Assembly (NCBI RefSeq): GCF_009909195.1 | Contig: NZ_JAAAMU010000012.1 | Span: 62,001 to 126,000 of the forward strand | Direction of reading: 5' to 3' | DNA: 64,000 nucleotides | DNA from: Paenibacillus sacheonensis | GTDB taxonomy: Bacteria > Bacillota > Bacilli > Paenibacillales > Paenibacillaceae | Shown: positions 1 through 64,000 of the stretch, in pieces | Position numbering within the stretch: position 1 is the first letter of the stretch | Layout: each line of letters opens with the position of its first letter | Position numbers and translations under genes: made by a program | Notes under the pieces: generated by a model | Told to the model about the DNA's origin: nothing | Seen by the model: only the letters and a program-made list of their open reading frames with translations | Databases searched by the model: none

Positions 1-1107
1 CAAATAGGTATGACCCCATGCAGGCGCCTCATAGCCGAGCACCTCCGCACGATATTGCCAGAACACATAGCCGCTGATGCCGCGGGCCAATGGGATCAAG
101 ATATGCTCTTTGAGGGTACGCCAATCCAGCTTGCGCGGCTTCAGCGCCGTCGTGCCTGGCATCGCATGGATTTCGGAGTTGATCAGCTTCTTGCCTTTCG
201 CTGCCGATATCAGCAAATCCGCCGCCCATGCCGAAGACCCCAGGCTGTTGCCGAACAGATCGCATGGCTCCGCCAGCTGAAAATCGTCGGAGCCCGCCGT
301 GATCAGATTGAAGATCGGCGCAGGCACGGTATGGCACATGACGGAATGATACGCATCGTACTGCTTTACGACGGCAATCCGCCGCTTCAGCTCGCCTGTC
401 ACCGTGTCCGCCATGAACATGCGCCAGTCGACGAGATCGTTGACGATCGCCTGCTGCCGGGGGGCTTCTATCTCTTCCCAATGGACGTAAGTGCGCTGCC
501 ACTTGGCGTTGAGCGCGGCAAGACTGCCGTATTTGTTTCGCAGCCACTCGTGAAAGGCCTCCACGGAATGACCGCAGTAACAGACCTGATTCCCGAACGA
601 CAGCTCGCGCTTGATGGAAACCGTCAGCTCGGGCTCGTTCCATAGGTCCCATACGTACAACGCCGGATGATCCTTGTATCGGTTCACGGCAGCCGCCAGA
701 AACGCATCCTTCCAAGCGCCCGCTTGCTCATGATGGAAGCAAGGCCCCGGCGCTCCGCCGATCTGCCTGCAGGATATCGCCGTCGGTTCAAGAACCTGCC
801 CGCTCGCCGTGGTCATCTTCGAATCGGGATACCGCATATATACCCATGCGGGGGCGGTATCGAAAATCACGTTCAAAATGACCTTCAAGCCGTGCTTGGC
901 GGACAGATCCATTAATTCGTCCACGTCGCCGAATTCGAAGCGGTCCGGCTCCGGATGGCTCGCGCGCCACTGGATCCACAGCTTCACGGTGTTGAAGCCG
1001 AGCGCCGCTTGCTGCGCCAGGTCCTTGTCCCAGTCCGCGCGAACCGGCGTTGGCGAACGATAATACTGGAATCCGAACGGAATGAAATCTTCGTCGATGG
1101 ACGGCAT
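1..1107 (-). CDS. Beta-galactosidase, GH42 family (5' part, cut by window edge)
   Basis: The reading frame runs from an ATG at 1107 through base 1 without a stop, giving the first 369 residues of a larger protein; GH42 enzymes are usually 600-700 aa. It would hydrolyse terminal beta-galactosides. The sequence opens with a TIM-barrel start (FGFQYYRSPTP, residues 11-21). WNEPE at 156-160 fits the GH42 acid/base glutamate (E158), and NSEIHAMPG at 310-318 fits the nucleophile region (E312); both assignments are inferred from motif position. No signal peptide is visible, so it is probably cytoplasmic. An AAGGGGG ribosome-binding stretch lies about 12 bases upstream, and a perfect 16-bp palindrome at 1127-1142 suggests repression by a sugar regulator. 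Confidence 0.88.
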   Translation of the reverse strand, partial: MPSIDEDFIPFGFQYYRSPTPVRADWDKDLAQQAALGFNTVKLWIQWRASHPEPDRFEFGDVDELMDLSAKHGLKVILNVIFDTAPAWVYMRYPDSKMTTASGQVLEPTAISCRQIGGAPGPCFHHEQAGAWKDAFLAAAVNRYKDHPALYVWDLWNEPELTVSIKRELSFGNQVCYCGHSVEAFHEWLRNKYGSLAALNAKWQRTYVHWEEIEAPRQQAIVNDLVDWRMFMADTVTGELKRRIAVVKQYDAYHSVMCHTVPAPIFNLITAGSDDFQLAEPCDLFGNSLGSSAWAADLLISAAKGKKLINSEIHAMPGTTALKPRKLDWRTLKEHILIPLARGISGYVFWQYRAEVLGYEAPAWGHTYL

Positions 1108-1126
1108 CTCTCGCTGCGACCCCCTT

Positions 1127-1142
1127 ATAAAAACGTTTTTAT
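1127..1142. promoter_or_regulatory. Perfect 16-bp palindrome, likely LacI-family operator
   Basis: ATAAAAACGTTTTTAT is a perfect palindrome with a central CG, 20-35 bases upstream of the GH42 start. A central CG within A/T arms is typical of LacI/GalR-family operators. The regulator itself is not in the window, so the assignment is inference. Confidence 0.55.
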
Positions 1143-1256
1143 TGGCGTTAGCTATTAGGTTTCTGCATAACGCGACAATCTCCTGCCTCTCCACGCAATC
1201 GCTTACAAAAAATAATCCTCCCCTTAACGGATCGTCTTCTATCCCGTGCGCCGCGC

Positions 1257-1300
1257 GCAAAAAAACGAGCACCTCGCTGCATTTTCGCAGTCCGTGCTCG
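1257..1300 (-). terminator. Rho-independent terminator after the YuiH-like gene
   Basis: On the minus strand a CGAGCAC/GTGCTCG stem (1266-1272 with 1294-1300) enclosing a second GC-rich stem is followed by a run of T residues. It separates the YuiH-like gene from the GH42 gene downstream. Confidence 0.75.
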
Positions 1301-1329
1301 CTTCTTGGTCGCCCGTCGAGAGGCGTCTC

Positions 1330-1923
1330 TCAGTCGAAGTCGTACCGTTCCTCTTTCCAGGGATCGCCGTACATGCTGTACCCGTTCCGCTCCCAGAAAC
1401 CCGGCTTGTCGCTGGCCATGAACTCGATGCCGCGCAGCCACTTGGCACTCTTCCAGAAATACAGATGGGGCACGACCATGCGAAGCGGATACCCGTGCTC
1501 CGGCGTCAGCAAGGCGCCATTATGCTTAAGGCCGAAGAACGACGTCTCCCGCATGAAATCCGCGATCGGCAAATTCGTCGTCCAACCATGCTCCGCGTGC
1601 AGCATGACGTATTTTGCTTCGGGCTTGATCTCGATGCCCTGCAGCACCTCTTGAACGGCGATGCCTTCCCATTCGTTATCGAGCTTGCTCCAGGTCGTGA
1701 CGCAATGAATATCGTTGTTGAACGTCCGCCTCGGCAGCTGCATCACTTCTTTATAGCTGAGCACCTTCTCCTCCGCTACCAAGCCGAACACCTTCAGATT
1801 CCATTTGCTCATGTCATTGTAATACGGCACCTCGCCATGGTGAAGCACGGGAAAGCCATTCGTCAATCGCTGTCCCGGCGGGACTCTGGTTTCGTTAGGG
1901 ATACTGCTGCTCACAGCAATCAC
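1330..1923 (-). CDS. Sulfite-oxidase-like molybdopterin oxidoreductase (YuiH family)
   Basis: A 197-aa protein matching the single-domain, cofactor-binding fold of the sulfite oxidase family. DIHCVTTWS near residue 92 carries the conserved cysteine expected to ligate molybdenum. HAEHGWTTNLP and GYPLRMVVPHLY are typical of the family core. Unlike sulfite oxidase it lacks heme and dimerisation domains. No Tat or Sec signal is evident, so it is probably cytoplasmic. The natural substrate of the Bacillus YuiH group is not established. It is transcribed alone and ends at a strong terminator. Confidence 0.85.
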   Translation of the reverse strand: MIAVSSSIPNETRVPPGQRLTNGFPVLHHGEVPYYNDMSKWNLKVFGLVAEEKVLSYKEVMQLPRRTFNNDIHCVTTWSKLDNEWEGIAVQEVLQGIEIKPEAKYVMLHAEHGWTTNLPIADFMRETSFFGLKHNGALLTPEHGYPLRMVVPHLYFWKSAKWLRGIEFMASDKPGFWERNGYSMYGDPWKEERYDFD

Positions 1924-2090
1924 GCTCCATTTTGAATGTTCTTCCAGCCCATACGGTTAGTTTACCCCAATTACGGGTCAAAAGCCCGCAATCGTATTAG
2001 TGCCGCAACGGGCTAATTAATCACGCGTCATGATAAATTTTTGGTGATGGAATCGCAATAAAGCTGTTTCTTTTCAAGCAATGCGGCATT

Positions 2091-2096
2091 TATAAT
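2091..2096 (+). promoter_or_regulatory. Possible -10 box for the PhyH gene
   Basis: A consensus TATAAT lies 39 bases upstream of the preferred ATG. No good -35 is present at 16-18 bases, so the promoter may need an activator or may be weak. Confidence 0.4.
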
Positions 2097-2134
2097 GAGA
2101 GATAGAAGAGCGATTCGTGGAGGAGGAAAGAGAA

Positions 2135-2944
2135 ATGGCCCTGCACGGCATGACGATAGAGCAGAAGCTTTCTTGGGAGCGCGACGGATATTTGGTTGTG
2201 GAAGGGTTCCTGGACGCCGCTCAGGTAGACTTTTATAACGAACGTCTTGACAGCGCTTTCCAGATATGGGCGACAAAGGGAGGGTTCAATCCGTCCTCCG
2301 GCCAACTGCAGAACGTGCAGCAGGTTTGCAATGTCATCGAATACGACGATGCGCTGCTGGAATTGATGGAGAATGCCCGAATGATGAATATACTGCGCGA
2401 CGCGATCGGCGACTCCTTCGTCATGATCGACAATGACGGTCTCATCAAGCCTCCGCAAAAGGAAGCTCATACGAATTGGCATCGGGACACGAGTACCATG
2501 CTGTTCATGAACGAGAAGAAAGTGCCGTTTATGGCAAAGGTATTCTATTTCCTGTCCGATGTGCGGCATGACGGCGGCTGCCTCGCCTTCCTGCCCGGCA
2601 GCGTGCATATGACGAACGAGCAGCTGCCGAAGGTGCAAAAGCAGGAGGATATGCCCGCACATGTCCGCATGTCCGTCAAAGCCGGTACCGCCGTCATCTT
2701 CAATGGCTATACCTACCATTCCGCGCTCAATAATTTTACCGACGAGACGCGCCGTTCGCTGATTTATAACTACGCGCCTTCATTCCTTCGGACATGGCCC
2801 GGCTATGAGCCGTCCGAGACGCTCAAAGCCAAAGCGGATACCCGGCTCCGTCAAATGCTGCTTGGCATGCTGCCCTGGACGGACGACCCGAAAGCGTTCG
2901 AAGAACCTGCACCTGTCATTATTCCCGGCAGCGTCGAAGCTTGA
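2135..2944 (+). CDS. Phytanoyl-CoA dioxygenase (PhyH) family protein
   Basis: A 269-aa Fe(II)/2-oxoglutarate oxygenase of the PhyH family. The frame can open at a GTG at 2117, but GGAGGAGG lies at 2119-2126, so the ATG at 2135 (MALHGMTIE) is the correct start. WHRD near residue 115 supplies the HxD iron-binding pair. The distal histidine is probably in YTYHSALNN, followed by the arginine in ETRRS that would bind 2-oxoglutarate. In Paenibacillus such proteins are numerous and mostly of unknown substrate, often near sugar-catabolism genes. Here a TIM-barrel isomerase-like gene lies convergently downstream. Confidence 0.85.
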   Translation: MALHGMTIEQKLSWERDGYLVVEGFLDAAQVDFYNERLDSAFQIWATKGGFNPSSGQLQNVQQVCNVIEYDDALLELMENARMMNILRDAIGDSFVMIDNDGLIKPPQKEAHTNWHRDTSTMLFMNEKKVPFMAKVFYFLSDVRHDGGCLAFLPGSVHMTNEQLPKVQKQEDMPAHVRMSVKAGTAVIFNGYTYHSALNNFTDETRRSLIYNYAPSFLRTWPGYEPSETLKAKADTRLRQMLLGMLPWTDDPKAFEEPAPVIIPGSVEA

Positions 2945-2972
2945 TAGCGTCTGCCGCGCAAGAATCGCTAGA

Positions 2973-3018
2973 CAACGAAACATCCTGCCGGATCCTCTCC
3001 GGCAGGATGTTTCCGTTG
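2973..3018. terminator. Strong hairpin between convergent genes
   Basis: A 16-bp perfect stem (2977-2992 with 2998-3013) with a 5-base loop sits between the PhyH stop and the convergent isomerase-like gene. T-tracts are short on both sides. It probably ends transcripts from either strand or protects 3' ends. Confidence 0.6.
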
Positions 3019-3055
3019 GTCCCGCGCCTTTGTCCGTGCGGGTGCCTTTCGCCCC

Positions 3056-3832
3056 TTACCCTTCCAAACCCAGCTTCTTCAGCTGCGCGAGGCTGATCGC
3101 CAAGCTGTCGAACGGATTGCGATCATAGCAGGAATCCTGCTCGACGGCGCCCCATTCCACGCCGATCTCGCGGCAGGCTGCCAGAATGCCGGCGAAATTC
3201 ATGTTGCCTTCGCCGATCTCGGCATAGCGCTGCTCCCGCGCGCTGGTGACCACCATGTCCTTGAGATGGACGACTTCCATCCGCCCCTTGAATCGGCGAA
3301 TCCAATCGATCGGATCCGCTCCGCCGGCTTGCGCCCAGTACACGTCCAGCTCGAAGTGGAAGGCTTCCGGATCGGATTGCTCGAGCAGGATTTCCATGCC
3401 CGTTCTGCCTGCGAATTTGGCGAATTCAAAGTCATGGTTATGATAGATAAACGTAAGTCCCGCGTCTTGCAAGCGCTTGCCAATCTCTGATGCCTCGCTG
3501 GCGAAAGCGGCATATCCCTCCGCGCTCCCCCTGTAGGATTCAGGCAATCCCCCGATCCCAACGTAACGGCATTCCCAATTATGATGCTGCTCGATGATCT
3601 CGTCGATCCGAGTCGTTAGATCCGCATACCCGACATGCGTCGCGCAAATCTCCAGACCCTCGCGGTCGGTCAAGGCTTTCAGCTCCCGATGGCCGATAGG
3701 GCCGATTCCCGATACTTGAACCGCGTTGTATCCGATCTCTTTCACTCTCTTGAGCGTCGCTGCCATATCTTCGGGTGTCTTCAAATAATCGCGTAACGTA
3801 TAGAGCTGAGCTGCCACTTTCAATCCATTCAC
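3056..3832 (-). CDS. Sugar phosphate isomerase/epimerase family TIM-barrel protein
   Basis: A 258-aa protein of the xylose-isomerase-like/AP-endonuclease-2 fold. The family's metal-binding positions are recognisable: IYHNHDFEF near residue 135, ELDVYW near 167, VVHLKD near 195 and AVEQD near 233. Members act as sugar or inositol isomerases, epimerases or dehydratases, and sequence alone does not fix the substrate. It stands alone and runs towards the PhyH gene. The ribosome-binding site is weak (GCGGTGA directly before ATG). No signal peptide is seen. Confidence 0.82.
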   Translation of the reverse strand: MNGLKVAAQLYTLRDYLKTPEDMAATLKRVKEIGYNAVQVSGIGPIGHRELKALTDREGLEICATHVGYADLTTRIDEIIEQHHNWECRYVGIGGLPESYRGSAEGYAAFASEASEIGKRLQDAGLTFIYHNHDFEFAKFAGRTGMEILLEQSDPEAFHFELDVYWAQAGGADPIDWIRRFKGRMEVVHLKDMVVTSAREQRYAEIGEGNMNFAGILAACREIGVEWGAVEQDSCYDRNPFDSLAISLAQLKKLGLEG

Positions 3833-3970
3833 CGCTTTCTATCAGAATGTATCTCTAGTTTTACACAAAAGGGGCATTCTTCCAATAGGAGGATAGGCGG
3901 GGATAAGCGCGGAAACGGGCGCACGCGGCAGGCCATCCGCCTGAAACCGGGCCGGATGCCCTGTCATGAC

Positions 3971-4010
3971 GCAAAGAGGCGACCTGCGGTATGCCGCGGT
4001 CGCCTCTTGC
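3971..4010 (-). terminator. Long hairpin after the MFS gene
   Basis: GCAAGAGGCGACC pairs with GGTCGCCTCTTTGC around a second GC-rich stem. There is no T-tract, so this may be a processing or 3'-end-protecting structure rather than a classical intrinsic terminator. Confidence 0.5.
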
Positions 4011-4040
4011 AATGCGTGAATGGACAGGATAAGGGCGGGA

Positions 4041-5366
4041 TCAACGATCCGCTTCTACTCCCTTGCGCGCTCCTGGCGGTGCCGCCGCCGGAGCGTCATC
4101 GCCTCCCGACTTCAATACGAACGGTCCTACCGCAAAGGTCAACGCCAGCAGGCCCACGCCGATGAAGAAGGAAATGCCGTAACTCTGCAGCCAGTACGCG
4201 CCGTCTTCGATCCGCCTGTAAATCCATCCGCCCAGCAGCGGGCCGATAAACCCGGTTGCGCCGGTCAGCGCGGAGAATACGGCGACGTACATCGGACGGT
4301 CCGACTTCGGGGTATCGCCGATAATGAAATTGAAAATCAATAAATTATAGCCGCCAAGGCCGACGCCGAGCGCGATATTGACGATGATCAACACTAGGAT
4401 CACAGGCAGGATGGCGATCCCCGCCCAGAGCACGCAGGATGCCGCGATAATCGGCAGCGTCCAGAGCAACAGCGTTCGCGTCGCGTATCTCCCGTTCAGA
4501 TTGCCCCAGTAATAGTAACTGAACATCGTCACGATCATCTGAATCGTCGTGATCAGCGTGATCCACATTTTGCTAAGGTCCAGCGTCTCCAGCATGACGT
4601 ACGAGAATAGCGGAATAGCGATATTTTGCAGCAAAATGAATGCCGCAATGAACGCCGTCGCCTTCATATAGGAAGAATCCCTGAGCGGCTTGCCGAACAA
4701 GGCCGCTGTGCTTGAAGCCGCCGATCGTTCGAACGGCAGGTCGGGATATCGCCACAGCTCGATGCCGTTCCACGCGGTGCAGATCGCACTGATTCCATAA
4801 ATCACGATGAACGCGGTGCGTTCGTCCACCTGCTCCAATATTTGTCCGCCGATCAGCAGCGACACGCTCGCGACGGCCCAGTGAATCGTATTGCGGATGC
4901 CGAAGTAACGGCCCCGTATTTGAGCCGGCACCAAGTCTGCGACGATCGATGTCCAGAACACCGAGGAGGTGGATGCGCAGATAAAGGAGAGCAGGAACAT
5001 GCCGATAAACACGTCCACGCGAAGCGATTCCGTAACCAGGAAAGGAATCAGCCCCGTCGCGACCCATAAGGTCCGATGCGTAAGCGCGAAACCGAACAGC
5101 AGCATGCGCCGGTTCGTGAAGCGCTGAATATAGAAGGCCGCGACCAGCTGGACCAGGTTGGCAAGCGCGGGAATGGCGACGACCAGCCCGACGTCCGATG
5201 CCGTCCCGCCCAGATAAACGACATAAATCGTAAGAATCGGACCGCCCAGCAGATTCGCGATAATATTGGCGGGAATGCCCTCCGTGATGGTCGTAAGCAG
5301 ACCTTTCCGCTGCACGGACAGATTTTTTCGGCGGAATACCGACGTGACGTGGCTCAAAAATGACAT
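4041..5366 (-). CDS. MFS transporter
   Basis: A 441-aa integral membrane protein with about 12 hydrophobic segments typical of the major facilitator superfamily. RGRYFGIRN around residue 152 resembles the cytoplasmic loop between helices 4 and 5. The C-terminal tail is short, alanine-rich and charged. No substrate can be assigned. The start lies 41 bases after the leucyl aminopeptidase stop on the same strand, so the two are probably co-transcribed. The ribosome-binding site before the ATG at 5366 is poor, and an internal start is possible. Confidence 0.82.
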   Translation of the reverse strand: MSFLSHVTSVFRRKNLSVQRKGLLTTITEGIPANIIANLLGGPILTIYVVYLGGTASDVGLVVAIPALANLVQLVAAFYIQRFTNRRMLLFGFALTHRTLWVATGLIPFLVTESLRVDVFIGMFLLSFICASTSSVFWTSIVADLVPAQIRGRYFGIRNTIHWAVASVSLLIGGQILEQVDERTAFIVIYGISAICTAWNGIELWRYPDLPFERSAASSTAALFGKPLRDSSYMKATAFIAAFILLQNIAIPLFSYVMLETLDLSKMWITLITTIQMIVTMFSYYYWGNLNGRYATRTLLLWTLPIIAASCVLWAGIAILPVILVLIIVNIALGVGLGGYNLLIFNFIIGDTPKSDRPMYVAVFSALTGATGFIGPLLGGWIYRRIEDGAYWLQSYGISFFIGVGLLALTFAVGPFVLKSGGDDAPAAAPPGARKGVEADR

Positions 5367-5407
5367 GACCTTGTTTCCCAGCTCCCCATGATTTCCCTAG
5401 TTGTACA

Positions 5408-6970
5408 TCAGGCCTTATCGTCAGCCAACAGCTCGCCGAGCGTCCGTACCATAACGCCGGTTCCGCCCTTTACCTCCCATGAGCGGTCCCGTTCGAGCCA
5501 CGCCGTTCCCGCAATGTCCAAATGCACCCAGGGCCGCTCCTCGGCGAACGCGCCGATAAACATGCCGGCTATGCTGGCCGCGCCGTAACGGCTTCCGCCG
5601 TTCTTCATATCCGCCGCCTCGCTGTCCAGCTGCCGGCGGAATTCCGGATACGGCGGCAGCGGCCAGATTCGCTCGCCCGCCTGCTTGGAGGCAGCGATCA
5701 CTTGCTGCTGCAACGTCTCGTCGTTCGTGACGGAGCCGGTTGCCGTATCCCCGAGCAGCACCATGACGGCTCCCGTCAGCGTCGCGATATCGATCAGCTT
5801 CGTTGCGCCGCCGCGAATCGCCGTCGTCAGCCCGTCGGCCAGCACAAGCCTGCCTTCCGCATCCGTGTTCACGATCTCGACCGTCGTGCCGTTCATCATC
5901 GTCAGCACGTCCCCTGGCTTGAACGCGCGGTCCGACGGCATATTCTCCGCCGTAGGAATCACGAATAACGCATTGCGCTTCGGTTTCGTTTCGCCGAAGA
6001 TACGAACGAGGCCCAGCACCGCGGCAGCGCCGCCCATATCCGAGATCATCTCTTCCATGCCGGGACCCTTCTTGAGCGAGATGCCGCCGGTATCGAACGT
6101 AATGCCTTTCCCGATAATGCCCCATTTCTCCTCGTCGTCCGGATTGCCGGCGTACGAGATGACGATCATGCGCGGCGGATGGATGCTGCCCTTGCCGACG
6201 CCGATCAACCCGCCCATCCCCTGGGCTGCGGCCGCGGTCTCGTCGATAATTTCGCAAGCGAACCCATAACTCTTCGCCAAGCGCTCCGCTTCTTCGGCGA
6301 GCTTCGCGGGCACGAGCGTGCTGCCGGGCAGATTCGTCAGGTCCCGGGCATACATCACCGCTTCGGCAAAGATGCTCCCGCGGCGAATGCCGGCTTCCCA
6401 TTCTTTGGCGACCGCGGCCGCCTCGGCCGCCGGCACCGTAACGGATGGCGCATATTCAACCTGGGCAATCAGCGACTTTCTGCGCGTGTCGACTTTCTTG
6501 GCGGTCGTGCGCGTGTACGCGCCGAGCGTATAGCCTTCCGTCAGCGCTTGCGCGGCTTGCTTCGCCGCAATGGTCGGCGTGCCGAACGCCAAATAGACCG
6601 GAAGCAGCTGTAAAACCTTGACCGCTTTCAGCCTCTTCGCCGCTTTGGCCGCGGCTGCCGCCGCGTCGCGCAAGCCGTCCGTCGTCAAGCTTTCCTGCGG
6701 CGGCAGGCCGACATAGACGACATGCGCGGATGGATACAGACCGAGCGTAGGCAGCACGAGCGTCTCTTTGGGATCGGCCTTGAACAGTTCCTTCGCCGCA
6801 TGCTGGCGCATCGCATCGTCGAGCACGGTATGAATCCACGGGTCGATCTTCGGCGTCCCGGCGGAATTCGGGACCCCGCCGTTCAGCTCCGGCTTGCTCA
6901 CGAACGCAAAGACAACGTCGGGGGCATCCTTCTCGTCGATCCGCCCGCCATATGTGAATTGAATGCTCAT
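5408..6970 (-). CDS. pepA: Leucyl aminopeptidase (M17)
   Basis: A 520-aa cytosolic M17 metallopeptidase that removes N-terminal residues from peptides. The family signature NTDAEGRL is at about residues 368-375. GKGITFDTGGIS and DMGGAAAVLG supply the catalytic lysine and metal-binding aspartates. The open frame begins four codons earlier at 6982, but there GGAGG touches the ATG with no spacer. The second ATG at 6970 sits 11 bases from GGAGG and is preferred. Probably the first gene of a pepA-MFS unit. Confidence 0.93.
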   Translation of the reverse strand: MSIQFTYGGRIDEKDAPDVVFAFVSKPELNGGVPNSAGTPKIDPWIHTVLDDAMRQHAAKELFKADPKETLVLPTLGLYPSAHVVYVGLPPQESLTTDGLRDAAAAAAKAAKRLKAVKVLQLLPVYLAFGTPTIAAKQAAQALTEGYTLGAYTRTTAKKVDTRRKSLIAQVEYAPSVTVPAAEAAAVAKEWEAGIRRGSIFAEAVMYARDLTNLPGSTLVPAKLAEEAERLAKSYGFACEIIDETAAAAQGMGGLIGVGKGSIHPPRMIVISYAGNPDDEEKWGIIGKGITFDTGGISLKKGPGMEEMISDMGGAAAVLGLVRIFGETKPKRNALFVIPTAENMPSDRAFKPGDVLTMMNGTTVEIVNTDAEGRLVLADGLTTAIRGGATKLIDIATLTGAVMVLLGDTATGSVTNDETLQQQVIAASKQAGERIWPLPPYPEFRRQLDSEAADMKNGGSRYGAASIAGMFIGAFAEERPWVHLDIAGTAWLERDRSWEVKGGTGVMVRTLGELLADDKA

Positions 6971-7043
6971 TCGAATGAACATCCTCCAATCTTTTCAACT
7001 AGAAATCCTGCGATTTGACCGCTTTTCCCGATCCGCACCGGCA

Positions 7044-7070
7044 AATAAAAAAACCGGGTTTCCCCGGTTG
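7044..7070 (-). terminator. Rho-independent terminator after the RsbU_N kinase
   Basis: On the minus strand AACCGGGG/CCCGGTT forms a short GC-rich stem (7052-7069) followed by seven T residues. It ends the RsbT-like/kinase unit. Confidence 0.85.
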
Positions 7071-7109
7071 GTTATGGTCGGAACCGAGGCTTACCCCGAT
7101 TCTAATCGT

Positions 7110-8486
7110 TTATTCAGCTAATGGCAAATAGATATTGAACTCCGTGCCTTCGCCCGTATTGCTGGATACGCGAATCTTGCCGCCATGGTTCCGTACGATG
7201 CGATAACTGACCGACAGACCTAAGCCTGTACCCGCCGCCTTCGTCGTATAGAACGGATCGAACAGCTTGGATTTGGTCACGAGATCCATTCCGTTGCCAT
7301 TATCCCGGATCGTAATCTCGGCATCGCGCCCGTCGCGCCTTGTGATGATATCGATTCTTCCTCCCCGCTCGCCCTTCAGATCGCCGATGGCATCCATCGC
7401 ATTACGGATAATGTTCAGCACGACCTGCTTGACCTGCTTCACGTCGATGGATACCGCGAGTTCCTCGTCGTAGGTCTCGAAATGAATTTGGCACCCCTTC
7501 ATCAACGCCTCGCTGTCCGACAAGAGGATGACCTCCTTCAGCAGGGAATTGATCTTCACTTTCTGCTTCATCGGCGCGGATGGCTTGGAAGAATTCAGAA
7601 ATTCATAGATAATATCGTTCGCGCGGTCGATTTCCGTTAAAATAATACGCGAGTATTCTTCCTTCCCAAGCTGCGTCAGATGGGGGTTCAACAATTGGAT
7701 AAACCCGCGGATCGAAGTGAGCGGATTGCGGATTTCATGCGCGATCGAAGCCGCGATCTTGCCGAGCATGGCAAGCTTATCGTTCTGATACGCGGACTGC
7801 TCGATTTGCTTATACTCCGTCACGTCCTTCACGCTGAACAAATAATCGCCCTCGAGCTGATCCCCGTATGTAACCGTTACTAGCAGCGTGCGCCCGTCTT
7901 CATCCACGAACTCCATGTACCGGCTGCGCCGGAGGAAGACTTCCTTATACAACCTCAAAATGACCCGTTTCGTGCTTTTTCGCAGCCTGCTGTGAGACAA
8001 AATATTAATTAAATTACAGCCGATCAGCGTTGTCCGGGGAATATCGAGCAGCTTGGCCATTTGAACGTTGATGAACGACAGCATGCCCTCTCCGTCAAAG
8101 ATCGCGATGCCGCTGTCCATATGCTGCAGCACGTTTTCGTATTTGTTCTTGACCATCCGGAACGAACGGTGCGAACGAAGCATCATATCTCTCATCTCGC
8201 TGAAACGCTGCTCCGAAGTTTGTTCCGGCTGCAAGCGGAAGCGAAACGCCACCATAAGTTCGATCAAAAAAATAAAAGAACGGCTATACAGCCGCAGCGC
8301 TTCATCCGAATCGACGTTGGCAACCAGCATCTGCATGGATTCTTCATGGACGGCGATAATATCTTCCGGATGAATATTTTCCAGCAGTTTTCCAATTTCC
8401 GTTGCTTCAAATAACGATGCTTCACTGCCGCTGCGAATGTACTCAGCCAGCGCAGGGAAGTAACGCATACGTATTGCCTGCATCAT
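7110..8486 (-). CDS. PAS histidine kinase with RsbU-type N-terminal domain
   Basis: A 458-aa soluble sensor kinase with no membrane segment. Residues 1-88 match the RsbU N-terminal domain, the part of the B. subtilis stress phosphatase that binds RsbT (compare RYFPALAEYI, PEDIIAVHEES, FLIELMVAF). A coiled linker leads to a PAS domain (about 115-222). The HisKA box AHEIRNP carries the phospho-acceptor H250. The ATPase domain has its N box (NIIRNAMDAIGD) and both glycine boxes (DNGNGMD, GTGLGLS), so the kinase should be active. HisKA and ATPase resemble KinB/KinE-type sporulation kinases. It starts directly after the stop of the RsbT-like gene, and no response regulator is adjacent. Fusing RsbU_N to a kinase implies partner-protein control. 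Confidence 0.88.
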   Translation of the reverse strand: MMQAIRMRYFPALAEYIRSGSEASLFEATEIGKLLENIHPEDIIAVHEESMQMLVANVDSDEALRLYSRSFIFLIELMVAFRFRLQPEQTSEQRFSEMRDMMLRSHRSFRMVKNKYENVLQHMDSGIAIFDGEGMLSFINVQMAKLLDIPRTTLIGCNLINILSHSRLRKSTKRVILRLYKEVFLRRSRYMEFVDEDGRTLLVTVTYGDQLEGDYLFSVKDVTEYKQIEQSAYQNDKLAMLGKIAASIAHEIRNPLTSIRGFIQLLNPHLTQLGKEEYSRIILTEIDRANDIIYEFLNSSKPSAPMKQKVKINSLLKEVILLSDSEALMKGCQIHFETYDEELAVSIDVKQVKQVVLNIIRNAMDAIGDLKGERGGRIDIITRRDGRDAEITIRDNGNGMDLVTKSKLFDPFYTTKAAGTGLGLSVSYRIVRNHGGKIRVSSNTGEGTEFNIYLPLAE

Positions 8487-8885
8487 TTACTCCTCTCCTG
8501 CCGCGTAAATCGGTGAATCGACGCGCAATGGAGCGTGAACCCATTTTTGGAACGTAATCATGGTTCCGCGCGATTGGTCGTGACTGAGCTCCAGGGAGTC
8601 CGTCAATTCCTTCATCCATTGCAAATGAATTCGACTTGGCCCCGTGAAATGATCGAATAATCTGACTTCTATCCCACTAGCTGGATCTCCTTTGCAGAGA
8701 CTTACTGGACGGATCATCATATGCCCTTTCGCCGAGATTGAAACTAGCTTCTGGGCAAGCTCTGATATGGTATATGCGATGATGGTCTGATCAACAAGGC
8801 TGAATCCAATCGCTTTGGCGATTTCCCTTCCTCTTTGACGTGCCATGATTGCGTCCGACGTTTCCCAAATATGAAACATTTCCAC
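8487..8885 (-). CDS. Degenerate RsbT-like GHKL protein
   Basis: A 132-aa protein whose first half follows RsbT closely: MARQRGREIAKAIGF, VDQTIIAYT and the N-box-like ISELAQKLV (residues 39-47). The region that should hold the glycine box (DQGPGI in RsbT) reads FDHFTGPS (about 77-84). The ATP lid and second glycine box are missing, so the protein is shorter there before the terminal strand TMITFQKWV. It is therefore unlikely to bind ATP or act as a kinase. A GTG start at 8885, 12 bases from GGAGG, is favoured over an ATG two codons in. Its stop abuts the RsbU_N kinase start, making a two-gene unit; a docking role is inferred. Confidence 0.75.
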   Translation of the reverse strand: MEMFHIWETSDAIMARQRGREIAKAIGFSLVDQTIIAYTISELAQKLVSISAKGHMMIRPVSLCKGDPASGIEVRLFDHFTGPSRIHLQWMKELTDSLELSHDQSRGTMITFQKWVHAPLRVDSPIYAAGEE

Positions 8886-8951
8886 GTTGTAAGCTCGCCT
8901 CCACCCTTAAAAAATGTTCAAGCAAATTCCGAGTTGAGATCGCTTACAGTA

Positions 8952-8981
8952 ATCATAGTTATTTATCCTAATTATTGTCAA
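8952..8981 (-). promoter_or_regulatory. SigA-type promoter for the RsbT-like/kinase unit
   Basis: TTGACA (8976-8981) and TATGAT (8952-8957) are separated by 18 bases on the minus strand, about 67 bases upstream of the GTG start. Confidence 0.7.
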
Positions 8982-9061
8982 CAGGAGATCCTGTCGAAAA
9001 TCATCGATCGAACTCGGTTTTTCTTCACGGCGCCACGGTAAGCGGCTCTTTCGGATTCGAG

Positions 9062-9097
9062 CGAAAAACCAAAGGAAAAGGCGCTGAAATCAGCGCC
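9062..9097 (-). terminator. Terminator overlapping the rsgI stop codon
   Basis: GGCGCT/AGCGCC hairpin (9080-9097) followed on the minus strand by TTTTCCTTTGGTTTTT. The rsgI stop codon (9090-9092) lies in the hairpin loop/stem, so the gene and its terminator overlap. Confidence 0.75.
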
Positions 9098-10700
9098 CTC
9101 TCAAGTTATCCGAGTCATTATTCGCTCGATCGCTTCCGCCCGAGCCTTTGCGATTGCTGTCATCGTTTCCGTTATTCATGCCGTTGTCATTGCTCTTTCT
9201 CGTGTCTTTCCCTTTGTCCTCGTTTGCGCTGCCGCGATTTTGATCGTTGTTTCTACTTTTATCTTTATCGTTGTCCCTGCTGCTGGCGGAACCCTTGTTC
9301 TTACTGGTGCCTTTGCTGTTTATATTGTTGTTATCCTTGCTGGTATCCTCGCGCTTGTCCTTATCCTGATCTCGCGTATCCGAAAACATATTTCCGGTGC
9401 TTGAACCGGCATGCATGCCGACCATTGCGCCGCTGCCTTGGATAACGCCGCTAGGGCGGCTGTCAGAAGCTTTTTTCGCCTCTTCGCCGCCGCCTTTTAC
9501 TTTGCTGCCCGAATCCTTGGAAGGATTGGAGCCGATATGGGATTGCTGATGAGAAGGTGCTTTTGAAGGCGGTTTATCATTATCGTCCTTCTTCTGACCA
9601 CCTTTGCTTACGCTGTCATGACCTCCGCCATTATTGCCCGGGGAATGCTCCATGACATTAATGAAGCCGCCCTGCTGCAAGATTCGGCCGCTATCGGATT
9701 CGCCGTTGGTGCCGCGGCCATCATCCTTATTTCCTTTATGCGCGCCATGCTTCTCCTGTTCGTGCTTGACCAGCGCTTCGAGCTGCTTCTTCTGCTTCTC
9801 CAGCTGCGCTTCTTTCTCCGCTTCCTTCGATGCATCCGACTTGGCCGGCTGCGGCTTGAGCGTCTGTTGTTTAACCGGCGCGGAAGCGGATGGGCCGGAA
9901 TTCTTCGCTTCGTTATCTTCGCTATCGCGACCGTTCATGATCGCCGCAACGCCGCCCATCTTCTTCGCCGCTTGATGGATGGATTCTTTCTTCAAGTTAT
10001 CGATGGAAATCCGGTAGCCTTGCTCCTTCGCCATCAGGTAGAACGCCATTTTACCGGAAGATACGCCTTCACGCTTCGCTTCCTCGCGCACTTCCTTCGG
10101 CGCGGACAACGTGGTCACTTCGACCTGCAGCTTCCGGCCCTTGTCGGTCTTGGCGAGCGACTTGCGCACGGCCGAGTCCATATGCGCAGTGAGGTTGATT
10201 TCCTCCGCCGGCTTCATAACGTCCTGGACGGCTACGCTCGTAATCACGACGTCGCCTTCGCCGCTGTTCAAGTACGGACCTGCGCTGATCCGGTCCATGA
10301 TGGCCTCGGTAACGGTCTGCAGCGGAAGCCCTTTATATTTCAAGTCCTTCGTTACTTTCTCGCCATCGACATTAATCGGCCTCAGCTCTTCTACCTGCTC
10401 ATCCTTGTTGATCCCAAGCTCGATACTCGGATTGACATCCATCGTTAAATAAGCGACGACGGAGGATGGCTTCGAGAATTGCTGTGCAAGGAGAGGGGCG
10501 AATAGTACGAGCACGATCGCTGCTGCGCCGGCGCTGAAACTGTACAGCTTGCGCGGCCGCTGCATCCGCCTTTGCTCCGAGAAGGTGAATTCTTCGCCGA
10601 TCTCGGGCTTGAGCGCAGTTCGCACTTTACGGAATTGACCGTCCGGCATCATTACGATGACGTGTTTGCTGCCAGTTTCCATTACGATTCCACGGCTCAT
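9090..10700 (-). CDS. rsgI: Anti-sigma-I factor RsgI, long disordered C-terminus
   Basis: A 536-aa membrane protein. Residues 1-50 form the cytoplasmic RsgI N-terminal domain (RGIVMETGSKHVIVM), which binds SigI. A single membrane helix spans about 53-73. The extracellular part begins with the conserved VVAYLTMDVNPSIELGIN region (about 83-100), followed by a globular domain to about residue 255. From about 290 to the end it is low-complexity and rich in Ser, Asn, Asp, Lys and Gly, with no carbohydrate-binding module. It overlaps sigI by four bases (ATGA), as expected for a translationally coupled sigma/anti-sigma pair. The signal it senses is unknown. Confidence 0.9.
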   Translation of the reverse strand: MSRGIVMETGSKHVIVMMPDGQFRKVRTALKPEIGEEFTFSEQRRMQRPRKLYSFSAGAAAIVLVLFAPLLAQQFSKPSSVVAYLTMDVNPSIELGINKDEQVEELRPINVDGEKVTKDLKYKGLPLQTVTEAIMDRISAGPYLNSGEGDVVITSVAVQDVMKPAEEINLTAHMDSAVRKSLAKTDKGRKLQVEVTTLSAPKEVREEAKREGVSSGKMAFYLMAKEQGYRISIDNLKKESIHQAAKKMGGVAAIMNGRDSEDNEAKNSGPSASAPVKQQTLKPQPAKSDASKEAEKEAQLEKQKKQLEALVKHEQEKHGAHKGNKDDGRGTNGESDSGRILQQGGFINVMEHSPGNNGGGHDSVSKGGQKKDDNDKPPSKAPSHQQSHIGSNPSKDSGSKVKGGGEEAKKASDSRPSGVIQGSGAMVGMHAGSSTGNMFSDTRDQDKDKREDTSKDNNNINSKGTSKNKGSASSRDNDKDKSRNNDQNRGSANEDKGKDTRKSNDNGMNNGNDDSNRKGSGGSDRANNDSDNLRGR

Positions 10701-11518
10701 GCTCTCACTCCTTCCACTGCGGGCTTTTCCTTTTGCACCGGGTCTTGAGGTTTAATGTACTGCTGTAAGTAAGGGAAATCTCCATTATGTAAAATCGTCA
10801 GCGCGATAATATATTTGCGGTTGCGCTCGATGGTCTTACGCGATACGCCGGTAATTTCGCAGAGCTCCTTGATCGGCAGCTTCTGCTTCGTCTCCAAATA
10901 AGCGTAGAGCTCGGGGTCGTTCGCCAATCGTCTGCTGATTGCGATCAGCAGCTGCCTGGAATCGGTATGTTTGGGCGAAATATCGGGCAGTTCGGCGAAC
11001 GCAATGTCGAATGCTTTGAGCTTGCCGTCGTATTCGCCGATCTCGAGTCTTCGGGCTTCGGCCTCCAGCGTTAGCGAATAGCGATGCATCGCCTCGTTCG
11101 TTTCGATCGTGTTGACGGTCGATTCCTCTTCGTCCTCTTGATCGAACGCGCTGTAGGGCACCGTTACGTGATGCCTGCTTTCTTTTCGGACATAGTCAAT
11201 AAGCCTGCGCCGAATGACCGTTTCGGCGAAGCCGAGGAACGATTTTCCTGCCTGACTTGAGAACTGTCCGATCGCTTCGTCGAAAGCAGCGAGCGCGATA
11301 CTGAATTCATCCGCTCTTGCGGGATCAATATAACGTTTGCAAAATCGGCTCGTTACTTTTGCGATATAAGGCTGGTAAGCGTTGATGAATGCGTCGCGGG
11401 ACGCTTCTCCACGGCGAATCTGCTCGATCATTTCTTCCGGAGCGATTCGGTTATCGGGGGTGACCGCGGACGTATCGTGCTTGCCGCCGAAAATTCGTTT
11501 GAACAGAACGAGTAACAA
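10697..11518 (-). CDS. sigI: RNA polymerase sigma factor SigI
   Basis: About 273 aa, matching SigI throughout: FCKRYIDPARADEFSIALAAF in sigma region 2, ETVIRRRLIDYVRKESR, SPKHTDSR and the C-terminal ITGVSRKTIERNRKY recognition helix. In Bacillus it controls heat and cell-wall genes; in clostridia, relatives sense polysaccharides through RsgI. The frame extends to a GTG at 11533, but AGGTGG sits six bases before a TTG at 11518, which is preferred. The GTG would be almost at the transcript's 5' end if the SigI-type promoter at 11544-11573 is used. The 3' end overlaps rsgI by four bases. Confidence 0.92.
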   Translation of the reverse strand: MLLVLFKRIFGGKHDTSAVTPDNRIAPEEMIEQIRRGEASRDAFINAYQPYIAKVTSRFCKRYIDPARADEFSIALAAFDEAIGQFSSQAGKSFLGFAETVIRRRLIDYVRKESRHHVTVPYSAFDQEDEEESTVNTIETNEAMHRYSLTLEAEARRLEIGEYDGKLKAFDIAFAELPDISPKHTDSRQLLIAISRRLANDPELYAYLETKQKLPIKELCEITGVSRKTIERNRKYIIALTILHNGDFPYLQQYIKPQDPVQKEKPAVEGVRA

Positions 11519-11543
11519 CCAGCTCCACCTCACATGTACAGTA

Positions 11544-11573
11544 TTCGAGTCCTCTTGTTTGGTTTGAGGGGGT
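11544..11573 (-). promoter_or_regulatory. SigI-type autoregulatory promoter
   Basis: On the minus strand ACCCCC (11568-11573) and CGAA (11544-11547) lie 20 bases apart, just upstream of sigI. ACCCCC-like -35 and CGAA-like -10 elements are described for promoters read by SigI factors. The match is by eye and the spacing should be compared with known examples. Confidence 0.55.
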
Positions 11574-11640
11574 AGAGATTAGTGATTTCTAATAATTTCG
11601 CGAAAGACCCGGCAATCCAGCAAAACCAAGTCCCGTGCAA

Positions 11641-11670
11641 TAAAAAAGCCCCCTTCGTCAGGAGGCTTTT
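11641..11670 (-). terminator. Rho-independent terminator after the zinc-ribbon gene
   Basis: On the minus strand AAAAGCCTCC/GGGGGCTTTTTT forms a short stem-loop with a T-tract, just after the stop of the zinc-ribbon protein gene. Confidence 0.85.
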
Positions 11671-11674
11671 GCCG

Positions 11675-12100
11675 CTAACAATATCCTTCAGAGGTTTTGC
11701 GTTGTCTGAGCTTGTTGCGCCGTTGATTCAATACGCCAAGCCGCTTCTTTAAATCGCCCTGCCAGCTTTCGTCGCCGATTTGCTTCGCGAAGCTGAGCAG
11801 GTCCAGCGCCATGTCGATCTGATTGCTGACGACTTCCAGAGGATCTTCATTCTCGTTATTGACGCAATTCTCGAACAGCTCTTGATCTTCCTGTTCGACG
11901 TATTCAATGAAATCGACCTCGGATGCGCCGTCCCCATGCGCATATTCCGCCAGGATTTCATATTCGTTCTCGATTAAATAATGAATTTCGACGCGATGAC
12001 AAACCGGACAAAACAGAATCGGGACATTGTGAATATGGGTACGAAAATGCTTCAACGTACCGTTCGTGCCAATCATGCTGGCACCGCAGCAAAAGCTCAT
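11675..12100 (-). CDS. Small zinc-ribbon-like protein, unknown function
   Basis: The preferred start is the ATG at 12100, eight bases after a perfect AAGGAGG, giving 141 aa; the frame is open further upstream without a ribosome-binding site. Two cysteine pairs, SFCCG (residues 2-5) and FCPVCH (near residue 31), could hold one zinc ion. A long acidic helical segment with many Glu and Asp follows, and then a basic tail (RRNKLRQRK). I recognise no named family. The gene is monocistronic, with its own terminator, downstream of the peroxiredoxin gene on the same strand. A regulatory or adaptor role is a guess from size and charge. Confidence 0.75.
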   Translation of the reverse strand: MSFCCGASMIGTNGTLKHFRTHIHNVPILFCPVCHRVEIHYLIENEYEILAEYAHGDGASEVDFIEYVEQEDQELFENCVNNENEDPLEVVSNQIDMALDLLSFAKQIGDESWQGDLKKRLGVLNQRRNKLRQRKTSEGYC

Positions 12101-12230
12101 GCCGGATTCCCTCCTTAACTGCTTACCACAATTCTCGCCTCTTGAAACATGATTTAACTTATTCGCACTGCGACGGCAAAATTCCTGCTTGCGCACGGCA
12201 ACCTGTTCTAATCCGGTACTTTAGGAATAG

Positions 12231-12268
12231 GAAGAAAGCCCGAGGTCTGTGAAAGACCTCGGGCTTTG
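12231..12268 (-). terminator. Terminator after the peroxiredoxin gene
   Basis: A 14-bp perfect stem (12235-12248 with 12254-12267) with a five-base loop; the minus strand continues with TTTCTTCC. Confidence 0.8.
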
Positions 12269-12286
12269 TCGGACATGGGCTCTATA

Positions 12287-12835
12287 TTATTTCGCAACCA
12301 GGTTTTTGTCGCCTGGTTTCCAGTTGATCGGGCACAGGCCGCCGGATTGCAATGCTTGCAATACGCGCAGCGTTTCTTCAACGGAACGGCCAACGTCGTT
12401 GTGGTTAACGACTTGGTATTTGATTTCGCCTTCCGGATCGATGATGAACAGGCCGCGAAGCGCGATGCCTTCTTCTTCGATCAGAACGCCATAGTCGCGG
12501 GCAACGTTTTTCGTGATATCGGCTGCAAGCGGGAAGTTCAGCTTGCCAAGACCGTTGTCATTGACAGGCGTATTGATCCAAGCACGGTGGCTGTGTTTGC
12601 TGTCTACGCTGACGCCGAGGATTTCGGTGTTCAGTTTCGAGAATTCTTCAGCCGCCGAGCTAAGCGCCGTAATTTCTGTAGGGCATACAAACGTGAAATC
12701 CAATGGGTAGAAGAAGAGTACCAGCCATTTGCCTTTGTAATCGGAAAGAGCAGCCGTGCTGAAATCTTGACCATTGCCTGTTGCGGTCTCCATCGAGAAT
12801 TCAGGAGCCGGACGACCAACCAAACGTTCTGCCAT
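12287..12835 (-). CDS. 2-Cys peroxiredoxin (AhpC/TSA family)
   Basis: A 182-aa thiol peroxidase that reduces hydrogen peroxide and organic peroxides in the cytosol. FTFVCPTE holds the peroxidatic Cys51. GGLCPINWKPG holds the resolving Cys168, so it is a typical 2-Cys enzyme (compare Bacillus YkuU). No ahpF-type reductase gene is adjacent. AGGAGG lies just upstream of the ATG. A good SigA-type promoter and a near-consensus PerR box are present at 12902-12969, so peroxide-inducible expression is likely. The gene follows leuB on the same strand with no terminator seen between them. Confidence 0.94.
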   Translation of the reverse strand: MAERLVGRPAPEFSMETATGNGQDFSTAALSDYKGKWLVLFFYPLDFTFVCPTEITALSSAAEEFSKLNTEILGVSVDSKHSHRAWINTPVNDNGLGKLNFPLAADITKNVARDYGVLIEEEGIALRGLFIIDPEGEIKYQVVNHNDVGRSVEETLRVLQALQSGGLCPINWKPGDKNLVAK

Positions 12836-12901
12836 GTAAAAAACCTCCTAAAAGTTTGAATGATATACGGTTGAGAATGAAACTCATTTGGTGACTACGT
12901 T

Positions 12902-12935
12902 TAGAATAATACCAACTATTAAGAACGAAGTCAAT
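12902..12935 (-). promoter_or_regulatory. Promoter of the peroxiredoxin gene with a second PerR-like box over -10
   Basis: TTGACT (12930-12935) and TATTAT (12907-12912) are separated by 17 bases on the minus strand. A weaker PerR-type match, 11 of 15 positions, spans the -10 at 12902-12916. Confidence 0.7.
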
Positions 12936-12954
12936 ATTGAAGTTATTACTTACT

Positions 12955-12969
12955 TATAATTATTCTAAA
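12955..12969. promoter_or_regulatory. PerR-type operator upstream of the peroxiredoxin gene
   Basis: TTATAATTATTCTAA matches the PerR consensus TTATAATNATTATAA at all but one position (counting N as matched). It lies about 20 bases upstream of the -35 and directly abuts the leuB stop codon. Confidence 0.65.
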
Positions 12970-14049
12970 TTACTTCTTCATTGCGGCGATGATGAGATCG
13001 CCCATTTCGATCGTGCCGATCGCTTTGCTCTTATCCACAGCGATATCGCCGGTACGATGTCCTGCATCCAGTACGGACTTCACCGCATCCTCGATGCACT
13101 GCGCTGCTTCAGCATAGCCGAATGTCAGGCGGAACATGAGCGCTACGGACAAAATCGTCGCGATCGGATTGGAGATACCTTGGCCCGCAATGTCGGGAGC
13201 CGAGCCGTGTACCGGTTCGTACAGGCCGAAGCTGCCTTCGCCGAGCGATGCGGAGGACAACATTCCGATCGAACCCGTCAGCATTGCGGCTTCATCGCTG
13301 ATGATATCGCCGAACATGTTCTCCGTTACGATAACGTCGAAACTTGACGGACGACGGAGCAGCTGCATCGCGCAGTTGTCGACAAGCACATGCTCCAATT
13401 CGACATCCGGATATTCGACCGCGATCCGATTCACGACTTCGCGCCACAGGCGGGACGTTTCCAGCACGTTCGCTTTATCGACGGAAGCCAGCTTCTTGCG
13501 GCGGGTACGCGCGATTTCAAAGCCTTGGCGGGCGATGCGTTCTACTTCCTTCACGTTGTATACGCATGTATCCACCGCTTCTTCGCCGTGCTCGCCCTCG
13601 CGGCGGAATTTCTCGCCGAAGTAGATGCCGCCCGTAAGCTCGCGCACGACGATCAGGTCCGTGCCGTCAAGCACTTCCGGTTTCAGCGTGGATGCTTCTT
13701 TTAAACAGTCGAACACGTTCGCCGGGCGAATGTTGGAGAACAAGCCGAGCGCTTTACGAATGCCGAGCAAGCCGGTTTCAGGGCGAAGCTCTTTGGAATT
13801 GTTGTCCCATTTCGGGCCGCCGACCGCGCCGAGAAGTACGGCATCGGCGTTCTTGCAGATGTCGAGCGTTTCCTGCGGAAGCGGCGTACCTTTCTCGTCG
13901 ATTGCGATGCCGCCGAACAGGCCGTGCTCGGTTTCGAATTGATAGCCGAACAGTTCTTCCGTTTTCTTCAATACTTTCAGCGCCTCGCCGACTACCTCCG
14001 GGCCGATGCCGTCACCGGCGATTACTGCGATTTTTTTTACGTCCGCCAT
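12970..14049 (-). CDS. leuB: 3-isopropylmalate dehydrogenase
   Basis: A 359-aa NAD-dependent enzyme that oxidises and decarboxylates 3-isopropylmalate in leucine synthesis. [14 protein letters not shown] opens the protein. The [11 protein letters not shown] and [17 protein letters not shown] regions carry substrate- and metal-binding residues, and [14 protein letters not shown] is the NAD-binding signature. AGAGGAG precedes the ATG. In many Bacillales leuB sits directly after leuA. Here it is separated from leuA by about 4.7 kb holding a DUF2339 gene and a two-component system. leuC and leuD are not in the window. Confidence 0.96.
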
Positions 14050-14243
14050 GGAATAAACGCTCCTCTTATTCAGGACCTGCTAGCCGTCCTTGATTATGGT
14101 TCTCAGTCTACCCTAGTTGTACCACAACGACGCCATAAAGACAAAGATATGAAAGCTATGACTTTTATAGGCTCAGCATATAAGAGGACGATTCAGACTA
14201 GCTTTCGCCGGTCTGCGCGGCCTGGTTTGGTTCTAATTTGGTT

Positions 14244-15926
14244 CTAATCCGGAGATTGATCGCGCGTTTGTGAATGTGCTTGATCTTGCGATTGAGCTTC
14301 TCCATCGAACTCCGGCCGTTCAGACAACTCGGCAAGGTTCGGCTGCGGATGCTGCTGTGCCGCGCCGGCCAGCTCGCGGTCGCGCCACCGCTGGTTCACT
14401 CCTGTTATTCCGAAGCAGATCGCGCCAAGCAATGCGAATGCGATGATTTTATAGAACGTATCCTCGCCCGATAAATCGAACAGCATCGCTTTGAAGGCCA
14501 CGATGACCAGCACGGCCGAGCCGAACCAGCGGAACAAACGTCCTCGGCTGTATGCGCCCCATAAGTAGAGAAGCAATGCATAGACCGCCCATGCGACGGA
14601 CAACAACAGTCCGGTCCCCATGTGCCAATCGTATTCATCCGCCGCATTCGTAAGCTGAACCGTCAGCAGCCCGCCGACGACCAGATGCGAGAGAATGGCG
14701 TACATATGGCCCAGCAGCATATTGTCCGCTTCCCTATGGAGGCTCTTATAGCGGAACATTCTAGAGAAGCAGAAGCCGATGGCGGCCAGCAGCATCCACG
14801 CCACAGCGCCTCCGTTCAGAAAAGGTACATAGACCGCGAACCAGTCCATTCTCGGTACGTCCCACGTCGTTCCGAACCAATACGTGCCCGTGAACAGCCA
14901 AATCATCGATGCAGCCAGTTTAAGCAGGTCCGATCGAAGCTTCATGCCGGCAATTCCGATCAGCGCCGCCACCAACGACCAGACATAGACACCGATGACG
15001 GGATGATATTCCGAGCCTCCGCCGATCTCGGCTAGCCCGATCAAGAGCATGAAGGCACCGAACAGCAGATGCGACCAAAATGCGGTCTTCATTTGTTTGC
15101 CGAACTTGATGACGATTTCGCTCATGGCCAAATACAGGATGCCGATCGCCGCGAACAGCAGCGTCATCGACAATCGGCTGCCCAGCAGCGCAGGCGCCCA
15201 CAAGCAGAAGATGACCGTATTCGCGAAGCTCGCATAGAGGTTCCAACCCGCGAACCCGCACTTCTCCCGCCATGCGGAGACGAAGAACGCGAGCGCATAG
15301 AAGACGAAAGCGGCAGAAGCATAGGACATCGGCATCGTAAACCATCCGCTGTCGAGATGCGTGAATTGCATGTAGTACACGGCATACAAGAGCCATGTGG
15401 CTGCGAAAGCGCCTATTCTCGGCTCCAGCCAAGACTTTGCGACGCCGATGGCGAAGTACGCGGCATTCACGACCAACAGATACAGGAAGAGCGGGAATAC
15501 ATGGTCCGCATCCGGCCGAAGCACAAGCGGCGCCAGCAGCGCTCCGCCAAGTCCGAGCCCCAACAGCAGCCGGTAATCGAAGCGGTACGCGTAGAGCGTT
15601 ATGCCGACCGTAATCGCCGTCATGACGATGAAGACGGTGAGCGGCTCCCAGATCGCTTCGTAGACGCCGGCGTACGCGCTGGTCATATACCAGACGGCCG
15701 CTCCGAGTCCAAGCAGGATTTCACCGGCGAGTCTTCTCTCGGCGCGCTTGGCGAATGCCAGTCCCGACATGCCGGCAGCGGCTCCGAATAGCATGCCGAA
15801 GCCTAGTTTCATAGGTACGGTGATCAAGTCTTGCTCGACGGTGTACTTGAACAGCGTCGCAAGCGCAGCAAGCAGGAATAATACGCCAATCAGCGTCGTC
15901 CAATGCCTTTTCCACAATTCATTCAT
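14244..15926 (-). CDS. DUF2339 polytopic membrane protein
   Basis: A 560-aa protein that is almost entirely hydrophobic, with roughly 15 or more membrane segments, matching the DUF2339 type of bacterial membrane protein. Function is unknown for the family. The last 40 residues are hydrophilic and Gln/Asp/Ser-rich (QSQDQAHSQTRDQS). An 11-bp tandem duplication (TTTGGTTCTAA twice, 14226-14247) covers the stop codon. No terminator is evident on the leuB side. It lies between leuB and the response regulator, all on the minus strand. Confidence 0.78.
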   Translation of the reverse strand: MNELWKRHWTTLIGVLFLLAALATLFKYTVEQDLITVPMKLGFGMLFGAAAGMSGLAFAKRAERRLAGEILLGLGAAVWYMTSAYAGVYEAIWEPLTVFIVMTAITVGITLYAYRFDYRLLLGLGLGGALLAPLVLRPDADHVFPLFLYLLVVNAAYFAIGVAKSWLEPRIGAFAATWLLYAVYYMQFTHLDSGWFTMPMSYASAAFVFYALAFFVSAWREKCGFAGWNLYASFANTVIFCLWAPALLGSRLSMTLLFAAIGILYLAMSEIVIKFGKQMKTAFWSHLLFGAFMLLIGLAEIGGGSEYHPVIGVYVWSLVAALIGIAGMKLRSDLLKLAASMIWLFTGTYWFGTTWDVPRMDWFAVYVPFLNGGAVAWMLLAAIGFCFSRMFRYKSLHREADNMLLGHMYAILSHLVVGGLLTVQLTNAADEYDWHMGTGLLLSVAWAVYALLLYLWGAYSRGRLFRWFGSAVLVIVAFKAMLFDLSGEDTFYKIIAFALLGAICFGITGVNQRWRDRELAGAAQQHPQPNLAELSERPEFDGEAQSQDQAHSQTRDQSPD

Positions 15927-16069
15927 TCGGGCAGCCCCCAGTTGGGATGAAGTTTTAGGATGTGCTCCTAATTCCCATTGTAGAGCCGACAGCCCCGCCT
16001 CATAAGTACTAACTTTCTCTGGTACCTGGCCTTTGGCACATCACTTGTCTGCGCCTGCATTTGAAACCG

Positions 16070-16115
16070 CGACTGTGACTGTATCCGCGACTACAACTGC
16101 AACTACAAACTCAGG
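16070..16115. repeat. Short imperfect hexanucleotide repeat
   Basis: On the minus strand AGTTGC AGTTGT AGTCGC, then AGTCAC AGTCGC recur with a six-base period, just after the response-regulator gene stop. Probably slippage-derived; no function is inferred. Confidence 0.5.
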
Positions 16116-16120
16116 CCGAA

Positions 16121-16780
16121 TCAAAACAACTCGTGATCCTTCGCTTTCTGCGCCGCATCCTTGCTGCTCTTCCCGCCGATTTTGCGCAAAATATTGCCCA
16201 CGTGATTCTTCACCGTTCGCAGCGACAGAAACGACTGCTCCGCTATCTGCGTCTGGCTGTAGCCTTCATGGATCATCGACAGCAGCTGTACCTCCGAAGG
16301 CGTCAGCATGCGCTTGAATTTGTCCGTCTCGTACTCGCGCTCCACCTTCTTCAGCCTGCGGAATTCCTCCAGCATCTGTCTGGCGGCGAAAGCGTCGATG
16401 GCGGAACGGTCCGCCGAAGCTTGCCTGACCGCTTCCGGAATGGCGGCAAAGTCCGACTTTACGAGATAGTTGACCGCGCCGGCCCGGAACGCCTCCGCGA
16501 CGAATGCCCGATCCTCCATCGACGTTAGCATAATGATGCGCGCCTGCGAGGCTCCGCCCAAAGCGCCCGCCAGCTTGAGCCCTTCAGGGCTGTCCGCGAG
16601 CATAATATCAAGCAGGATGACATCCGGCACGGCCTCTGCTGCCAGCTGCACCGCCGCAGCCGGGTCGTCCGTCTCGGAGACGACCGTCAAGTCCGGCTCG
16701 TTGTTCAAGTACGCGATCAACCCTCTGCGCCAATCCGGGTCGTCTTCGACAAGCATGACGCGTATCGGTGTGCCGTTCAT
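16121..16780 (-). CDS. NarL/LuxR-type response regulator
   Basis: A 219-aa two-domain regulator. The receiver domain (about 1-120) has the acidic pair in LVEDDPDW, the phospho-acceptor aspartate in VILLDIML and the conserved lysine in YLVKSD. The C-terminal LuxR helix-turn-helix includes LTPSEVQLLSMIHEG and SLRTVKNHVGNILRKIG. The frame is open upstream, but the ATG at 16780 has GAGGAGG six bases before it and overlaps the kinase stop (ATGA), so this is the start. It is coupled to the kinase gene and forms a complete two-component system. Target genes are unknown. Confidence 0.92.
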   Translation of the reverse strand: MNGTPIRVMLVEDDPDWRRGLIAYLNNEPDLTVVSETDDPAAAVQLAAEAVPDVILLDIMLADSPEGLKLAGALGGASQARIIMLTSMEDRAFVAEAFRAGAVNYLVKSDFAAIPEAVRQASADRSAIDAFAARQMLEEFRRLKKVEREYETDKFKRMLTPSEVQLLSMIHEGYSQTQIAEQSFLSLRTVKNHVGNILRKIGGKSSKDAAQKAKDHELF

Positions 16781-18141
16781 CGCCGGCCTCCTCTCTGTCT
16801 TCGTACGGCGCGGAAATGAAACCGTACGGTCGTGCCCGCCCCGGGCTCGCTGCTTATCCGAAGCTCGCCGCCCTGGCGGCTCATAAGCTGGATGCAATAC
16901 GCCAGCCCGAGTCCGAAATTCATCGCCTTGCCGCTCTTCGTCGTGAAGAACGGCTCCGTCACTTTGCGGAGCTGCGCCTTCTCGATTCCCGTTCCCGTAT
17001 CGCGTATTTCGATCGTACTGCCTCGTTTCCCGCCGATCACCGAGATGCTCAGCTGACCGCCTCGGGGCATGGCGTCGATCGCATTTTGCAGCACGTTGTG
17101 GATGGCTTCCTTCGTCTGCTCCGGATCCGCTTCGGCGGAAGCGGACTCATCCAGCTGCTCGCGTATGTCAATGCCCCGCTCGGCTGTCTGTGCGGCGATC
17201 GCTGCAAGCTGACTGCGAACCAGGCCGGAGAGCTGCACGATGCGCGGCTGAAGCCGCAGCTCCTGCGTTCGCTCGTGAACGCTGCGAATCATGGCTTCGA
17301 TATGCGCGGCGGCCGTGCCGACCACCTTCAAGTCCGCGCGAAGCCCTTCTTGGCCTTCGGCTTCCCGTCCGATTTTGTCGGCGAACAGCTTAATCTTGCC
17401 GATGTCGTTCTTGATCGCATGATTGAGCATGGCGGTACCGCTCGTAATGGCGCGGAAAGAGTAGTCCAGCTGACGTTTCTCAATAAGCAGCTGCACGCCG
17501 AGGAAGCCGAAATTGAACAAGGAGAAAATGAAGATGACGAAAGCAAAACCGATCGGCCACACATTGTACACCCATAATCGGTACAATCCGAACAGCGGCA
17601 GCACATAATTCATCGCGACCGCGATCAGGACCGCCGGCATGACCGCCAACAGCAACAGCGCGTGCGCTCGCCGTTCCGCGGGATGCACATGCGCCTTGCA
17701 CAGCAGCAGCACAGCCCCGAGCACGAAATAAGGCAGCGCCCAGGTCGCGAGCCAATTATATTGAACGGGGTAGTGGTTATTAAGCGGAAGAAGCAGCATG
17801 CCAAGCGGCGGCACGATTGCCGCGTAAGGAAGCCACCGGTAAATCCCGGCCGGCAGCAGATCCCGGTTATAGGCCGCGCCGAAACACAAGAACCCGAAGG
17901 GAAGCCCGTAATAGCTGGTCCACGAACAGCCGCGCTGCATGGAACGCAGCACCTGCTCGCCCGATAAATCGATCGCGCCGCTGTCCAGCCAAGCCGCGAT
18001 CCAGCCCTCCACCACCGAAGCCAATGCTCCCGTTCCACCGCAAAACGCCACCAAACTCAGCCAGCGCCCCGCCGGATTCCGCCGGTTGGCAGTAAGCAGA
18101 AGTCCTGCCGCGACCCAAAGCACGATCCAAACAAACAACAT
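16777..18141 (-). CDS. Membrane sensor histidine kinase, partner of the NarL-type regulator
   Basis: A 454-aa kinase with about six or seven membrane helices in residues 1-230, then a short dimerisation region whose AMLNHAIKNDIGKI carries the likely phospho-acceptor histidine (around residue 240). The C-terminal ATPase domain has NVLQNAIDAMPRGG (N box), RDTGTGI (G1), EPFFTTK (F box) and FGLGLAYC (G2). There is no PAS or large extracellular domain, so the signal is probably sensed within the membrane. GGGGGAG lies 10 bases before the ATG. The last codons overlap the response-regulator start. Confidence 0.9.
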   Translation of the reverse strand: MLFVWIVLWVAAGLLLTANRRNPAGRWLSLVAFCGGTGALASVVEGWIAAWLDSGAIDLSGEQVLRSMQRGCSWTSYYGLPFGFLCFGAAYNRDLLPAGIYRWLPYAAIVPPLGMLLLPLNNHYPVQYNWLATWALPYFVLGAVLLLCKAHVHPAERRAHALLLLAVMPAVLIAVAMNYVLPLFGLYRLWVYNVWPIGFAFVIFIFSLFNFGFLGVQLLIEKRQLDYSFRAITSGTAMLNHAIKNDIGKIKLFADKIGREAEGQEGLRADLKVVGTAAAHIEAMIRSVHERTQELRLQPRIVQLSGLVRSQLAAIAAQTAERGIDIREQLDESASAEADPEQTKEAIHNVLQNAIDAMPRGGQLSISVIGGKRGSTIEIRDTGTGIEKAQLRKVTEPFFTTKSGKAMNFGLGLAYCIQLMSRQGGELRISSEPGAGTTVRFHFRAVRRQRGGRR

Positions 18142-18265
18142 CTTCCGGAAGCTCCCCCAGTGACCTGATAACTGTCTGATTTTCCTACATTATAGCACGG
18201 GAAAAGCTAGTCCTTCGCACGGATTTACAACGGCAGTTCTACAACAAACGTACTAGATGGAGGAA

Positions 18266-18508
18266 GCAAGACGACCTGAGGCTTGCTGCTCTAAGGTCCC
18301 GCCCTATTCTTTCACTCTGTTGCCCTAAAGCTCGGCCTCTCTGTACCGCCCTAAGCTCAGCCTCTCTGTCAAGCCCCCAAGGCAAGACGACCTGAGGCTT
18401 GCTGCTCTAAGGTTCCGCCTTATTCTTTCGCTCTGTCGCCCTAAAGCTCGGCCTCTGTGTATCGCCCTCACGCCCCAAGGCAAGACGACCTGAGGCTTGC
18501 TGCTCTAA
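18266..18508. repeat. Three identical 29-bp direct repeats with related spacers
   Basis: A 29-base word beginning GCAAGACGACCTGAGG and ending GCTGCTCTAA occurs at 18266-18294, 18382-18410 and 18480-18508. The segments between share further words (CCCTAAAGCTCGGCCTCT twice), so the whole is a degenerate tandem array with a unit of about 98-116 bases. Confidence 0.85.
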
Positions 18509-18567
18509 TCTTGACGCTCCCGATTCGCTCTGTATCGTGTCGCTCTAAGTCTCTGCAGTGCCGCCCC

Positions 18568-18616
18568 TGAAAAAACAAAAACGCCCCAGTAAGCCCGCGA
18601 GGGCCACTGAAGCGTC
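18568..18616 (-). terminator. Rho-independent terminator for the ilv-leu operon
   Basis: On the minus strand a GC-rich stem (ACGC...TCAGTGGCCC with GGGC...ACTG...GCGT, tetraloop TCGC) is followed by TTTTTGTTTTTT. It lies downstream of leuA beyond the long palindrome. Confidence 0.8.
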
Positions 18617-18645
18617 ACCTGTCCTAATCCTTTAAAGGTTCTATT

Positions 18646-18788
18646 AACAAGAGCGCCCGGAGGGAGGGACGGAGTCGGAGCGTCGCCTTTGTAGTCGGAT
18701 TTCCACCTCTAAATGTCTAATAAAATGAGGAAATCCGAACTACGACAGCGATCGCAGACCCGTCCCGCCCGCAGGGCGCCCCCTTGTT
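18646..18788. repeat. 143-bp imperfect palindrome
   Basis: The two arms (18646-18704 and 18727-18788) are roughly three-quarters complementary, bounded by AACAAG and CTTGTT and ending at GGATTTCC/GGAAATCC next to a loop of about 22 bases. It begins 10 bases after the leuA stop. It may be a MITE-like or REP-like element, or fold as one long RNA hairpin. Confidence 0.75.
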
Positions 18789-18798
18789 CAATGAGCCT

Positions 18799-20343
18799 TT
18801 AAATCAGGCTCATTTTGTCGCGCCGCCCCGGCGTCTTCCGTTTCTCCACCAGGCGGTTCAACGCGTCGACGTACGCACGCGCGCTCGCTTCGAGGATATC
18901 GGTGCTGACGCCGCGGCCTTGAGCGGACACGTCGCCCTGTTTCAGGACGACATGCACTTCGCCGAGCGCGTCCTTGCCGTGCGTAACGGACTTGATGGAG
19001 TAATCCTCAAGCTCCACGGTCTCCGACGTCAGCGCATCGATGGCGTTGTAGATCGCATCGACGGAGCCGTTGCCTTCCGCCCGCGTCTCCTGCACGCTGC
19101 CGTCCGCCATGCGAATGCTCAGCGTTGCGTTAGGCGTGGACTGGTTGCCGTAGCTGACTTGAATCTGCTCGAGCGTATACACCTCGGGCGCATCGACAAG
19201 CTTCTCTTCCAGCATGGCGCGAATATCTTCGTCGCTGACGTTCTTCTTCTTGTCCGCGAGATCTTTGAACTTGGCGAACGCCCCGTTCACGGCTTCATCG
19301 GAAAGCTCATAGCCCAGATCGATCAGCTTCTCGCGGAATGCGGCGCGTCCGGAGTGTTTGCCGAGCACGAGCTTGGAGTCGATCAAACCGATCGTTTCCG
19401 GCGAAATGATCTCGTACGTCGTTTTTTCCTTCAGCATGCCGTCTTGGTGAATGCCCGATTCATGCGCAAAGGCATTCGCGCCGACGATCGCCTTGTTGCC
19501 CGGAACGACCATGCCCGTCAGTCTGCTGACCAGTCGGCTCGTCTTGGCGATTTCTTTCAGGTTCAGGCCCGTCGTCGCCCCGAAGAAATCGGAACGGGTC
19601 GCAAGCGCCATCGCGACTTCTTCGATCGCCGTGTTGCCCGCGCGCTCGCCGATGCCGTTGATCGTGCCTTCGATTTGGTCGGCGCCGTTCAAGATCGCGG
19701 CCAGCGCATTCGCCGTCGCCATGCCAAGATCGTCATGGCAGTGCGCGCTGAGCTGGATTTTCTCGATGCCCGGCACTTGCTCTTTCAAGGTTTTGAAAAT
19801 ATGACCGTATTCCGAAGGATTCATGTAACCGACCGTATCCGGAATGTTGATGACCGAGGCTCCCGCCTTGATGGCCATATCCGTCACTTGGCAGAGGAAG
19901 TCCAGTTCCGTGCGGCCCGCATCCTCGGCGGAAAATTCGATCTTGCTGAAAAATTGCTTCGCATACCGGATGGCGCGCTCTGCCGTCTCGAGCACCTGCT
20001 CCTTCTCCATGCGCAGCTTATGCTTGCGGTGGATCGGAGACGTAGCGAGGAACAGATGGAGGCAAGGGTCCTGAGCGCCCTTCAGCGCCTCGACCACGGC
20101 ATCGATATCCTGTTCGCGCGAACGGGACAGGCCGATGACCGTCGCGTTCTTCACGGCGCGGGCTACCGCGTTAACCGCGGCGAGATCGCCCGGGGAAGCT
20201 GCCGGAAAACCCGCTTCGATGCGGTCTACGCCAAGCTTCTCGAGCTGATAGGCGATTTCCAGCTTTTCTTTCGTGTTCAAGTTCACGCCCGGGGATTGCT
20301 CGCCGTCACGAAGCGTCGTATCGAAAATATATATTTTGCGCAT
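18799..20343 (-). CDS. leuA: 2-isopropylmalate synthase
   Basis: A 514-aa enzyme condensing acetyl-CoA with 2-ketoisovalerate, the first committed step of leucine synthesis. [14 protein letters not shown] opens the catalytic TIM barrel. [14 protein letters not shown] carries the metal-binding histidines, and [12 protein letters not shown] is the second signature. The C-terminal third is the leucine-binding regulatory domain ([10 protein letters not shown] onward), so feedback inhibition by leucine is expected. It is the last gene of the ilvB-ilvN-ilvC-leuA unit. A hairpin at 20386-20427 lies between it and ilvC. Confidence 0.96.
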
Positions 20344-20385
20344 TAGTTACACCTCGGACTTCAAGAATAATCCCGGATAGCGAAA

Positions 20386-20427
20386 CGGCCCTGACGTCTA
20401 TCGCATACGCAAGAGACGCAGGGGCCG
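20386..20427 (-). other. Hairpin between ilvC and leuA
   Basis: CGGCCC-n-CGTCT pairs with AGACG-n-GGGCCG (20386-20400 with 20413-20427), followed on the minus strand by TTTCGC. The weak T-tract suggests an RNA processing site or partial attenuator inside the operon. Confidence 0.5.
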
Positions 20428-20499
20428 GTCCGCATATCCGGGCAACCATGCTTTTATATTTCAAAGGTATGACCGGATCGCCCGGTTCATGAATGTATA

Positions 20500-21625
<1,126 letters not shown>

Positions 21626-21712
21626 CGGCGTCTTCGCTCATTTCATTCGTTTGTTACATTCATTCCTCGTCCGATAACGTTACGTTGTCTTGCGCACGAT
21701 TCGTCCGACGGT

Positions 21713-22198
21713 TTACTTCGCGTTGCCGCGGGTCATTGCGGTGACGCCCGTACGGGACAGCTCGCGAATGCCGTACGGCTTCATGAGTTCAACCATCGCA
21801 TCGATCTTCTCCGTATCGCCGACAACCTGTACCATCATGGAGTGCGTGCCGATATCGACGACGGCAGCCCGGAACGTCTCCACGACGCCCATGATTTCCG
21901 GACGGGAGGCAGGCTCCGCGCTTACTTTGATCAAGGCCAGTTCGCGTCCAACCATCGGGTTGGCGCTGAGATCGACGACTTTGATGACATCGATGAGCTT
22001 GTACAATTGCTTAATGACTTGTTCCAGCGTGTTGTCGTCGCCCGTCGTGACGATGACCATCCGGGACAAGCCGGCTTCCTCGCTTGTCCCGACGGTGATG
22101 CTCTCGATATTGAAGCCGCGGCGTCCGAACAAGCCGGATACGCGCTGGAGGACGCCGGGCTGGTCATTGACAAGAACGGCTACTGTATGTCTTTTCAT
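21713..22198 (-). CDS. ilvN: Acetolactate synthase small (regulatory) subunit
   Basis: A 161-aa regulatory subunit that binds valine and activates the catalytic IlvB subunit. An ACT domain fills the N-terminal half: HTVAVLVNDQPGVLQRVSGLF, RGFNIESITVG and RMVIVTTGDD. The C-terminal domain includes RELALIKVSA and the typical ending RTGVTAMTRG. Its ATG overlaps the ilvB stop by four bases, so translation is coupled. Confidence 0.95.
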   Translation of the reverse strand: MKRHTVAVLVNDQPGVLQRVSGLFGRRGFNIESITVGTSEEAGLSRMVIVTTGDDNTLEQVIKQLYKLIDVIKVVDLSANPMVGRELALIKVSAEPASRPEIMGVVETFRAAVVDIGTHSMMVQVVGDTEKIDAMVELMKPYGIRELSRTGVTAMTRGNAK

Positions 22199-23940
22199 TC
22201 CGCATCCCCCATTAACATTTGATCGATCGTGGATCCTTGCGTAACCATCGGATACACGTTTTCATGCTTGCGAACAACGAATTCCACGACAGCCGGACCC
22301 GGGTGGTTCATGGCTTCGATCCATACCGCACGCGCGTCTTCCTTATTCGTTGCCCGGAATCCTTTAACCCCGTACGCTTCCGCCAATTTCACGAAATCCG
22401 GACTGCCGGACAGATCGATGTGGCTGTAGCGATTCTCGTAAATCAGCTCCTGCCATTGACGCACCATGCCGAGTACTTGGTTGTTGATGATAACAACCTT
22501 GACCGGAATGTTGTTGATGGCACAGATCGCGAGCTCCTGCGCGCACATTTGCATGCCGCCGTCGCCGTTGATGGAGATGACGAGCCGGTCCGGATTCGCC
22601 ATCTGAGCGCCGATCGCGGACGGGAAACCGAAGCCCATCGTGCCGAGGCCGCCGGAGGTAACCCAGGAGCGCGGCTTGTTGAACTTGTAGAACTGCGCAG
22701 CCCACATTTGATGCTGGCCGACGTCCGTCGTAACGATCGCTTCGCCTTTGGATTCCTCATAGAGCATCTCGATAACCCATTGCGGCTTCAGCTCGTCTTC
22801 GCTGTCCTTGTACCTGAACGGCTTCTCCTGCTTGGATGCCAGCAGCTGCGCGCGCCATGCATCGGCTTTCGCTGCGTATTTCACGTCTTTGTTCGCGATT
22901 TGGAGCACCGTCTTCACGTCGCCCACGATCGGAATGTCCGTCGGCACGTTTTTGCCGATTTCCGCCGGATCGATGTCGATGTGAACGATTTTGGCATGCG
23001 GCGCAAAGCCGGCCAGTTTGCCCGTTACGCGGTCATCGAAGCGAGCTCCGATATTGATGAGCAAATCCGACGTTTGGATCGCCGTGTTCGCCGTGTACGT
23101 ACCGTGCATGCCCGGCATGCCGAGCCAGAGGTCTTCGCCGCTTGGGTAAGCTCCCAGACCGAGCAGCGTCGTCGTAATCGGGATACCCGATTTCGCGATG
23201 AACTCATGCAGTTCCTCGTGTCCGCCCGAATAGACGACGCCGCCGCCAGCCAGCACGAGCGGGCGTTCCGCTTCCTGAATCGCTTTGATCATTTTGTCGA
23301 CCTGCAGCTTGTTCGGCTGCACGGTCGGATTGTAGCCCCGAATGTTTACTTCCGTTACCGGCTCGAACATCGTCAGTTCGGCAGATACGTCCTTCGGAAT
23401 ATCGATCAAGACAGGACCTTTGCGGCCCGTATTGGCGATGTGGAACGCTTCGTGGATGATACGAGGCAGGTCGGCTGCCTTGCGTACCAGATAGCTGTGC
23501 TTCGTAATCGGCATCGTAATGCCCGTAATGTCCGCTTCCTGGAAAGCATCCGTGCCGATCAAAGTCGTGGCTACGTTACCGGTGATGACGACCAGCGGCA
23601 CCGAATCCATATACGCAGTGGCGATGCCCGTGACCAGGTTCGTAGCGCCGGGTCCCGATGTCGCGATGCAGACGCCGACTTTGCCGCTTGCCCGCGCATA
23701 GCCGTCCGCCGCATGAATGGCGCCTTGCTCGTGGCGGGTCAGCAGATGCTGAAAGTCCGAAAAGCCATGCATGGCGTCGTAGATGTACAGCACCGCGCCG
23801 CCCGGGTAACCGAACACGCAATCGACATCCTCAAGCACCAAGCTGCGAAGTAAAATTTCTGAGCCCGAGATGACCTCCGGTTGTCTCAGCTTTTCCTTAA
23901 TTTCCTCTTTTGACCTTAACGTTGCATGTTGAGCGACCAT
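22195..23940 (-). CDS. ilvB: Acetolactate synthase large (catalytic) subunit
   Basis: A 581-aa thiamine-diphosphate enzyme making acetolactate from pyruvate, the shared first step to valine and leucine. VFGYPGGAVLYIYDA and TRHEQGAIHAADGYARA carry the catalytic glutamate. GDGGMQMCAQELA with VKVVIINN is the ThDP-binding motif. The open frame extends upstream through the leader, but the start is the ATG at 23940 (MVAQHATLRSKEE), eight bases after GGGAGG. It is the first gene of ilvB-ilvN-ilvC-leuA, controlled by the T-box leader at 23958-24330. Confidence 0.96.
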   Translation of the reverse strand: MVAQHATLRSKEEIKEKLRQPEVISGSEILLRSLVLEDVDCVFGYPGGAVLYIYDAMHGFSDFQHLLTRHEQGAIHAADGYARASGKVGVCIATSGPGATNLVTGIATAYMDSVPLVVITGNVATTLIGTDAFQEADITGITMPITKHSYLVRKAADLPRIIHEAFHIANTGRKGPVLIDIPKDVSAELTMFEPVTEVNIRGYNPTVQPNKLQVDKMIKAIQEAERPLVLAGGGVVYSGGHEELHEFIAKSGIPITTTLLGLGAYPSGEDLWLGMPGMHGTYTANTAIQTSDLLINIGARFDDRVTGKLAGFAPHAKIVHIDIDPAEIGKNVPTDIPIVGDVKTVLQIANKDVKYAAKADAWRAQLLASKQEKPFRYKDSEDELKPQWVIEMLYEESKGEAIVTTDVGQHQMWAAQFYKFNKPRSWVTSGGLGTMGFGFPSAIGAQMANPDRLVISINGDGGMQMCAQELAICAINNIPVKVVIINNQVLGMVRQWQELIYENRYSHIDLSGSPDFVKLAEAYGVKGFRATNKEDARAVWIEAMNHPGPAVVEFVVRKHENVYPMVTQGSTIDQMLMGDAE

Positions 23941-23957
23941 TAAGTCGTCCTCCCTTC

Positions 23958-24330
23958 TAAAAAAACAAAAAACCTTTCGTCTCCAGATGCATGCCGCATC
24001 CAGGGACGAAAGGTTGATCTTCCGTGGTACCACCCAGGTTGTTATACGCCTCACGGCACATAACCTCATAAGGTAAGAACGACGCAGAGGTCCATTCATA
24101 CCTTGGCACATTAACGTGTGCCTGACGATTTTCCCTAATGCGTATCGTTGGCAAACGATACTTTTCAGGAAAACAGCTCCGAGGTGAGCTCGTTGAAAAG
24201 GGATTTTGGCGTCGGTTTCAGCAGTTCCGCACGCTCTCTGGAGCAAAAGGGCCCTTAACACTTCGTCCTCTTCATAGCCGATCACTTTATGAACCTGCAC
24301 AATAACGGCAATGCCGTTCTTCTTAGCTTA
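23958..24330 (-). promoter_or_regulatory. T-box leader of the ilv-leu operon (probable leucine specifier)
   Basis: On the minus strand GGGTGGTACCACGGA (24021-24035) is the conserved T-box, followed by a terminator stem AACCTTTCGTC/GACGAAAGGTT (23971-24015) with a T-rich tail. Upstream are the CAGAGAGC element and an extended stem I. A CTC codon followed by ACC in GAGCTCACC (around 24183-24191) is the likely specifier, implying control by uncharged leucine tRNA. The specifier was read by eye. Confidence 0.88.
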
Positions 24331-24336
24331 TCGTTT

Positions 24337-24365
24337 ATTATATGCTTCGGGATTCCATCCGTCAA
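24337..24365 (-). promoter_or_regulatory. SigA-type promoter for the ilv-leu operon
   Basis: TTGACG (24360-24365) and TATAAT (24337-24342) are separated by 17 bases on the minus strand, directly upstream of the T-box leader. Confidence 0.8.
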
Positions 24366-24477
24366 GAAGAAGGATGAGCATTCGGAGAAAAACTTATGTA
24401 CGCCGGTTTTCCGCGGGAGCACGGCCCTCCAAATCGACATAGAATGTAGCATTATGATAAAGAGAGCGGGATGCCTT

Positions 24478-24924
24478 ATGATTCGAGCACGTCAGGCGCG
24501 AACGGATGACAAAGAAATCATTCGGCTGATCAAGCAAGAGCTGATCCCTCTTTCCTATACGGCTTCCCCTCGGGATGCGCAGACCATTCGAGAGCTGCCG
24601 AAGCGTCTCGCCGAAGGCGTCTCGCTGGTCTATTCCCGCACGAAGCGCAGCCTGCCTGTGGGCTACATTCATTTCTATATTCGCGAAAGCGTGCTTCTCT
24701 ACGACCTGCTGGTCGTGCATCCGCAGCATCGCGGCAAGCAAATCGGCACGACGCTCATGAACCAGGCAGAGACGCAGGCGAGAACAAAAGGCGCCAAGCT
24801 CGCCCGCCTGTTCGTCGATCACGGCAATCCAAGAGCCCAGCGGCTCTATGCCAGACTGGGCTTTCAGACTGTCCGCTATTATCCCGACTTGCGCTGCTAC
24901 GAAATGATGAAATCGTTGGTGTAG
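24478..24924 (+). CDS. GNAT-family N-acetyltransferase
   Basis: A 148-aa acetyl-CoA-dependent acyltransferase. It opens with IRARQARTDDKEII. DLLVVHPQHRGKQIGTTLM near residue 85 contains the R/QxxGxG/A acetyl-CoA loop (HRGKQIG). The C-terminal AQRLYARLGFQTV is typical of motif B. The substrate is unknown. The start is uncertain: the ATG at 24478 gives the best family fit, another at 24454 is in frame, and neither has a strong ribosome-binding site. It is divergent from the ilv operon and overlaps that operon's promoter region with its own upstream sequence. Confidence 0.85.
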   Translation: MIRARQARTDDKEIIRLIKQELIPLSYTASPRDAQTIRELPKRLAEGVSLVYSRTKRSLPVGYIHFYIRESVLLYDLLVVHPQHRGKQIGTTLMNQAETQARTKGAKLARLFVDHGNPRAQRLYARLGFQTVRYYPDLRCYEMMKSLV

Positions 24925-24953
24925 CTGTTACCGCGTGTCCGACGTTCGCCCGT

Positions 24954-25328
24954 TTAATAGAATGGCGTGTTAACAAAACCCTGCTGGCAGCATGGATTGC
25001 AGCCGTCGAAGCCCGGGCCGCCAAAGCCGGGGCCGAAACCAGGACCCCCGAAACCGGGACCTCCGAAGCCAGGGCCTCCGAAACCGCCGCCAAAGCCGCC
25101 TCCGAAGCCAAAAGGCCCCGCGAATAAGCCGATGGCCAGCAGGTCGAACAAGACGAGCGGAATGATCGCTCTCGTCTGAACTTCTTTGCCGTTAACGACC
25201 GGTACCAGCTGCAGCTGGTTTTGGTGCATCCGTACGAGCTTGCCCGTAATGACCGATCCGTCCTTGCGAACCGCATAGATGGTCTTGCCGACCAGCTTTT
25301 GCGCTTGATCTTTTGTAACGCGTGGCAT
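24954..25328 (-). CDS. Small glycine-rich protein of unknown function
   Basis: A 124-aa protein with two parts. Residues 1-50 are a compact, basic, beta-rich stretch (LVGKTIYAVRKDGSVITGKLVR) that could be an SH3- or Lsm-like barrel. A hydrophobic segment follows (RAIIPLVLFDLLAIGLFA, about 53-70). The rest is Gly/Phe/Pro repeats (GFGGP, GFGPG) and a cysteine cluster CNPCC near the end. The layout suggests membrane association with a flexible Gly-rich tail, perhaps in the spore or envelope, but this is inference. AGGAGG lies seven bases before the ATG. Monocistronic. Confidence 0.75.
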   Translation of the reverse strand: MPRVTKDQAQKLVGKTIYAVRKDGSVITGKLVRMHQNQLQLVPVVNGKEVQTRAIIPLVLFDLLAIGLFAGPFGFGGGFGGGFGGPGFGGPGFGGPGFGPGFGGPGFDGCNPCCQQGFVNTPFY

Positions 25329-25624
25329 AGGATTTCCTCCTCATGATTGTACTTCCAATGCTTGCGTCTGCCTTATACGGCAAACATTCCTGCCCTGCAT
25401 TTGTCTCGGAAGGTAATTCGGCGTTGTCCTATACTCTATTCGCTAGCAGGAGATTTCGATTGTACCGATGTCCATAGGGCAATACACCAATTCAACAAAA
25501 CCCGCGTCTCTCGGCACGGGTTCGTACAAGCTCACGACGATTCGCATCGAGGTGCATGAATCTATGATCTTACATTGTTTGCGAGCGTCAGGTCGCCCTG
25601 CCCGCCTCTATCCCATTCCGCCGG

Positions 25625-26722
25625 TTAACCGATCACGGTTAATTCTTTCGGATACCGCGTCAACACTTCGACGCCTTGTGACGTTACGAGCACGTCATCC
25701 TCGATGCGCACGCCGCCTATGCCAGGGACGTAAATGCCGGGCTCGATCGTGAATGTCATGCCTTCTCGCAGCAATTCCCCGTTATTCCCGTGAATGGACG
25801 GATACTCGTGAATATCCAAGCCAAGCCCGTGTCCCAGGCGGTGATTGAATTGCGGGCCATATCCGGCTGCCGTTATCGATTCGCGCGCCGCGCGGTCCAG
25901 GCTGCCGAACGACGCACCCGGACGCACCGCCTCGACGGCCCGAAGATTGCCGGCCAGCACGGCGTTATAGATCCGCTTCATCTCGTCCGTGATTTCGCCG
26001 ACCGCGAACGTTCTCGTAATGTCCGAAGCGTAGCCGTTCGCGAACACGCCGAGATCGAACAAGAGGAGCTCGCCCTCCTTCACGACATTCCGGTCAGGCA
26101 TGCCGTGCGGCATCGCGGACTTCGCTCCGGCAAGGACGAGCGTATCGAACGACGGACCTTGCGCGCCGCGTTTCTTCATCTGGTATTCCAGCTCCGCGAC
26201 GAGCTCGATCTCCGTGACCCCCGGCTTCACGAGGCCTATTCCTGCGCGCAGTACATCCTCGACGATCCGCACGGCTTCCCGCATCCGCTCGGCTTCCTCC
26301 GGCGCCTTGACCGCGCGCATATCGCGCAGCTGCATGCCGATATCCACGTAAGACTCCGCCCCGATCGCGCCGCTCATCGCCTCGAATCGGCTCACCGTGA
26401 GATGCTCCTTCTCGACGCCCAGGCAGCGAACGCCGCTTGGCATGAGACCGCGAAGAATCGCATGCGCATCGTCCGTATCCGCGTGGGTGTGAATGTTCGT
26501 CGCGCCGGACGCCGCTTGAGCCGCTTCATAATCGAGCGCGGGCACGAGCAGCTTCGCCTCTTCTCCGCGCGGCAGCAGCAGCCCGAGAAATCGTTCATGG
26601 GGCTCGGAGGCGAATCCCGTCAAATAATACACATGCTTAGGCGCGGTGATCAGCATCGCGTCGATACCGTTAACGTCCATGTATGCGTGCAGCTTGTTTA
26701 TGCGACTGGCTGGGCTATTCAT
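25625..26722 (-). CDS. Xaa-Pro aminopeptidase-type M24B peptidase
   Basis: A 365-aa creatinase/prolidase-fold protein. Residues 1-125 are the N-terminal creatinase domain (YYLTGFASEPHERF). The pita-bread catalytic domain shows all five metal-ligand regions: LLFDLGVFANGYASDITRTF (two Asp), NHRLGHGLGLDIHE (His), TIEPGIYVPGIGGVRIEDDV (two Glu). It should cleave X-Pro dipeptides or N-terminal X-Pro bonds in the cytosol. AAAGGCGG precedes the ATG. It lies just downstream of the infC-rpmI-rplT terminator and is probably a separate unit. Confidence 0.92.
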   Translation of the reverse strand: MNSPASRINKLHAYMDVNGIDAMLITAPKHVYYLTGFASEPHERFLGLLLPRGEEAKLLVPALDYEAAQAASGATNIHTHADTDDAHAILRGLMPSGVRCLGVEKEHLTVSRFEAMSGAIGAESYVDIGMQLRDMRAVKAPEEAERMREAVRIVEDVLRAGIGLVKPGVTEIELVAELEYQMKKRGAQGPSFDTLVLAGAKSAMPHGMPDRNVVKEGELLLFDLGVFANGYASDITRTFAVGEITDEMKRIYNAVLAGNLRAVEAVRPGASFGSLDRAARESITAAGYGPQFNHRLGHGLGLDIHEYPSIHGNNGELLREGMTFTIEPGIYVPGIGGVRIEDDVLVTSQGVEVLTRYPKELTVIG

Positions 26723-26774
26723 CGTATGACCGCCTTTCCATTCTATTGTACGGTCCCCTTGCGAAAGTATACAG

Positions 26775-26812
26775 AACGAAATAGCGCCCTCCGCAAGGGA
26801 GGGCGCTATTCA
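26775..26812 (-). terminator. Terminator after rplT
   Basis: A 13-bp perfect stem AATAGCGCCCTCC/GGAGGGCGCTATT (26780-26792 with 26798-26810) ends the infC-rpmI-rplT unit. The T-tract is short. Confidence 0.75.
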
Positions 26813-26831
26813 TCTATGCGCTTCAAGTAAA

Positions 26832-27191
26832 CTAGGCGTTCACTTTTTGTTTCGCAAGGTTAGCAAACGCGTTGAACGAGTTGATGTCGTTCACGGCCAG
26901 GTCGGCCAATACTTTACGGTTCACTTCAACGCCGGCTTGTTTCAAACCGAACATGAACTTGCTGTAGGACAGGCCGTTTTGACGAGCTGCCGCATTGATA
27001 CGAACGATCCACAGTTTGCGAATGTCGCGTTTGTGTTGACGACGGTCGCGGTATGCGTAAAGCAAGGATTTCATCACTTGCTCTTTTGCTGTTTTAAACA
27101 GGCGGTGCTTGGAACCGAAATAACCTTTTGCCAGTTTCAAAATTCTTTTACGACGACGTGCGCGGACGAATCCGCCTTTAACTCTTGCCAT
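26832..27191 (-). CDS. rplT: 50S ribosomal protein L20
   Basis: A 119-aa ribosomal protein, full length for the family, starting [19 protein letters not shown] and containing the conserved [11 protein letters not shown] and [13 protein letters not shown] stretches. L20 binds 23S rRNA early in assembly. In Bacillus it also represses its own operon by binding the infC leader. Third gene of infC-rpmI-rplT. Confidence 0.98.
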
Positions 27192-27227
27192 GAGTAGAAA
27201 CCTCCCGAGTATTAGTAAGAATAAAAA

Positions 27228-27431
27228 TTAACCTTTGATGTTCGCAAGACCTTGAGCCAGACGCTTGATGTCGCCGGAAGCCATAAGGGGCTGCGTAGCC
27301 AGAACGCGCTTTTGACGAGCGGATTTACCCGACAGAAGGTGGTTTCTGTAAGCTTTATAACGCATTACTTTACCTGTACCCGTGATTTTGAAACGATCTT
27401 TCAAGCTGCTGTGTGTTTTCATTTTCGGCAT
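27228..27431 (-). CDS. rpmI: 50S ribosomal protein L35
   Basis: A 67-aa basic protein, the normal length for L35, with MPKMKTHSSLKDRFKITGTGK at the start and YRNHLLSGKSARQKR in the middle. It lies 27 bases after infC and 36 bases before rplT, the universal gene order. Confidence 0.98.
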   Translation of the reverse strand: MPKMKTHSSLKDRFKITGTGKVMRYKAYRNHLLSGKSARQKRVLATQPLMASGDIKRLAQGLANIKG

Positions 27432-27458
27432 TTGGAGTTCCTCCTCAAAGAATGTTGG

Positions 27459-27971
27459 TTAGGATGGTTTAGGTGCCAAAATCATGATCATGCTGCGGCC
27501 CTCAAGCTTCGGAACGCGCTCCATGACGCACAAATCGGCTACTTCGCCTGCAAGCCGGTCCAGAATTTTCTGGCCGACGGAAGCATGCGTGATTTCACGT
27601 CCGCGGAAACGAACGGAACATTTCACTTTATCGCCTTCGCCGAGAAACTTCACGACATTGCGGAATTTCGTCTGGTAGTCATTCTCGTCAATGTTTGCAC
27701 GGAACCAAACTTCCTTGGTGTCGACGATCTTCTGGTTCTTGCGGGCTTCCTTCTCTTTCTTCTGCTGCTCATAACGGAATTTGCCATAGTCCATGATGCG
27801 GCACACCGGCGGTTTCGCTGTCGGTGCAACGTTTACGAGGTCCATGTTCAAATCGATTGCCATTTGCAGTGCTTCACGGAAAAGCTTAATGCCGATCTGC
27901 TCGCCTTCGGCGCCTACGACGCGGACTTCTCTCGCCCGAATCTCATCATTGATTTGATGTTCCCTGCTAAT
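27459..27971 (-). CDS. infC: Translation initiation factor IF-3 (AUU start)
   Basis: A 170-aa IF-3 with the N-domain opening REHQINDEIRAREVRVVG and the C-domain ending EGRSMIMILAPK. The open frame extends to an ATG at 28133, but the added residues cross the leader terminator. GGAGGTGG lies just before an in-frame ATT at 27969-27971, the rare start codon through which IF-3 represses its own translation in many bacteria. First gene of infC-rpmI-rplT, preceded by an L20-type leader. Confidence 0.95.
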   Translation of the reverse strand: MSREHQINDEIRAREVRVVGAEGEQIGIKLFREALQMAIDLNMDLVNVAPTAKPPVCRIMDYGKFRYEQQKKEKEARKNQKIVDTKEVWFRANIDENDYQTKFRNVVKFLGEGDKVKCSVRFRGREITHASVGQKILDRLAGEVADLCVMERVPKLEGRSMIMILAPKPS

Positions 27972-28079
27972 AACCTGCCACCTCCAAAGTTTATGAATCG
28001 AGAAGTCGCCTTCTCTCAAAAAGATCAGAAAAGAATGCGTAACGCTCATACTCGCTGATCTGATCTTCCCAGCAAAAGC

Positions 28080-28265
28080 AAAAAATGCGGGTCCGCTCGG
28101 GACCCGCATTTCAATAACCAAGATAAAAGGCATTCCAATCAGCCGACGGCTGAAGCCTGTTCTTAATCATCGATCGCAAACCGTTCAGCCGCAGCCGAAT
28201 AGGTGAGAAGCGGGCGCCTCTGCTTGTGCGTAAACATGACGTTCATAATGTCTCAGACACTTTAC
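28080..28265 (-). promoter_or_regulatory. L20-type leader with terminator before infC
   Basis: Between the promoter and infC the minus strand carries a structured region including GGCTGCGGCTGAACG and a strong terminator, AAATGCGGGTCC/GGACCCGCATTT with a T-tract (28083-28111). In Bacillus, L20 bound to such a leader promotes termination. The identity rests on position and terminator; the L20-binding fold was not modelled. Confidence 0.7.
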
Positions 28266-28271
28266 CGAAAT

Positions 28272-28301
28272 AATATAGCACGTTTCGTTGCCTATAGTCA
28301 A
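28272..28301 (-). promoter_or_regulatory. SigA-type promoter for infC-rpmI-rplT
   Basis: TTGACT (28296-28301) and TATATT (28272-28277) are 18 bases apart on the minus strand, immediately upstream of the leader. Confidence 0.7.
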
Positions 28302-28351
28302 CCTCAGCGTGAAACCGGATCTTGTACGACGCGGGCGTATAACGGCTTCGT

Positions 28352-28417
28352 ATCGAGATTGCGATGATCGCTCCCGTGGTGCTCCGCACCAAAGTCGTTC
28401 TCATTCGCAATCTCGAT
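28352..28417. repeat. Inverted repeat with nested hairpin after the GT2 gene
   Basis: Perfect 13-base arms ATCGAGATTGCGA (28352-28364) and TCGCAATCTCGAT (28405-28417) enclose a second hairpin, GGTGC-TCC-GCACC. There is no T-tract. It lies between the glycosyltransferase stop and the infC promoter. Confidence 0.65.
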
Positions 28418-28448
28418 GCTTCGCCAAACGCCTAAGCAATCGGTTAAG

Positions 28449-29687
28449 CTACACTTGCTTGCTCTGCACCTCTTCGAGACGAAGCACGCGCGTATGCTGC
28501 GTATGGCTCCATTGCTTGTTGTTCTGGGTGAAGAACGCATAGAACGTAATCGGCAGCCACGACAGCTGGAAGATGACCATCGAGAACAGGTGCAAGTACA
28601 TCTTCCACGATTTGATCCCTTCGAGCATCATGACGAGCGGGAACATGACGACCGTTGCCGTGATGGCCACGACCGCGACCCAGCTCGGCAAATAATAATA
28701 AATCGATGCGAACACGTTGTCCGCCGGAATCAAGTTATCCATGTAAAGCAGTGCCGTGACCAGGAAGCCCAGGAACGTATTGTACACCGAGATGGAATAC
28801 AGCGCCGCGTCGAACTTGACGAAGCTGCGCTCCTTGATGCTCTGCCACAAGAGCGGGAAGAAATAACTGCGCGCCACGGTAAAGTGGCCCTGCATCCAGC
28901 GCAGCCGCTGGCGCGCCGAGGCTTTGAACGTAAGGGGCTTCTCGTCGTACACCTTGGCGTCGTAATTGAGTACGGGATGAATGCCGCGTTTCACGCAGCG
29001 CATCGAGAACTCCAAATCCTCGACAAGGCTCGTCGCGCCCCAGCCCATTTCCTTGATCAGCTCGGTGTCGAAGCACATGCCCGTGCCGCCGAGGTAATTG
29101 GCCATGTTCAGGTTACGGCGGGACAGCTGCCACAGCCGGTTGCAATACCAGTACGTGATGGCATAAGAAGCGGTAACCCAGGAGTCCGTCGGATTCTTCG
29201 TATCCAGGTAACCTTGAATGACTTTATGCCCTTCGCACAAATCGTTGTTCATGTGCATCAGGAAGTCGTTGCCCACGAGGTTGTCGGCATCGAACATGAC
29301 GATCGCGTCGTATTGGCGCGGCATCGCCCACAGTTCCTTCAGCATCCATTCGATCGCGTGGCCTTTGCCGCGAAGATGCGGGTTCTTGCGCTCGCAGGCC
29401 GTGACGCCGTAGCTGCGCACGATTTCGGCCGTGTTGTCCGTGCAGTTGTCGCAAATGACGAAGATATCGTAAAGTTCTTTCGGGTAATCCAGTTTCTGCA
29501 GGTTCTCGACGAGCGCCCCGACCACTTGGGCTTCATTGTGCGCGGCGACGAGGACGGCAAACGATTTTTGCGGCTTATGCTGAGCGGTTTTGCGTTTTCT
29601 GGCGATGCCGAACAGGGAAATGCAAAATTGATAAACCCCTACGAAAGCCAAAAAAACTTGAAACAAAATAATAATGGTGTTGATCAT
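28449..29687 (-). CDS. Membrane glycosyltransferase, GT2 (processive type)
   Basis: A 412-aa glycosyltransferase resembling cellulose/hyaluronan-synthase-type enzymes. One N-terminal membrane helix (about 4-26) is followed by a GT-A domain with VLVAAHNEAQVV, the DxD-like FDADN (near 130), LVEDLEFSMRC (the ED base) and the QRLRWM motif (near 270). Three or four membrane helices close the protein. Such enzymes polymerise and export polysaccharide, but the sugar is unknown. AAGGGGG lies 11 bases before the ATG. A GT4 gene lies upstream on the same strand. Confidence 0.88.
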   Translation of the reverse strand: MINTIIILFQVFLAFVGVYQFCISLFGIARKRKTAQHKPQKSFAVLVAAHNEAQVVGALVENLQKLDYPKELYDIFVICDNCTDNTAEIVRSYGVTACERKNPHLRGKGHAIEWMLKELWAMPRQYDAIVMFDADNLVGNDFLMHMNNDLCEGHKVIQGYLDTKNPTDSWVTASYAITYWYCNRLWQLSRRNLNMANYLGGTGMCFDTELIKEMGWGATSLVEDLEFSMRCVKRGIHPVLNYDAKVYDEKPLTFKASARQRLRWMQGHFTVARSYFFPLLWQSIKERSFVKFDAALYSISVYNTFLGFLVTALLYMDNLIPADNVFASIYYYLPSWVAVVAITATVVMFPLVMMLEGIKSWKMYLHLFSMVIFQLSWLPITFYAFFTQNNKQWSHTQHTRVLRLEEVQSKQV

Positions 29688-29988
29688 TACGTTTTGTTAC
29701 CCCCTTGAGACCCCTTTTTGTCATATTCTCTCTGTTCTGTTGGTTGGACAGCCGAGGTATCTATTTTTTGTAAACCACGGCCCTACTGATTTTCCATGCT
29801 GAGCATGCATTTGTCAAAAGTGGAAATCGGCGCTGAGCGCCTGAGAAAGCGGAGAAAAGCGCTTGCATCGGAACTGTAGGGGACTGAACCCCTGTTTTCT
29901 TCCCGATCGCCCTTATTTTCAGCCATTTACAGCAAAAACATGTTTCATTTTTAATGAACGTGAAAGAAAGCTATTTGGTTTCGCCCGA
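29688..29988. other. Gene-free gap between the GT4 and GT2 genes
   Basis: About 300 bases with no plausible gene. A small AGGGG/CCCCT hairpin lies at 29877-29894; its T-tract is absent. I saw no convincing promoter. Confidence 0.6.
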
Positions 29989-31170
29989 TTAACCCCGTGT
30001 GTGACGAATTGATGAACGCGCGGCCGGCTGAATTTCCGTCGTCTGCAGCTTAGCGAGCAGCTCGTCGAATATCGCATCCCACGACTGCCGCAGGCTGTGC
30101 GCGAGTCCCCGGGCTATAAATCGGCTGCGCATGCTTTCGTCGCGATACAGCCGTTCCAACGCATCGCAGAAGGCATCCGCATTCCCTTGCTCGCAGCACA
30201 GACCGTTCCATTCATGCCGCACCGTATCCGTGACGCCTCCGGTATCCGCGCAGACGACGGGCGTACCGCAGGCCATGGCTTCCAGCACGACGTTGCCGAA
30301 TGTTTCCGTCGGCGACGGAAATAGGAACACATCCGATGCCGCGTACCACTGCTGCAGTTCCGGCATGGCGGTAAATCCCAGGAAATGCGCGGACACGCCT
30401 TCCCGAAGCGCCTGCAGCTTGAGACTATCCATGGAGGGTCCGTCTCCGGCCAGCACCAGCGTCGCTTCCGGGCATACGTCCCGCTGAAACTTCGCGAACG
30501 CCGATAGGGCAACGTTGACGTTCTTCTCCGGGGCAAGTCTGCCCGCATAAAATACGATGAACTTGCTGCGCTCCAAGCCGTGTTTGGCCAGCAGCCGCGC
30601 TTTGTCCGCATTCGGATGGTAGGCCTTCGTATCGATGCCCCGCGTCCAGACTTCCAATCGTTTCTCGTCCCACCCCCGTTCCTTCAATTCTCGAAGGGTT
30701 GATGCGGAGGGTACGAACACATACCGGCAATCGGCATGGAACCAGTCGATATACCTCCATAACATCTTAACCATCCATTGGATATTGTAAAACGCCAGAT
30801 AGCGGTCAAAATGCGTATGATACGAAGCGACCAGCGGAATTCGGTGTTTTCGGGCGTAACGAATGCCGAGGAGCCCCATGTTAAACGGCGTCGCGACATG
30901 GATCATCGTCGGCCGAAACGCATGCAGCGCCCGGCGCACATGCAGCGGATTCGGCAGTGCCAAGCGGCACTCCGGGTAGAGGAAGAACGGCAGGCTGACG
31001 AAACGTTCCACAAAGGGTGAAGCTTCCGGCGACGCGGCGGCCGCTGGATCCGGGGCAAACACAAGACAAGGAATGTTCCGCGCGTGCAAGTAATCCGACC
31101 AACGCTCCAGCGTTCGTGCTACCCCGTTGATCTCCGGTGCAAACGTATCCGTGAATATAGCCAGCCGCAT
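29989..31170 (-). CDS. Glycosyltransferase family 4 (GT-B)
   Basis: A 393-aa GT-B enzyme. The N-terminal half has FTDTFAPEINGVARTL and ASYHTHFDRYL. The C-terminal half has FYAGRLAPEKNV and the nucleotide-sugar-binding SPTETFGNVVLEAMACGTP with the EX7E pair. It resembles the group including glycolipid glucosyl- and mannosyltransferases such as DgdA/MgtA. Sequence alone does not fix donor or acceptor. No membrane helix is visible, so it acts in the cytosol, probably on lipid acceptors. Confidence 0.88.
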   Translation of the reverse strand: MRLAIFTDTFAPEINGVARTLERWSDYLHARNIPCLVFAPDPAAAASPEASPFVERFVSLPFFLYPECRLALPNPLHVRRALHAFRPTMIHVATPFNMGLLGIRYARKHRIPLVASYHTHFDRYLAFYNIQWMVKMLWRYIDWFHADCRYVFVPSASTLRELKERGWDEKRLEVWTRGIDTKAYHPNADKARLLAKHGLERSKFIVFYAGRLAPEKNVNVALSAFAKFQRDVCPEATLVLAGDGPSMDSLKLQALREGVSAHFLGFTAMPELQQWYAASDVFLFPSPTETFGNVVLEAMACGTPVVCADTGGVTDTVRHEWNGLCCEQGNADAFCDALERLYRDESMRSRFIARGLAHSLRQSWDAIFDELLAKLQTTEIQPAARSSIRHTRG

Positions 31171-31414
31171 TCCAAATCGCCTCCGCCGTCCGGCTTGCGC
31201 AGTTCTTTCTAGGTAAAAGGTCGCTGCGGCCGGTAGTTTGGAGTGATTGTAAAGGAATTGTATTACCGGGGTATCAAGGCTTCGTGAAGGGTTGATGAAG
31301 AATTGGGATTCAAATTAATACCGGGTTAGCAGGCCGTTGATGCAGCGCAAACATTCGCGGTTTATGCTGTGGAGGAAGAGTCCCAAACTACAACGCATAC
31401 CGGAGGAGATGGCC

Positions 31415-31972
31415 ATGATCAATATGGTTTTCTGGGTGATCGCGCAGGAACAGCGGATATTCTTCTGGGCGAATCGCAGGCCGCCCCATCGGGCCGTGAA
31501 CGTATGGCTGAGCAGATGGCTAGGTACGATGACCCATATGGGAGGCGCATCGTTCACCCTCCTCACGGCCCTGGCCTGCGCGCTCGCCGCCCCTGGCGCA
31601 TGGAGCACGGCGGGCTGGCAGTGCGCTGCGGCCGTAACCGTCAGCCATATTCCCGTCGCCGTCGTCAAACGCAAATTCAGCCGGCTTCGTCCGTATCAAG
31701 CGCTCGCGGAAGTGCATACATGCAGAAAGCCGCTGCGCGACTCGTCGTTTCCTTCGGGTCACACAACGGCTGTATTCGCCTGGCTCACGCCTTGGCTGCT
31801 GATCGATTCCGCGCTGCTTCCGCTCCTCTTGCCGATCGCGGTGCTGATCGGGGGCTCGGTCGCTTGGTCACGCATGTATCTCGGCTTGCATTATCCTTCC
31901 GACGTCACGGTCGGCGCCGTACTTGGTTCATTGTCCTCCGTGCTCGTCTCCGCTGCCTGGTCTTTGATCTGA
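31415..31972 (+). CDS. PAP2-family membrane phosphatase
   Basis: A 185-aa integral membrane phosphatase with the three PAP2 motifs: KRKFSRLRP, SSFPSGHT and SRMYLGLHYPSD. It would dephosphorylate lipid phosphates such as undecaprenyl diphosphate or phosphatidate on the outer face of the membrane. The frame opens at 31337, but GGAGG lies eight bases before the ATG at 31415 (MINMVF), the preferred start. Its last 82 bases overlap the trmB coding region on the other strand. Confidence 0.88.
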   Translation: MINMVFWVIAQEQRIFFWANRRPPHRAVNVWLSRWLGTMTHMGGASFTLLTALACALAAPGAWSTAGWQCAAAVTVSHIPVAVVKRKFSRLRPYQALAEVHTCRKPLRDSSFPSGHTTAVFAWLTPWLLIDSALLPLLLPIAVLIGGSVAWSRMYLGLHYPSDVTVGAVLGSLSSVLVSAAWSLI

Positions 31973-32676
31973 GCCGCGCGCTTCGCAGCCTTGTGAGCAG
32001 CGATCGCCTGCTCGCCGATGACGACTTCGACGCGGTGAATATTATTGCCGCGCTCGACGAACTTGCCCTCGTATTCCGTGAGCACGAGATCGTCGCGCAG
32101 CTCTTCCTTGTGCAGATGCAGCGAAATGCTGCGCATATGCAGCTCCATATCCGCGAAGCTGTTGAGCGAGAACTCGAACAGGGACTGCGAATCGGTTTTG
32201 AGATGAATTTCCCCGAGCTCGTTCAGAATTTCGATATATTTCGCCACGAACCGCGGATGCGTCAGACGGCGGCGCGCATGCTTCGCTTTCGGCCACGGAT
32301 CGCTGAAATTCAAATGGATCCGCTGCACCTCGCCCGGCGCGAACATGCTCTCGATGCCCTCGATATTCGCGCGAAGCAGCGCAAGGTTCGGAGGCTGCGT
32401 CGTTCCGTGCGCCGCTTCCCAGGCATTGCGGGCTTTCTCGCTCGCGCGGCGAATCAGTTCATCGTACATGTCGACCCCGATATAATTAATGTGCGGGTTC
32501 CGCACGCTCATGTCGCTGATGAACTTTCCTTTGCCCATGCCGAGCTCGATATAGATCGGGTTGTCGTTCCCGAAAAACTCGCGCCAGCGTCCTTTATGCG
32601 GCGCCGCATCCAATACGACCAGCTCCGGCTGGGCTTCGATGCTTTCCAATATTCCTTTTCTTCCTCTAAGGCGCAT
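31891..32676 (-). CDS. trmB: tRNA (guanine-N7)-methyltransferase
   Basis: A 261-aa SAM-dependent enzyme that makes m7G46 in tRNA. IELGMGKGKFI is the SAM-binding loop, YIGVDMYDELI follows, and NFSDPWPKAKHARRRLTHPRF is the family signature. The protein is about 40 residues longer than the usual 210-220 aa because of an Ala/Lys/Glu/Thr-rich tail (about 225-261). That tail is encoded where the gene overlaps the convergent PAP2 gene, so overprinting may explain the extension. GGAGG lies upstream of the ATG. Confidence 0.94.
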   Translation of the reverse strand: MRLRGRKGILESIEAQPELVVLDAAPHKGRWREFFGNDNPIYIELGMGKGKFISDMSVRNPHINYIGVDMYDELIRRASEKARNAWEAAHGTTQPPNLALLRANIEGIESMFAPGEVQRIHLNFSDPWPKAKHARRRLTHPRFVAKYIEILNELGEIHLKTDSQSLFEFSLNSFADMELHMRSISLHLHKEELRDDLVLTEYEGKFVERGNNIHRVEVVIGEQAIAAHKAAKRAAQIKDQAAETSTEDNEPSTAPTVTSEG

Positions 32677-32830
32677 AATGCATTCATTCCTCCACGTCTT
32701 CTTAAGCTAGTCCTTATTGTGCCCGAATTCCGTACGCCTTGTAAAGTCCGAATGCCCTTCGCTTGGCTTGAATCCGGGAACCGGCGGAGACGCATCTAAT
32801 CTGGAGCGGTTGTTGCAGCTCTATATAAGC

Positions 32831-32863
32831 AAAATAAAAGCCGAAGGCTCCTCGCCGTCGGCT
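32831..32863 (-). terminator. Terminator after the 61-aa protein gene
   Basis: On the minus strand GCCGACGG pairs with CCTTCGGC and is followed by TTTTATTTT. Confidence 0.75.
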
Positions 32864-32886
32864 TCAGTCGGTTTAGGTTGATGATC

Positions 32887-33072
32887 TTAGTTCAGCAGCT
32901 GCCGAGCGGCGCTCTCCTGCGACTCGAGGATATCATGCAGCTTCTTGCGGGCGGATACTTCGATATTATGGTTACCGTGGAAGCGGATCCCTGCCAGCGA
33001 CATCAATTCTTTTCTCGTTAATTCAACCGTGACTTTCTCGTCGCCCTGCGGAATTTTCACTTGCGTATTCAT
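32887..33072 (-). CDS. 61-aa conserved-looking small protein
   Basis: A small, mostly polar protein: a beta-like start (NTQVKIPQGDEKVTVELTRK) and a helical end (ARKKLHDILESQESAARQLLN). I recognise no named family. AGGTGATG lies just before the ATG, a SigA-like promoter is at 33183-33211, and a good terminator follows. Together these support a real gene. Function is unknown. Confidence 0.75.
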   Translation of the reverse strand: MNTQVKIPQGDEKVTVELTRKELMSLAGIRFHGNHNIEVSARKKLHDILESQESAARQLLN

Positions 33073-33387
33073 TCCTCATCACCTCACTGGTTTATTCATG
33101 CGAATTTCCAAAAAATCAACTTGCTATGAGGAGTAGTGTGAAGGTGGTAAAAGCAGTGATATTGTTGATCTATCGCCCTTTTAATATAACAGTTCATGTA
33201 AGGTTTAGCAAGCCCTTTTTTCAATTTAACCGCTTTCATTTTCCATCTATTTTCCCTGCTTGTACGACAATTTCCAGTGCTTTTTCGGCAGTTCGAGCGG
33301 GGTCATCATGGCGTTTTGCGCCGATATTCGTTATGATTGTAGATAAACGCTGGAACGAATTATTGAAGCAAGAGGAGCTGCAAGCAC
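33073..33387. other. Divergent intergenic region before ytqA
   Basis: About 315 bases that are more AT-rich than the surroundings. It holds the minus-strand promoter below and a TATGAT (33332-33337) that may be the -10 for ytqA; no matching -35 is visible. Confidence 0.55.
33183..33211 (-). promoter_or_regulatory. Promoter for the 61-aa protein gene
   Basis: TTGCTA (33206-33211) and TATATT (33183-33188) are separated by 17 bases on the minus strand, about 110 bases before the ATG. Confidence 0.5.
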
Positions 33388-34356
33388 ATGCACGTTCAAC
33401 TCAAGCCCGATGCCGTCTCCCTCTCTCCTAGATTGTGGAGCGACAAAAGGTTTCATACATGGAATCACGAAATGCGCGAGCAGTTCGGAGGCAAAGTGTT
33501 CAAGGTCATGCTGGACGCCGGCTTCACCTGCCCCAACCGGGACGGGTCCATCGCCGCCGGAGGATGTACCTTCTGCAGCGCGCGGGGCTCGGGCGATTTT
33601 GCCGGAAGCCGCAGGGACGATCTGATCACGCAGTTCAACAAAATCCGGGATTTGCAGCATCAGAAATGGCCGGAAGCGCAGTATATCGGCTACTTCCAGG
33701 CCTACACGAACACGTATGCGCCCGTCGAGGAGCTTCGGGAATATTATGAAGCGATTCTTGCGCAGCCCGGCGTCGTCGGCCTGTCGATCGCCACGAGGCC
33801 CGACTGTCTGCCGGACGACGTGGTCGATTACCTGGCGGAGCTGAATGAACGCACCTACCTGTGGGTCGAGATGGGATTGCAGACGATTCACGAGTCGACC
33901 TCCGCGCTCATTAACCGCGCTCATGACACCGCGTGCTACGAGGATGCCGTGAAACGCCTGCGTGCCCGCGGCATTCGCGTCTGCGCCCACGTCATCTACG
34001 GCTTGCCGCAGGAAACGCACGAGATGATGATGGACACGGGACGCGCCGTCGCCGCAATGGATGTGCAGGGCATCAAGATCCACCTGCTGCATCTCATGCG
34101 CAAGACGCCGATGGTCAAGCAGTACGAGGCCGGGCTGCTGCGATTCCTGGATCGCGATGAATACGTGAAGCTGATCGTCGACACGCTCGAGGTGCTCCCG
34201 CCGGACATGATCGTGCACCGGTTGACGGGCGACGCGCCTCGCGACCTGCTCATCGGGCCGATGTGGAGCCTGAAGAAATGGGAAGTGCTCAACGCCATCG
34301 ACCATGAGCTGACCAGCCGCGATACATGGCAAGGCCGTCTGTGGGAGGCGCCTTAA
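33388..34356 (+). CDS. ytqA: Radical SAM protein, YtqA/TIGR01212 family
   Basis: A 322-aa radical SAM protein. TCPNRDGSIAAGGCTFCS (about 48-65) carries the three cysteines for the [4Fe-4S] cluster in the family's elongated CX(n)CX2C spacing. IGYFQAYTNTYAP and VGLSIATRPDCLP follow, as in Elp3-like radical SAM proteins but without an acetyltransferase domain. The family's reaction is not established; linkage to tRNA modification is suspected. GAGGAGCTG precedes the ATG. The stop is immediately followed by the ytqB start, as in B. subtilis. Confidence 0.9.
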   Translation: MHVQLKPDAVSLSPRLWSDKRFHTWNHEMREQFGGKVFKVMLDAGFTCPNRDGSIAAGGCTFCSARGSGDFAGSRRDDLITQFNKIRDLQHQKWPEAQYIGYFQAYTNTYAPVEELREYYEAILAQPGVVGLSIATRPDCLPDDVVDYLAELNERTYLWVEMGLQTIHESTSALINRAHDTACYEDAVKRLRARGIRVCAHVIYGLPQETHEMMMDTGRAVAAMDVQGIKIHLLHLMRKTPMVKQYEAGLLRFLDRDEYVKLIVDTLEVLPPDMIVHRLTGDAPRDLLIGPMWSLKKWEVLNAIDHELTSRDTWQGRLWEAP

Positions 34357-34962
34357 ATGGGCTTCCTCAGCGTGCTCGGCATGGCGCAGCGGCTGGTGAA
34401 GGAGCGTGCGGCACCGGGAAGCGTCGTCATTGACGCCACGTGCGGCAACGGAGTGGACACGCAGTTTTTGGCGGAGCTTGTCGGTCCGCGCGGAACGGTG
34501 TATGCATTCGACATCCAAGAAGCGGCGCTCGAGCGGACGCGGGCGCGCCTGCTCAAGTCCGCGGGAGACCCTTCGGCGGCGAGCGCCGGCGCACAGCTTC
34601 GTCTCGTGCATGCCAGCCATGCAGATATGGACAAGCATGTTCGCGCCGAGGACCGCGGCGCCATTGCCGCCGTCATGTTCAATCTCGGGTATTTGCCGGG
34701 AGCGGACGCGGATCAGACCGTCATCACGGAGCCGTCCTCCACGCTCGCCGCGCTGGAAGCGTCGCTGCGGCTGCTTCGGCCTGGCGGCGTCATTGCCGCC
34801 GTTCTCTATCCCGGCCATGCCGGCGGGGCCGAAGAAGCGGAAGCTGTCGCCGCATGGGCCGCATCTCTGCCGCAGAAAGCCGGTCAGGCCATGATCTATC
34901 GAATGGTACAGAAGCCCGAAGCGCCTTTTCTTATCGCCATCGAGAATAGACAAGACGGCTGA
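34357..34962 (+). CDS. ytqB: Class I SAM methyltransferase, YtqB family
   Basis: A 201-aa methyltransferase of the putative rRNA/tRNA methylase group. IDATCGNGVDTQFLAELVG is the SAM-binding motif I, VYAFDIQEAALERTRARL is motif II, and VMFNLGYLPGAD contains the NLGYLPG signature. In B. subtilis and Staphylococcus homologues have been linked to methylation of the wobble-uridine side chain mnm5s2U34 in tRNA. The ATG follows the ytqA TAA without a gap, so the two genes are co-transcribed. Confidence 0.9.
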   Translation: MGFLSVLGMAQRLVKERAAPGSVVIDATCGNGVDTQFLAELVGPRGTVYAFDIQEAALERTRARLLKSAGDPSAASAGAQLRLVHASHADMDKHVRAEDRGAIAAVMFNLGYLPGADADQTVITEPSSTLAALEASLRLLRPGGVIAAVLYPGHAGGAEEAEAVAAWAASLPQKAGQAMIYRMVQKPEAPFLIAIENRQDG

Positions 34963-35057
34963 GGAGCGTTTAACGTCCGTACCGTTCACGCTTTAGTCAG
35001 GTTCAAGTTAAGAAGGCAGTCGCAGTCTCGGTATACCACATTAAGGAGGAATTATTC

Positions 35058-35456
35058 ATGGCAGTTCGCAAATTGGAGCATGTCGGCATTATGGTCAGCA
35101 ATATGGAGCAGTCCATCGCGTTTTACACCGAGGTCGTCGGACTGAAGCATCTCTACACGATGATGCATACCGACGGGGTTATTCGCCTGGCATTCCTGGC
35201 GGGAACAGACGGAGAGGAAAGCGAAATCGAGCTGATCGAGAACTATCCCGGCGCGCTGGCCGCCGAAGGCCGCACCCATCATGTCGCCTTCACGGTCGAC
35301 GATGTCGAAGCGGAATTCGAACGGATCAAGAGCCTTGCGGGCGTGAAGCTGCGCGACGCGGAAATCACGACGCTGCCGAACGGCGCGCGGTATTTCTTCT
35401 TCGAAGGTCCGGACGGCGAATTCCTCGAGATGTTCCAGCCTGGCAGAAAGCTGTAA
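35058..35456 (+). CDS. VOC/glyoxalase-family protein
   Basis: A 132-aa single-repeat vicinal-oxygen-chelate protein. LEHVGIMVSNMEQSIAFY (about 6-23) and HHVAFTVDD supply the likely metal-binding histidines, with glutamates in IELIE and the ending GPDGEFLEMFQ. It could be a lactoylglutathione-lyase-like or dioxygenase-like enzyme; the substrate is unknown. A perfect AAGGAGG lies 9 bases before the ATG. It precedes manA by about 100 bases on the same strand. Confidence 0.88.
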   Translation: MAVRKLEHVGIMVSNMEQSIAFYTEVVGLKHLYTMMHTDGVIRLAFLAGTDGEESEIELIENYPGALAAEGRTHHVAFTVDDVEAEFERIKSLAGVKLRDAEITTLPNGARYFFFEGPDGEFLEMFQPGRKL

Positions 35457-35554
35457 ACGAACAAGCCTTTGTTTTATTTAGAAACCGTCCTGACGATGAC
35501 ATTCGTAAGCGGGAATTCCAAAACAGAGAGAGTACATAAAAGGAGAGAATCACA

Positions 35555-36520
35555 TTGACACAAGCTTACCCCCTGCAATTTAAACCGGAAATGAAAGAAC
35601 GGATCTGGGGCGGCCGCGCGCTCGAGCAATTCGGCCTCGACCTGCCGGAAGGCGCCATCGGCGAAGGCTGGATGATCGGCGACCATCCGAACGGCACGAC
35701 CAAAGTCATGAACGGCGCGCTGGCCGGCCTCGGCCTCGACGAAGTGCGCGAACGCTACGGACGCGTATTCTTCGGTACGAAAGGCTATGTCGAGAATGGC
35801 CGCTTCCCGCTGCTGATCAAGCTGCTGGACTGCAACGACGACCTGTCCATCCAGGTTCATCCGACCGATTCCTACGACCGCCTGCCGAAGGGCGAGCTGG
35901 GCAAGACGGAGATGTGGTACATCCTCGCCGCCGAACCGGGCGCTAAGATCATCTACGGGCTCAAAGACGGCGTCGACCGTCCGGCACTGGCCGCGGCCAT
36001 CGAAGAAGGCCGCGTCATGGATTGCCTGCAGGAAGTGCCCGTAGAGGCCGGCGACGCGTTCTACATTCCGGCCGGCACGATTCACGCGCTGTGCGCTGGC
36101 GTTGTCGTAGCGGAGATTCAGCAAAATTCCGATACGACGTACCGGGTGTTCGATTACAACCGCCCGGGTCTGGACGGTAAGCTCCGCGAGCTGCATGTCG
36201 AAGACTCCCTCAACGTGACCGCTTATGAAGGCGCCGGCGCAAGCCGCATGAAGACGGACGGCATCGGAGGCAACGAATGGCTGGCCATTGCGGAATCGCC
36301 GTATTTCATTGTCGAGAAAGGCCTCGTCCGCGCGCCGTGGAAGCTGGCAACCACGCCGGAATCCTTCGTCATTCTCGTCATCGCCGAAGGCGAAGGCACG
36401 CTTGGCTGGGACGGCGGCAAACAGGACGTGAAAGCGGGCGAATGCTTCCTGCTTCCGGCGAGCCTTGGCGGCTACGAGCTGGACGGCAGCATGACCGTGC
36501 TTCGCAGCGTAACGCCTTAA
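35555..36520 (+). CDS. manA: Mannose-6-phosphate isomerase, class I
   Basis: A 321-aa zinc enzyme interconverting mannose 6-phosphate and fructose 6-phosphate. Zinc-ligand motifs IQVHPTD (near 95-101), GKTEMWY and AGTIHAL are all present. ERIWGGRALEQFGLDLP is the usual start region. The start is a TTG at 35555 preceded by AGGAGAG. It could provide mannose phosphates for the envelope glycosylation genes further downstream, but the link is only proximity. A bidirectional terminator follows. Confidence 0.95.
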   Translation: MTQAYPLQFKPEMKERIWGGRALEQFGLDLPEGAIGEGWMIGDHPNGTTKVMNGALAGLGLDEVRERYGRVFFGTKGYVENGRFPLLIKLLDCNDDLSIQVHPTDSYDRLPKGELGKTEMWYILAAEPGAKIIYGLKDGVDRPALAAAIEEGRVMDCLQEVPVEAGDAFYIPAGTIHALCAGVVVAEIQQNSDTTYRVFDYNRPGLDGKLRELHVEDSLNVTAYEGAGASRMKTDGIGGNEWLAIAESPYFIVEKGLVRAPWKLATTPESFVILVIAEGEGTLGWDGGKQDVKAGECFLLPASLGGYELDGSMTVLRSVTP

Positions 36521-36625
36521 GCTAGGGTCGTTATCGCACAAGCAAGAAGGGTTGTTAAAGGCCATAGGGCAACAAGGCAAACAAAGAGAGCCGTTTCAGC
36601 GCACTTCCGGGCTGCTGCAGCAAAC

Positions 36626-36664
36626 AAAAACGACGTTTCCGTAAATACGGGACGTCGTTTTTTG
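36626..36664. terminator. Bidirectional terminator between manA and the lipoprotein gene
   Basis: AACGACGT-n-CCGT/ACGG-n-ACGTCGTT has T-tracts on both strands (TTTTTT on plus, TTTTTG on minus), fitting its place between convergent genes. Confidence 0.85.
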
Positions 36665-36670
36665 GTTCGC

Positions 36671-37543
36671 TCATTTATTCACGCGGACCACGTAAGGAGC
36701 CGTGATGACTTCGCCGCGATATTGAAACTGGGCCCACAGCTTATACGTGCCTGCCTTCGGAAACTCCGTATGGAACATGACGCTGGAGCCGGTGCTCATC
36801 TCGGCGGCGGCATGCACGTGCACGTATTGATTGGCGTTCTCGTCCAGGATCACGCAGTGGCCGAACGTGCCGAGATAAGGCTCGAGCACGATCCGCTCGC
36901 CCGTACCCGCTTTACTCAAGCTGAAATTCAGCATGGCCATCTCGCCTGCTTTGAACTCGCCCACCTCGGGCATCGCGGACAGCTTGATCTCGATGCCGTT
37001 CGAGACGACCGCTTCGGAACCGCTCGCGACGAGCGCCGTCGGGTCCGGCTCTGTCCCCAGGGCGTTCATCCAGGCTTTATGAACGGTCAGCCCTTTTCCG
37101 TCCGGCATGAATTCCGATACGAGCAGGAACGGCCCGCCGTGCGGGAAGGTCACCTTCACCCGAAACCGTCCCTCGCCCTCGTAAGTCGGATGAAGATGCT
37201 GGAACGAGGACAGGTCCTTGCTGACGACGATCAGATGCATCAGCTTCGTCATATCTTCCGCGAATTCATCGACCGGCTGCCCGGCTGGATTCCGGACCTG
37301 CAGCAGGAGCGAGGCCTCCTTGCCGGACTCCGGCTGACCTTCTTCCGCAGTCTCCGTCACTGTATAGCCTCGATCGGATACGTTCGTCATCTGACCCGCT
37401 TGCTGCAAATAATGAAGAAGCCCTTTCGCGGGCGGCCGAACCTCTACGCTGTTCATCGTCCCGCCTCCGCAGCCGCCGAGCAGCAAAACCAGCGCGGTTA
37501 CCATAACCATCGCTCCGTGAAGCGGCATTCGCTGCCTCTTCAT
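36671..37543 (-). CDS. Lipoprotein with two YtkA/FixH-like His-rich domains
   Basis: A 290-aa lipoprotein. The frame is open upstream inside the previous gene, but MKRQRMPLHGAMVMV at 37543 begins a signal peptide ending in the lipobox LLGGC. Two related beta-domains follow. The first contains MHLIVVSKDLSSFQHLHP; the second contains FGHCVILDENANQYVHVHA, giving paired histidines plus a cysteine. Such HxH-type segments are known from YtkA-like and copper-associated extracytoplasmic proteins, so metal binding is a reasonable inference. It starts four bases after the stop of the membrane-protein gene, so the two form an operon. Confidence 0.82.
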   Translation of the reverse strand: MKRQRMPLHGAMVMVTALVLLLGGCGGGTMNSVEVRPPAKGLLHYLQQAGQMTNVSDRGYTVTETAEEGQPESGKEASLLLQVRNPAGQPVDEFAEDMTKLMHLIVVSKDLSSFQHLHPTYEGEGRFRVKVTFPHGGPFLLVSEFMPDGKGLTVHKAWMNALGTEPDPTALVASGSEAVVSNGIEIKLSAMPEVGEFKAGEMAMLNFSLSKAGTGERIVLEPYLGTFGHCVILDENANQYVHVHAAAEMSTGSSVMFHTEFPKAGTYKLWAQFQYRGEVITAPYVVRVNK

Positions 37544-37547
37544 CGCC

Positions 37548-38612
37548 TCATCCCTTTGCAGGCGTCTTCTGCGCGGCGAGCAGCTGCAGCCCCATCGATA
37601 AAAGCGCAGCCTCGACGATCGAGCCTGCCCACAGCTCGGTCTCCCATCCGATCCCGTCCGAAATCGCCATCCAAGCATAATAAAAGCTCCACAGCGCAAT
37701 CGGCACGACCGCCGCGAGGATACGTTCGCCGGACACGCGTCCTTCCCGGACCCGAAGCACGCGATAGAGGATATCGCCGATCAGTCCGGCTCCAAGCGCG
37801 ATGAAGATGGAGGGATAGTTCTGGAAGCCGTCCAACACGTTCATCATCACCGTGATCAGCGCAAATAACAAGCCCATCGTGCCGATCGGCAGCTGCCAGC
37901 GCTTCATGAGCAGGAAGACGGGGAACATGTACACGACCGTATCGATCAAGATGTACGACAACCCGCGGAGTTGATTATTCTCGGCGATGAGGCCCCCGTC
38001 TCCGAACTGTACGGCATACCAGTCCACGGACGATGAAGCAGGCAAATTGTAACGGAACGCCCATGCATACATGAGGAAGAAGCTGACTGCGCCCGTCGTG
38101 GCAACGAGCGATAGAAAGATGGGCGTGAACGCCGACCATGTCGGCTTCTGCAGGGAAGCATGATGCCAGCCGGCGCGAAAAGGACTGGATAAGATCAAGA
38201 GAGCGCCGATAAGGAGAACAAGGTGCGTGGGACTAAGAAGCGCGGAAACGTTTTGTTCAATGCCGAATACGGTGTGCCAAATCATATCGCCCAAACCGCC
38301 AAGCAGGAAGATGAATACCCCTGCGAGTCCAAGTCCGTAACCGACCGGCACGGCTTCCCGCCAAGTCGAACCCGACTGGGTTTTCGAGCGATACAGCAGC
38401 CAGCCCATCCATATGGCCGATGCCATGAAACCCGAGTACAGAATCGCATGCCACGGAGTGAAGAACGTCTCCACGACGCCATGGTTATGCGCGAAACCAT
38501 CGACGAACACGCCTCCGATAAGCCAAATGCCGAACAGAATCGTGATGTATTCCTTGTTCGTGGACAATCGGACCTCCGGTCCTCTAGCTGCCGCTAACGA
38601 TACCTGCATCAT
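37548..38612 (-). CDS. Polytopic membrane protein, partner of the His-rich lipoprotein
   Basis: A 354-aa membrane protein with about nine hydrophobic segments. The open frame begins at 38732, but GGGAGG lies six bases before the ATG at 38612 (MMQVSLAAARG), the better start. Histidines fall at or near membrane edges (FAHNHGVVETFFTPWHAILY, DMIWHTVFG, LLSPTHLVLL), reminiscent of metal or heme sites. I do not recognise a named family. Coupling to the lipoprotein suggests a joint role in extracytoplasmic metal or redox handling. Confidence 0.78.
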   Translation of the reverse strand: MMQVSLAAARGPEVRLSTNKEYITILFGIWLIGGVFVDGFAHNHGVVETFFTPWHAILYSGFMASAIWMGWLLYRSKTQSGSTWREAVPVGYGLGLAGVFIFLLGGLGDMIWHTVFGIEQNVSALLSPTHLVLLIGALLILSSPFRAGWHHASLQKPTWSAFTPIFLSLVATTGAVSFFLMYAWAFRYNLPASSSVDWYAVQFGDGGLIAENNQLRGLSYILIDTVVYMFPVFLLMKRWQLPIGTMGLLFALITVMMNVLDGFQNYPSIFIALGAGLIGDILYRVLRVREGRVSGERILAAVVPIALWSFYYAWMAISDGIGWETELWAGSIVEAALLSMGLQLLAAQKTPAKG

Positions 38613-38721
38613 TATCCGCCTCCCATGTGTAAACATGAATTGCCATGCGCATGCAGACTGTGCCCGGCTGTATGTTCCAATTGTAACCGCATTCGGAGGC
38701 GAAAGAAAAGAGACTGCCGAA

Positions 38722-40002
38722 TCAATCGGCAATCTCTTCGCGGCCTCTCAGTACCCCCCGCGCCTCCAGGATCGAGACGATGGCAAAAGCGGCGAATATG
38801 GACATCAAGCACATGAGCGGATAACCATAGCGCCCGAAGGTAATAAATGGTAGATGAATGAACCAATAATAGACAAAGGGCAGCAGAATGGGCAGCACGA
38901 GCTTAAAGCGGCGCCGGAGCATCGTCAGGAGGATTCCCGCGAAGCCGGCCAGGACGTAGATCCAATGCACGACATTGATGGCCGGCCGCGGCAGTCCCGG
39001 AACCGGGCGGGAGTAGAACGGGTTCTCGAACAGCTGGATGGACTTGCCGACCGTAAACCAGTACGTATAGTCCAGCGTCTGATGCTTGAAGCCGTATGCG
39101 ATAAGCCTTTTGGCCGTCCGCTTCTGCTCGGTATCGTAGCCGGCGAACAGATTATTGCTGTCTCCCTTGTACTCCGGATACTGCTCGAAGAATCCCTTCG
39201 GCGGCGCGGCGCGCTCGATCAGCGCGCCCAGCAGCATCGGATTGCCCGTGGACTTCGTAAACGGAATGAACGCGTGAAAATCATTATAATTGCGAATCCA
39301 CCAAGGCGTGAGCAGCAGCATGCTGCAGGCGGCGACGATCGCCGTGTATTTGACGATCTCTCCCCAGCTGTAATTGCGGACGAGCCATAGGATAAGCAGG
39401 CAGACCGGAATCAGCGCGCACTGCGGCTTCACGTAACAGGCCAGCCCCAGCATGATGCCGGCAAAGACGTAAGCGCCCGCCGTTCGCCGCTTTACCGCGT
39501 ACAGAAAGCTCGCGATCAGCAACAAAAAGAGCAGTTTGAACGTCGATTCGGTTAGAATCGCACCGGAGGCGAACAAGTTCGGGATATACAGCGCATCGAG
39601 CAGCACCGCAGCGACGGCCACTCGCCTGCCCAGCGTCTCGCGGGCCAGGACGAAGATAAGATACACCGAGGCCGCCTGCATGAAGCACTGCAGCAGCCGG
39701 AAGCCCATGACCGCGGCGTCGCGTTCCAGGAACGTCATAAAGCCGCTCAGCATGACCGGAATGGCCGGCATGATGAAATTCGTCGGCTGCATGCCGCTGT
39801 TGTAGACGAGCGTTCCTTGTTCGACCAGCACCTGCGCGGAATACACGTACTTGACGTCATCGTTGTTGCGCAGTTCGTAGGAGCCCAGCAGGAAATGATC
39901 GCCCAGCCACAGCACGACTGCCATATGTACCAGAAGCACGGCCGCCATTACGATCCATATAAACATCCGCATGCGGGAGGTTTCCAAGCGTAGTGAAAAC
40001 AA
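38722..40002 (-). CDS. GT-C (GT39/PMT-like) membrane glycosyltransferase
   Basis: About 426 aa with 10 or more membrane helices and a first extracytoplasmic loop carrying the acidic pair ELRNNDDVKY (near residue 50), typical of GT-C enzymes that use polyprenyl-phosphate sugars. The frame opens with a TTG at 40020, but AAGGAG is six bases before a TTG at 40002, which is preferred. It diverges from the GT2, DUF2304 and EamA genes. Together they fit a three-component system in which this enzyme would transfer the sugar outside the membrane. Confidence 0.85.
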   Translation of the reverse strand: MFSLRLETSRMRMFIWIVMAAVLLVHMAVVLWLGDHFLLGSYELRNNDDVKYVYSAQVLVEQGTLVYNSGMQPTNFIMPAIPVMLSGFMTFLERDAAVMGFRLLQCFMQAASVYLIFVLARETLGRRVAVAAVLLDALYIPNLFASGAILTESTFKLLFLLLIASFLYAVKRRTAGAYVFAGIMLGLACYVKPQCALIPVCLLILWLVRNYSWGEIVKYTAIVAACSMLLLTPWWIRNYNDFHAFIPFTKSTGNPMLLGALIERAAPPKGFFEQYPEYKGDSNNLFAGYDTEQKRTAKRLIAYGFKHQTLDYTYWFTVGKSIQLFENPFYSRPVPGLPRPAINVVHWIYVLAGFAGILLTMLRRRFKLVLPILLPFVYYWFIHLPFITFGRYGYPLMCLMSIFAAFAIVSILEARGVLRGREEIAD

Positions 40003-40030
40003 AGAAAAGCTCCTTTCCAATAATCTAATA

Positions 40031-40070
40031 GTCTTTTATAATCGATTTCTATTATACTATATAAGATTCG
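40031..40070. promoter_or_regulatory. AT-rich divergent promoter region of the glycosylation locus
   Basis: Overlapping TATAAT- and TATACT-like hexamers occur in both orientations between the divergent GT-C and GT2 genes. Exact -35 partners were not resolved. Confidence 0.4.
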
Positions 40071-40120
40071 GCAAGAAGCAACCTCCGCAGCAACGCAGGA
40101 TAGAAAGAAGGTTTAACCGC

Positions 40121-40825
40121 ATGCAGCAGCAGCGCAACAGCGATATTTTGGTCATCATTCCGGCGTACAACGAAGAAGCGACGCTGGCCCGGACCGTCCA
40201 TGAGTTGAAGCGGCATACCCCATACGATTTCGTCGTCATCGACGACGGCTCCACCGACCGCACGCCCGATATTATCCGCAAGGAAGGGTTTCCTTCGCTG
40301 CGGCATGCCGTCAATCTCGGCATCGGCGGCTCCATGCAGAGCGGCTACAAATACGCGGCCCGCGGAGGATATACGTACGCGATCCAATTGGATGCGGACG
40401 GACAGCATCGCCCCGAGGACATCGAGAAGCTGGTCCGCGAAATCGGAAGCAGCGGCTGCGACATGGTCATCGGCTCGCGTTTCGTCGAGAAGAGCAGCTA
40501 TCGGGGCAGTCTTTCCCGGCGCCTCGGCATCTTATATTTCCACCAGCTGATCCGGCTCCTGACCGGCATTCCCGTCCATGATCCTACCTCCGGCTTCCGC
40601 ATCGTCGGCCGCGCGGCCATCGAGCAGTTCGCGCGTCACTATCCGACGGATTATCCCGAGGTCGAAGTTCTGGTCAGCTTGTCCAAGCGCGGCTTCCGCA
40701 TGAAGGAGATCAGCGTGGAGATGCGCAGCCGTCAAGGCGGCACATCCTCCATCAACTGGTCCAAATCGATTTATTACATGATGAAGGTAACCTTGTTCTC
40801 GCTCATTCGCAAAAGCTTCTCCTAA
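40121..40825 (+). CDS. GT2 polyprenyl-phosphate glycosyltransferase (DPM1-like)
   Basis: A 234-aa GT-A enzyme resembling dolichyl-phosphate mannose synthase. VIIPAYNEEATLARTV, VVIDDGSTDRT and the DxD in QLDADGQHRPEDI are clear. It has no C-terminal membrane helices; the end is a basic amphipathic stretch (MKVTLFSLIRKSFS). The start is the ATG at 40121 (MQQQRNSD), not the upstream frame opening at 39971. It would load a sugar from a nucleotide donor onto undecaprenyl phosphate. DUF2304 and EamA genes follow. Confidence 0.9.
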   Translation: MQQQRNSDILVIIPAYNEEATLARTVHELKRHTPYDFVVIDDGSTDRTPDIIRKEGFPSLRHAVNLGIGGSMQSGYKYAARGGYTYAIQLDADGQHRPEDIEKLVREIGSSGCDMVIGSRFVEKSSYRGSLSRRLGILYFHQLIRLLTGIPVHDPTSGFRIVGRAAIEQFARHYPTDYPEVEVLVSLSKRGFRMKEISVEMRSRQGGTSSINWSKSIYYMMKVTLFSLIRKSFS

Positions 40826-40858
40826 GCGGGAACGAATCTTCGAAAGGATCTGCAAGCC

Positions 40859-41221
40859 ATGAACCAGTTTGTCGCCATACTGATTACCGTCTTCTTCCTT
40901 GGGCTCATCATCTACTTTACAGTGACGCATAAGCTGAAGGACCGCTATGCGTTCTTGTGGCTCGTAACCGCCGCAGCCGGCGTCCTGGCGGCAGCCTGCA
41001 TTCCTCTGCTCAACCGGTTTGCCCTATGGATCGGCATCGCCTACATGCCCACGTTCGTGTTTCTCGTCACGATCATCTTCATTCTCGCCCTGCTCGTCCG
41101 GCAGACCATCAGCTTATCCAAGCAGGCGGATAAAATCAAAACCCTGACGCAGGAATTCGCCGTCATGGAGAAGAGGCTGCTGGAGCTGGTACGCAAGACG
41201 GAAGGACGTGAGCCGCTATGA
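40859..41221 (+). CDS. DUF2304 small membrane protein
   Basis: A 120-aa protein with three hydrophobic helices (about 5-25, 32-52, 60-82) and a charged C-terminal helix (SKQADKIKTLTQEFAVMEKRL), matching DUF2304. These genes commonly sit beside polyprenyl-phosphate glycosyltransferases, suggesting a helper that anchors or regulates the GT2 enzyme. AAAGGATCTG precedes the ATG. It overlaps the next gene by four bases (ATGA). Confidence 0.85.
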   Translation: MNQFVAILITVFFLGLIIYFTVTHKLKDRYAFLWLVTAAAGVLAAACIPLLNRFALWIGIAYMPTFVFLVTIIFILALLVRQTISLSKQADKIKTLTQEFAVMEKRLLELVRKTEGREPL

Positions 41222-41589
41222 ACGCCGTCCAATTCGTGCTGATTCTGGCGAACACGCTGATGCTCGTAACGGGGCAGTTCCTATGGAAATACGGGCTGAT
41301 GCAGCGCGACAAGCCGTTCGAATCGCTGCGCGCCATCCTGGAGCTGATGTTCTCGCCCTGGATACTCGGCGGCTTGTTCATTTACGGCTGCGCGACCGTC
41401 CTATGGCTCTTTATCGTATCCAAGGTCGATCTGGGCCTCGCGTACCCGATCCAAAGTCTCGCTTACATCATCTCCATCGTCGGCGCGTACTACCTGTTCG
41501 GCGAATCGTTGAACGGCCTGAAGATCGCCGGCTGCCTGCTCATCCTGGCAGGTGTCGCCTGTATCGGCCTGTCGGCCAAATACGCGTAA
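41218..41589 (+). CDS. Small EamA/SMR-type membrane protein (putative lipid-sugar flippase)
   Basis: A 123-aa four-helix membrane protein of the drug/metabolite transporter superfamily (VTGQFLWKYGL, AYPIQSLAYIISIVGAYYLFGE). Small proteins of this type, such as ArnE/ArnF, move undecaprenyl-phosphate sugars across the membrane. Coupling to the GT2 and DUF2304 genes supports the same job here. True SMR drug pumps are close in sequence, so the role rests on context. Confidence 0.82.
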   Translation: MNAVQFVLILANTLMLVTGQFLWKYGLMQRDKPFESLRAILELMFSPWILGGLFIYGCATVLWLFIVSKVDLGLAYPIQSLAYIISIVGAYYLFGESLNGLKIAGCLLILAGVACIGLSAKYA

Positions 41590-41605
41590 CCAGTACGCAA
41601 AGCAA

Positions 41606-41687
41606 ACAAAAGCACGACGCAAGCCGAAGCCGCCTGCAGCTGCGATTCGCAGACAGACGCCTAAGCTTGGTCGTGCTTTTTTGTCGA
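41606..41687 (+). terminator. Terminator after the EamA-type gene
   Basis: AAAGCACGAC-n-AAGC pairs with GCTTGGTCGTGCTTT, enclosing a large GC-rich loop and followed by TTTTTT. Confidence 0.75.
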
Positions 41688-41713
41688 TGCATCATCGCAC
41701 CTGTTAGCCGTGA

Positions 41714-42448
41714 TTATAAGTCTGCGTTCGGATCTTCGAGACCGCAGCTGTCGTCCGTGCACACTTGGCCGGTGCCACGGTTCGTCGATGACGGATCGAG
41801 CAGGATCAGCGGCTTCTCTTCTTCCCAGCACGTGTTCAGCACGTCGAGGAACACTTCGCTCGGCTGTGCGCCCGCAACCGCGTATTTGCGATTGATGACG
41901 TAGAACGGCACGCCGTTCGCGCCCAGCTGCGAGGCTTCGCGGCATTCCGCCTGCACCTCTTCCGTGAATTCGTCGCTGCTCAGCACCGCTTCGGCTTCCT
42001 TCGGATCCAATCCCAGCTCGGCAGCGATATCGATCAACGTCTCCATCCTACCGATCCGCTTGGAATCGGTAAAATACGCCTTGAACAGCAGCTCCGCCGC
42101 TTCCGTCCGCTTGCCGAACCGTCCGGCGTAATGGATCAGCCGATGGGCGTCGAGCGAATTGGCCGGATGCGCATGCTCGAAATTGTAGGTCAGCCCCAAT
42201 TCGGCCGCTTGCTGAACCAAATTCTCGTGCATCGCCTCGGACTGTTCCCGGCTGATGCCGTATTTCTTGGCGACAAGACCGTACGCATCCTGCTCCGGAT
42301 CCTTCTCCGCGTTCGGATCCAGTTGGAAGCTCCGATACACGACCTCGATCTCTTCCTTATGCGCGAACTTCGCAAGCCCCGCTTCAAAGCGCCGTTTACC
42401 GATATAACAGAACGGACAGGCAATATCGGACCATACTTCCACTTTCAT
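41714..42448 (-). CDS. DsbA-family oxidoreductase (FrnE-like)
   Basis: A 244-aa thioredoxin-fold protein of the cytoplasmic FrnE/2-hydroxychromene isomerase-like group. WSDIACPFCYIGKRRFE near the start carries the CPFC redox pair. An alpha-helical insertion follows, then GANGVPFYVINRKYAVAGAQ with the cis-Pro loop (GVPFY). It has no signal peptide. The frame opens at 42478, but a promoter lies at 42490-42519 and GGGAG precedes the ATG at 42448 (MKVEVWSD), so the shorter start is preferred. The C-terminus adds a cysteine pair (VCTDDSCGLEDP). Confidence 0.88.
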   Translation of the reverse strand: MKVEVWSDIACPFCYIGKRRFEAGLAKFAHKEEIEVVYRSFQLDPNAEKDPEQDAYGLVAKKYGISREQSEAMHENLVQQAAELGLTYNFEHAHPANSLDAHRLIHYAGRFGKRTEAAELLFKAYFTDSKRIGRMETLIDIAAELGLDPKEAEAVLSSDEFTEEVQAECREASQLGANGVPFYVINRKYAVAGAQPSEVFLDVLNTCWEEEKPLILLDPSSTNRGTGQVCTDDSCGLEDPNADL

Positions 42449-42489
42449 CTTCCCAATCACTCCCGTGCTCATAGTCATTCATGGACTGT

Positions 42490-42519
42490 ATTATACCTTC
42501 AACCTTCCTCCAGGTCGAA
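42490..42519 (-). promoter_or_regulatory. Promoter for the DsbA-like gene
   Basis: TTCGAC (42514-42519) and a consensus TATAAT (42490-42495) are 18 bases apart on the minus strand. Confidence 0.5.
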
Positions 42520-42616
42520 TCCTAACCGATGTCGGCCGACAGCGAAAGCAGGAGTCGCCGTCGCTGCCTAGAATTGTACATCCAAGACCATTCCAATTTC
42601 GAAAAGAGGCCTGACG

Positions 42617-43207
42617 GTGCGCAATAATATATTCATCGCGGAAGCGAATAGGCAAAGCTTCACTTGGGATAACGAACCGGAACGCTGGTCGTATACGGAG
42701 GACGGCGGACTCTTCGTGCTGGCGCCGGCGAAGGCCGACTATTATCAGGACCCTGCCGGTAAGCATATCGTCAGCTCCGCGCCGTTCCTGCACCGGCCGG
42801 CCGGGAGCTCCTTCGAGCTCACGACCAGGCTTGGCGCGGAGATGAAGCACCAGTACGACTCCGGCTGCCTGATGGTGCTCGCGGATGACCGAAACTGGGC
42901 CAAGCTGTGCTTCGAGCACAACGGGCGCTATGCGACGATCGTCTCCGTCGTGACGCAGGACGGCGTGTCGGACGATTGCAATTCCATGCGCGTCGACATC
43001 GACAAGCCTTATCTGCGCATCGCGAGAGCCGGTGCCTGCATCACCTTCCATTATTCGCTGGATGGCGAACGATGGGAACAGGTCCGATACTTCGGCATGA
43101 AGCTGCCGGACGCATGCCGGGTCGGCGTCGTGGCGCAGTCGCCGCAAGGAACGGGCTGCGCGGTCGAGTTCGATTTCCTTACGCTGACCGAACCCGCCGA
43201 CGAATAA
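42617..43207 (+). CDS. DUF1349 (concanavalin-like) domain protein
   Basis: A 196-aa protein with the beta-sandwich pattern of DUF1349: FTWDNEPERWSYTEDGGLFV at the start, KHQYDSGCLMV, WAKLCFEHNGRY and the ending GVVAQSPQGTGCAVEF. B. subtilis YteR-region proteins and yeast regulators share this fold; carbohydrate binding is suspected but unproven. The start is GTG at 42617 preceded by AAGAGG. No signal peptide. It is convergent with the aldo/keto reductase gene, with a shared terminator between them. Confidence 0.85.
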   Translation: MRNNIFIAEANRQSFTWDNEPERWSYTEDGGLFVLAPAKADYYQDPAGKHIVSSAPFLHRPAGSSFELTTRLGAEMKHQYDSGCLMVLADDRNWAKLCFEHNGRYATIVSVVTQDGVSDDCNSMRVDIDKPYLRIARAGACITFHYSLDGERWEQVRYFGMKLPDACRVGVVAQSPQGTGCAVEFDFLTLTEPADE

Positions 43208-43220
43208 CAGCCGTAGACGA

Positions 43221-43263
43221 CACAAGACCGCTTCCGATGATGATCGTCGGAAGCGGTCTTGTT
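43221..43263. terminator. Bidirectional terminator
   Basis: ACAAGACCGCTTCCGA pairs with TCGGAAGCGGTCTTGT between the convergent DUF1349 and aldo/keto reductase genes. Confidence 0.8.
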
Positions 43264-43275
43264 GAGCTGCGGCGT

Positions 43276-44271
43276 CTAGCCGCGCAGGATCGATTCGATG
43301 CCTGCCAGCTCGTCTTCCGTGAACGACAAGTTGTTCAGCGCCGCGACGTTGTCTTCGATCTGGCTGACGCGGCTTGCGCCGATCAGCGCCGATGTGACGC
43401 GTCCGCCGCGCAGCACCCAGGCAAGCGCCATCTGCGCCAGCGATTGGCCGCGCTCCTGCGCGATCGCGTTCAGCTTCTGCAGCTTCGCCACGACTTCCGG
43501 CGTGACTTGGCCTTCCTGCAGCGCGCCGGTCTTGCTGGCCGCGCGGGAATCGCCCGGAATGCTGCCGCCCAAGTATTTGTTCGTCAGCAGACCCTGCGCG
43601 AGCGGGCAGAATGCGATGCTGCCAACGCCATGCTCGTCCAGCACGTCCTGCACGCCGTTCTCGATCCAGCGGTCGAACATGTTGTAGCTCGGCTGATGAA
43701 TGAGCAGCGGGGTGCCCAGCTTCTTCATGATCGAGATCGCTTCCGCCGTTTGCTCCGCGCCATAGCTGGAGATGCCGACATAGAGGGCTTTGCCGGAACG
43801 AACCATATGATCCAGCGCGCCCATCGTTTCTTCGAGCGGCGTCTCCGGGTCGAAGCGGTGGGAGTAGAAGATATCGACGTAGTCCAGCTTCATCCGCTTT
43901 AAGCTTTGCTCCAGGCTGGCCATCAAATATTTACGCGAACCCCATTCGCCGTAAGGTCCCGGCCACATATAATAGCCTGCCTTGGACGAGATGATCATCT
44001 CGTCGCGGTACGGCTTGAAATCCGTCTGCATGATGCTGCCGAACATTTCTTCCGCAGATCCCGCCGGAGGACCGTAGTTGTTCGCCAGGTCGAAGTGGGT
44101 GATGCCGAGGTCGAACGCGCGGTGAAGCATGGCGCGGCCGTTCTCGTACGTGTCCACCCCGCCGAAATTATGCCAAAGTCCGAGTGAGATCGCGGGAAGC
44201 TTCAAGCCCGACTTGCCTACGCGATTATAAGTCATGGATGCATACCGTTCTGGATGGGCTGAATAGACCAC
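43276..44271 (-). CDS. Aldo/keto reductase, YghZ-like
   Basis: A 331-aa NADPH-dependent reductase. The start is a GTG at 44271, seven bases after AAGGAGAG, giving MVYSAHPERYASMTYNRVG; this matches the start of E. coli YghZ (L-glyceraldehyde 3-phosphate reductase) and the Kv-beta-like group. Conserved parts include SLGLWHNFGG, FDLANNYGPPAGSAEE with the catalytic Tyr, FYSHRFDPETPLEE and SALIGASRVSQIEDNV. Detoxification of small aldehydes is the likely role. Three 18-bp iterated motifs lie upstream. Confidence 0.92.
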   Translation of the reverse strand: MVYSAHPERYASMTYNRVGKSGLKLPAISLGLWHNFGGVDTYENGRAMLHRAFDLGITHFDLANNYGPPAGSAEEMFGSIMQTDFKPYRDEMIISSKAGYYMWPGPYGEWGSRKYLMASLEQSLKRMKLDYVDIFYSHRFDPETPLEETMGALDHMVRSGKALYVGISSYGAEQTAEAISIMKKLGTPLLIHQPSYNMFDRWIENGVQDVLDEHGVGSIAFCPLAQGLLTNKYLGGSIPGDSRAASKTGALQEGQVTPEVVAKLQKLNAIAQERGQSLAQMALAWVLRGGRVTSALIGASRVSQIEDNVAALNNLSFTEDELAGIESILRG

Positions 44272-44313
44272 GAATATCTCTCCTTCTACGATCCGTTTCG
44301 AATAGCTCAAACT

Positions 44314-44367
44314 TCTTACCTTACTTTATCTTCTTACCTTTATTAATCATCTTACCTTACTTTCGGA
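44314..44367. repeat. Three direct repeats with an 18-bp period
   Basis: TCTTACCTTACTTT recurs at 44314 and 44350, with a variant TCTTACCTTTATT at 44332, so copies are exactly 18 bases apart. They lie between the radical SAM stop and the aldo/keto reductase start, in the latter's upstream region. Confidence 0.75.
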
Positions 44368-44373
44368 TATGGC

Positions 44374-46197
44374 TCAAGCCTCGACGGTCTGATTCAGCGG
44401 CATCGCGAAGAATTCCGCTTGCCGGTGTTCGCCTTTCCCGCCTCCGCCGTAAACGACGATCAGCAGCGTTTCGGATTCGGACGATACCGTTCCTGCCGCC
44501 AGATAACGCTGCAGGTCAAATGGAAGACGCTCGATCACGGCGTGTTTCTGAAGCTCCTTCTCGTTCAAGCCGAGCGCGGCGAATGCCTCCGAGACGTCCG
44601 CGGGAGATTCCGCCAGCCGTTTCATCCAGCCGCTCCAATCGCTCTTCTCCATGCTGAAGTCCCACCAGACCTTGCGCGGCTTGTAATTGTGGCCCAGGAA
44701 GTAGTCCAGCTTCATGAGTCCGAGCGCGACGTCAAGCGACCATTCCGAATCCGCATGCTCGGCGCGCTTCGCATAGTCGTCCGAGAGGAAGCTCCACAAC
44801 CGCGAGAACAGATCCTCGAGCTGATGGCCGATCTTCTGCCAGCCGCGTCCTTCCCAGTAATCGCCGAACAATTGGAAGAAATCGAAGGCCGACGGGAACG
44901 CCCGCTCGATCAAATAAAGCAGGGCATGGTCCATCCGGTGCGCGTTCCAATATTTTTCCAGCACGTCCTCTACCCGCTTGATCCGCACGATGTCCGAGAA
45001 CGGCAGGATGTCGTTGCCGAGAATCTCGTAAGGCGCCCGATCCATATAGATATAGCCGTGCTTCTCCGCATCGATCCGCATGCCCGTGCCTCGGAGCATC
45101 TTCAGGAAGCCAAGCTGCAGCTCTTCCGGCCGAAGCGCGAACACGTCATTGAACGTATTGCGGAACGAATCGTAATTCTCGTGCGGCAGACCCGCGATCA
45201 GATCGAGATGCTGGTCGATCTTGCCGCTTTCCTTCACCTTCGTGACCGTGCGCGACAGCTTCATGAAATTCTGCCGGCGCTGCACCGCTTCGTTCGTCAG
45301 GTCGTTCGTCGACTGTACGCCGATCTCGAAGCGGAAGATGCCCGGAGGCGCATGTTCCGCCAAATAGTCCAGCACCTCGGGACGCATGATGTCCGCCGTG
45401 ATTTCGAACTGGAACACGCAGCCGCGGTGGTTCTCGATGAGGAAACGGAAGATCTCGAGCGCGTAGTCGCGCTTGATGTTGAAGGTCCGGTCCACGAATT
45501 TGATCAGCTTCGCGCCGGAATCGATGAGGTACAAAATATCGGATTTCGTCCGTTCCATATCGAAATAGCGTACGCCGACCTCGATGCTCGACAAACAGAA
45601 CTGACAGCTGAACGGACAGCCCCGGCTCGTCTCGAAATAGACGACGCGGCTGCAGAGACGGGATACGTCCTCGGGAAACCGGTGCGGGGAAGGAAGCGTC
45701 GCCAGATCGAGCTTCGGCCGCGGCGGATTGACGATGCATTCGATACGTCCGTCCCCGTGCGCTTTGCGATACGCGAGTCCGAATACCATATGAAGCTTAC
45801 GAGAGCCGGACAGCTCCGTAAGCAGATGGTGAAACGTCTCTTCGCCTTCGCCGACGACGATGTAATCGACCTGCGGCAGCCGCTCCAGCCAATGCGCCGT
45901 ATCGTAGCTTACCTCGGGGCCGCCCAGGACGATGCGCAGCTCCGGCTTGATTTTGCGGAGCATGTCGATAACGGTGATCGTCTCCTCGATGTTCCAGATA
46001 TAGCAGGAGAAGCCGACGACGTCAGGTTCGTGCGCGAACAAATCCGCGACGATATTCATCGCGGGATCCTTGATCGTATATTCGGCGATATCGATATCGA
46101 AATCTTTCTCGCTGTACGCCTTCAGGCATCGCAGCGCGAGCGAGGTGTGTATATATTTGGCGTTTAAGGTCGCCAGTACGACTTTCATCTTCGTCAT
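44374..46197 (-). CDS. B12-binding-domain radical SAM protein with DUF4080 C-terminus
   Basis: A 607-aa protein with three parts: a cobalamin-binding-like Rossmann domain (about 1-135), a radical SAM core with RGCPFSCQFCLSS (CX3CX2C, near 193-205), and a C-terminal DUF4080 helical domain (about 365-607). The B12 domain lacks a clear DxHxxG motif, as in many of this group, so cobalamin binding is uncertain. Proteins of this layout include methyltransferases and methylthiotransferase-like enzymes of unknown substrate. No substrate peptide or partner gene is adjacent. Confidence 0.88.
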   Translation of the reverse strand: MTKMKVVLATLNAKYIHTSLALRCLKAYSEKDFDIDIAEYTIKDPAMNIVADLFAHEPDVVGFSCYIWNIEETITVIDMLRKIKPELRIVLGGPEVSYDTAHWLERLPQVDYIVVGEGEETFHHLLTELSGSRKLHMVFGLAYRKAHGDGRIECIVNPPRPKLDLATLPSPHRFPEDVSRLCSRVVYFETSRGCPFSCQFCLSSIEVGVRYFDMERTKSDILYLIDSGAKLIKFVDRTFNIKRDYALEIFRFLIENHRGCVFQFEITADIMRPEVLDYLAEHAPPGIFRFEIGVQSTNDLTNEAVQRRQNFMKLSRTVTKVKESGKIDQHLDLIAGLPHENYDSFRNTFNDVFALRPEELQLGFLKMLRGTGMRIDAEKHGYIYMDRAPYEILGNDILPFSDIVRIKRVEDVLEKYWNAHRMDHALLYLIERAFPSAFDFFQLFGDYWEGRGWQKIGHQLEDLFSRLWSFLSDDYAKRAEHADSEWSLDVALGLMKLDYFLGHNYKPRKVWWDFSMEKSDWSGWMKRLAESPADVSEAFAALGLNEKELQKHAVIERLPFDLQRYLAAGTVSSESETLLIVVYGGGGKGEHRQAEFFAMPLNQTVEA

Positions 46198-46244
46198 TCC
46201 TTCATCGTTACAATTTTGGATTAGCCTCTATTGTACCGGACTCG

Positions 46245-46323
46245 GACGCAAAAAAGAAGAGCGGTTCCTCCGTCCGCGCCGCGGCCATCATGCCGGCGCT
46301 CCGCCCTGGAACCACTCTTTCTT
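46245..46323 (-). terminator. Terminator after the surface protease gene
   Basis: AAGAGTGGTTCC pairs with GGAACCGCTCTT around a GC-rich inner stem; the minus strand continues CTTTTTTGC. Confidence 0.75.
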
Positions 46324-46334
46324 ATGCGGATCTC

Positions 46335-47876
46335 CTACGCGTTGACGCGTACGATCGCATGATCCTTGCCCTGATAGTCGATGACCGGGAAGCGGACGCG
46401 CCACTTGCCGTCTTCGAGCGCCGTCACTTCGTCCGCCTCGAAGTCTCTTGGCTCGAAGCTGAACGTTTGCTCGTAATAGACGGTCAGTTGCAAGTTCTCG
46501 TCCGGCAGCATGCGGCGCAGCTCATAGCCGGTATTCGTCGCCCAATAGCGCAGGTCCTCGCTTGCCGCATGGCCGTAAAGCATATAGAACGAAGGATCGA
46601 TCAAGGCTTGAATGACCAGCCAGCCGTCTGCATCCCGCGTTACCTTGAAGTCTTGGAACTCCGTGCCGATGCCCTGCGACGTTTGAATCTCGGCGAAATG
46701 GTCTTCCATCAACGTCTGGATCGTTTCCAGCGATGCGCCTTTCAACGTGTCGGGCAGATCGCTCGGCAGGAATTCGATCTTGGTCGGCGGGTTCTCTTCG
46801 ATATCGTACAGCAGCATCATGACGTGAAGCGCGGAAATGGCGAAATTCAAATTCGCATGGGTATCGTCGATACCCGCCGCAGTAATGCCGATCAGCTGGC
46901 CGTAATCGTTGAACAGGCCGCCTCCCGAGCTGCCGTGATCGATCGGCACGCTGATCTGGATCTGGTAGGGATCGTCTTCGAGGGTCGAGATATTGCTGAC
47001 GATGCCTTCCGAAGCCGTGTTTTGAATGCCGTTCGGACTGCCGATCGCGACGACATGGTCGCCTTTGTCAAGTCCGTACCCGATATCGACAGGCGCGATA
47101 TTAAGCGGCGTCTTCGTCTTCAATACGGCCAGATCGTTATCTTCGTCGTAGCCGACAATGCCTGCCAGCTCGATTTGCTTGCCGTTCACCAGCGTCACGG
47201 TCGCCTCGGAAGCATCCGAGATCACGTGATAATTGGTCAGGATTTGATCCTTGCCGATGACGACGCCGCTTCCTAGCCCCATATCCGTCGTCAGCATGAC
47301 GACTTTGCCATCGTTCTTCGCGACGATCTGCTTCGTCGTCAGAATCGGCAGATGATCGTCCGCGTGCTCCTGCTCCAGCGCCTCTTCCCGCTTCTTCTGA
47401 ATGGCTTCGGCGGAGTCGATGCGAATGACGTGCTTCACGGAATCGAACTGCACGACGGCGCCCAATGCCTCGGCGATGAACCGCAGCGGCACCATCGTCG
47501 CGCCTTTGATTTGCCGCGGCGCTTCCGTAAGCGCGATCGCCTTGCCGTTCTTGACGGCGCGCTTCGAGCCGATTTGCAGGGAAATGGTCGTACTGCCTTT
47601 CACGGCCAAAATCGTCTTCGTCCGCGCTTCCCACGTCACGCTGGAATGCAGCGCCGCGAAGATCGTGCGCATCGGCACGAAGGTCGTTCCTTTCAACGCG
47701 ACCGGCGCCGGGTTTAACGACAGCTTCACGCCGTCAACGAGTACGGATGTAGTCACAGTCTGCGTCGCAGCCGATACCGTGTTCGATGTGCCAAGCATGG
47801 CGGCCGGGGCAGCGATAAGACTTGCGGCAAGCACGGATGAGAGCAATTTCTTCTTCCAGCTGATAGTGAAATCCAC
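46335..47876 (-). CDS. Secreted trypsin-like serine protease with copper-amine-oxidase-N domain
   Basis: A 513-aa exported protein. It has a signal peptide (about 1-36, ending TVSAAT), then a copper-amine-oxidase-N stalk domain (about 45-155, with GTTFVPMRTIFAAL and KGATMVPLRFIAEALGA). The HtrA-like protease domain (about 180-350) has a triad of H217 (TNYHVIS), D248 (EDNDLAVLK) and S317 (DHGSSGGG). There is no PDZ domain; the C-terminal 130 residues are unassigned. The start is GTG with GGAGG 10 bases upstream. The stalk domain is common in Paenibacillus surface proteins. Confidence 0.88.
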   Translation of the reverse strand: MDFTISWKKKLLSSVLAASLIAAPAAMLGTSNTVSAATQTVTTSVLVDGVKLSLNPAPVALKGTTFVPMRTIFAALHSSVTWEARTKTILAVKGSTTISLQIGSKRAVKNGKAIALTEAPRQIKGATMVPLRFIAEALGAVVQFDSVKHVIRIDSAEAIQKKREEALEQEHADDHLPILTTKQIVAKNDGKVVMLTTDMGLGSGVVIGKDQILTNYHVISDASEATVTLVNGKQIELAGIVGYDEDNDLAVLKTKTPLNIAPVDIGYGLDKGDHVVAIGSPNGIQNTASEGIVSNISTLEDDPYQIQISVPIDHGSSGGGLFNDYGQLIGITAAGIDDTHANLNFAISALHVMMLLYDIEENPPTKIEFLPSDLPDTLKGASLETIQTLMEDHFAEIQTSQGIGTEFQDFKVTRDADGWLVIQALIDPSFYMLYGHAASEDLRYWATNTGYELRRMLPDENLQLTVYYEQTFSFEPRDFEADEVTALEDGKWRVRFPVIDYQGKDHAIVRVNA

Positions 47877-48017
47877 GAGTATGTTTCCTCCAATAATCTC
47901 CTAATTCTGCGTTACCCCATGGTATCACTGCTATTCTTCTTTGTCTATGAAATCGGCGTGAAAGAAATTGGAAGAATTAGTGAAGAGCGCTCGTATTTAC
48001 CGCGAATGAATTCGTGC

Positions 48018-48896
48018 CTATTGCTGCTTGAACTCCGTCGGCGTCAGCCCGGTCTCCTCCTTGAAGTTGCGCGAGAAATAATGAACGCTCGTATACCCCA
48101 GCCGCTCCGCGATCGCCTCCATCTTCTCCCCGCTCAGGAGATAGTATTTGGCCTTGCGAATTCGCTGCGAGATGAGGTATTGCTTCGGATTATCGCCCGT
48201 GCATTTTCGGAACAGCGACGAGAAATAGATGGCGTGATAGCCGCACAGCGCGGCCAGCTCGGCGACGGTCCAATTCTTCTCCGGCTCGCGGTGGATCGCC
48301 TGCAGCGCGGGCTCGATCTTGCTATGCTCCGCTGATTTCGGCCTATCGGCGAGGCGGCTGCGGACCGTCATGAGCAGCAGCTCCGTCATAAGCGAGCGCA
48401 GCAGCATCGCATAGCCCGGCTGCTCGTTCATATACTCCTTGACGATCCGCATCAGGATCGGCTCTAAACCGGGAATGGCCATGAACGGCGGCAGCTCCAG
48501 CTCCTCGCCGCCCTCGAGCGCCAGCCTGCAGCTGTTTCTTCGGCCGGCCGCCAACGCTTCCTCGGAAGCTTCCTGGATCGAGAAGGCCGGATGTACCGGC
48601 ACGGGAGATGCTCGCCGGAACAGAAAATGGATGCCGATAAACACGGCTTCCTCCAGGACCGTAATGGAATGCGGGCAATCGGGGCCGTACAGCGCGCATT
48701 CGCCCGGGCCGATCGTACGGGCATCGCCGCCGATGACGATGGCCGCCCGGCCGGAGAGCAAATAGAAGAATTGATAGTCGGGATTGATTCTCGGTCCCCA
48801 GACCGTCCCCGCCGGGGACAGGGCATGGCTCGCGAAGTTGACCGTCGGCTGCAGCTCTTCCAGCGCTCCGATGAGTATTTGGCTGTCGTCACGCAT
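48018..48896 (-). CDS. AraC-family transcriptional regulator
   Basis: A 292-aa regulator with an N-terminal cupin sensor domain (about 20-130: GPGECALYGPDCPHS) and a C-terminal pair of helix-turn-helix motifs (about 200-292: WTVAELAALCGYHAIYFSSLF, then AERLGYTSVHYFSRNFKEETG). Such regulators in Paenibacillus usually control neighbouring sugar-related genes. It diverges from the PhyH dioxygenase gene at 49072, its most likely target. AAAGGGG precedes the ATG. Confidence 0.9.
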   Translation of the reverse strand: MRDDSQILIGALEELQPTVNFASHALSPAGTVWGPRINPDYQFFYLLSGRAAIVIGGDARTIGPGECALYGPDCPHSITVLEEAVFIGIHFLFRRASPVPVHPAFSIQEASEEALAAGRRNSCRLALEGGEELELPPFMAIPGLEPILMRIVKEYMNEQPGYAMLLRSLMTELLLMTVRSRLADRPKSAEHSKIEPALQAIHREPEKNWTVAELAALCGYHAIYFSSLFRKCTGDNPKQYLISQRIRKAKYYLLSGEKMEAIAERLGYTSVHYFSRNFKEETGLTPTEFKQQ

Positions 48897-49071
48897 CGTC
48901 AGGCAGCGCCCCTTTATCGTTATTTAATAGCTGTCCGTGCCGCAGGGAGAATATTAGAAAAGTGCAAAGCCCTGTTTTGTCTGTGTAAATACACCGCTTA
49001 CATCTTAAGGTATTCTTGATTCATGGCAAAGCGGTACACTATTACGAGCGACTCCGGGAGGAATAATAACT

Positions 49072-49905
49072 ATGTTAAGTCAAGCACAATTAACGGAATT
49101 TGAAAACAACGGTTTTCTTAAAGGCGATGTCGTCCTAAGCGACGCGGAGGTCGAAGCGCTTCGCGAAGAGCTGGATAAAGTCATGAACGGCGAGACGGTC
49201 AAGAAACCGGTGCTGAATCACAACATGCTGGGTTCGGATTCCCCTTACGATAATATGAAAATGATCGCGAGCGAACGCGTCGTCCAAATCGTCAACATTT
49301 GGATGGCCAGCGACCTGTACCTGCAGCATGCCGGGAACGCGCAAATCTGCGAGGAAGTCGCGCAGCTTACGCATACGAACTCCCTCCGCATCTGGCATGA
49401 CCAAATTCAATATAAGCCCCCGGTAACGGGCGGACCTACGGCATGGCATCAGGATCACCCGCTGTGGCCGATCATTCAGCCGTCCGATCTCGTCAGCGCA
49501 TGGGTGGCGCTGGATGACGCCGTGATCGAGAACGGCTGCATGTGGATGGTGCCAGGCAGCCATAAGTGGGGGAATCACCAGCGTTACCTGTCGAGCACGA
49601 AGGATTTCAAGCCGTTCCACAAGCAGCCGGAAATGCTGCCGAACAATGCCGTCGTCGAAGCGGTGCCGTTCGAAATCAAGAAAGGCCAAGTCGGCTATCA
49701 CCACTGCCTCACGTGGCATGGCAGCCCGCATAACCGTTCCGATATGAAGCGCCGCGCCATCGCCGTCCACTATATGCCGGGCCATACGCGCTACGAGCCT
49801 GTCGGCGAACATGCCATGCTCTCCTACGTGAACGTGAAGCCGGGCGAATTGCTGGTCGGCGATCATTTCCCGGAGGTTTACAACAAGCAGCGCGTCCAGA
49901 TCTAA
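49072..49905 (+). CDS. Phytanoyl-CoA dioxygenase (PhyH) family protein
   Basis: A 277-aa Fe(II)/2-oxoglutarate oxygenase. TAWHQDHPLWPI near residue 123 supplies the HxD pair. The distal histidine is probably in HCLTWHGSPHNRSDMKRRA, with the arginine just after. It is longer around the core than the PhyH protein at 2135-2944, and the two are not close copies. GGGAGG lies 10 bases before the ATG. It diverges from an AraC regulator gene. The substrate is unknown. Confidence 0.88.
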   Translation: MLSQAQLTEFENNGFLKGDVVLSDAEVEALREELDKVMNGETVKKPVLNHNMLGSDSPYDNMKMIASERVVQIVNIWMASDLYLQHAGNAQICEEVAQLTHTNSLRIWHDQIQYKPPVTGGPTAWHQDHPLWPIIQPSDLVSAWVALDDAVIENGCMWMVPGSHKWGNHQRYLSSTKDFKPFHKQPEMLPNNAVVEAVPFEIKKGQVGYHHCLTWHGSPHNRSDMKRRAIAVHYMPGHTRYEPVGEHAMLSYVNVKPGELLVGDHFPEVYNKQRVQI

Positions 49906-49975
49906 TCGCGGAAAGCGATCGGTTCGCTTGTACGGCCGCGACGTTGTACATGCGGCATTCGCCGGGACGCTCACC

Positions 49976-50025
49976 TAGAAGGCTGCCAGCAGGTCATGCA
50001 TCATGACCTGCCGGCAGCCTTTCTG
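49976..50025 (+). terminator. Terminator after the PhyH gene
   Basis: AAGGCTGCC-n-GCAGGTCATG pairs with CATGACCTGC-n-GGCAGCCTT around a three-base loop; the T-tract (TTTCT) is short. Confidence 0.7.
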
Positions 50026-50168
50026 CGTCAGAAGCCGCTTCTTCGCGCCGCGCTTGGGGTCATCCCTGTTCCGGCAGCATGCGAGCGCCGAATGAATCCG
50101 TTTGTAAGGCTCGCCTTCTTTCGGTATAGTAAGAGAACAGATTGCATGTTTAGGAGCGTATATCATTC

Positions 50169-51221
50169 ATGGAAAAGAAACGTCCATATAAACCGGCCGC
50201 ATCCGGCAAGCCGGACGCGTCACGCGGCAAATCCGCGCCGCGCGGAGGCCCGCGCGCGCAGGCGAAGTCCTTCGGCGCCGGCAAGCCATCGCCGGTCAAA
50301 CCCGCCGTAACCGCGCGCCCCCCTGCCAAATCCGCCATTCGCAGCTTCGAGGTCAAGGAAGCCGCCGAGCTGCTCGCCTTCCTGATCGCGCACGTTACCG
50401 GAGAAGGCCGCAACGCCATCAAATCCATGCTGGGCCGCGGCCAGATCGCCGTCGACGGAACGCCGGTGAAGCTGTTCAATCAGCCGCTTAAGCCGGGCCA
50501 AACCGTCACCGTATCCAAGGAACGCATCGCCGAGAAGCCTCCGCTGATCGGATTGACCATCCTGCACGAGGATGCCGACGTCATCGTCGTGCTCAAGGAC
50601 GCCGGCCTGCTCTCCATCGCCTCCGACCAGGAGAGCGAGCTGACGGCTTACCGCCAATTGACGGCTCACGTACGCGCGTCCGATCCGCACAACCGCATCT
50701 TCGTCGTGCACAGGCTCGACCGCGATACGTCGGGCGTCATGATGTTTGCGAAGAGCGAGCAGGTGCAGCAGCAGCTGCAAACGACGTGGACGGACAGCGT
50801 GGAGGAACGTACCTACGTCGCGCTCGTCGAGGGAAAAGTGAAGAAGCCGGAAGGCACGATCCGTTCCTACCTGCGGGAAAGCAAGACGCTCAAAATGTAC
50901 TCCTCTTCCAATCCGACGGACGCGCTGCATGCGGTGACGCACTACAAAGTGCTGCAAAGCAGTGCGAATTTCTCCTTGCTGGAGGTCGCGCTGGAGACCG
51001 GACGAAAAAATCAGATCCGCGTCCATATGGAAGATATCGGCCACCCCATCGTCGGCGACAAAAAATACGGCTCCCGTTCCAGAGCCATCGGCCGGCTGGG
51101 CCTGCATGCCCGCGTACTGGCATTCAAGCATCCGACGACCGGCGAGCATGTCCGGTTCGAGACCGACATTCCGAAGCCGTTTCTGAACCCGTTCAAGGAA
51201 GGCTTCAACGCCAAGAAATAA
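50169..51221 (+). CDS. RluA-family pseudouridine synthase with basic disordered N-terminus
   Basis: A 350-aa pseudouridine synthase. Residues 1-60 are a Lys/Arg/Pro/Ala-rich, probably disordered extension. An S4 RNA-binding domain follows (about 62-115), then the catalytic domain with VVHRLDRDTSGVMMFAKS (catalytic Asp) and LLEVALETGRKNQIRVHM. It should modify uridines in 23S rRNA or tRNA; the exact site cannot be read from sequence. AGGAG precedes the ATG. The basic tail is longer than in typical RluD and may aid RNA binding. Confidence 0.92.
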   Translation: MEKKRPYKPAASGKPDASRGKSAPRGGPRAQAKSFGAGKPSPVKPAVTARPPAKSAIRSFEVKEAAELLAFLIAHVTGEGRNAIKSMLGRGQIAVDGTPVKLFNQPLKPGQTVTVSKERIAEKPPLIGLTILHEDADVIVVLKDAGLLSIASDQESELTAYRQLTAHVRASDPHNRIFVVHRLDRDTSGVMMFAKSEQVQQQLQTTWTDSVEERTYVALVEGKVKKPEGTIRSYLRESKTLKMYSSSNPTDALHAVTHYKVLQSSANFSLLEVALETGRKNQIRVHMEDIGHPIVGDKKYGSRSRAIGRLGLHARVLAFKHPTTGEHVRFETDIPKPFLNPFKEGFNAKK

Positions 51222-51262
51222 ACCCTGCCTCGGCAGGCGACTATCGCCGAATGGGGCGCTCC

Positions 51263-52237
51263 ATGTCCAAAGCAGATAACATGCTAGCCATCCTTTGGCT
51301 GCTCAAAGCAAACAAACGCATGACGGCCAAGCAATTGGCCGATGCGCTGGAGATGCATATTCGAACGGTATACCGCTATATCGACGCGCTTTGCGCCAGC
51401 GGGGTGCCGATCGTCGCGGATTCCGGGCATAACGGCGGATACAGCCTGCTTGCGCACTTCAAGGAATCACCGCTGTTCTTCGATCTGGAGGAACAAAAGG
51501 CGCTTGTGCAAGCCGCCGTCTTCGCGCAGGAAGCCGGCTACCCCTACGGCGAAGCGCTCAAGCAGGCCATCGCCAAGCTCAAACGGTATACGAACGAGGA
51601 GCAGCGCACAGCGATCGAGCGTCATCTGGTCGGCTTCGACGTGATCAGCGGCACGGGCCTCGACACGGGCATGGAAGCGGCGCTGCAGCAGCTGGAGCAG
51701 GCCGTCGCCGCGAGCAGGACAATGTCGATCGTCCATCATAAAGGAATCGGACTGGAAACACAGCGGCGGCAGATCGATCCTTATGGCATCGTGCATTGGA
51801 AAGGCAAATGGTACGTCGTCTCGTACTGCCATCTCCGGGCGGACATTCGCTGCTTCCGCGTGGATCGGATTCAGTCGGTGGAGGAGTCCGGAGCCGTATT
51901 TCAGCGGCCGGAGCATTTCTCGGCGCGCGATTACTTGCTCCAGTTCCTGAAGCCCTGGGCCCATGCGGACGGCGAGCAGCTGGCAACCCTGATCGTTCGC
52001 GGCCGGCCGGAGGCGCTTAACGCCCTATGCGAAATCGGGCCTTTCGGCGATTCGCTCGTCGAGCGAACGAAAGATCAGGCGCACTTTGTAATGGAAGAAA
52101 GCGCAATCGTCACCTACATCCCCTATTACCTGATCGGCTTCGGATCCAAGCTGGACGTTCTTGCTCCCCAGAGCTTGAAGGAGAGACTGATCGAGATCAC
52201 CCTCGAGCTCCATGAGCATTACGCGTCAACGCGGTAA
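51263..52237 (+). CDS. HTH/WYL-domain transcriptional regulator
   Basis: A 324-aa regulator with an N-terminal DeoR/HTH-11-like domain (NMLAILWLLKANKRMTAKQLA, then IRTVYRYIDAL) and a WYL domain (about 140-225: QIDPYGIVHWKGKWYVVSYCH), followed by a WCX-like C-terminal extension. WYL proteins sense nucleic-acid or small-molecule ligands. The frame is open far upstream inside the pseudouridine synthase gene; the ATG at 51263 is chosen, with an ATG at 51251 as alternative and neither with a strong ribosome-binding site. Its end overlaps the convergent MBL gene by 12 bases. Confidence 0.88.
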   Translation: MSKADNMLAILWLLKANKRMTAKQLADALEMHIRTVYRYIDALCASGVPIVADSGHNGGYSLLAHFKESPLFFDLEEQKALVQAAVFAQEAGYPYGEALKQAIAKLKRYTNEEQRTAIERHLVGFDVISGTGLDTGMEAALQQLEQAVAASRTMSIVHHKGIGLETQRRQIDPYGIVHWKGKWYVVSYCHLRADIRCFRVDRIQSVEESGAVFQRPEHFSARDYLLQFLKPWAHADGEQLATLIVRGRPEALNALCEIGPFGDSLVERTKDQAHFVMEESAIVTYIPYYLIGFGSKLDVLAPQSLKERLIEITLELHEHYASTR

Positions 52238-52933
52238 TGAAACGCCTTTTCCCGCATCCAGCCGTTGGCTCTTCTGATAGGCATCGAGCTGGTCCGCGGG
52301 ATTCAGAACCGAATTCCCGTGACAAACCTCCAGCCGCTTCGGACGAAGCTTCCGCACGATTTCGCTGCTCCGGACCGCTTCCGCCATGTCCGCGGTGAAC
52401 ATCGGCATCGGCTTCTTCAAGCGTCCCTTCTTCGAGGTAAACAAATCGCCAGCCAGCATAACGCCGTCCTGCTCATGGTAATACACGACATGGCCCGGCG
52501 AGTGGCCCGGCGTTAAGTGCACCGACAGTCCGCCGATACGCGTCGTCTCTCCATCCGCACTTCCGGCAATCGGCTGCGCCAGCCCAGGCTGGACGGACTG
52601 CTGCGCTTTCTTGCGGCCCGGATACGCCATTCTTCCCTCCATATACGGAATTTCAATCTCATGGGCCCATACGCCGGCATCGGGATATTTGGCAAGCAGC
52701 TTCGAGATCGCGCCGGTATGGTCGGAATGGCCGTGCGTGAGCACGATGCGCCGCACCGGCTTTCCTAACGTCTTCTCGGCAAATGCGATAATCCCCTTCG
52801 ACATCATCGATATTCCCGCGTCCACGAGCGTAATCCCATCCTTCTCCGCGACCGCCCATACATGTATCGGAATAATGACCCATGTGCTTAAGCTCCATAC
52901 ATGCTCCGAGATACGTTCAACCTTCATGTTCAT
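52226..52933 (-). CDS. MBL-fold metallohydrolase
   Basis: A 235-aa metallo-beta-lactamase-fold hydrolase. LTHGHSDHTGAI (about 65-76) is the HxHxDH zinc motif. TPGHSPGHVVYY and MLAGDLFTSKKG supply the remaining His and Asp ligands, and CHGN the last. No signal peptide. Substrate unknown: lactonase, thioester hydrolase or glyoxalase-II-like are all possible. Its promoter (52975-53003) is overlapped by a large nested palindrome (52944-52976), so tight repression is likely. Convergent with the WYL regulator gene. Confidence 0.9.
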   Translation of the reverse strand: MNMKVERISEHVWSLSTWVIIPIHVWAVAEKDGITLVDAGISMMSKGIIAFAEKTLGKPVRRIVLTHGHSDHTGAISKLLAKYPDAGVWAHEIEIPYMEGRMAYPGRKKAQQSVQPGLAQPIAGSADGETTRIGGLSVHLTPGHSPGHVVYYHEQDGVMLAGDLFTSKKGRLKKPMPMFTADMAEAVRSSEIVRKLRPKRLEVCHGNSVLNPADQLDAYQKSQRLDAGKGVSLPR

Positions 52934-52943
52934 CCGCTCCTTT

Positions 52944-52976
52944 TTATAACCACTGGTTACTAACCCTTGGTTATAA
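52944..52976. promoter_or_regulatory. 33-bp nested palindrome, probable repressor operator
   Basis: TTATAACCA (52944-52952) and TGGTTATAA (52968-52976) are perfect inverted arms, with an inner GGTTA-C-TAACC centred on the same base, 52960. It covers the -10 region of the MBL promoter, as for TetR- or MarR-type repression. Confidence 0.7.
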
Positions 52977-53003
52977 TTTATTCTATATCCCCCATCCTGT
53001 CAA
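52975..53003 (-). promoter_or_regulatory. Promoter for the MBL gene
   Basis: TTGACA (52998-53003) and TAAATT (52975-52980) are separated by 17 bases on the minus strand. Confidence 0.6.
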
Positions 53004-53079
53004 TACTCATTTTCGGAACTGTTTTGATGAGAAGCTCATGGTGTGAATAGAATATGATTAAGAGAGGAGTGGACAACAC

Positions 53080-53844
53080 ATGAACGCTTTTACTCGCCTG
53101 GCTAATTTAATTGGTCTGGCGGCCGTCATCGCCGTCAATGCGCTCGCGGAATGGCTGCCGATCGGCGGCAAGACGACGAAGGAGCTATCCGATCAGAACC
53201 CCGTCCTCGTCACGCCGGCCGGCTATGCCTTCTCCATTTGGTCGCTGATCTACCTGCTGCTCGTCGGCTTCGTTATCTATCAGCTGCTGCCAGCCGGACG
53301 GTCGCGGGCTTCGGTGAGCCGAATCGGTCCTTGGTTTATGATCAGCTGCCTGCTGAACATCGGCTGGATTCTGACCTGGCATTATGAGTACGTGACGAGC
53401 AGCGGCTTCGTGATGCTTGCCCTGTTGATCGTTCAGATCATCATCTACCTTCGGGTCAGAACCGCATCCAGCTATCCGACGGCTGGGGAACGCTGGCTGG
53501 TGCGCCTTCCGTTCAGCCTGTATCTCGGTTGGATCAGCGTCGCGACGATCGTCAATATCGCGGTCGTGCTGCACCACGAAGGCTGGAAGGGCTTCGGTCT
53601 CTCCGACGTGACGTGGACGGTGATCGTGCTGAGCTTCGCCATCGTGCTGGCGCTTGCCGTCGATTGGTCGTTCCGGGACGCCATCTATGCGCTCGTCTTC
53701 GTTTGGGCCTTCGTGGCGATCGCAGCCAAGCAGGACGGGCATTCCGAAATCGTAACGGCGGCTTATATCGGAGCTGGCGTACTGGCGGTTTCCGCATTAG
53801 CCACTTGGTTCAGCGCAATTCGGCGACAACATTCGTCAAATTGA
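53080..53844 (+). CDS. TspO/MBR-like tryptophan-rich membrane protein
   Basis: A 254-aa membrane protein with about seven hydrophobic segments. TPAGYAFSIWSLIYLLL (about 46-62) matches the first conserved stretch of tryptophan-rich sensory proteins. NIGWILTWHYEYV and YLGWISVATIVNIAV resemble other TspO motifs. It is longer than canonical five-helix TspO (about 160 aa), as in the YIPF-independent bacterial relatives annotated tryptophan-rich sensory protein. Porphyrin or stress-ligand binding is known for TspO itself and only suggested here. GAGGAG lies 10 bases before the ATG. Confidence 0.85.
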   Translation: MNAFTRLANLIGLAAVIAVNALAEWLPIGGKTTKELSDQNPVLVTPAGYAFSIWSLIYLLLVGFVIYQLLPAGRSRASVSRIGPWFMISCLLNIGWILTWHYEYVTSSGFVMLALLIVQIIIYLRVRTASSYPTAGERWLVRLPFSLYLGWISVATIVNIAVVLHHEGWKGFGLSDVTWTVIVLSFAIVLALAVDWSFRDAIYALVFVWAFVAIAAKQDGHSEIVTAAYIGAGVLAVSALATWFSAIRRQHSSN

Positions 53845-54402
53845 GGAATTGTAAAGATAGGCGAGTATCCAGTGGAAAAGGCCGCGATTTTGGCGATATA
53901 CGGTAAAATTTATAATATTCTGAATATTTACAAAATATCAATATGCCTGTACACTAAAGTCAGATCAAACAAGACGAATCCTTCTCCTTCGGGGGAACGC
54001 ATTCGACACTGGCTGATCGGCAGTCCACTTTCTTGCAGAGAGGGGATAGTCCATTGGAAAATGTAAGCGAAGCATGTTCCAATCTAATCCGTGAAAGGAG
54101 TTCACATCGGATTTAACGCAAGCGGAGCGTGCGGGGACCCGGGATGACTCGAAAGCGGCAGTGAAAATCTGAAAATGTGGATGAAGCATTTAGAATGGAG
54201 AGCGGTAAATAATTGAATAGGTGCATCTTGAACGAATAGGGATTCCGGTTGTCTTAGACAAGCGGGATCCCTATTATCGTTGTCCGGACGCGACCTGCAT
54301 GGCGCATTCCGCGTCGCTGGCCGCTGTATGCCGTGGAATCATGCTGCAATTTTGAGTAATCGGGCTTCGTTCATCCGTTATGGCGAACACGGCGTATGTC
54401 TC
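53845..54402. other. Gene-free region with promoter-like sites and stacked hairpins
   Basis: More than 550 bases without a plausible gene. It holds a promoter-like pair, two strong hairpins and a terminal nested hairpin (listed next), arranged as expected for a short untranslated RNA. Confidence 0.6.
53927..54275 (+). ncRNA. Candidate structured RNA (unconfirmed)
   Basis: TTTACA (53927-53932) and TACACT (53950-53955) are 17 bases apart. About 90 bases downstream are hairpins ATTGGAA/TTCCAAT (54053-54082) and AATCCGTGAA/TTCAC-n-CGGATT (54086-54113), whose loop exposes AGGAG without a nearby ATG. A nested hairpin AATAGGGAT/ATCCCTATT with TTGTCT/AGACAA inside (54235-54275) may end the transcript, though it has no T-tract. 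It matches no riboswitch I recognise. Strand and extent are inference. Confidence 0.35.
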
Positions 54403-54431
54403 TTGACTCGCCTTAGTAATTAGACTATTAT
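54403..54431 (+). promoter_or_regulatory. SigA-type promoter for the ArsR-DUF2087 gene
   Basis: TTGACT (54403-54408) and TATTAT (54426-54431) are separated by 17 bases. Confidence 0.75.
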
Positions 54432-54441
54432 CTAATTAGAT
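54430..54441. promoter_or_regulatory. Palindromic operator at the ArsR-DUF2087 promoter
   Basis: ATCTAATTAGAT is a perfect 12-bp palindrome touching the -10 box. A TAATTAGA-like half-site occurs about 12 bases upstream. Its position suggests autorepression by the ArsR protein. Confidence 0.6.
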
Positions 54442-54470
54442 AAACGTTAAATTACGAAAGGCGGATCCCC

Positions 54471-55082
54471 ATGATGCAGCTCGATAAAATCGTCAATTAC
54501 CACAAAGCGCTGGCCGATCCCACCCGCGTCCGGATGCTGATTCTGCTGTCGGAGGGCGAAATGACCGGGCAAACGCTGGCCGAGAAGCTGTGCCTCTCCC
54601 CCGCTACGATCACGCATCATGCCGCCAAGCTTCGCGCCGTCAGCCTCATCCACGAGCGTCGCGACAAGAATGCGATCTATTTCTCGCTGGATCGTTATTT
54701 CCTGAAGCAATACGAGAGCTCTCTCGGGGCGATTCTAGCGAAGCCCGCAAGCACCGAATTCAAGGAGATGGAACCGATGGACGAAAAGAACGAACGAATG
54801 AAGCAGTCCGTCCTGCGCAATTTTTTTACGGCAGACGGCAAATTGAAGCATATTCCCGCGCAATTGAAAAAGAAGCGAATCGTGCTGGAGGATCTAGCGG
54901 AACGGCTGGAGGAAGGGCGGAAGTACTCGGAGAAGGAGCTGAACGAATTCATCAAGCTCGTGCATCCCGACTTTGCCACGATACGGCGGGAATTCATTAT
55001 GCATGCCTATCTGTACCGGGAACAAGAAGTATACGAGCGAAATCCCCGGGAAATGTGGGAACGCTGGGAGACGCTGGCTTGA
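54471..55082 (+). CDS. ArsR-type HTH regulator with DUF2087 domain
   Basis: A 203-aa protein with an N-terminal winged helix of the ArsR family (HKALADPTRVRMLILLSEGE, LCLSPATITHHAAKLR) and a C-terminal DUF2087 domain (about 110-200: LRNFFTADGKLKHIPAQLKKKRIVLEDLAE). No cysteine cluster for metal sensing is present. DUF2087 also occurs alone in Bacillus, with unknown function. The gene has its own promoter with a palindromic operator. AAAGGCGG lies before the ATG. Confidence 0.9.
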   Translation: MMQLDKIVNYHKALADPTRVRMLILLSEGEMTGQTLAEKLCLSPATITHHAAKLRAVSLIHERRDKNAIYFSLDRYFLKQYESSLGAILAKPASTEFKEMEPMDEKNERMKQSVLRNFFTADGKLKHIPAQLKKKRIVLEDLAERLEEGRKYSEKELNEFIKLVHPDFATIRREFIMHAYLYREQEVYERNPREMWERWETLA

Positions 55083-55100
55083 CGCCCCGCCAGAACGAAT

Positions 55101-55137
55101 AAGGCTGCAGCAACCCCATGGGTTCCTGCAGCCTTAT
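55101..55137. terminator. Hairpin between convergent genes
   Basis: AAGGCTGCAG-n-AACCC pairs with GGGTT-n-CTGCAGCCTT, between the ArsR-DUF2087 and IMP dehydrogenase genes. No long T-tract on either strand. Confidence 0.65.
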
Positions 55138-55150
55138 GGTTAGGCCGGCC

Positions 55151-56653
55151 TTATTCGCCGGTAATGTTGTTTTCTTTCAAAATCACGTCATGCGCGCCGC
55201 CTTCGACGATACTTGTCGCGGATACGAGCGTGATCCGCGCGTTGCGCTGCAATTCCGGAATGGTGATGGAGCCGCAGTTGCACATCGTCGATTTGATCTT
55301 GTGAATCGTCTTGCTCATGTTCTCCTGCAGGCTGCCCGCGTACGGCACGTACGAATCGACGCCTTCTTCGAACATGAGTCCGGCTTTGCCGCCGGTATCG
55401 TACCGTTCCCAGTTGCGGGCGCGGTTGGAGCCTTCGCCCCAGAACTCTTTGACGAAATTGTTGCCGACCTTGAGCTTGCGCGTCGGGCTCTCGTCGAAGC
55501 GGGCAAAGTAACGGCCCATCATGACGAAATCCGCGCCCATCGCGAGCGCCAGCGTAATATGATAGTCGTGCACGATGCCGCCGTCGGAGCAGATCGGCAC
55601 GTAGATGCCGGTTTGCTGATAGTACTCGTCGCGCGCCGCAGCCACTTCGATCAGCGCGGAAGCCTGCCCGCGGCCGATCCCCTTCTGTTCGCGCGTGATG
55701 CAGATGGAGCCGCCGCCGATTCCGATTTTGATGAAGTCCGCGCCTGCCTCGACAAGGTACAGGAAGCCTTCCCGGTCGACTACGTTGCCGGCGCCGATTT
55801 TGACATCGTCGAAATTCGATTTCACGTATTCGATCGTGTTCTTCTGCCATTCGGAGTAACCATCCGAGGAGTCGATGACCAGCACGTCCACGCCGGCTGC
55901 CACGAGCGCAGGCACGCGCTCCGTGTAATCCTTCGTATTGATGCCCGCTCCGACGATGTAGCTTTTGTTGGCATCGAGCAGCTCCGTCGGATTTTCTTTA
56001 TGCTCGTCGTAGTCTTTGCGGAAGACCAGATATTCCAGGTTGCCTTCTTCGCTTACGACCGGCAGGCAGTTCAGCTTATGATCCCAGATGAGATCGTTCG
56101 CTTCCGACAGCGTAATGCCGGACTTGCCGAAGATCAGCTTCGAGAACGGCGTCATGAATTGACTGACGGATTTGGTCAGCGCATCGCGGCTGATCCGATA
56201 ATCGCGTCCCGTAACGATGCCGAGCAGCTTGCCCTTCGGCGAGCCGTCGCTCGTGATGGCCACGGTGGAGTGACCCGTCCGTTCCTTCAGCTCCAGGACG
56301 TCCTTCAGCGTATGTTCCGGCGTCAGGTTGGAGCGGCTGACGACGAAGCCCGCTTTGTAGCTCTTCGCCTTGCGGACCATGTCCGCTTGGCTTTCCACGG
56401 CTTGCGATCCGAAGATGAAGGAGATGCCGCCGCAGCGCGCCAGGGCGACTGCCATTCGGTCATCCGATACCGCCTGCATGACGGCGGAAGAGAACGGGAT
56501 GTTAAGCGAATACTTCGGCGTCTCGCCTTTCTTGAACTTCACGATCGGGGTCTTGAGCGATACGTTCGACGGGTTGCAGTCTTTGGTCGTCAGATTCGGC
56601 ACCAGCAAAAACTCGCTGAAGGTGCGGGACGGTTCCATGTAATAATGAGCCAA
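55151..56653 (-). CDS. guaB: IMP dehydrogenase, divergent type with CBS domains
   Basis: A 500-aa enzyme converting IMP to XMP for guanine nucleotide synthesis. The TIM barrel is interrupted by two CBS domains (about 100-220). The catalytic cysteine lies in [20 protein letters not shown], which departs from the usual bacterial SICTTR motif. The flap EFWGEGS and the dyad in [11 protein letters not shown] differ as well. This suggests a separate IMPDH branch; a standard guaB may exist elsewhere on the chromosome. The start is a TTG at 56653, nine bases after AGGAGG. Confidence 0.88.
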
Positions 56654-56745
56654 AAAATGTCGCCTCCTGCTAGAATGGATTCCGGATAAATTTTTACAAG
56701 CATATCACAGAGCCCTGAAACAAGCAATGGAAGCTCTTATTTTGG

Positions 56746-58185
56746 CTAGCTGCCCGCAGCAGCGCCTGATTTCGCCGCTTGCAGCAGTTCCATCGCTTTG
56801 CCCAGCTGCGGATCTTCGGCCTGATATTTGACCATCAGCTTCGCCATGATGCGGTTGGCGGTCCGGTCGTTCATGTCGCCGGTAACCGGCAGCGATTCCT
56901 TCTGCTGGAAGGCGCGAACCGCCGCGGCCGTCGGCTCGTCGTAGATGCCCGATCCTTCGCCGGTATCGTAACCGATCGTTTGAAGCATCTTCTGCACCGT
57001 GACGACCTGATCGCCGTAATCCCCGTTCGTCAGCTTAAGGCCGACATTCAGTCTCGGCAGCAGCGCGTAATCCGGCGCGGCGACGGCGACGTTCGGCTCG
57101 ATGCCCTTCTTATGAATCCACTGGCCGTCCGGCGTCCGCCACTGCGCTTCCGTCAGCTTCAGCACGGATCCGTCCTTCAATTGATTGAAGTTCTGCACGA
57201 TGCCCTTGCCGAACGTCTTCTCGCCGACCACCTGCGCGCCCGCCGTATCCTTCAGCGCCGCGGTCAGTACCTCGGCAGAGCTTGCCGTATGCGCATCCAC
57301 GAGAATCGCGATCGGCAGCTTCCACGGTTCCTTTTGGCTGGATTTATGCGTCAGTACCCGCTTCTCGTCCTTGTATACGACCTGTACGATCGTCTTGCCC
57401 TTCGGCACGAAACGGTTCGCGATCTCGATCGTCGGGTTAAGCAGCCCGCCGGGATTGCCGCGCAGGTCCAGCAGCAGCGCCTTCATGCCCTGCTTTTGCA
57501 GCTTCTCGATCGCAGCCGTGAACTCCTGCGACGTCTTCTCGGCGAACCGGCTGATCGTAATTTCGCCGATGCCGCCCGACTTCATCGCGGAAGAGACCGT
57601 CAGCACCGGCACGTCCCCGCGTACGACGGGAATCGTCAGCAGCCCGCTTCCTCCCTGCCGCTCGATCTGCAGCGACACCTTGGAGCCGGACTTGCCCTGA
57701 AGCTTCGTCTTCAGCTCGTCGAAGGTCAGGCCCTTCACGCTTTTGCCGTCAATGCTCGCGATCCGGTCTTCCTTCATCAGCTTCGCCTTCTCGGCAGGCG
57801 CCCCTTTAATGATGCTGTCGATGATGAAGCTGCCGTCCTCTTGCCGGATCTCCACGCCGATGCCTACGAAATGGTCCTGGTAGGACTGCATGTAGGCTTC
57901 GCCTTTGTCCTCCGACAAATAGACCGAATACGGATCCTGGAGCGATCCCACCATGCCTTCGGCCGCGCCGTCGACGAGCGCCTTGGAGGCCGCGCCGTTC
58001 AAATAATCCGCCATGATTTCATTGTACGCGTACGATAAATTGCCGAATGCCTTGTCCTTCATGATGGGATATTGGAGCTGCATGCTCAGCCTGCCGCCCG
58101 CGAAGCCTGCCGCAACGAGCACGACGACCAGGACGATGAGCGTAATCTGCCGCTGCTTTGCGGCTTTTTCACCAAAACGATTCAT
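56746..58185 (-). CDS. ctpA: C-terminal processing peptidase, S41 family
   Basis: A 479-aa membrane-anchored serine protease. An N-terminal helix (about 12-30) anchors it outside the cell. A PDZ domain (about 105-180) precedes the S41 core with LLDLRGNPGGLL. The catalytic serine is in DAHTASSAEVLTAAL (S302 or S303) and the lysine in GEKTFGKG (K327). A peptidoglycan-binding repeat (about 390-450: GDYGDQVVTVQKML) closes the protein. Bacillus CtpA/CtpB homologues trim secreted or sporulation-signalling proteins. Confidence 0.93.
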   Translation of the reverse strand: MNRFGEKAAKQRQITLIVLVVVLVAAGFAGGRLSMQLQYPIMKDKAFGNLSYAYNEIMADYLNGAASKALVDGAAEGMVGSLQDPYSVYLSEDKGEAYMQSYQDHFVGIGVEIRQEDGSFIIDSIIKGAPAEKAKLMKEDRIASIDGKSVKGLTFDELKTKLQGKSGSKVSLQIERQGGSGLLTIPVVRGDVPVLTVSSAMKSGGIGEITISRFAEKTSQEFTAAIEKLQKQGMKALLLDLRGNPGGLLNPTIEIANRFVPKGKTIVQVVYKDEKRVLTHKSSQKEPWKLPIAILVDAHTASSAEVLTAALKDTAGAQVVGEKTFGKGIVQNFNQLKDGSVLKLTEAQWRTPDGQWIHKKGIEPNVAVAAPDYALLPRLNVGLKLTNGDYGDQVVTVQKMLQTIGYDTGEGSGIYDEPTAAAVRAFQQKESLPVTGDMNDRTANRIMAKLMVKYQAEDPQLGKAMELLQAAKSGAAAGS

Positions 58186-58220
58186 TTAAGGCACCTCTTC
58201 CACATTGAACCTGTTTCCTC

Positions 58221-58249
58221 ACTCTATCGCATTCGGGGAGCCGTCGCAA
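58221..58249 (-). promoter_or_regulatory. Possible promoter for ctpA
   Basis: TTGCGA (58244-58249) and TAGAGT (58221-58226) are 17 bases apart on the minus strand. Confidence 0.35.
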
Positions 58250-58263
58250 GTTGAACAGGGGAG

Positions 58264-58286
58264 CATGCAAAAGACCCCCTCGGGGT
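58264..58286 (-). terminator. Short terminator after the aldo/keto reductase gene
   Basis: ACCCCGAGGGGGT followed on the minus strand by CTTTTGC. Short stem; weak. Confidence 0.5.
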
Positions 58287-58307
58287 ACAGGGCGGCAGCC
58301 GTCTTGG

Positions 58308-58381
58308 CTGTTTGCCGTGTCCTTGAGGGGGCGCGGATTTCTTGCTGTTTGCCGTGTCCTTGAGGGGGCGCGGATTTCTTG
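58308..58381. repeat. 37-bp perfect tandem duplication
   Basis: A 37-base word beginning CTGTTTGCCGTGTCC occurs at 58308-58344 and again at 58345-58381 without change, followed by a short partial copy. It is intergenic between ctpA and the aldo/keto reductase gene; otherwise this 316-base gap holds only the promoter and terminator listed. Confidence 0.85.
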
Positions 58382-58501
58382 CTGCTTGACGCAGCTCGGC
58401 GAGGCTCCGGATCGATAATCCGGCTGCCTAATGCGTGATGCGTAACCAGGGCGCATGCCGGGGAGGCGAGCTTCTTAGTTTACGCGGCTGCCTCAACCTT
58501 C

Positions 58502-59440
58502 CTAAGCCGGCTCATTCTCCGACGATAAATTCAGCCAGGCACGCTCATCCGCGGTCAAGCTGACCGGAAGCGCATGCACGCTGTCCTGAAGCTCCGAAGG
58601 TTTCTGCGGTCCGATGATCGCGGCGACCGGGAACGGCTGATTCAGCACGTACGCGAGCGCGATCTGATTGGCGGTCACGGCGTATCGGTCCGCGAGAACG
58701 GCTGCCCGGCGTTTGCGCTCCCAGTTCCCCTCGCTGTAATTGACGCGGACCATCTCCGCATCGTCGCGATTGTCCTGCGAGTAGCGGTCCGTGAAGAAGC
58801 CGCCGGACTGCGATGACCAAGACAAGATCGGCAGCTGGGATTCCTCGTGCCAAGCTTCGTCCTCTGCCGTCGTCGTGACGCACCCCGCCCATCGCGGCTC
58901 GTTCGGCCGGGCAAGACCCAGATTCGGGCTGCTGCAGCTGAAGCCGGTCAAGCCGTTCTTCGCCGCGTAAACGTTGGCTTCGCGAATGCGCGCAACGCTC
59001 CAGTTGGAAGCGCCGATCGCCCGGCAGCGTCCGGAAGCGAGCTGATCGTTCAGCCCTTCCAGGATATAGCCCACATGCACGTTGGGTTCGTCGCGATGGA
59101 GCAAGTACACGTCCATGTAATCGGTAGCCAGCCGTTCAAGCGATTCCACCAGGTCGCTTTGGATGCACGTTTTCGTCATGCGCGGCTCTCCATACGGATG
59201 CGCGCCTTTGCCGATGACGACGATGTCGCCGCGATTGCCGCGCGTCTCCATCCATTTGCCGATCGCCTGCGCCGAACTCGCGCCATACACGTGTCCGGTA
59301 TCGATGGCGTTGCCGCCTGCAGCCGCATAAGCATCCAGCAGCTCGTTGGAGTAAGCCATATCCTCCACTCTCAGCATCATGGAACCTTGAATCAACTGCG
59401 TGATCCCCTGCGGGACGCCCGCAACCTCTATTCGTTTCAT
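58502..59440 (-). CDS. Aldo/keto reductase
   Basis: A 312-aa NADP-dependent reductase. AIDTGHVYGASSAQA carries the catalytic Asp and Tyr, VVIGKGAHPY the lysine, and DVYLLHRDEPNVHV the histidine; AIIGPQKPSELQDS is the cofactor-binding end. The frame is open to 59539, but AAGGAG lies 10 bases before the ATG at 59440 (MKRIEVAG). Substrate unknown; sugar or myo-inositol-type oxidoreduction is common near AraC regulators. It diverges from such a gene at 59671. Confidence 0.92.
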   Translation of the reverse strand: MKRIEVAGVPQGITQLIQGSMMLRVEDMAYSNELLDAYAAAGGNAIDTGHVYGASSAQAIGKWMETRGNRGDIVVIGKGAHPYGEPRMTKTCIQSDLVESLERLATDYMDVYLLHRDEPNVHVGYILEGLNDQLASGRCRAIGASNWSVARIREANVYAAKNGLTGFSCSSPNLGLARPNEPRWAGCVTTTAEDEAWHEESQLPILSWSSQSGGFFTDRYSQDNRDDAEMVRVNYSEGNWERKRRAAVLADRYAVTANQIALAYVLNQPFPVAAIIGPQKPSELQDSVHALPVSLTADERAWLNLSSENEPA

Positions 59441-59670
59441 GCCAATCGCGCTCCTTCTGATCGAATAATTCGATATTGATGCTGCCTTACCATGCTCGTG
59501 ATTCTCTATATGTCGGCGCTTGCAAATCCCGCATGCCAACTTGCAGGTTCAACAGGACGAGCCGCCTTCGTTCTCCTCTAGTGTAATAAAGGATTCCGCC
59601 GCGCGACATCGAAATATATTGATGCCTTAGAACGATATTGACAATTAACTACTCAACAGGAGCCAGTGCC

Positions 59671-60534
59671 ATGTTCCGAAACCACCTCACCCTCCCGCTC
59701 CAAAGCCGCGGGCGCTTCTACTGCTTTCCCGAATCGGCGGGCCATTACCTCCCCGACCGCGGGCATGAATCCTATCGGGAAGCAGGCTCCATGCAGGAAT
59801 TCAACCTGCATCTCGTCGTAGACGGCAGCGGATATCTCGAAATCGAAGGCCAGCGCAAGGAACTGACGGCCGGCGACTGCTTTCTCTATTTTCCGGGAGA
59901 CAGACAAGCTTACTTCGCCCATCCCGAGCATCCTTGGGAATTCAAATGGATCCATTTCTACGGCAGCGCCGCCTTGGCGGATTTGGCGGAACGCGGCTTT
60001 CATCGCTCCGTGCCGTGGCGCCTCCGCCATTCTTCCGAGCTGGAAAGCCGGATCGACGAGCTGCTGGCCGAGATCGAACGCCATAAAATGCTGCATCCCA
60101 GCCGCATCGCCATGCTGATGTACGGCGTGCTAGCCGAATTCATCGAACAAGCCGAGCCGATGGACGGCGCCGGCACCGGAACCTCATCCGCGGTGGAACG
60201 CATGATGGCGCTGCTGCCCGAGCTTCAAGCCTCGGCTGCCGAACCGTTCGATTTGGACGCGTGGGCCGCCCGCGCCGCGACGAACCGCTATACGTTCTGC
60301 CGCTGGTTCCGCCGGGCCGTCGGACAGACGCCGCTCGCCTTCCTGACCATGTGCCGCATCCAGCGGGCGAAGGCGCTGCTCGTGGAACGCCCCGAGCTGA
60401 GCATCGGCGATATCGCCAGGCTGTCCGGCTACGACACGCCAAGCTACTTTAACAAAAGGTTTCAAGAAAGCGAAAACATGACGCCGACCGCCTATCGGCA
60501 GCAGTTCGCCGGCATGCATGCCGTGCGAACATAA
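59671..60534 (+). CDS. AraC-family transcriptional regulator
   Basis: A 287-aa regulator: cupin-like sensor domain (about 30-140, with GDCFLYFPGDRQAYF) and two C-terminal helix-turn-helix motifs (WAARAATNRYTFCRWFRRAVG; IARLSGYDTPSYFNKRFQE). The open frame begins at 59638, but the ATG at 59671 (MFRNHLT) follows AGGAG at a normal distance. It diverges from the aldo/keto reductase gene, its most likely target, and is otherwise alone. Confidence 0.9.
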   Translation: MFRNHLTLPLQSRGRFYCFPESAGHYLPDRGHESYREAGSMQEFNLHLVVDGSGYLEIEGQRKELTAGDCFLYFPGDRQAYFAHPEHPWEFKWIHFYGSAALADLAERGFHRSVPWRLRHSSELESRIDELLAEIERHKMLHPSRIAMLMYGVLAEFIEQAEPMDGAGTGTSSAVERMMALLPELQASAAEPFDLDAWAARAATNRYTFCRWFRRAVGQTPLAFLTMCRIQRAKALLVERPELSIGDIARLSGYDTPSYFNKRFQESENMTPTAYRQQFAGMHAVRT

Positions 60535-60609
60535 CGCTTGTTCCCTCCTGCTTTTTCCGCTACAATCAATGAAAATGCGTTTGCCCATAGAGAGAAGGAG
60601 CGGGAGAGA

Positions 60610-61413
60610 ATGACCTACAAATTAATTGCCATCGATATCGACGACACCTTGCTGACCGACGATATCGTCGTGACGCCAGGAACGAAGGCGGCGCTGGCCG
60701 CGGCGATCGAACGCGGCGTATTCGTAACGCTCGCGACGGGACGCATGTTTCCGTCGGCCAAGAAAATCGCCAAGCAAATCGAGCTGAACGTGCCGATCAT
60801 CACCTATCAGGGCTCGCTCGTCAAGACGCTGCTAGACGAGCAAGTGCTCTACGAACGGTACGTGCCGGAGGATGCGGCCAGGGAGCTGCTCGCCTTCTGC
60901 CAAGCGAACGATCTTCATCTGCAGCTGTATATCGACGATGTACTCTATGTCCGCGAAGACAATGAGAAAGCGCGCAACTATTCCGCTCTCTCGAACATTC
61001 CGTTCGCCGTGGAGCCCGACTTCGAGACGCTGATCGCGAAGCCGTCAACGAAGATGCTCATGATCGACGATCCTGCCCGCCTCGACGAGATGGCGGAGAA
61101 GCTTGCTCCGCTTATCGGCGACCGCGTGCACATTACCAAGTCGAAGGCGCATTACTTGGAAGTGACGCACAAGGAAGGAACGAAAGGCCACGCGATCGCC
61201 TTCATGGCGGAACATATCGGCTGCACGCTGGACGAAGTCATCGCCATCGGGGATTCCTGGAACGACCACGAGATGATCGAGGCCGCCGGACTCGGGGTCG
61301 CGATGGGCAATGCCCTGCCGAAGCTGAAGGAAATCGCGCAATTCGTGACGAAATCGAACAATGAAGAAGGCGTCAAGCACGTCATCGACAAATTCATTCT
61401 ACAAACGGTCTAA
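60610..61413 (+). CDS. Cof-type HAD-superfamily phosphatase
   Basis: A 267-aa class IIB HAD phosphatase. IAIDIDDTLL has the nucleophile Asp, TLATGRMFPSAKKI follows, KGHAIAFMAEHIG has the lysine, and GDSWNDHEMIEAAGLGVAMGNA closes the active site. Cof/YkrA-type enzymes hydrolyse sugar phosphates, FMN or pyridoxal phosphate with broad specificity. The start is the ATG at 60610, after GAAGGAG, not the upstream frame opening. A terminator follows. Confidence 0.94.
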   Translation: MTYKLIAIDIDDTLLTDDIVVTPGTKAALAAAIERGVFVTLATGRMFPSAKKIAKQIELNVPIITYQGSLVKTLLDEQVLYERYVPEDAARELLAFCQANDLHLQLYIDDVLYVREDNEKARNYSALSNIPFAVEPDFETLIAKPSTKMLMIDDPARLDEMAEKLAPLIGDRVHITKSKAHYLEVTHKEGTKGHAIAFMAEHIGCTLDEVIAIGDSWNDHEMIEAAGLGVAMGNALPKLKEIAQFVTKSNNEEGVKHVIDKFILQTV

Positions 61414-61422
61414 AACAGTTAG

Positions 61423-61470
61423 AGCTGCAGCTCCGGTCCTACAAGGACGGGATGCTGCAGCTCTTTTTGT
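61423..61470 (+). terminator. Terminator after the HAD gene
   Basis: AGAGCTGCAGC-n-GTCCT pairs with AGGAC-n-GCTGCAGCTCT and is followed by TTTTTG. Confidence 0.85.
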
Positions 61471-62525
61471 CATACGGACAGGTACGTCCATGCGGAGAGA
61501 AGCAATGAAACTACAAGCATCGCTCCCAACGACCTCAGCACGCCGCCGCCCAAGCTGCGAAGATTCACGTTTAAGCCGAGTCCCACCATCGCCATGGTGA
61601 GCAGGAACGTGGTAAGCGTCGTTATTCCGTTCATCAGCCCGGGCTGGGATTGCATGAAGCTATGACCGAATCCGCTGCTGCCGAGCAAACTCATCAGCGC
61701 AAAACCAAGCAGGAACCACGGCAGCTGCAGCGCTGCCTTCTCCGTCTCGCCGCGACCCGGTTTGCGGCGGCGGATGCCCTGCCGAACGAGTACGAGCACC
61801 AGGCATAACGGCACGAGCAGAAACACGCGTCCCAGCTTGGCGAGCAGCGCCAGCGCCAGGGCATCCTGCCCGGCCGGCGAAGCGGCCAGCGCGGCATGCG
61901 CGATTTCATGCAGGCTCGTTCCCGCCCATACGCCGTACTGTCGGTCCGTCAAGCCGAGCAGCGGGCGAAGAAGCGTGTAGGCGACGGCGAACAAGGTACC
62001 TACGAGCGCGATCAAGCCTGCGCCGACCGCCGTATCCTCATCCTTCGAGCGCAGGATCGGGGAGACGGCAGCAATCGCCGCCGCTCCGCAAATGCCCGTG
62101 CCGATGCCGAGCAGAAGCGACAGCTTGGGATCGGCCCGCAACCACTTGGCGAGCAGCAGCGTACCTCCGATCGCGAAAAGGACGACGACGGCATCGCGGG
62201 CCAGCAGTCCAAGTCCCTCGCGGTAGATATCCAGGATGTTGAGCTTCAGGCCATAGAGAATAATCGCGAAGCGCAGCAGATGCTTGCTGGCGAACTGGAT
62301 GCCAGGCTGCAGCGCCATGGGGTAACCGAGAAAATGCCGATAGCCGACGGCGAGAAGAATCGCGCAGGCCATCTGGCCGACGTAGTGCAAACCAGGCAGA
62401 CTGGATAGGCTCCAGCCGACAGCCGCGAATAGAAACGTAAACGCGATCCCGCCGATTCGCCGCCTGCCGAAGCGAACGAGCATCGCGGGGAAGCCAAGCG
62501 GCTTGATCGAGTAAGGGATGGACAT
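61470..62525 (-). CDS. YeiH-family putative sulfate exporter
   Basis: A 351-aa membrane protein with about 10 helices, matching the YeiH/UPF0324 family (FASKHLLRFAIILYGLKL, GICGAAAIAAVSP, GTSLHEIAHAALAA, FLLTMAMVGLGLNVNLRSLG). Family members are annotated as putative sulfate exporters, though transport data are few. E. coli yeiH sits beside a LysR regulator; none is present here. GGAGGCGG precedes the ATG. Convergent with the HAD gene. Confidence 0.9.
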   Translation of the reverse strand: MSIPYSIKPLGFPAMLVRFGRRRIGGIAFTFLFAAVGWSLSSLPGLHYVGQMACAILLAVGYRHFLGYPMALQPGIQFASKHLLRFAIILYGLKLNILDIYREGLGLLARDAVVVLFAIGGTLLLAKWLRADPKLSLLLGIGTGICGAAAIAAVSPILRSKDEDTAVGAGLIALVGTLFAVAYTLLRPLLGLTDRQYGVWAGTSLHEIAHAALAASPAGQDALALALLAKLGRVFLLVPLCLVLVLVRQGIRRRKPGRGETEKAALQLPWFLLGFALMSLLGSSGFGHSFMQSQPGLMNGITTLTTFLLTMAMVGLGLNVNLRSLGGGVLRSLGAMLVVSLLLSAWTYLSV

Positions 62526-62784
62526 GATGTCTGACCGCCTCCGAATCCATAATTAACGCTATTCATTAGGATGCGAGCGTTTTTCCATGTTCATTCTGAT
62601 CGAACGCTCGGGTTGGTTCCCATTATACCGCTCCGCCTGCCGATAAGAGAAATCAATCCTAATGATAAATAAGATAATGAATCGTTATGACATCAGCAGT
62701 CGAAAAAGGGGTTCGTTACCGTTTTGTTACAATCATTCGGGGTCAATCCGTTTATAGTGTAACTAGACACACATTGGAGGGATA

Positions 62785-63993
62785 ATGATGGACAACCAAC
62801 GTAAACGCTCGCCTTACCGAAAACCGGCAATCGCAGCCTTATCGGCCGCTGCCTTAAGCACCGCGCTCCTGCTGAGCGTCTCCGCGCCTTACGCATTCGC
62901 TGCTTCGGCCTCCGATACAGCCCCTGCATCGGACGAGCCGATCGCTTCGCCCATCGCGGTGGCTCAACCGATCGTGGCGGCCCAACCGATCGCAGCGGCC
63001 AATCCGGCAGCGGATGCCGTGAAAATCACGTTCAAAAGCGTTCAGCAATCCACGAAACAGCTTGAAACCGATCTTCAAGTGCCCGTCATTTCCGGCATGA
63101 AGGATACCGCCTACCAAAATACGCTGAACGCCAATATCGCTGCGCGGGCCAAGGCTGCCGTCGACGCGATCACGAAGCAGGCGGCAAAGGACTATGCGGC
63201 GAACGACGGTTCGTATGAATTCCGCCCGTACGGCATCACCGTTCGCTACGAGCTCGTATCGGATGGCAGCGCGGACGCGGATGGCATTCTATCCTTCAAA
63301 GTCCTGACGTACACCTATACCGGCGGCGCTCATGGCGGGACGTACGCCCAGACGTACAATGTGCGCAACGCCGCCAAAGCTTCGTCCATCAAGCTGAAGG
63401 AGCTGTTCGGCCCGAGCTACAAGACCATCCTCGGACGCGCGGCCACCGCGGAGGTGAATGCGTTCCCGGACGATTATTTCGCTTCGAAGAACGTAGCGAT
63501 TGCCGACTCGCAATCGTTCGTCATCAAGGATGGCCTTGCCTTCATTATTTTCCAAGAATACGAAATCGCGCCGTATGCCGCCGGAATGCCGGAGATCGCC
63601 GCGGCTATTCCCGGTTCGTCCGCGATCGCCCCGGCCGCCGCGGCCAAGCTGCCCATCGTCGCCGACGGTAAAACCGTCAAAGGCGCCGTCGTTTTGCCGG
63701 CTGCCGCAGGGAACCTCATGGCGCCGCTTCGTGCCGTCGCCGCGGCGCTCGGATTCGAAGTCCGCTACGATGCCAAATCGCATGAGACAATGGTTAGCAA
63801 AGGATCGTTTACGGCCAGCGTCATGCAAGGCAAGGACCGTTACGCCTACGGCGACTTCCAAGCCTTCGCCCTCGGTGCCGCGCCGTCGGTGAAAGGCGGC
63901 GTGCTCTATGTTCCGCTGAACTTCTTCTCCGCCGGCCTGAACGCGGATCTCGCCTATACGACGACAGCCATTACGCTGAACGCCGCGAAATAA
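62785..63993 (+). CDS. Secreted DUF4163/DUF3298 protein with copper-amine-oxidase-N domain
   Basis: A 402-aa exported protein. Signal peptide about 1-39 (ending AFAASA), then an Ala/Pro/Gln linker (VAQPIVAAQPIAAAN). A DUF4163/DUF3298 region follows (about 75-265), with the typical TYTYTGGAHGGTYAQTYN. A copper-amine-oxidase-N stalk domain (about 285-402: GNLMAPLRAVAAALGFEVRYD) ends the protein. DUF3298 modules occur in cell-wall proteins such as the deacetylase PdaC and in RsiV-like sensors. GGAGGG lies just before ATGATG. No enzyme domain is visible; an envelope role is inferred. Confidence 0.87.
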   Translation: MMDNQRKRSPYRKPAIAALSAAALSTALLLSVSAPYAFAASASDTAPASDEPIASPIAVAQPIVAAQPIAAANPAADAVKITFKSVQQSTKQLETDLQVPVISGMKDTAYQNTLNANIAARAKAAVDAITKQAAKDYAANDGSYEFRPYGITVRYELVSDGSADADGILSFKVLTYTYTGGAHGGTYAQTYNVRNAAKASSIKLKELFGPSYKTILGRAATAEVNAFPDDYFASKNVAIADSQSFVIKDGLAFIIFQEYEIAPYAAGMPEIAAAIPGSSAIAPAAAAKLPIVADGKTVKGAVVLPAAAGNLMAPLRAVAAALGFEVRYDAKSHETMVSKGSFTASVMQGKDRYAYGDFQAFALGAAPSVKGGVLYVPLNFFSAGLNADLAYTTTAITLNAAK

Positions 63994-64000
63994 TCGGTCT

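Follow-up and report, generated by a model that had tools for sequence, protein, structure and literature searches.

A degenerate RsbT homolog encoded with an RsbU_N histidine kinase in Paenibacillaceae, the probable reduced end of a stressosome-to-kinase module

The window is the whole 64,000-nucleotide stretch of the Paenibacillus sacheonensis genome that was analyzed, and all window coordinates given here refer to features on its minus strand. Two genes on the same strand abut there with a gap of 0 nucleotides, the small gene first. The small gene (8487..8885, GTG start) encodes a 132-aa protein that RsbT homology and alignment identify as RsbT-derived (hereafter T, in this case a degenerate T that has lost the ATP boxes), and the second gene (7110..8486) encodes a 458-aa histidine kinase, identified from its reading frame and Pfam matches, with the domain order RsbU_N-PAS-HisKA-HATPase_c. 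The kinase may start at its second Met, where most of its relatives begin. The Shine-Dalgarno motif of the small gene, GGAGG, was read from the sequence (8898..8902), and the same motif precedes T in most of the T-encoding relatives that were examined. The ribosome-binding site (RBS) of the kinase was read within the final codons of the small gene (8490..8498), which encode AAGEE, and this RBS accounts for the conservation of the C-terminal peptide in T. An RBS-like stretch is also found ahead of the kinase in many relatives that lack T. The T of P. nasutitermitis (L018, L080) ends eight codons early and keeps the RBS part, and the kinase frame of P. cisolokensis (L082, L019) ends early at 424 aa, perhaps through a frameshift or an assembly error. 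A sigma-70-type promoter, TTGACA-N18-TATGAT, is predicted for the pair (8952..8981; 11 of 12 consensus matches), and terminator-like hairpins are present in the sequence at the end of rsgI (9075..9102) and after the kinase (7052..7069). The neighbors, named by reading their sequences, are presumably sigI-rsgI upstream and genes for an aminopeptidase and an MFS protein downstream; no response regulator gene adjoining the kinase was found when the neighborhood was read by eye.

The original prediction placed an RsbU-type docking domain at the N terminus of a PAS histidine kinase with intact catalytic boxes, and profile searches bear out both parts. Kinase residues 8-81 (8244..8465) match the Pfam RsbU_N family PF08673 with 49.5 bits (cut-off 25.5; E 4.8e-13), and residues 1-98 match four Bacillus subtilis RsbU N-terminal chains in a search of PDB sequences (1w53, 2j6y, 2j6z, and 2j70; E 5.7e-6 to 1.9e-5). 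The domains that follow are all above their Pfam cut-offs: PAS (aa 114-229, 7800..8147; PF12860 and PF00989), HisKA (aa 241-302, 7581..7766; PF00512, E 2.8e-14), and HATPase_c (aa 348-457, 7116..7445; PF02518, E 2.3e-25), and on visual inspection the H, N, G1, F, and G2 boxes appear intact. The published RsbT-interface residues of RsbU, E24, Y28, I74, and I78, correspond to E22, F26, I75, and V79 of the kinase, two being identical and two conservative changes. Between RsbU_N and PAS lies a linker (aa 82-113, 8148..8243), with a helix at kinase residues 91-117 in the AlphaFold2 (AF2) model, which is the counterpart of the RsbU linker described in PMC12143880. A profile search of the genome found no second RsbU_N above the cut-off; one weak RsbU_N-like match elsewhere (E 0.12) falls below it.

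Sequence searches with the small protein alone returned nothing significant in Pfam, NCBIfam, or PDB, and a candidate ZrgA assignment was rejected as a chance match (13.6 bits for the window's protein, below the cut-off of 27.4; 9 of 24 members at E ≤0.1, the best 0.0041). BLAST aligned the small protein with an intact RsbT encoded in an rsbRSTX operon at an E value of 1.1e-18 and 44% identity, and profile-profile comparison of degenerate T with this intact T (hhalign) gave a probability of 99.8% and an E value of 2e-28, which, together with the abutting genes and the kinase RBS inside the small gene, confirms the prediction of a coupled, RsbT-like neighbor. A profile built from relatives of the small protein likewise did not retrieve RsbW or SpoIIAB from PDB. 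The predicted replacement of the glycine box and absence of the ATP lid were also upheld: FDHFTGPS stands in place of DxGxG, the N-box Asn is Lys, and the lid is deleted. The N-box Asn, the first G1 Gly, and the lid are absent from all 22 aligned degenerate T proteins, and a motif check found the N-box and lid losses in T of all 24 named T loci. ATP binding by the small protein has therefore probably been lost, judging from these motifs. The N-box Glu is retained in 22/22 of the aligned proteins, the G1 Asp in 18/22, and the second G1 Gly in 19/22, so the protein may still bind nucleotides weakly. Both docking arginines (RsbT R19 and R23) are retained in all 22, and the RsbT N24 position is E or D in 21 of the 22 and likewise in the intact T proteins aligned; these docking residues carry what we take to be their B. 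subtilis numbering. The 22 degenerate T proteins form one clade (support 100/99), in which His55, His79, and Trp90 are near-invariant. These three residues are absent from the aligned intact T proteins and are candidates for a possible new surface or ligand site.

The predicted fold of the small protein is that of the GHKL anti-sigma/switch-kinase proteins, with RsbW and SpoIIAB as the best matches. An AF2 model of the small protein fused to the kinase formed both domains with a pTM of 0.49, and an interface is therefore not demonstrated; structure prediction thus failed to provide the confident complex that docking as originally predicted would call for. RsbT D92 contacts the RsbU linker (PMC12143880), and this position lies inside the deleted lid, so activation cannot proceed exactly as in RsbU.

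The conserved pairing expected from the original prediction was observed from the side of T and not from the side of the kinase. T, degenerate or intact, was detected in 24 of 59 genomes of relatives, in all 24 beside an RsbU_N kinase by comparison of coordinates; in G038 and G046, rsbX sits between T and the kinase. A T profile at E 1e-9 matched 18 of 392 genomes of the order, a set overlapping the first, with an adjoining RsbU_N kinase in 18/18; scoring covered the top ten candidates of each genome. Eighteen of the 22 genomes of the window's genus have T. RsbU_N itself was matched at E 0.01 in 32 of the 59 genomes (30 above the cut-off) and above the cut-off in 53 of the 392. The named survey comprises the best 80 of 184 confirmed loci, and among these 80 there are 24 with degenerate T, 1 full module, and 55 kinases without T. 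Nine of the 55 had no RsbU_N match and no sigI or rsgI matched nearby, and these kinases may be paralogs. An rsbT profile match of 21 bits (L077, position 1) was dropped because assignment of a state required 50 bits.

Four states of the locus were found behind sigI-rsgI: rsbR-rsbS-rsbT-rsbX-kinase, intact rsbT-kinase, degenerate T-kinase as in the window, and the kinase alone. The full arrangement (sigI, rsgI, rsbR, rsbS, intact rsbT, rsbX, and an RsbU_N-PAS kinase) is encoded by G038 and G046, from another family of the same order, both of which by eye also carry rsbV-rsbW-sigB-rsbU elsewhere. An MFS gene like that of the window was matched after the kinase in G046 and not in G038, and an aminopeptidase was matched in neither stretch. 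In G124, intact rsbT lies directly ahead of the kinase, rsbR, rsbS, and rsbX were not matched at the locus, and the sole RsbS-like match in the genome at E 0.1 was a 518-aa open frame (E 3e-6). The window locus encodes no RsbR, RsbS, or RsbX, and RsbS was not matched in its genome at E 0.01. Stressosome-type control redirected to a phosphorelay, as originally proposed, is thus supported as ancestry, given the rsbR-S-T-X genes before the kinase in G038 and G046, and not as the present state.

The aminopeptidase gene accompanies 24/24 named T loci and 39/46 T-less loci. The promoter pattern precedes T in 19 of the 23 T loci checked (L104 lay outside the set) and lies ∼70-190 bases ahead of the kinase in 45 of the 46 loci without T, with 0.8 expected in shuffled sequences and 0 in a control stretch; a search ahead of the intact T of G124 did not find it, and the pattern before rsbR in G038 and G046 differs. 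The bases before many T-less kinases still resemble the AAGEE/RBS codons, and T was therefore probably deleted between promoter and RBS. The order of events along the reductive series would follow from this comparison of states: the kinase trees were quick and their root was not inferred (the first omitted 17 of 80 kinases, and the second had 67 rows after 16 of 81 were removed by hand to thin the set), and long branches make the exact placement of the rsbRSTX and G124 kinases unsure.

The evolution of RsbU_N was compared with and without T on a single tree topology, derived from the PAS and kinase regions of 72 sequences, with RsbU_N branch lengths expressed relative to PAS or to the kinase core. 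The RsbU_N/PAS ratio was 0.55 on 44 T branches versus 2.22 on 85 T-less branches, the RsbU_N/kinase core ratio was 0.55 versus 1.54 on the same branches, and 12 mixed branches gave 0.97 and 0.99, respectively. The rate of RsbU_N change relative to PAS is about four times as high where T is missing. Mann-Whitney tests gave p values of 2e-8 against PAS and 4e-4 against the kinase core, on branches that are not fully independent; only in these tests were branches of summed length <0.02 omitted (34 and 68, then 37 and 73 were used). By clade, named by hand from trees in which two T groups do not fall on a single side of any branch, RsbU_N/PAS was 0.49-0.90 in all five T groups and 1.78-4.33 in five of the seven T-less clades, whereas the other two, recent losses in two species and one species, had ratios of 0.72 and 0.27 and no relaxed RsbU_N. 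One T group had an RsbU_N/HK ratio of 1.67. Pairwise bins agree, except for the closest pairs, in which RsbU_N/HK is lower without T (0.79 versus 0.99 with T). E, F/Y, I, and V occupy the positions of RsbU E24, Y28, I74, and I78 in 25, 25, 23, and 25 of 25 rows with T and in 31, 24, 12, and 30 of 46 rows without it; the rows without T have diverged more on the whole, which gives the normalized rates more weight than these counts. The single rsbRSTX kinase aligned has an Asp and no aromatic residue at the Y28 position. Since the 46 named T-less loci keep an alignable domain, RsbU_N may also have a T-independent role. Constraint on RsbU_N that tracks T is the best evidence that the two proteins may function jointly, and, with the conserved docking residues, relaxation of RsbU_N after T loss suggests that the small protein binds RsbU_N directly.

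Degenerate T is under purifying selection and is a maintained protein: among 153 pairs from 18 same-genus genomes, the 25 closest had dN/dS of 0.06-0.21, and the median pN/pS over all pairs was 0.27 for T, 0.11 for the kinase, and 0.08 for the RsbU_N part of the kinase. Those dN/dS values, the invariant docking arginines, and the tracking of T by RsbU_N constraint make it unlikely that the small gene is a remnant that keeps the kinase RBS and translational coupling while its protein has no function, although a remnant would explain AAGEE conservation through the RBS, would fit the T-less lineages in which the promoter immediately precedes the kinase RBS, and would accommodate the shortened T of P. 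nasutitermitis. It is still less likely that the small protein is an anti-sigma-like factor, for example for the neighboring SigI, instead of a kinase partner. The anti-sigma factors RsbW and SpoIIAB are its best fold matches, and sigI-rsgI lies ahead of T in 24/24 named T loci, but the protein descends from RsbT by sequence, T has its own promoter-like site behind an rsgI that ends in a terminator-like hairpin, T was found only with an RsbU_N kinase, and 38/46 T-less loci have sigI-rsgI without it; moreover, SigI already has a known anti-sigma factor in RsgI. The slimmest chance is given to control of the kinase RsbU_N by an RsbT or stressosome encoded elsewhere, with the small protein as a competitor. 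The genome does contain other partner-switching genes (rsbV-rsbW-sigB-like genes at L259 and a short HATPase beside STAS at L260), but BLAST with intact RsbT matched no other RsbT at E 0.01, nor was RsbS matched, blanks that are weak evidence of limited reach because the RsbT search missed RsbW, and on visual inspection the three short HATPase_c_2 frames above the cut-off appear to be RsbW, SpoIIAB, and an RsbW-like protein encoded next to a STAS gene. The latter region (L260:2959-5196) encodes the short HATPase_c_2 protein, the STAS protein, and a 523-aa frame that is GAF-like in its first 180 residues, perhaps a further partner-switching set.

A different question is where the kinase sends its signal if docking occurs as proposed. 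The suggested Spo0F/Spo0A output derives solely from similarity to sporulation kinases: among three PDB kinases, the phosphoacceptor region (DHp) is nearer to KinB (32/69 identities) than to ZraS (26/71) or the Thermotoga kinase 3a0r (28/69), weak evidence by which Spo0F/Spo0A would be at most slightly favored over a REC-PP2C/SigB-like branch. The latter, an RsbY-like route through an orphan REC-PP2C protein to a SigB-like factor, is somewhat unlikely yet deserves to be taken seriously. In the window's genome, L259:3131-7602 holds rsbV-rsbW, a SigB-like gene, and, ∼1.5 kb away on the other strand, a REC-PP2C gene (PF00072 and PF07228), by analogy an RsbY-like layout that makes phosphotransfer to the SigB-like factor possible; no other RsbU_N above the cut-off is present in the genome, the ancestral input was a stressosome, and Bacillus cereus RsbK-RsbY works in this way according to PMC9912610. 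The sigma factor of this rsbV-rsbW operon scores below the SigB and SigBFG cut-offs, and an initial reading that the genome has no SigB was dropped because the operon is present. Elsewhere, in G041, G053, and G039 (L200:2984-4898, L201:4014-5949, and L202:3512-5528), a gene whose product has RsbT-type ATP boxes lies ahead of one for a HisKA-HATPase_c protein with a C-terminal RsbR-like STAS domain, an architecture confirmed by Pfam for L200; this may be a further way of linking partner switching to a histidine kinase.

On balance, the pair is probably the reduced end of a stressosome-to-kinase module, in which T has been kept as an ATP-independent docking subunit of the kinase. The two genes would be a self-contained operon derived from an rsbR-rsbS-rsbT-rsbX module that targeted an RsbU_N histidine kinase; in this lineage, RsbR, RsbS, and RsbX would have been lost, and RsbT would have lost its ATP site and lid and kept its RsbU_N-docking helix. 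Coproduced with the kinase, the small protein most likely binds the RsbU_N dimer with no need of ATP, and when bound would set the state of the linker and PAS coiled coil and hence autokinase activity, whether the effect is activating or inhibiting. A bolder reading, which we hold more tentatively and put somewhat below even odds, is that RsbT became an obligate nucleotide-independent subunit of a histidine kinase, a pseudo-switch-kinase replacing the stressosome, whose His55/His79/Trp90 surface may take the signal directly, with every step of the conversion alive today and the series ending when the partner disappears and the orphaned docking domain drifts.

RsbT phosphorylates stressosome proteins. 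It also docks on its target and activates it, as described in PMC12143880. Evolution seems to have dropped the phosphorylation job and kept docking, on a new type of target. The pair would offer a test of whether docking alone can control a histidine kinase via a coiled-coil linker, control through docking and linker being suggested by the modular-toolkit proposal in PMC12143880, and the four living states trace, step by step, the possible reduction of a large sensory complex to a two-gene switch. Moorella thermoacetica has an intact RsbT and a stressosome. There, as cited in PMC12143880, RsbU_N is likewise joined to another output domain under RsbT control, although that output is a GGDEF diguanylate cyclase. 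The B. subtilis RsbT-RsbU pair, as presented in PMC12143880, shares with the locus the RsbU_N domain on the target, the RsbT homolog as partner, the docking arginines, and the helical effector linker, whereas here the effector is a PAS histidine kinase and not a PP2C phosphatase, the partner lacks the ATP boxes and lid, and RsbS was not matched in the genome. B. cereus RsbK-RsbY likewise uses a histidine kinase as stress input, but RsbK is a hybrid kinase, and the opening lines of the abstracts do not mention RsbU_N or an RsbT relative. For Proteobacteria, PMC9237108 and PMC12143880 describe rsbRSTX modules with downstream RsbU_N signaling proteins, including histidine kinases: there, too, a histidine kinase coupled with rsbT carries RsbU_N, but those modules are described with stressosome genes, whereas a degenerate T stands by itself here, in Paenibacillaceae, beside sigI-rsgI. 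A literature search of titles and abstract openings found no publication on a degenerate RsbT or on this Paenibacillaceae locus; RsbU_N kinases with rsbT are already published for Proteobacteria, and apparently new are the partner without ATP boxes, its conservation, and the series of reductive states.
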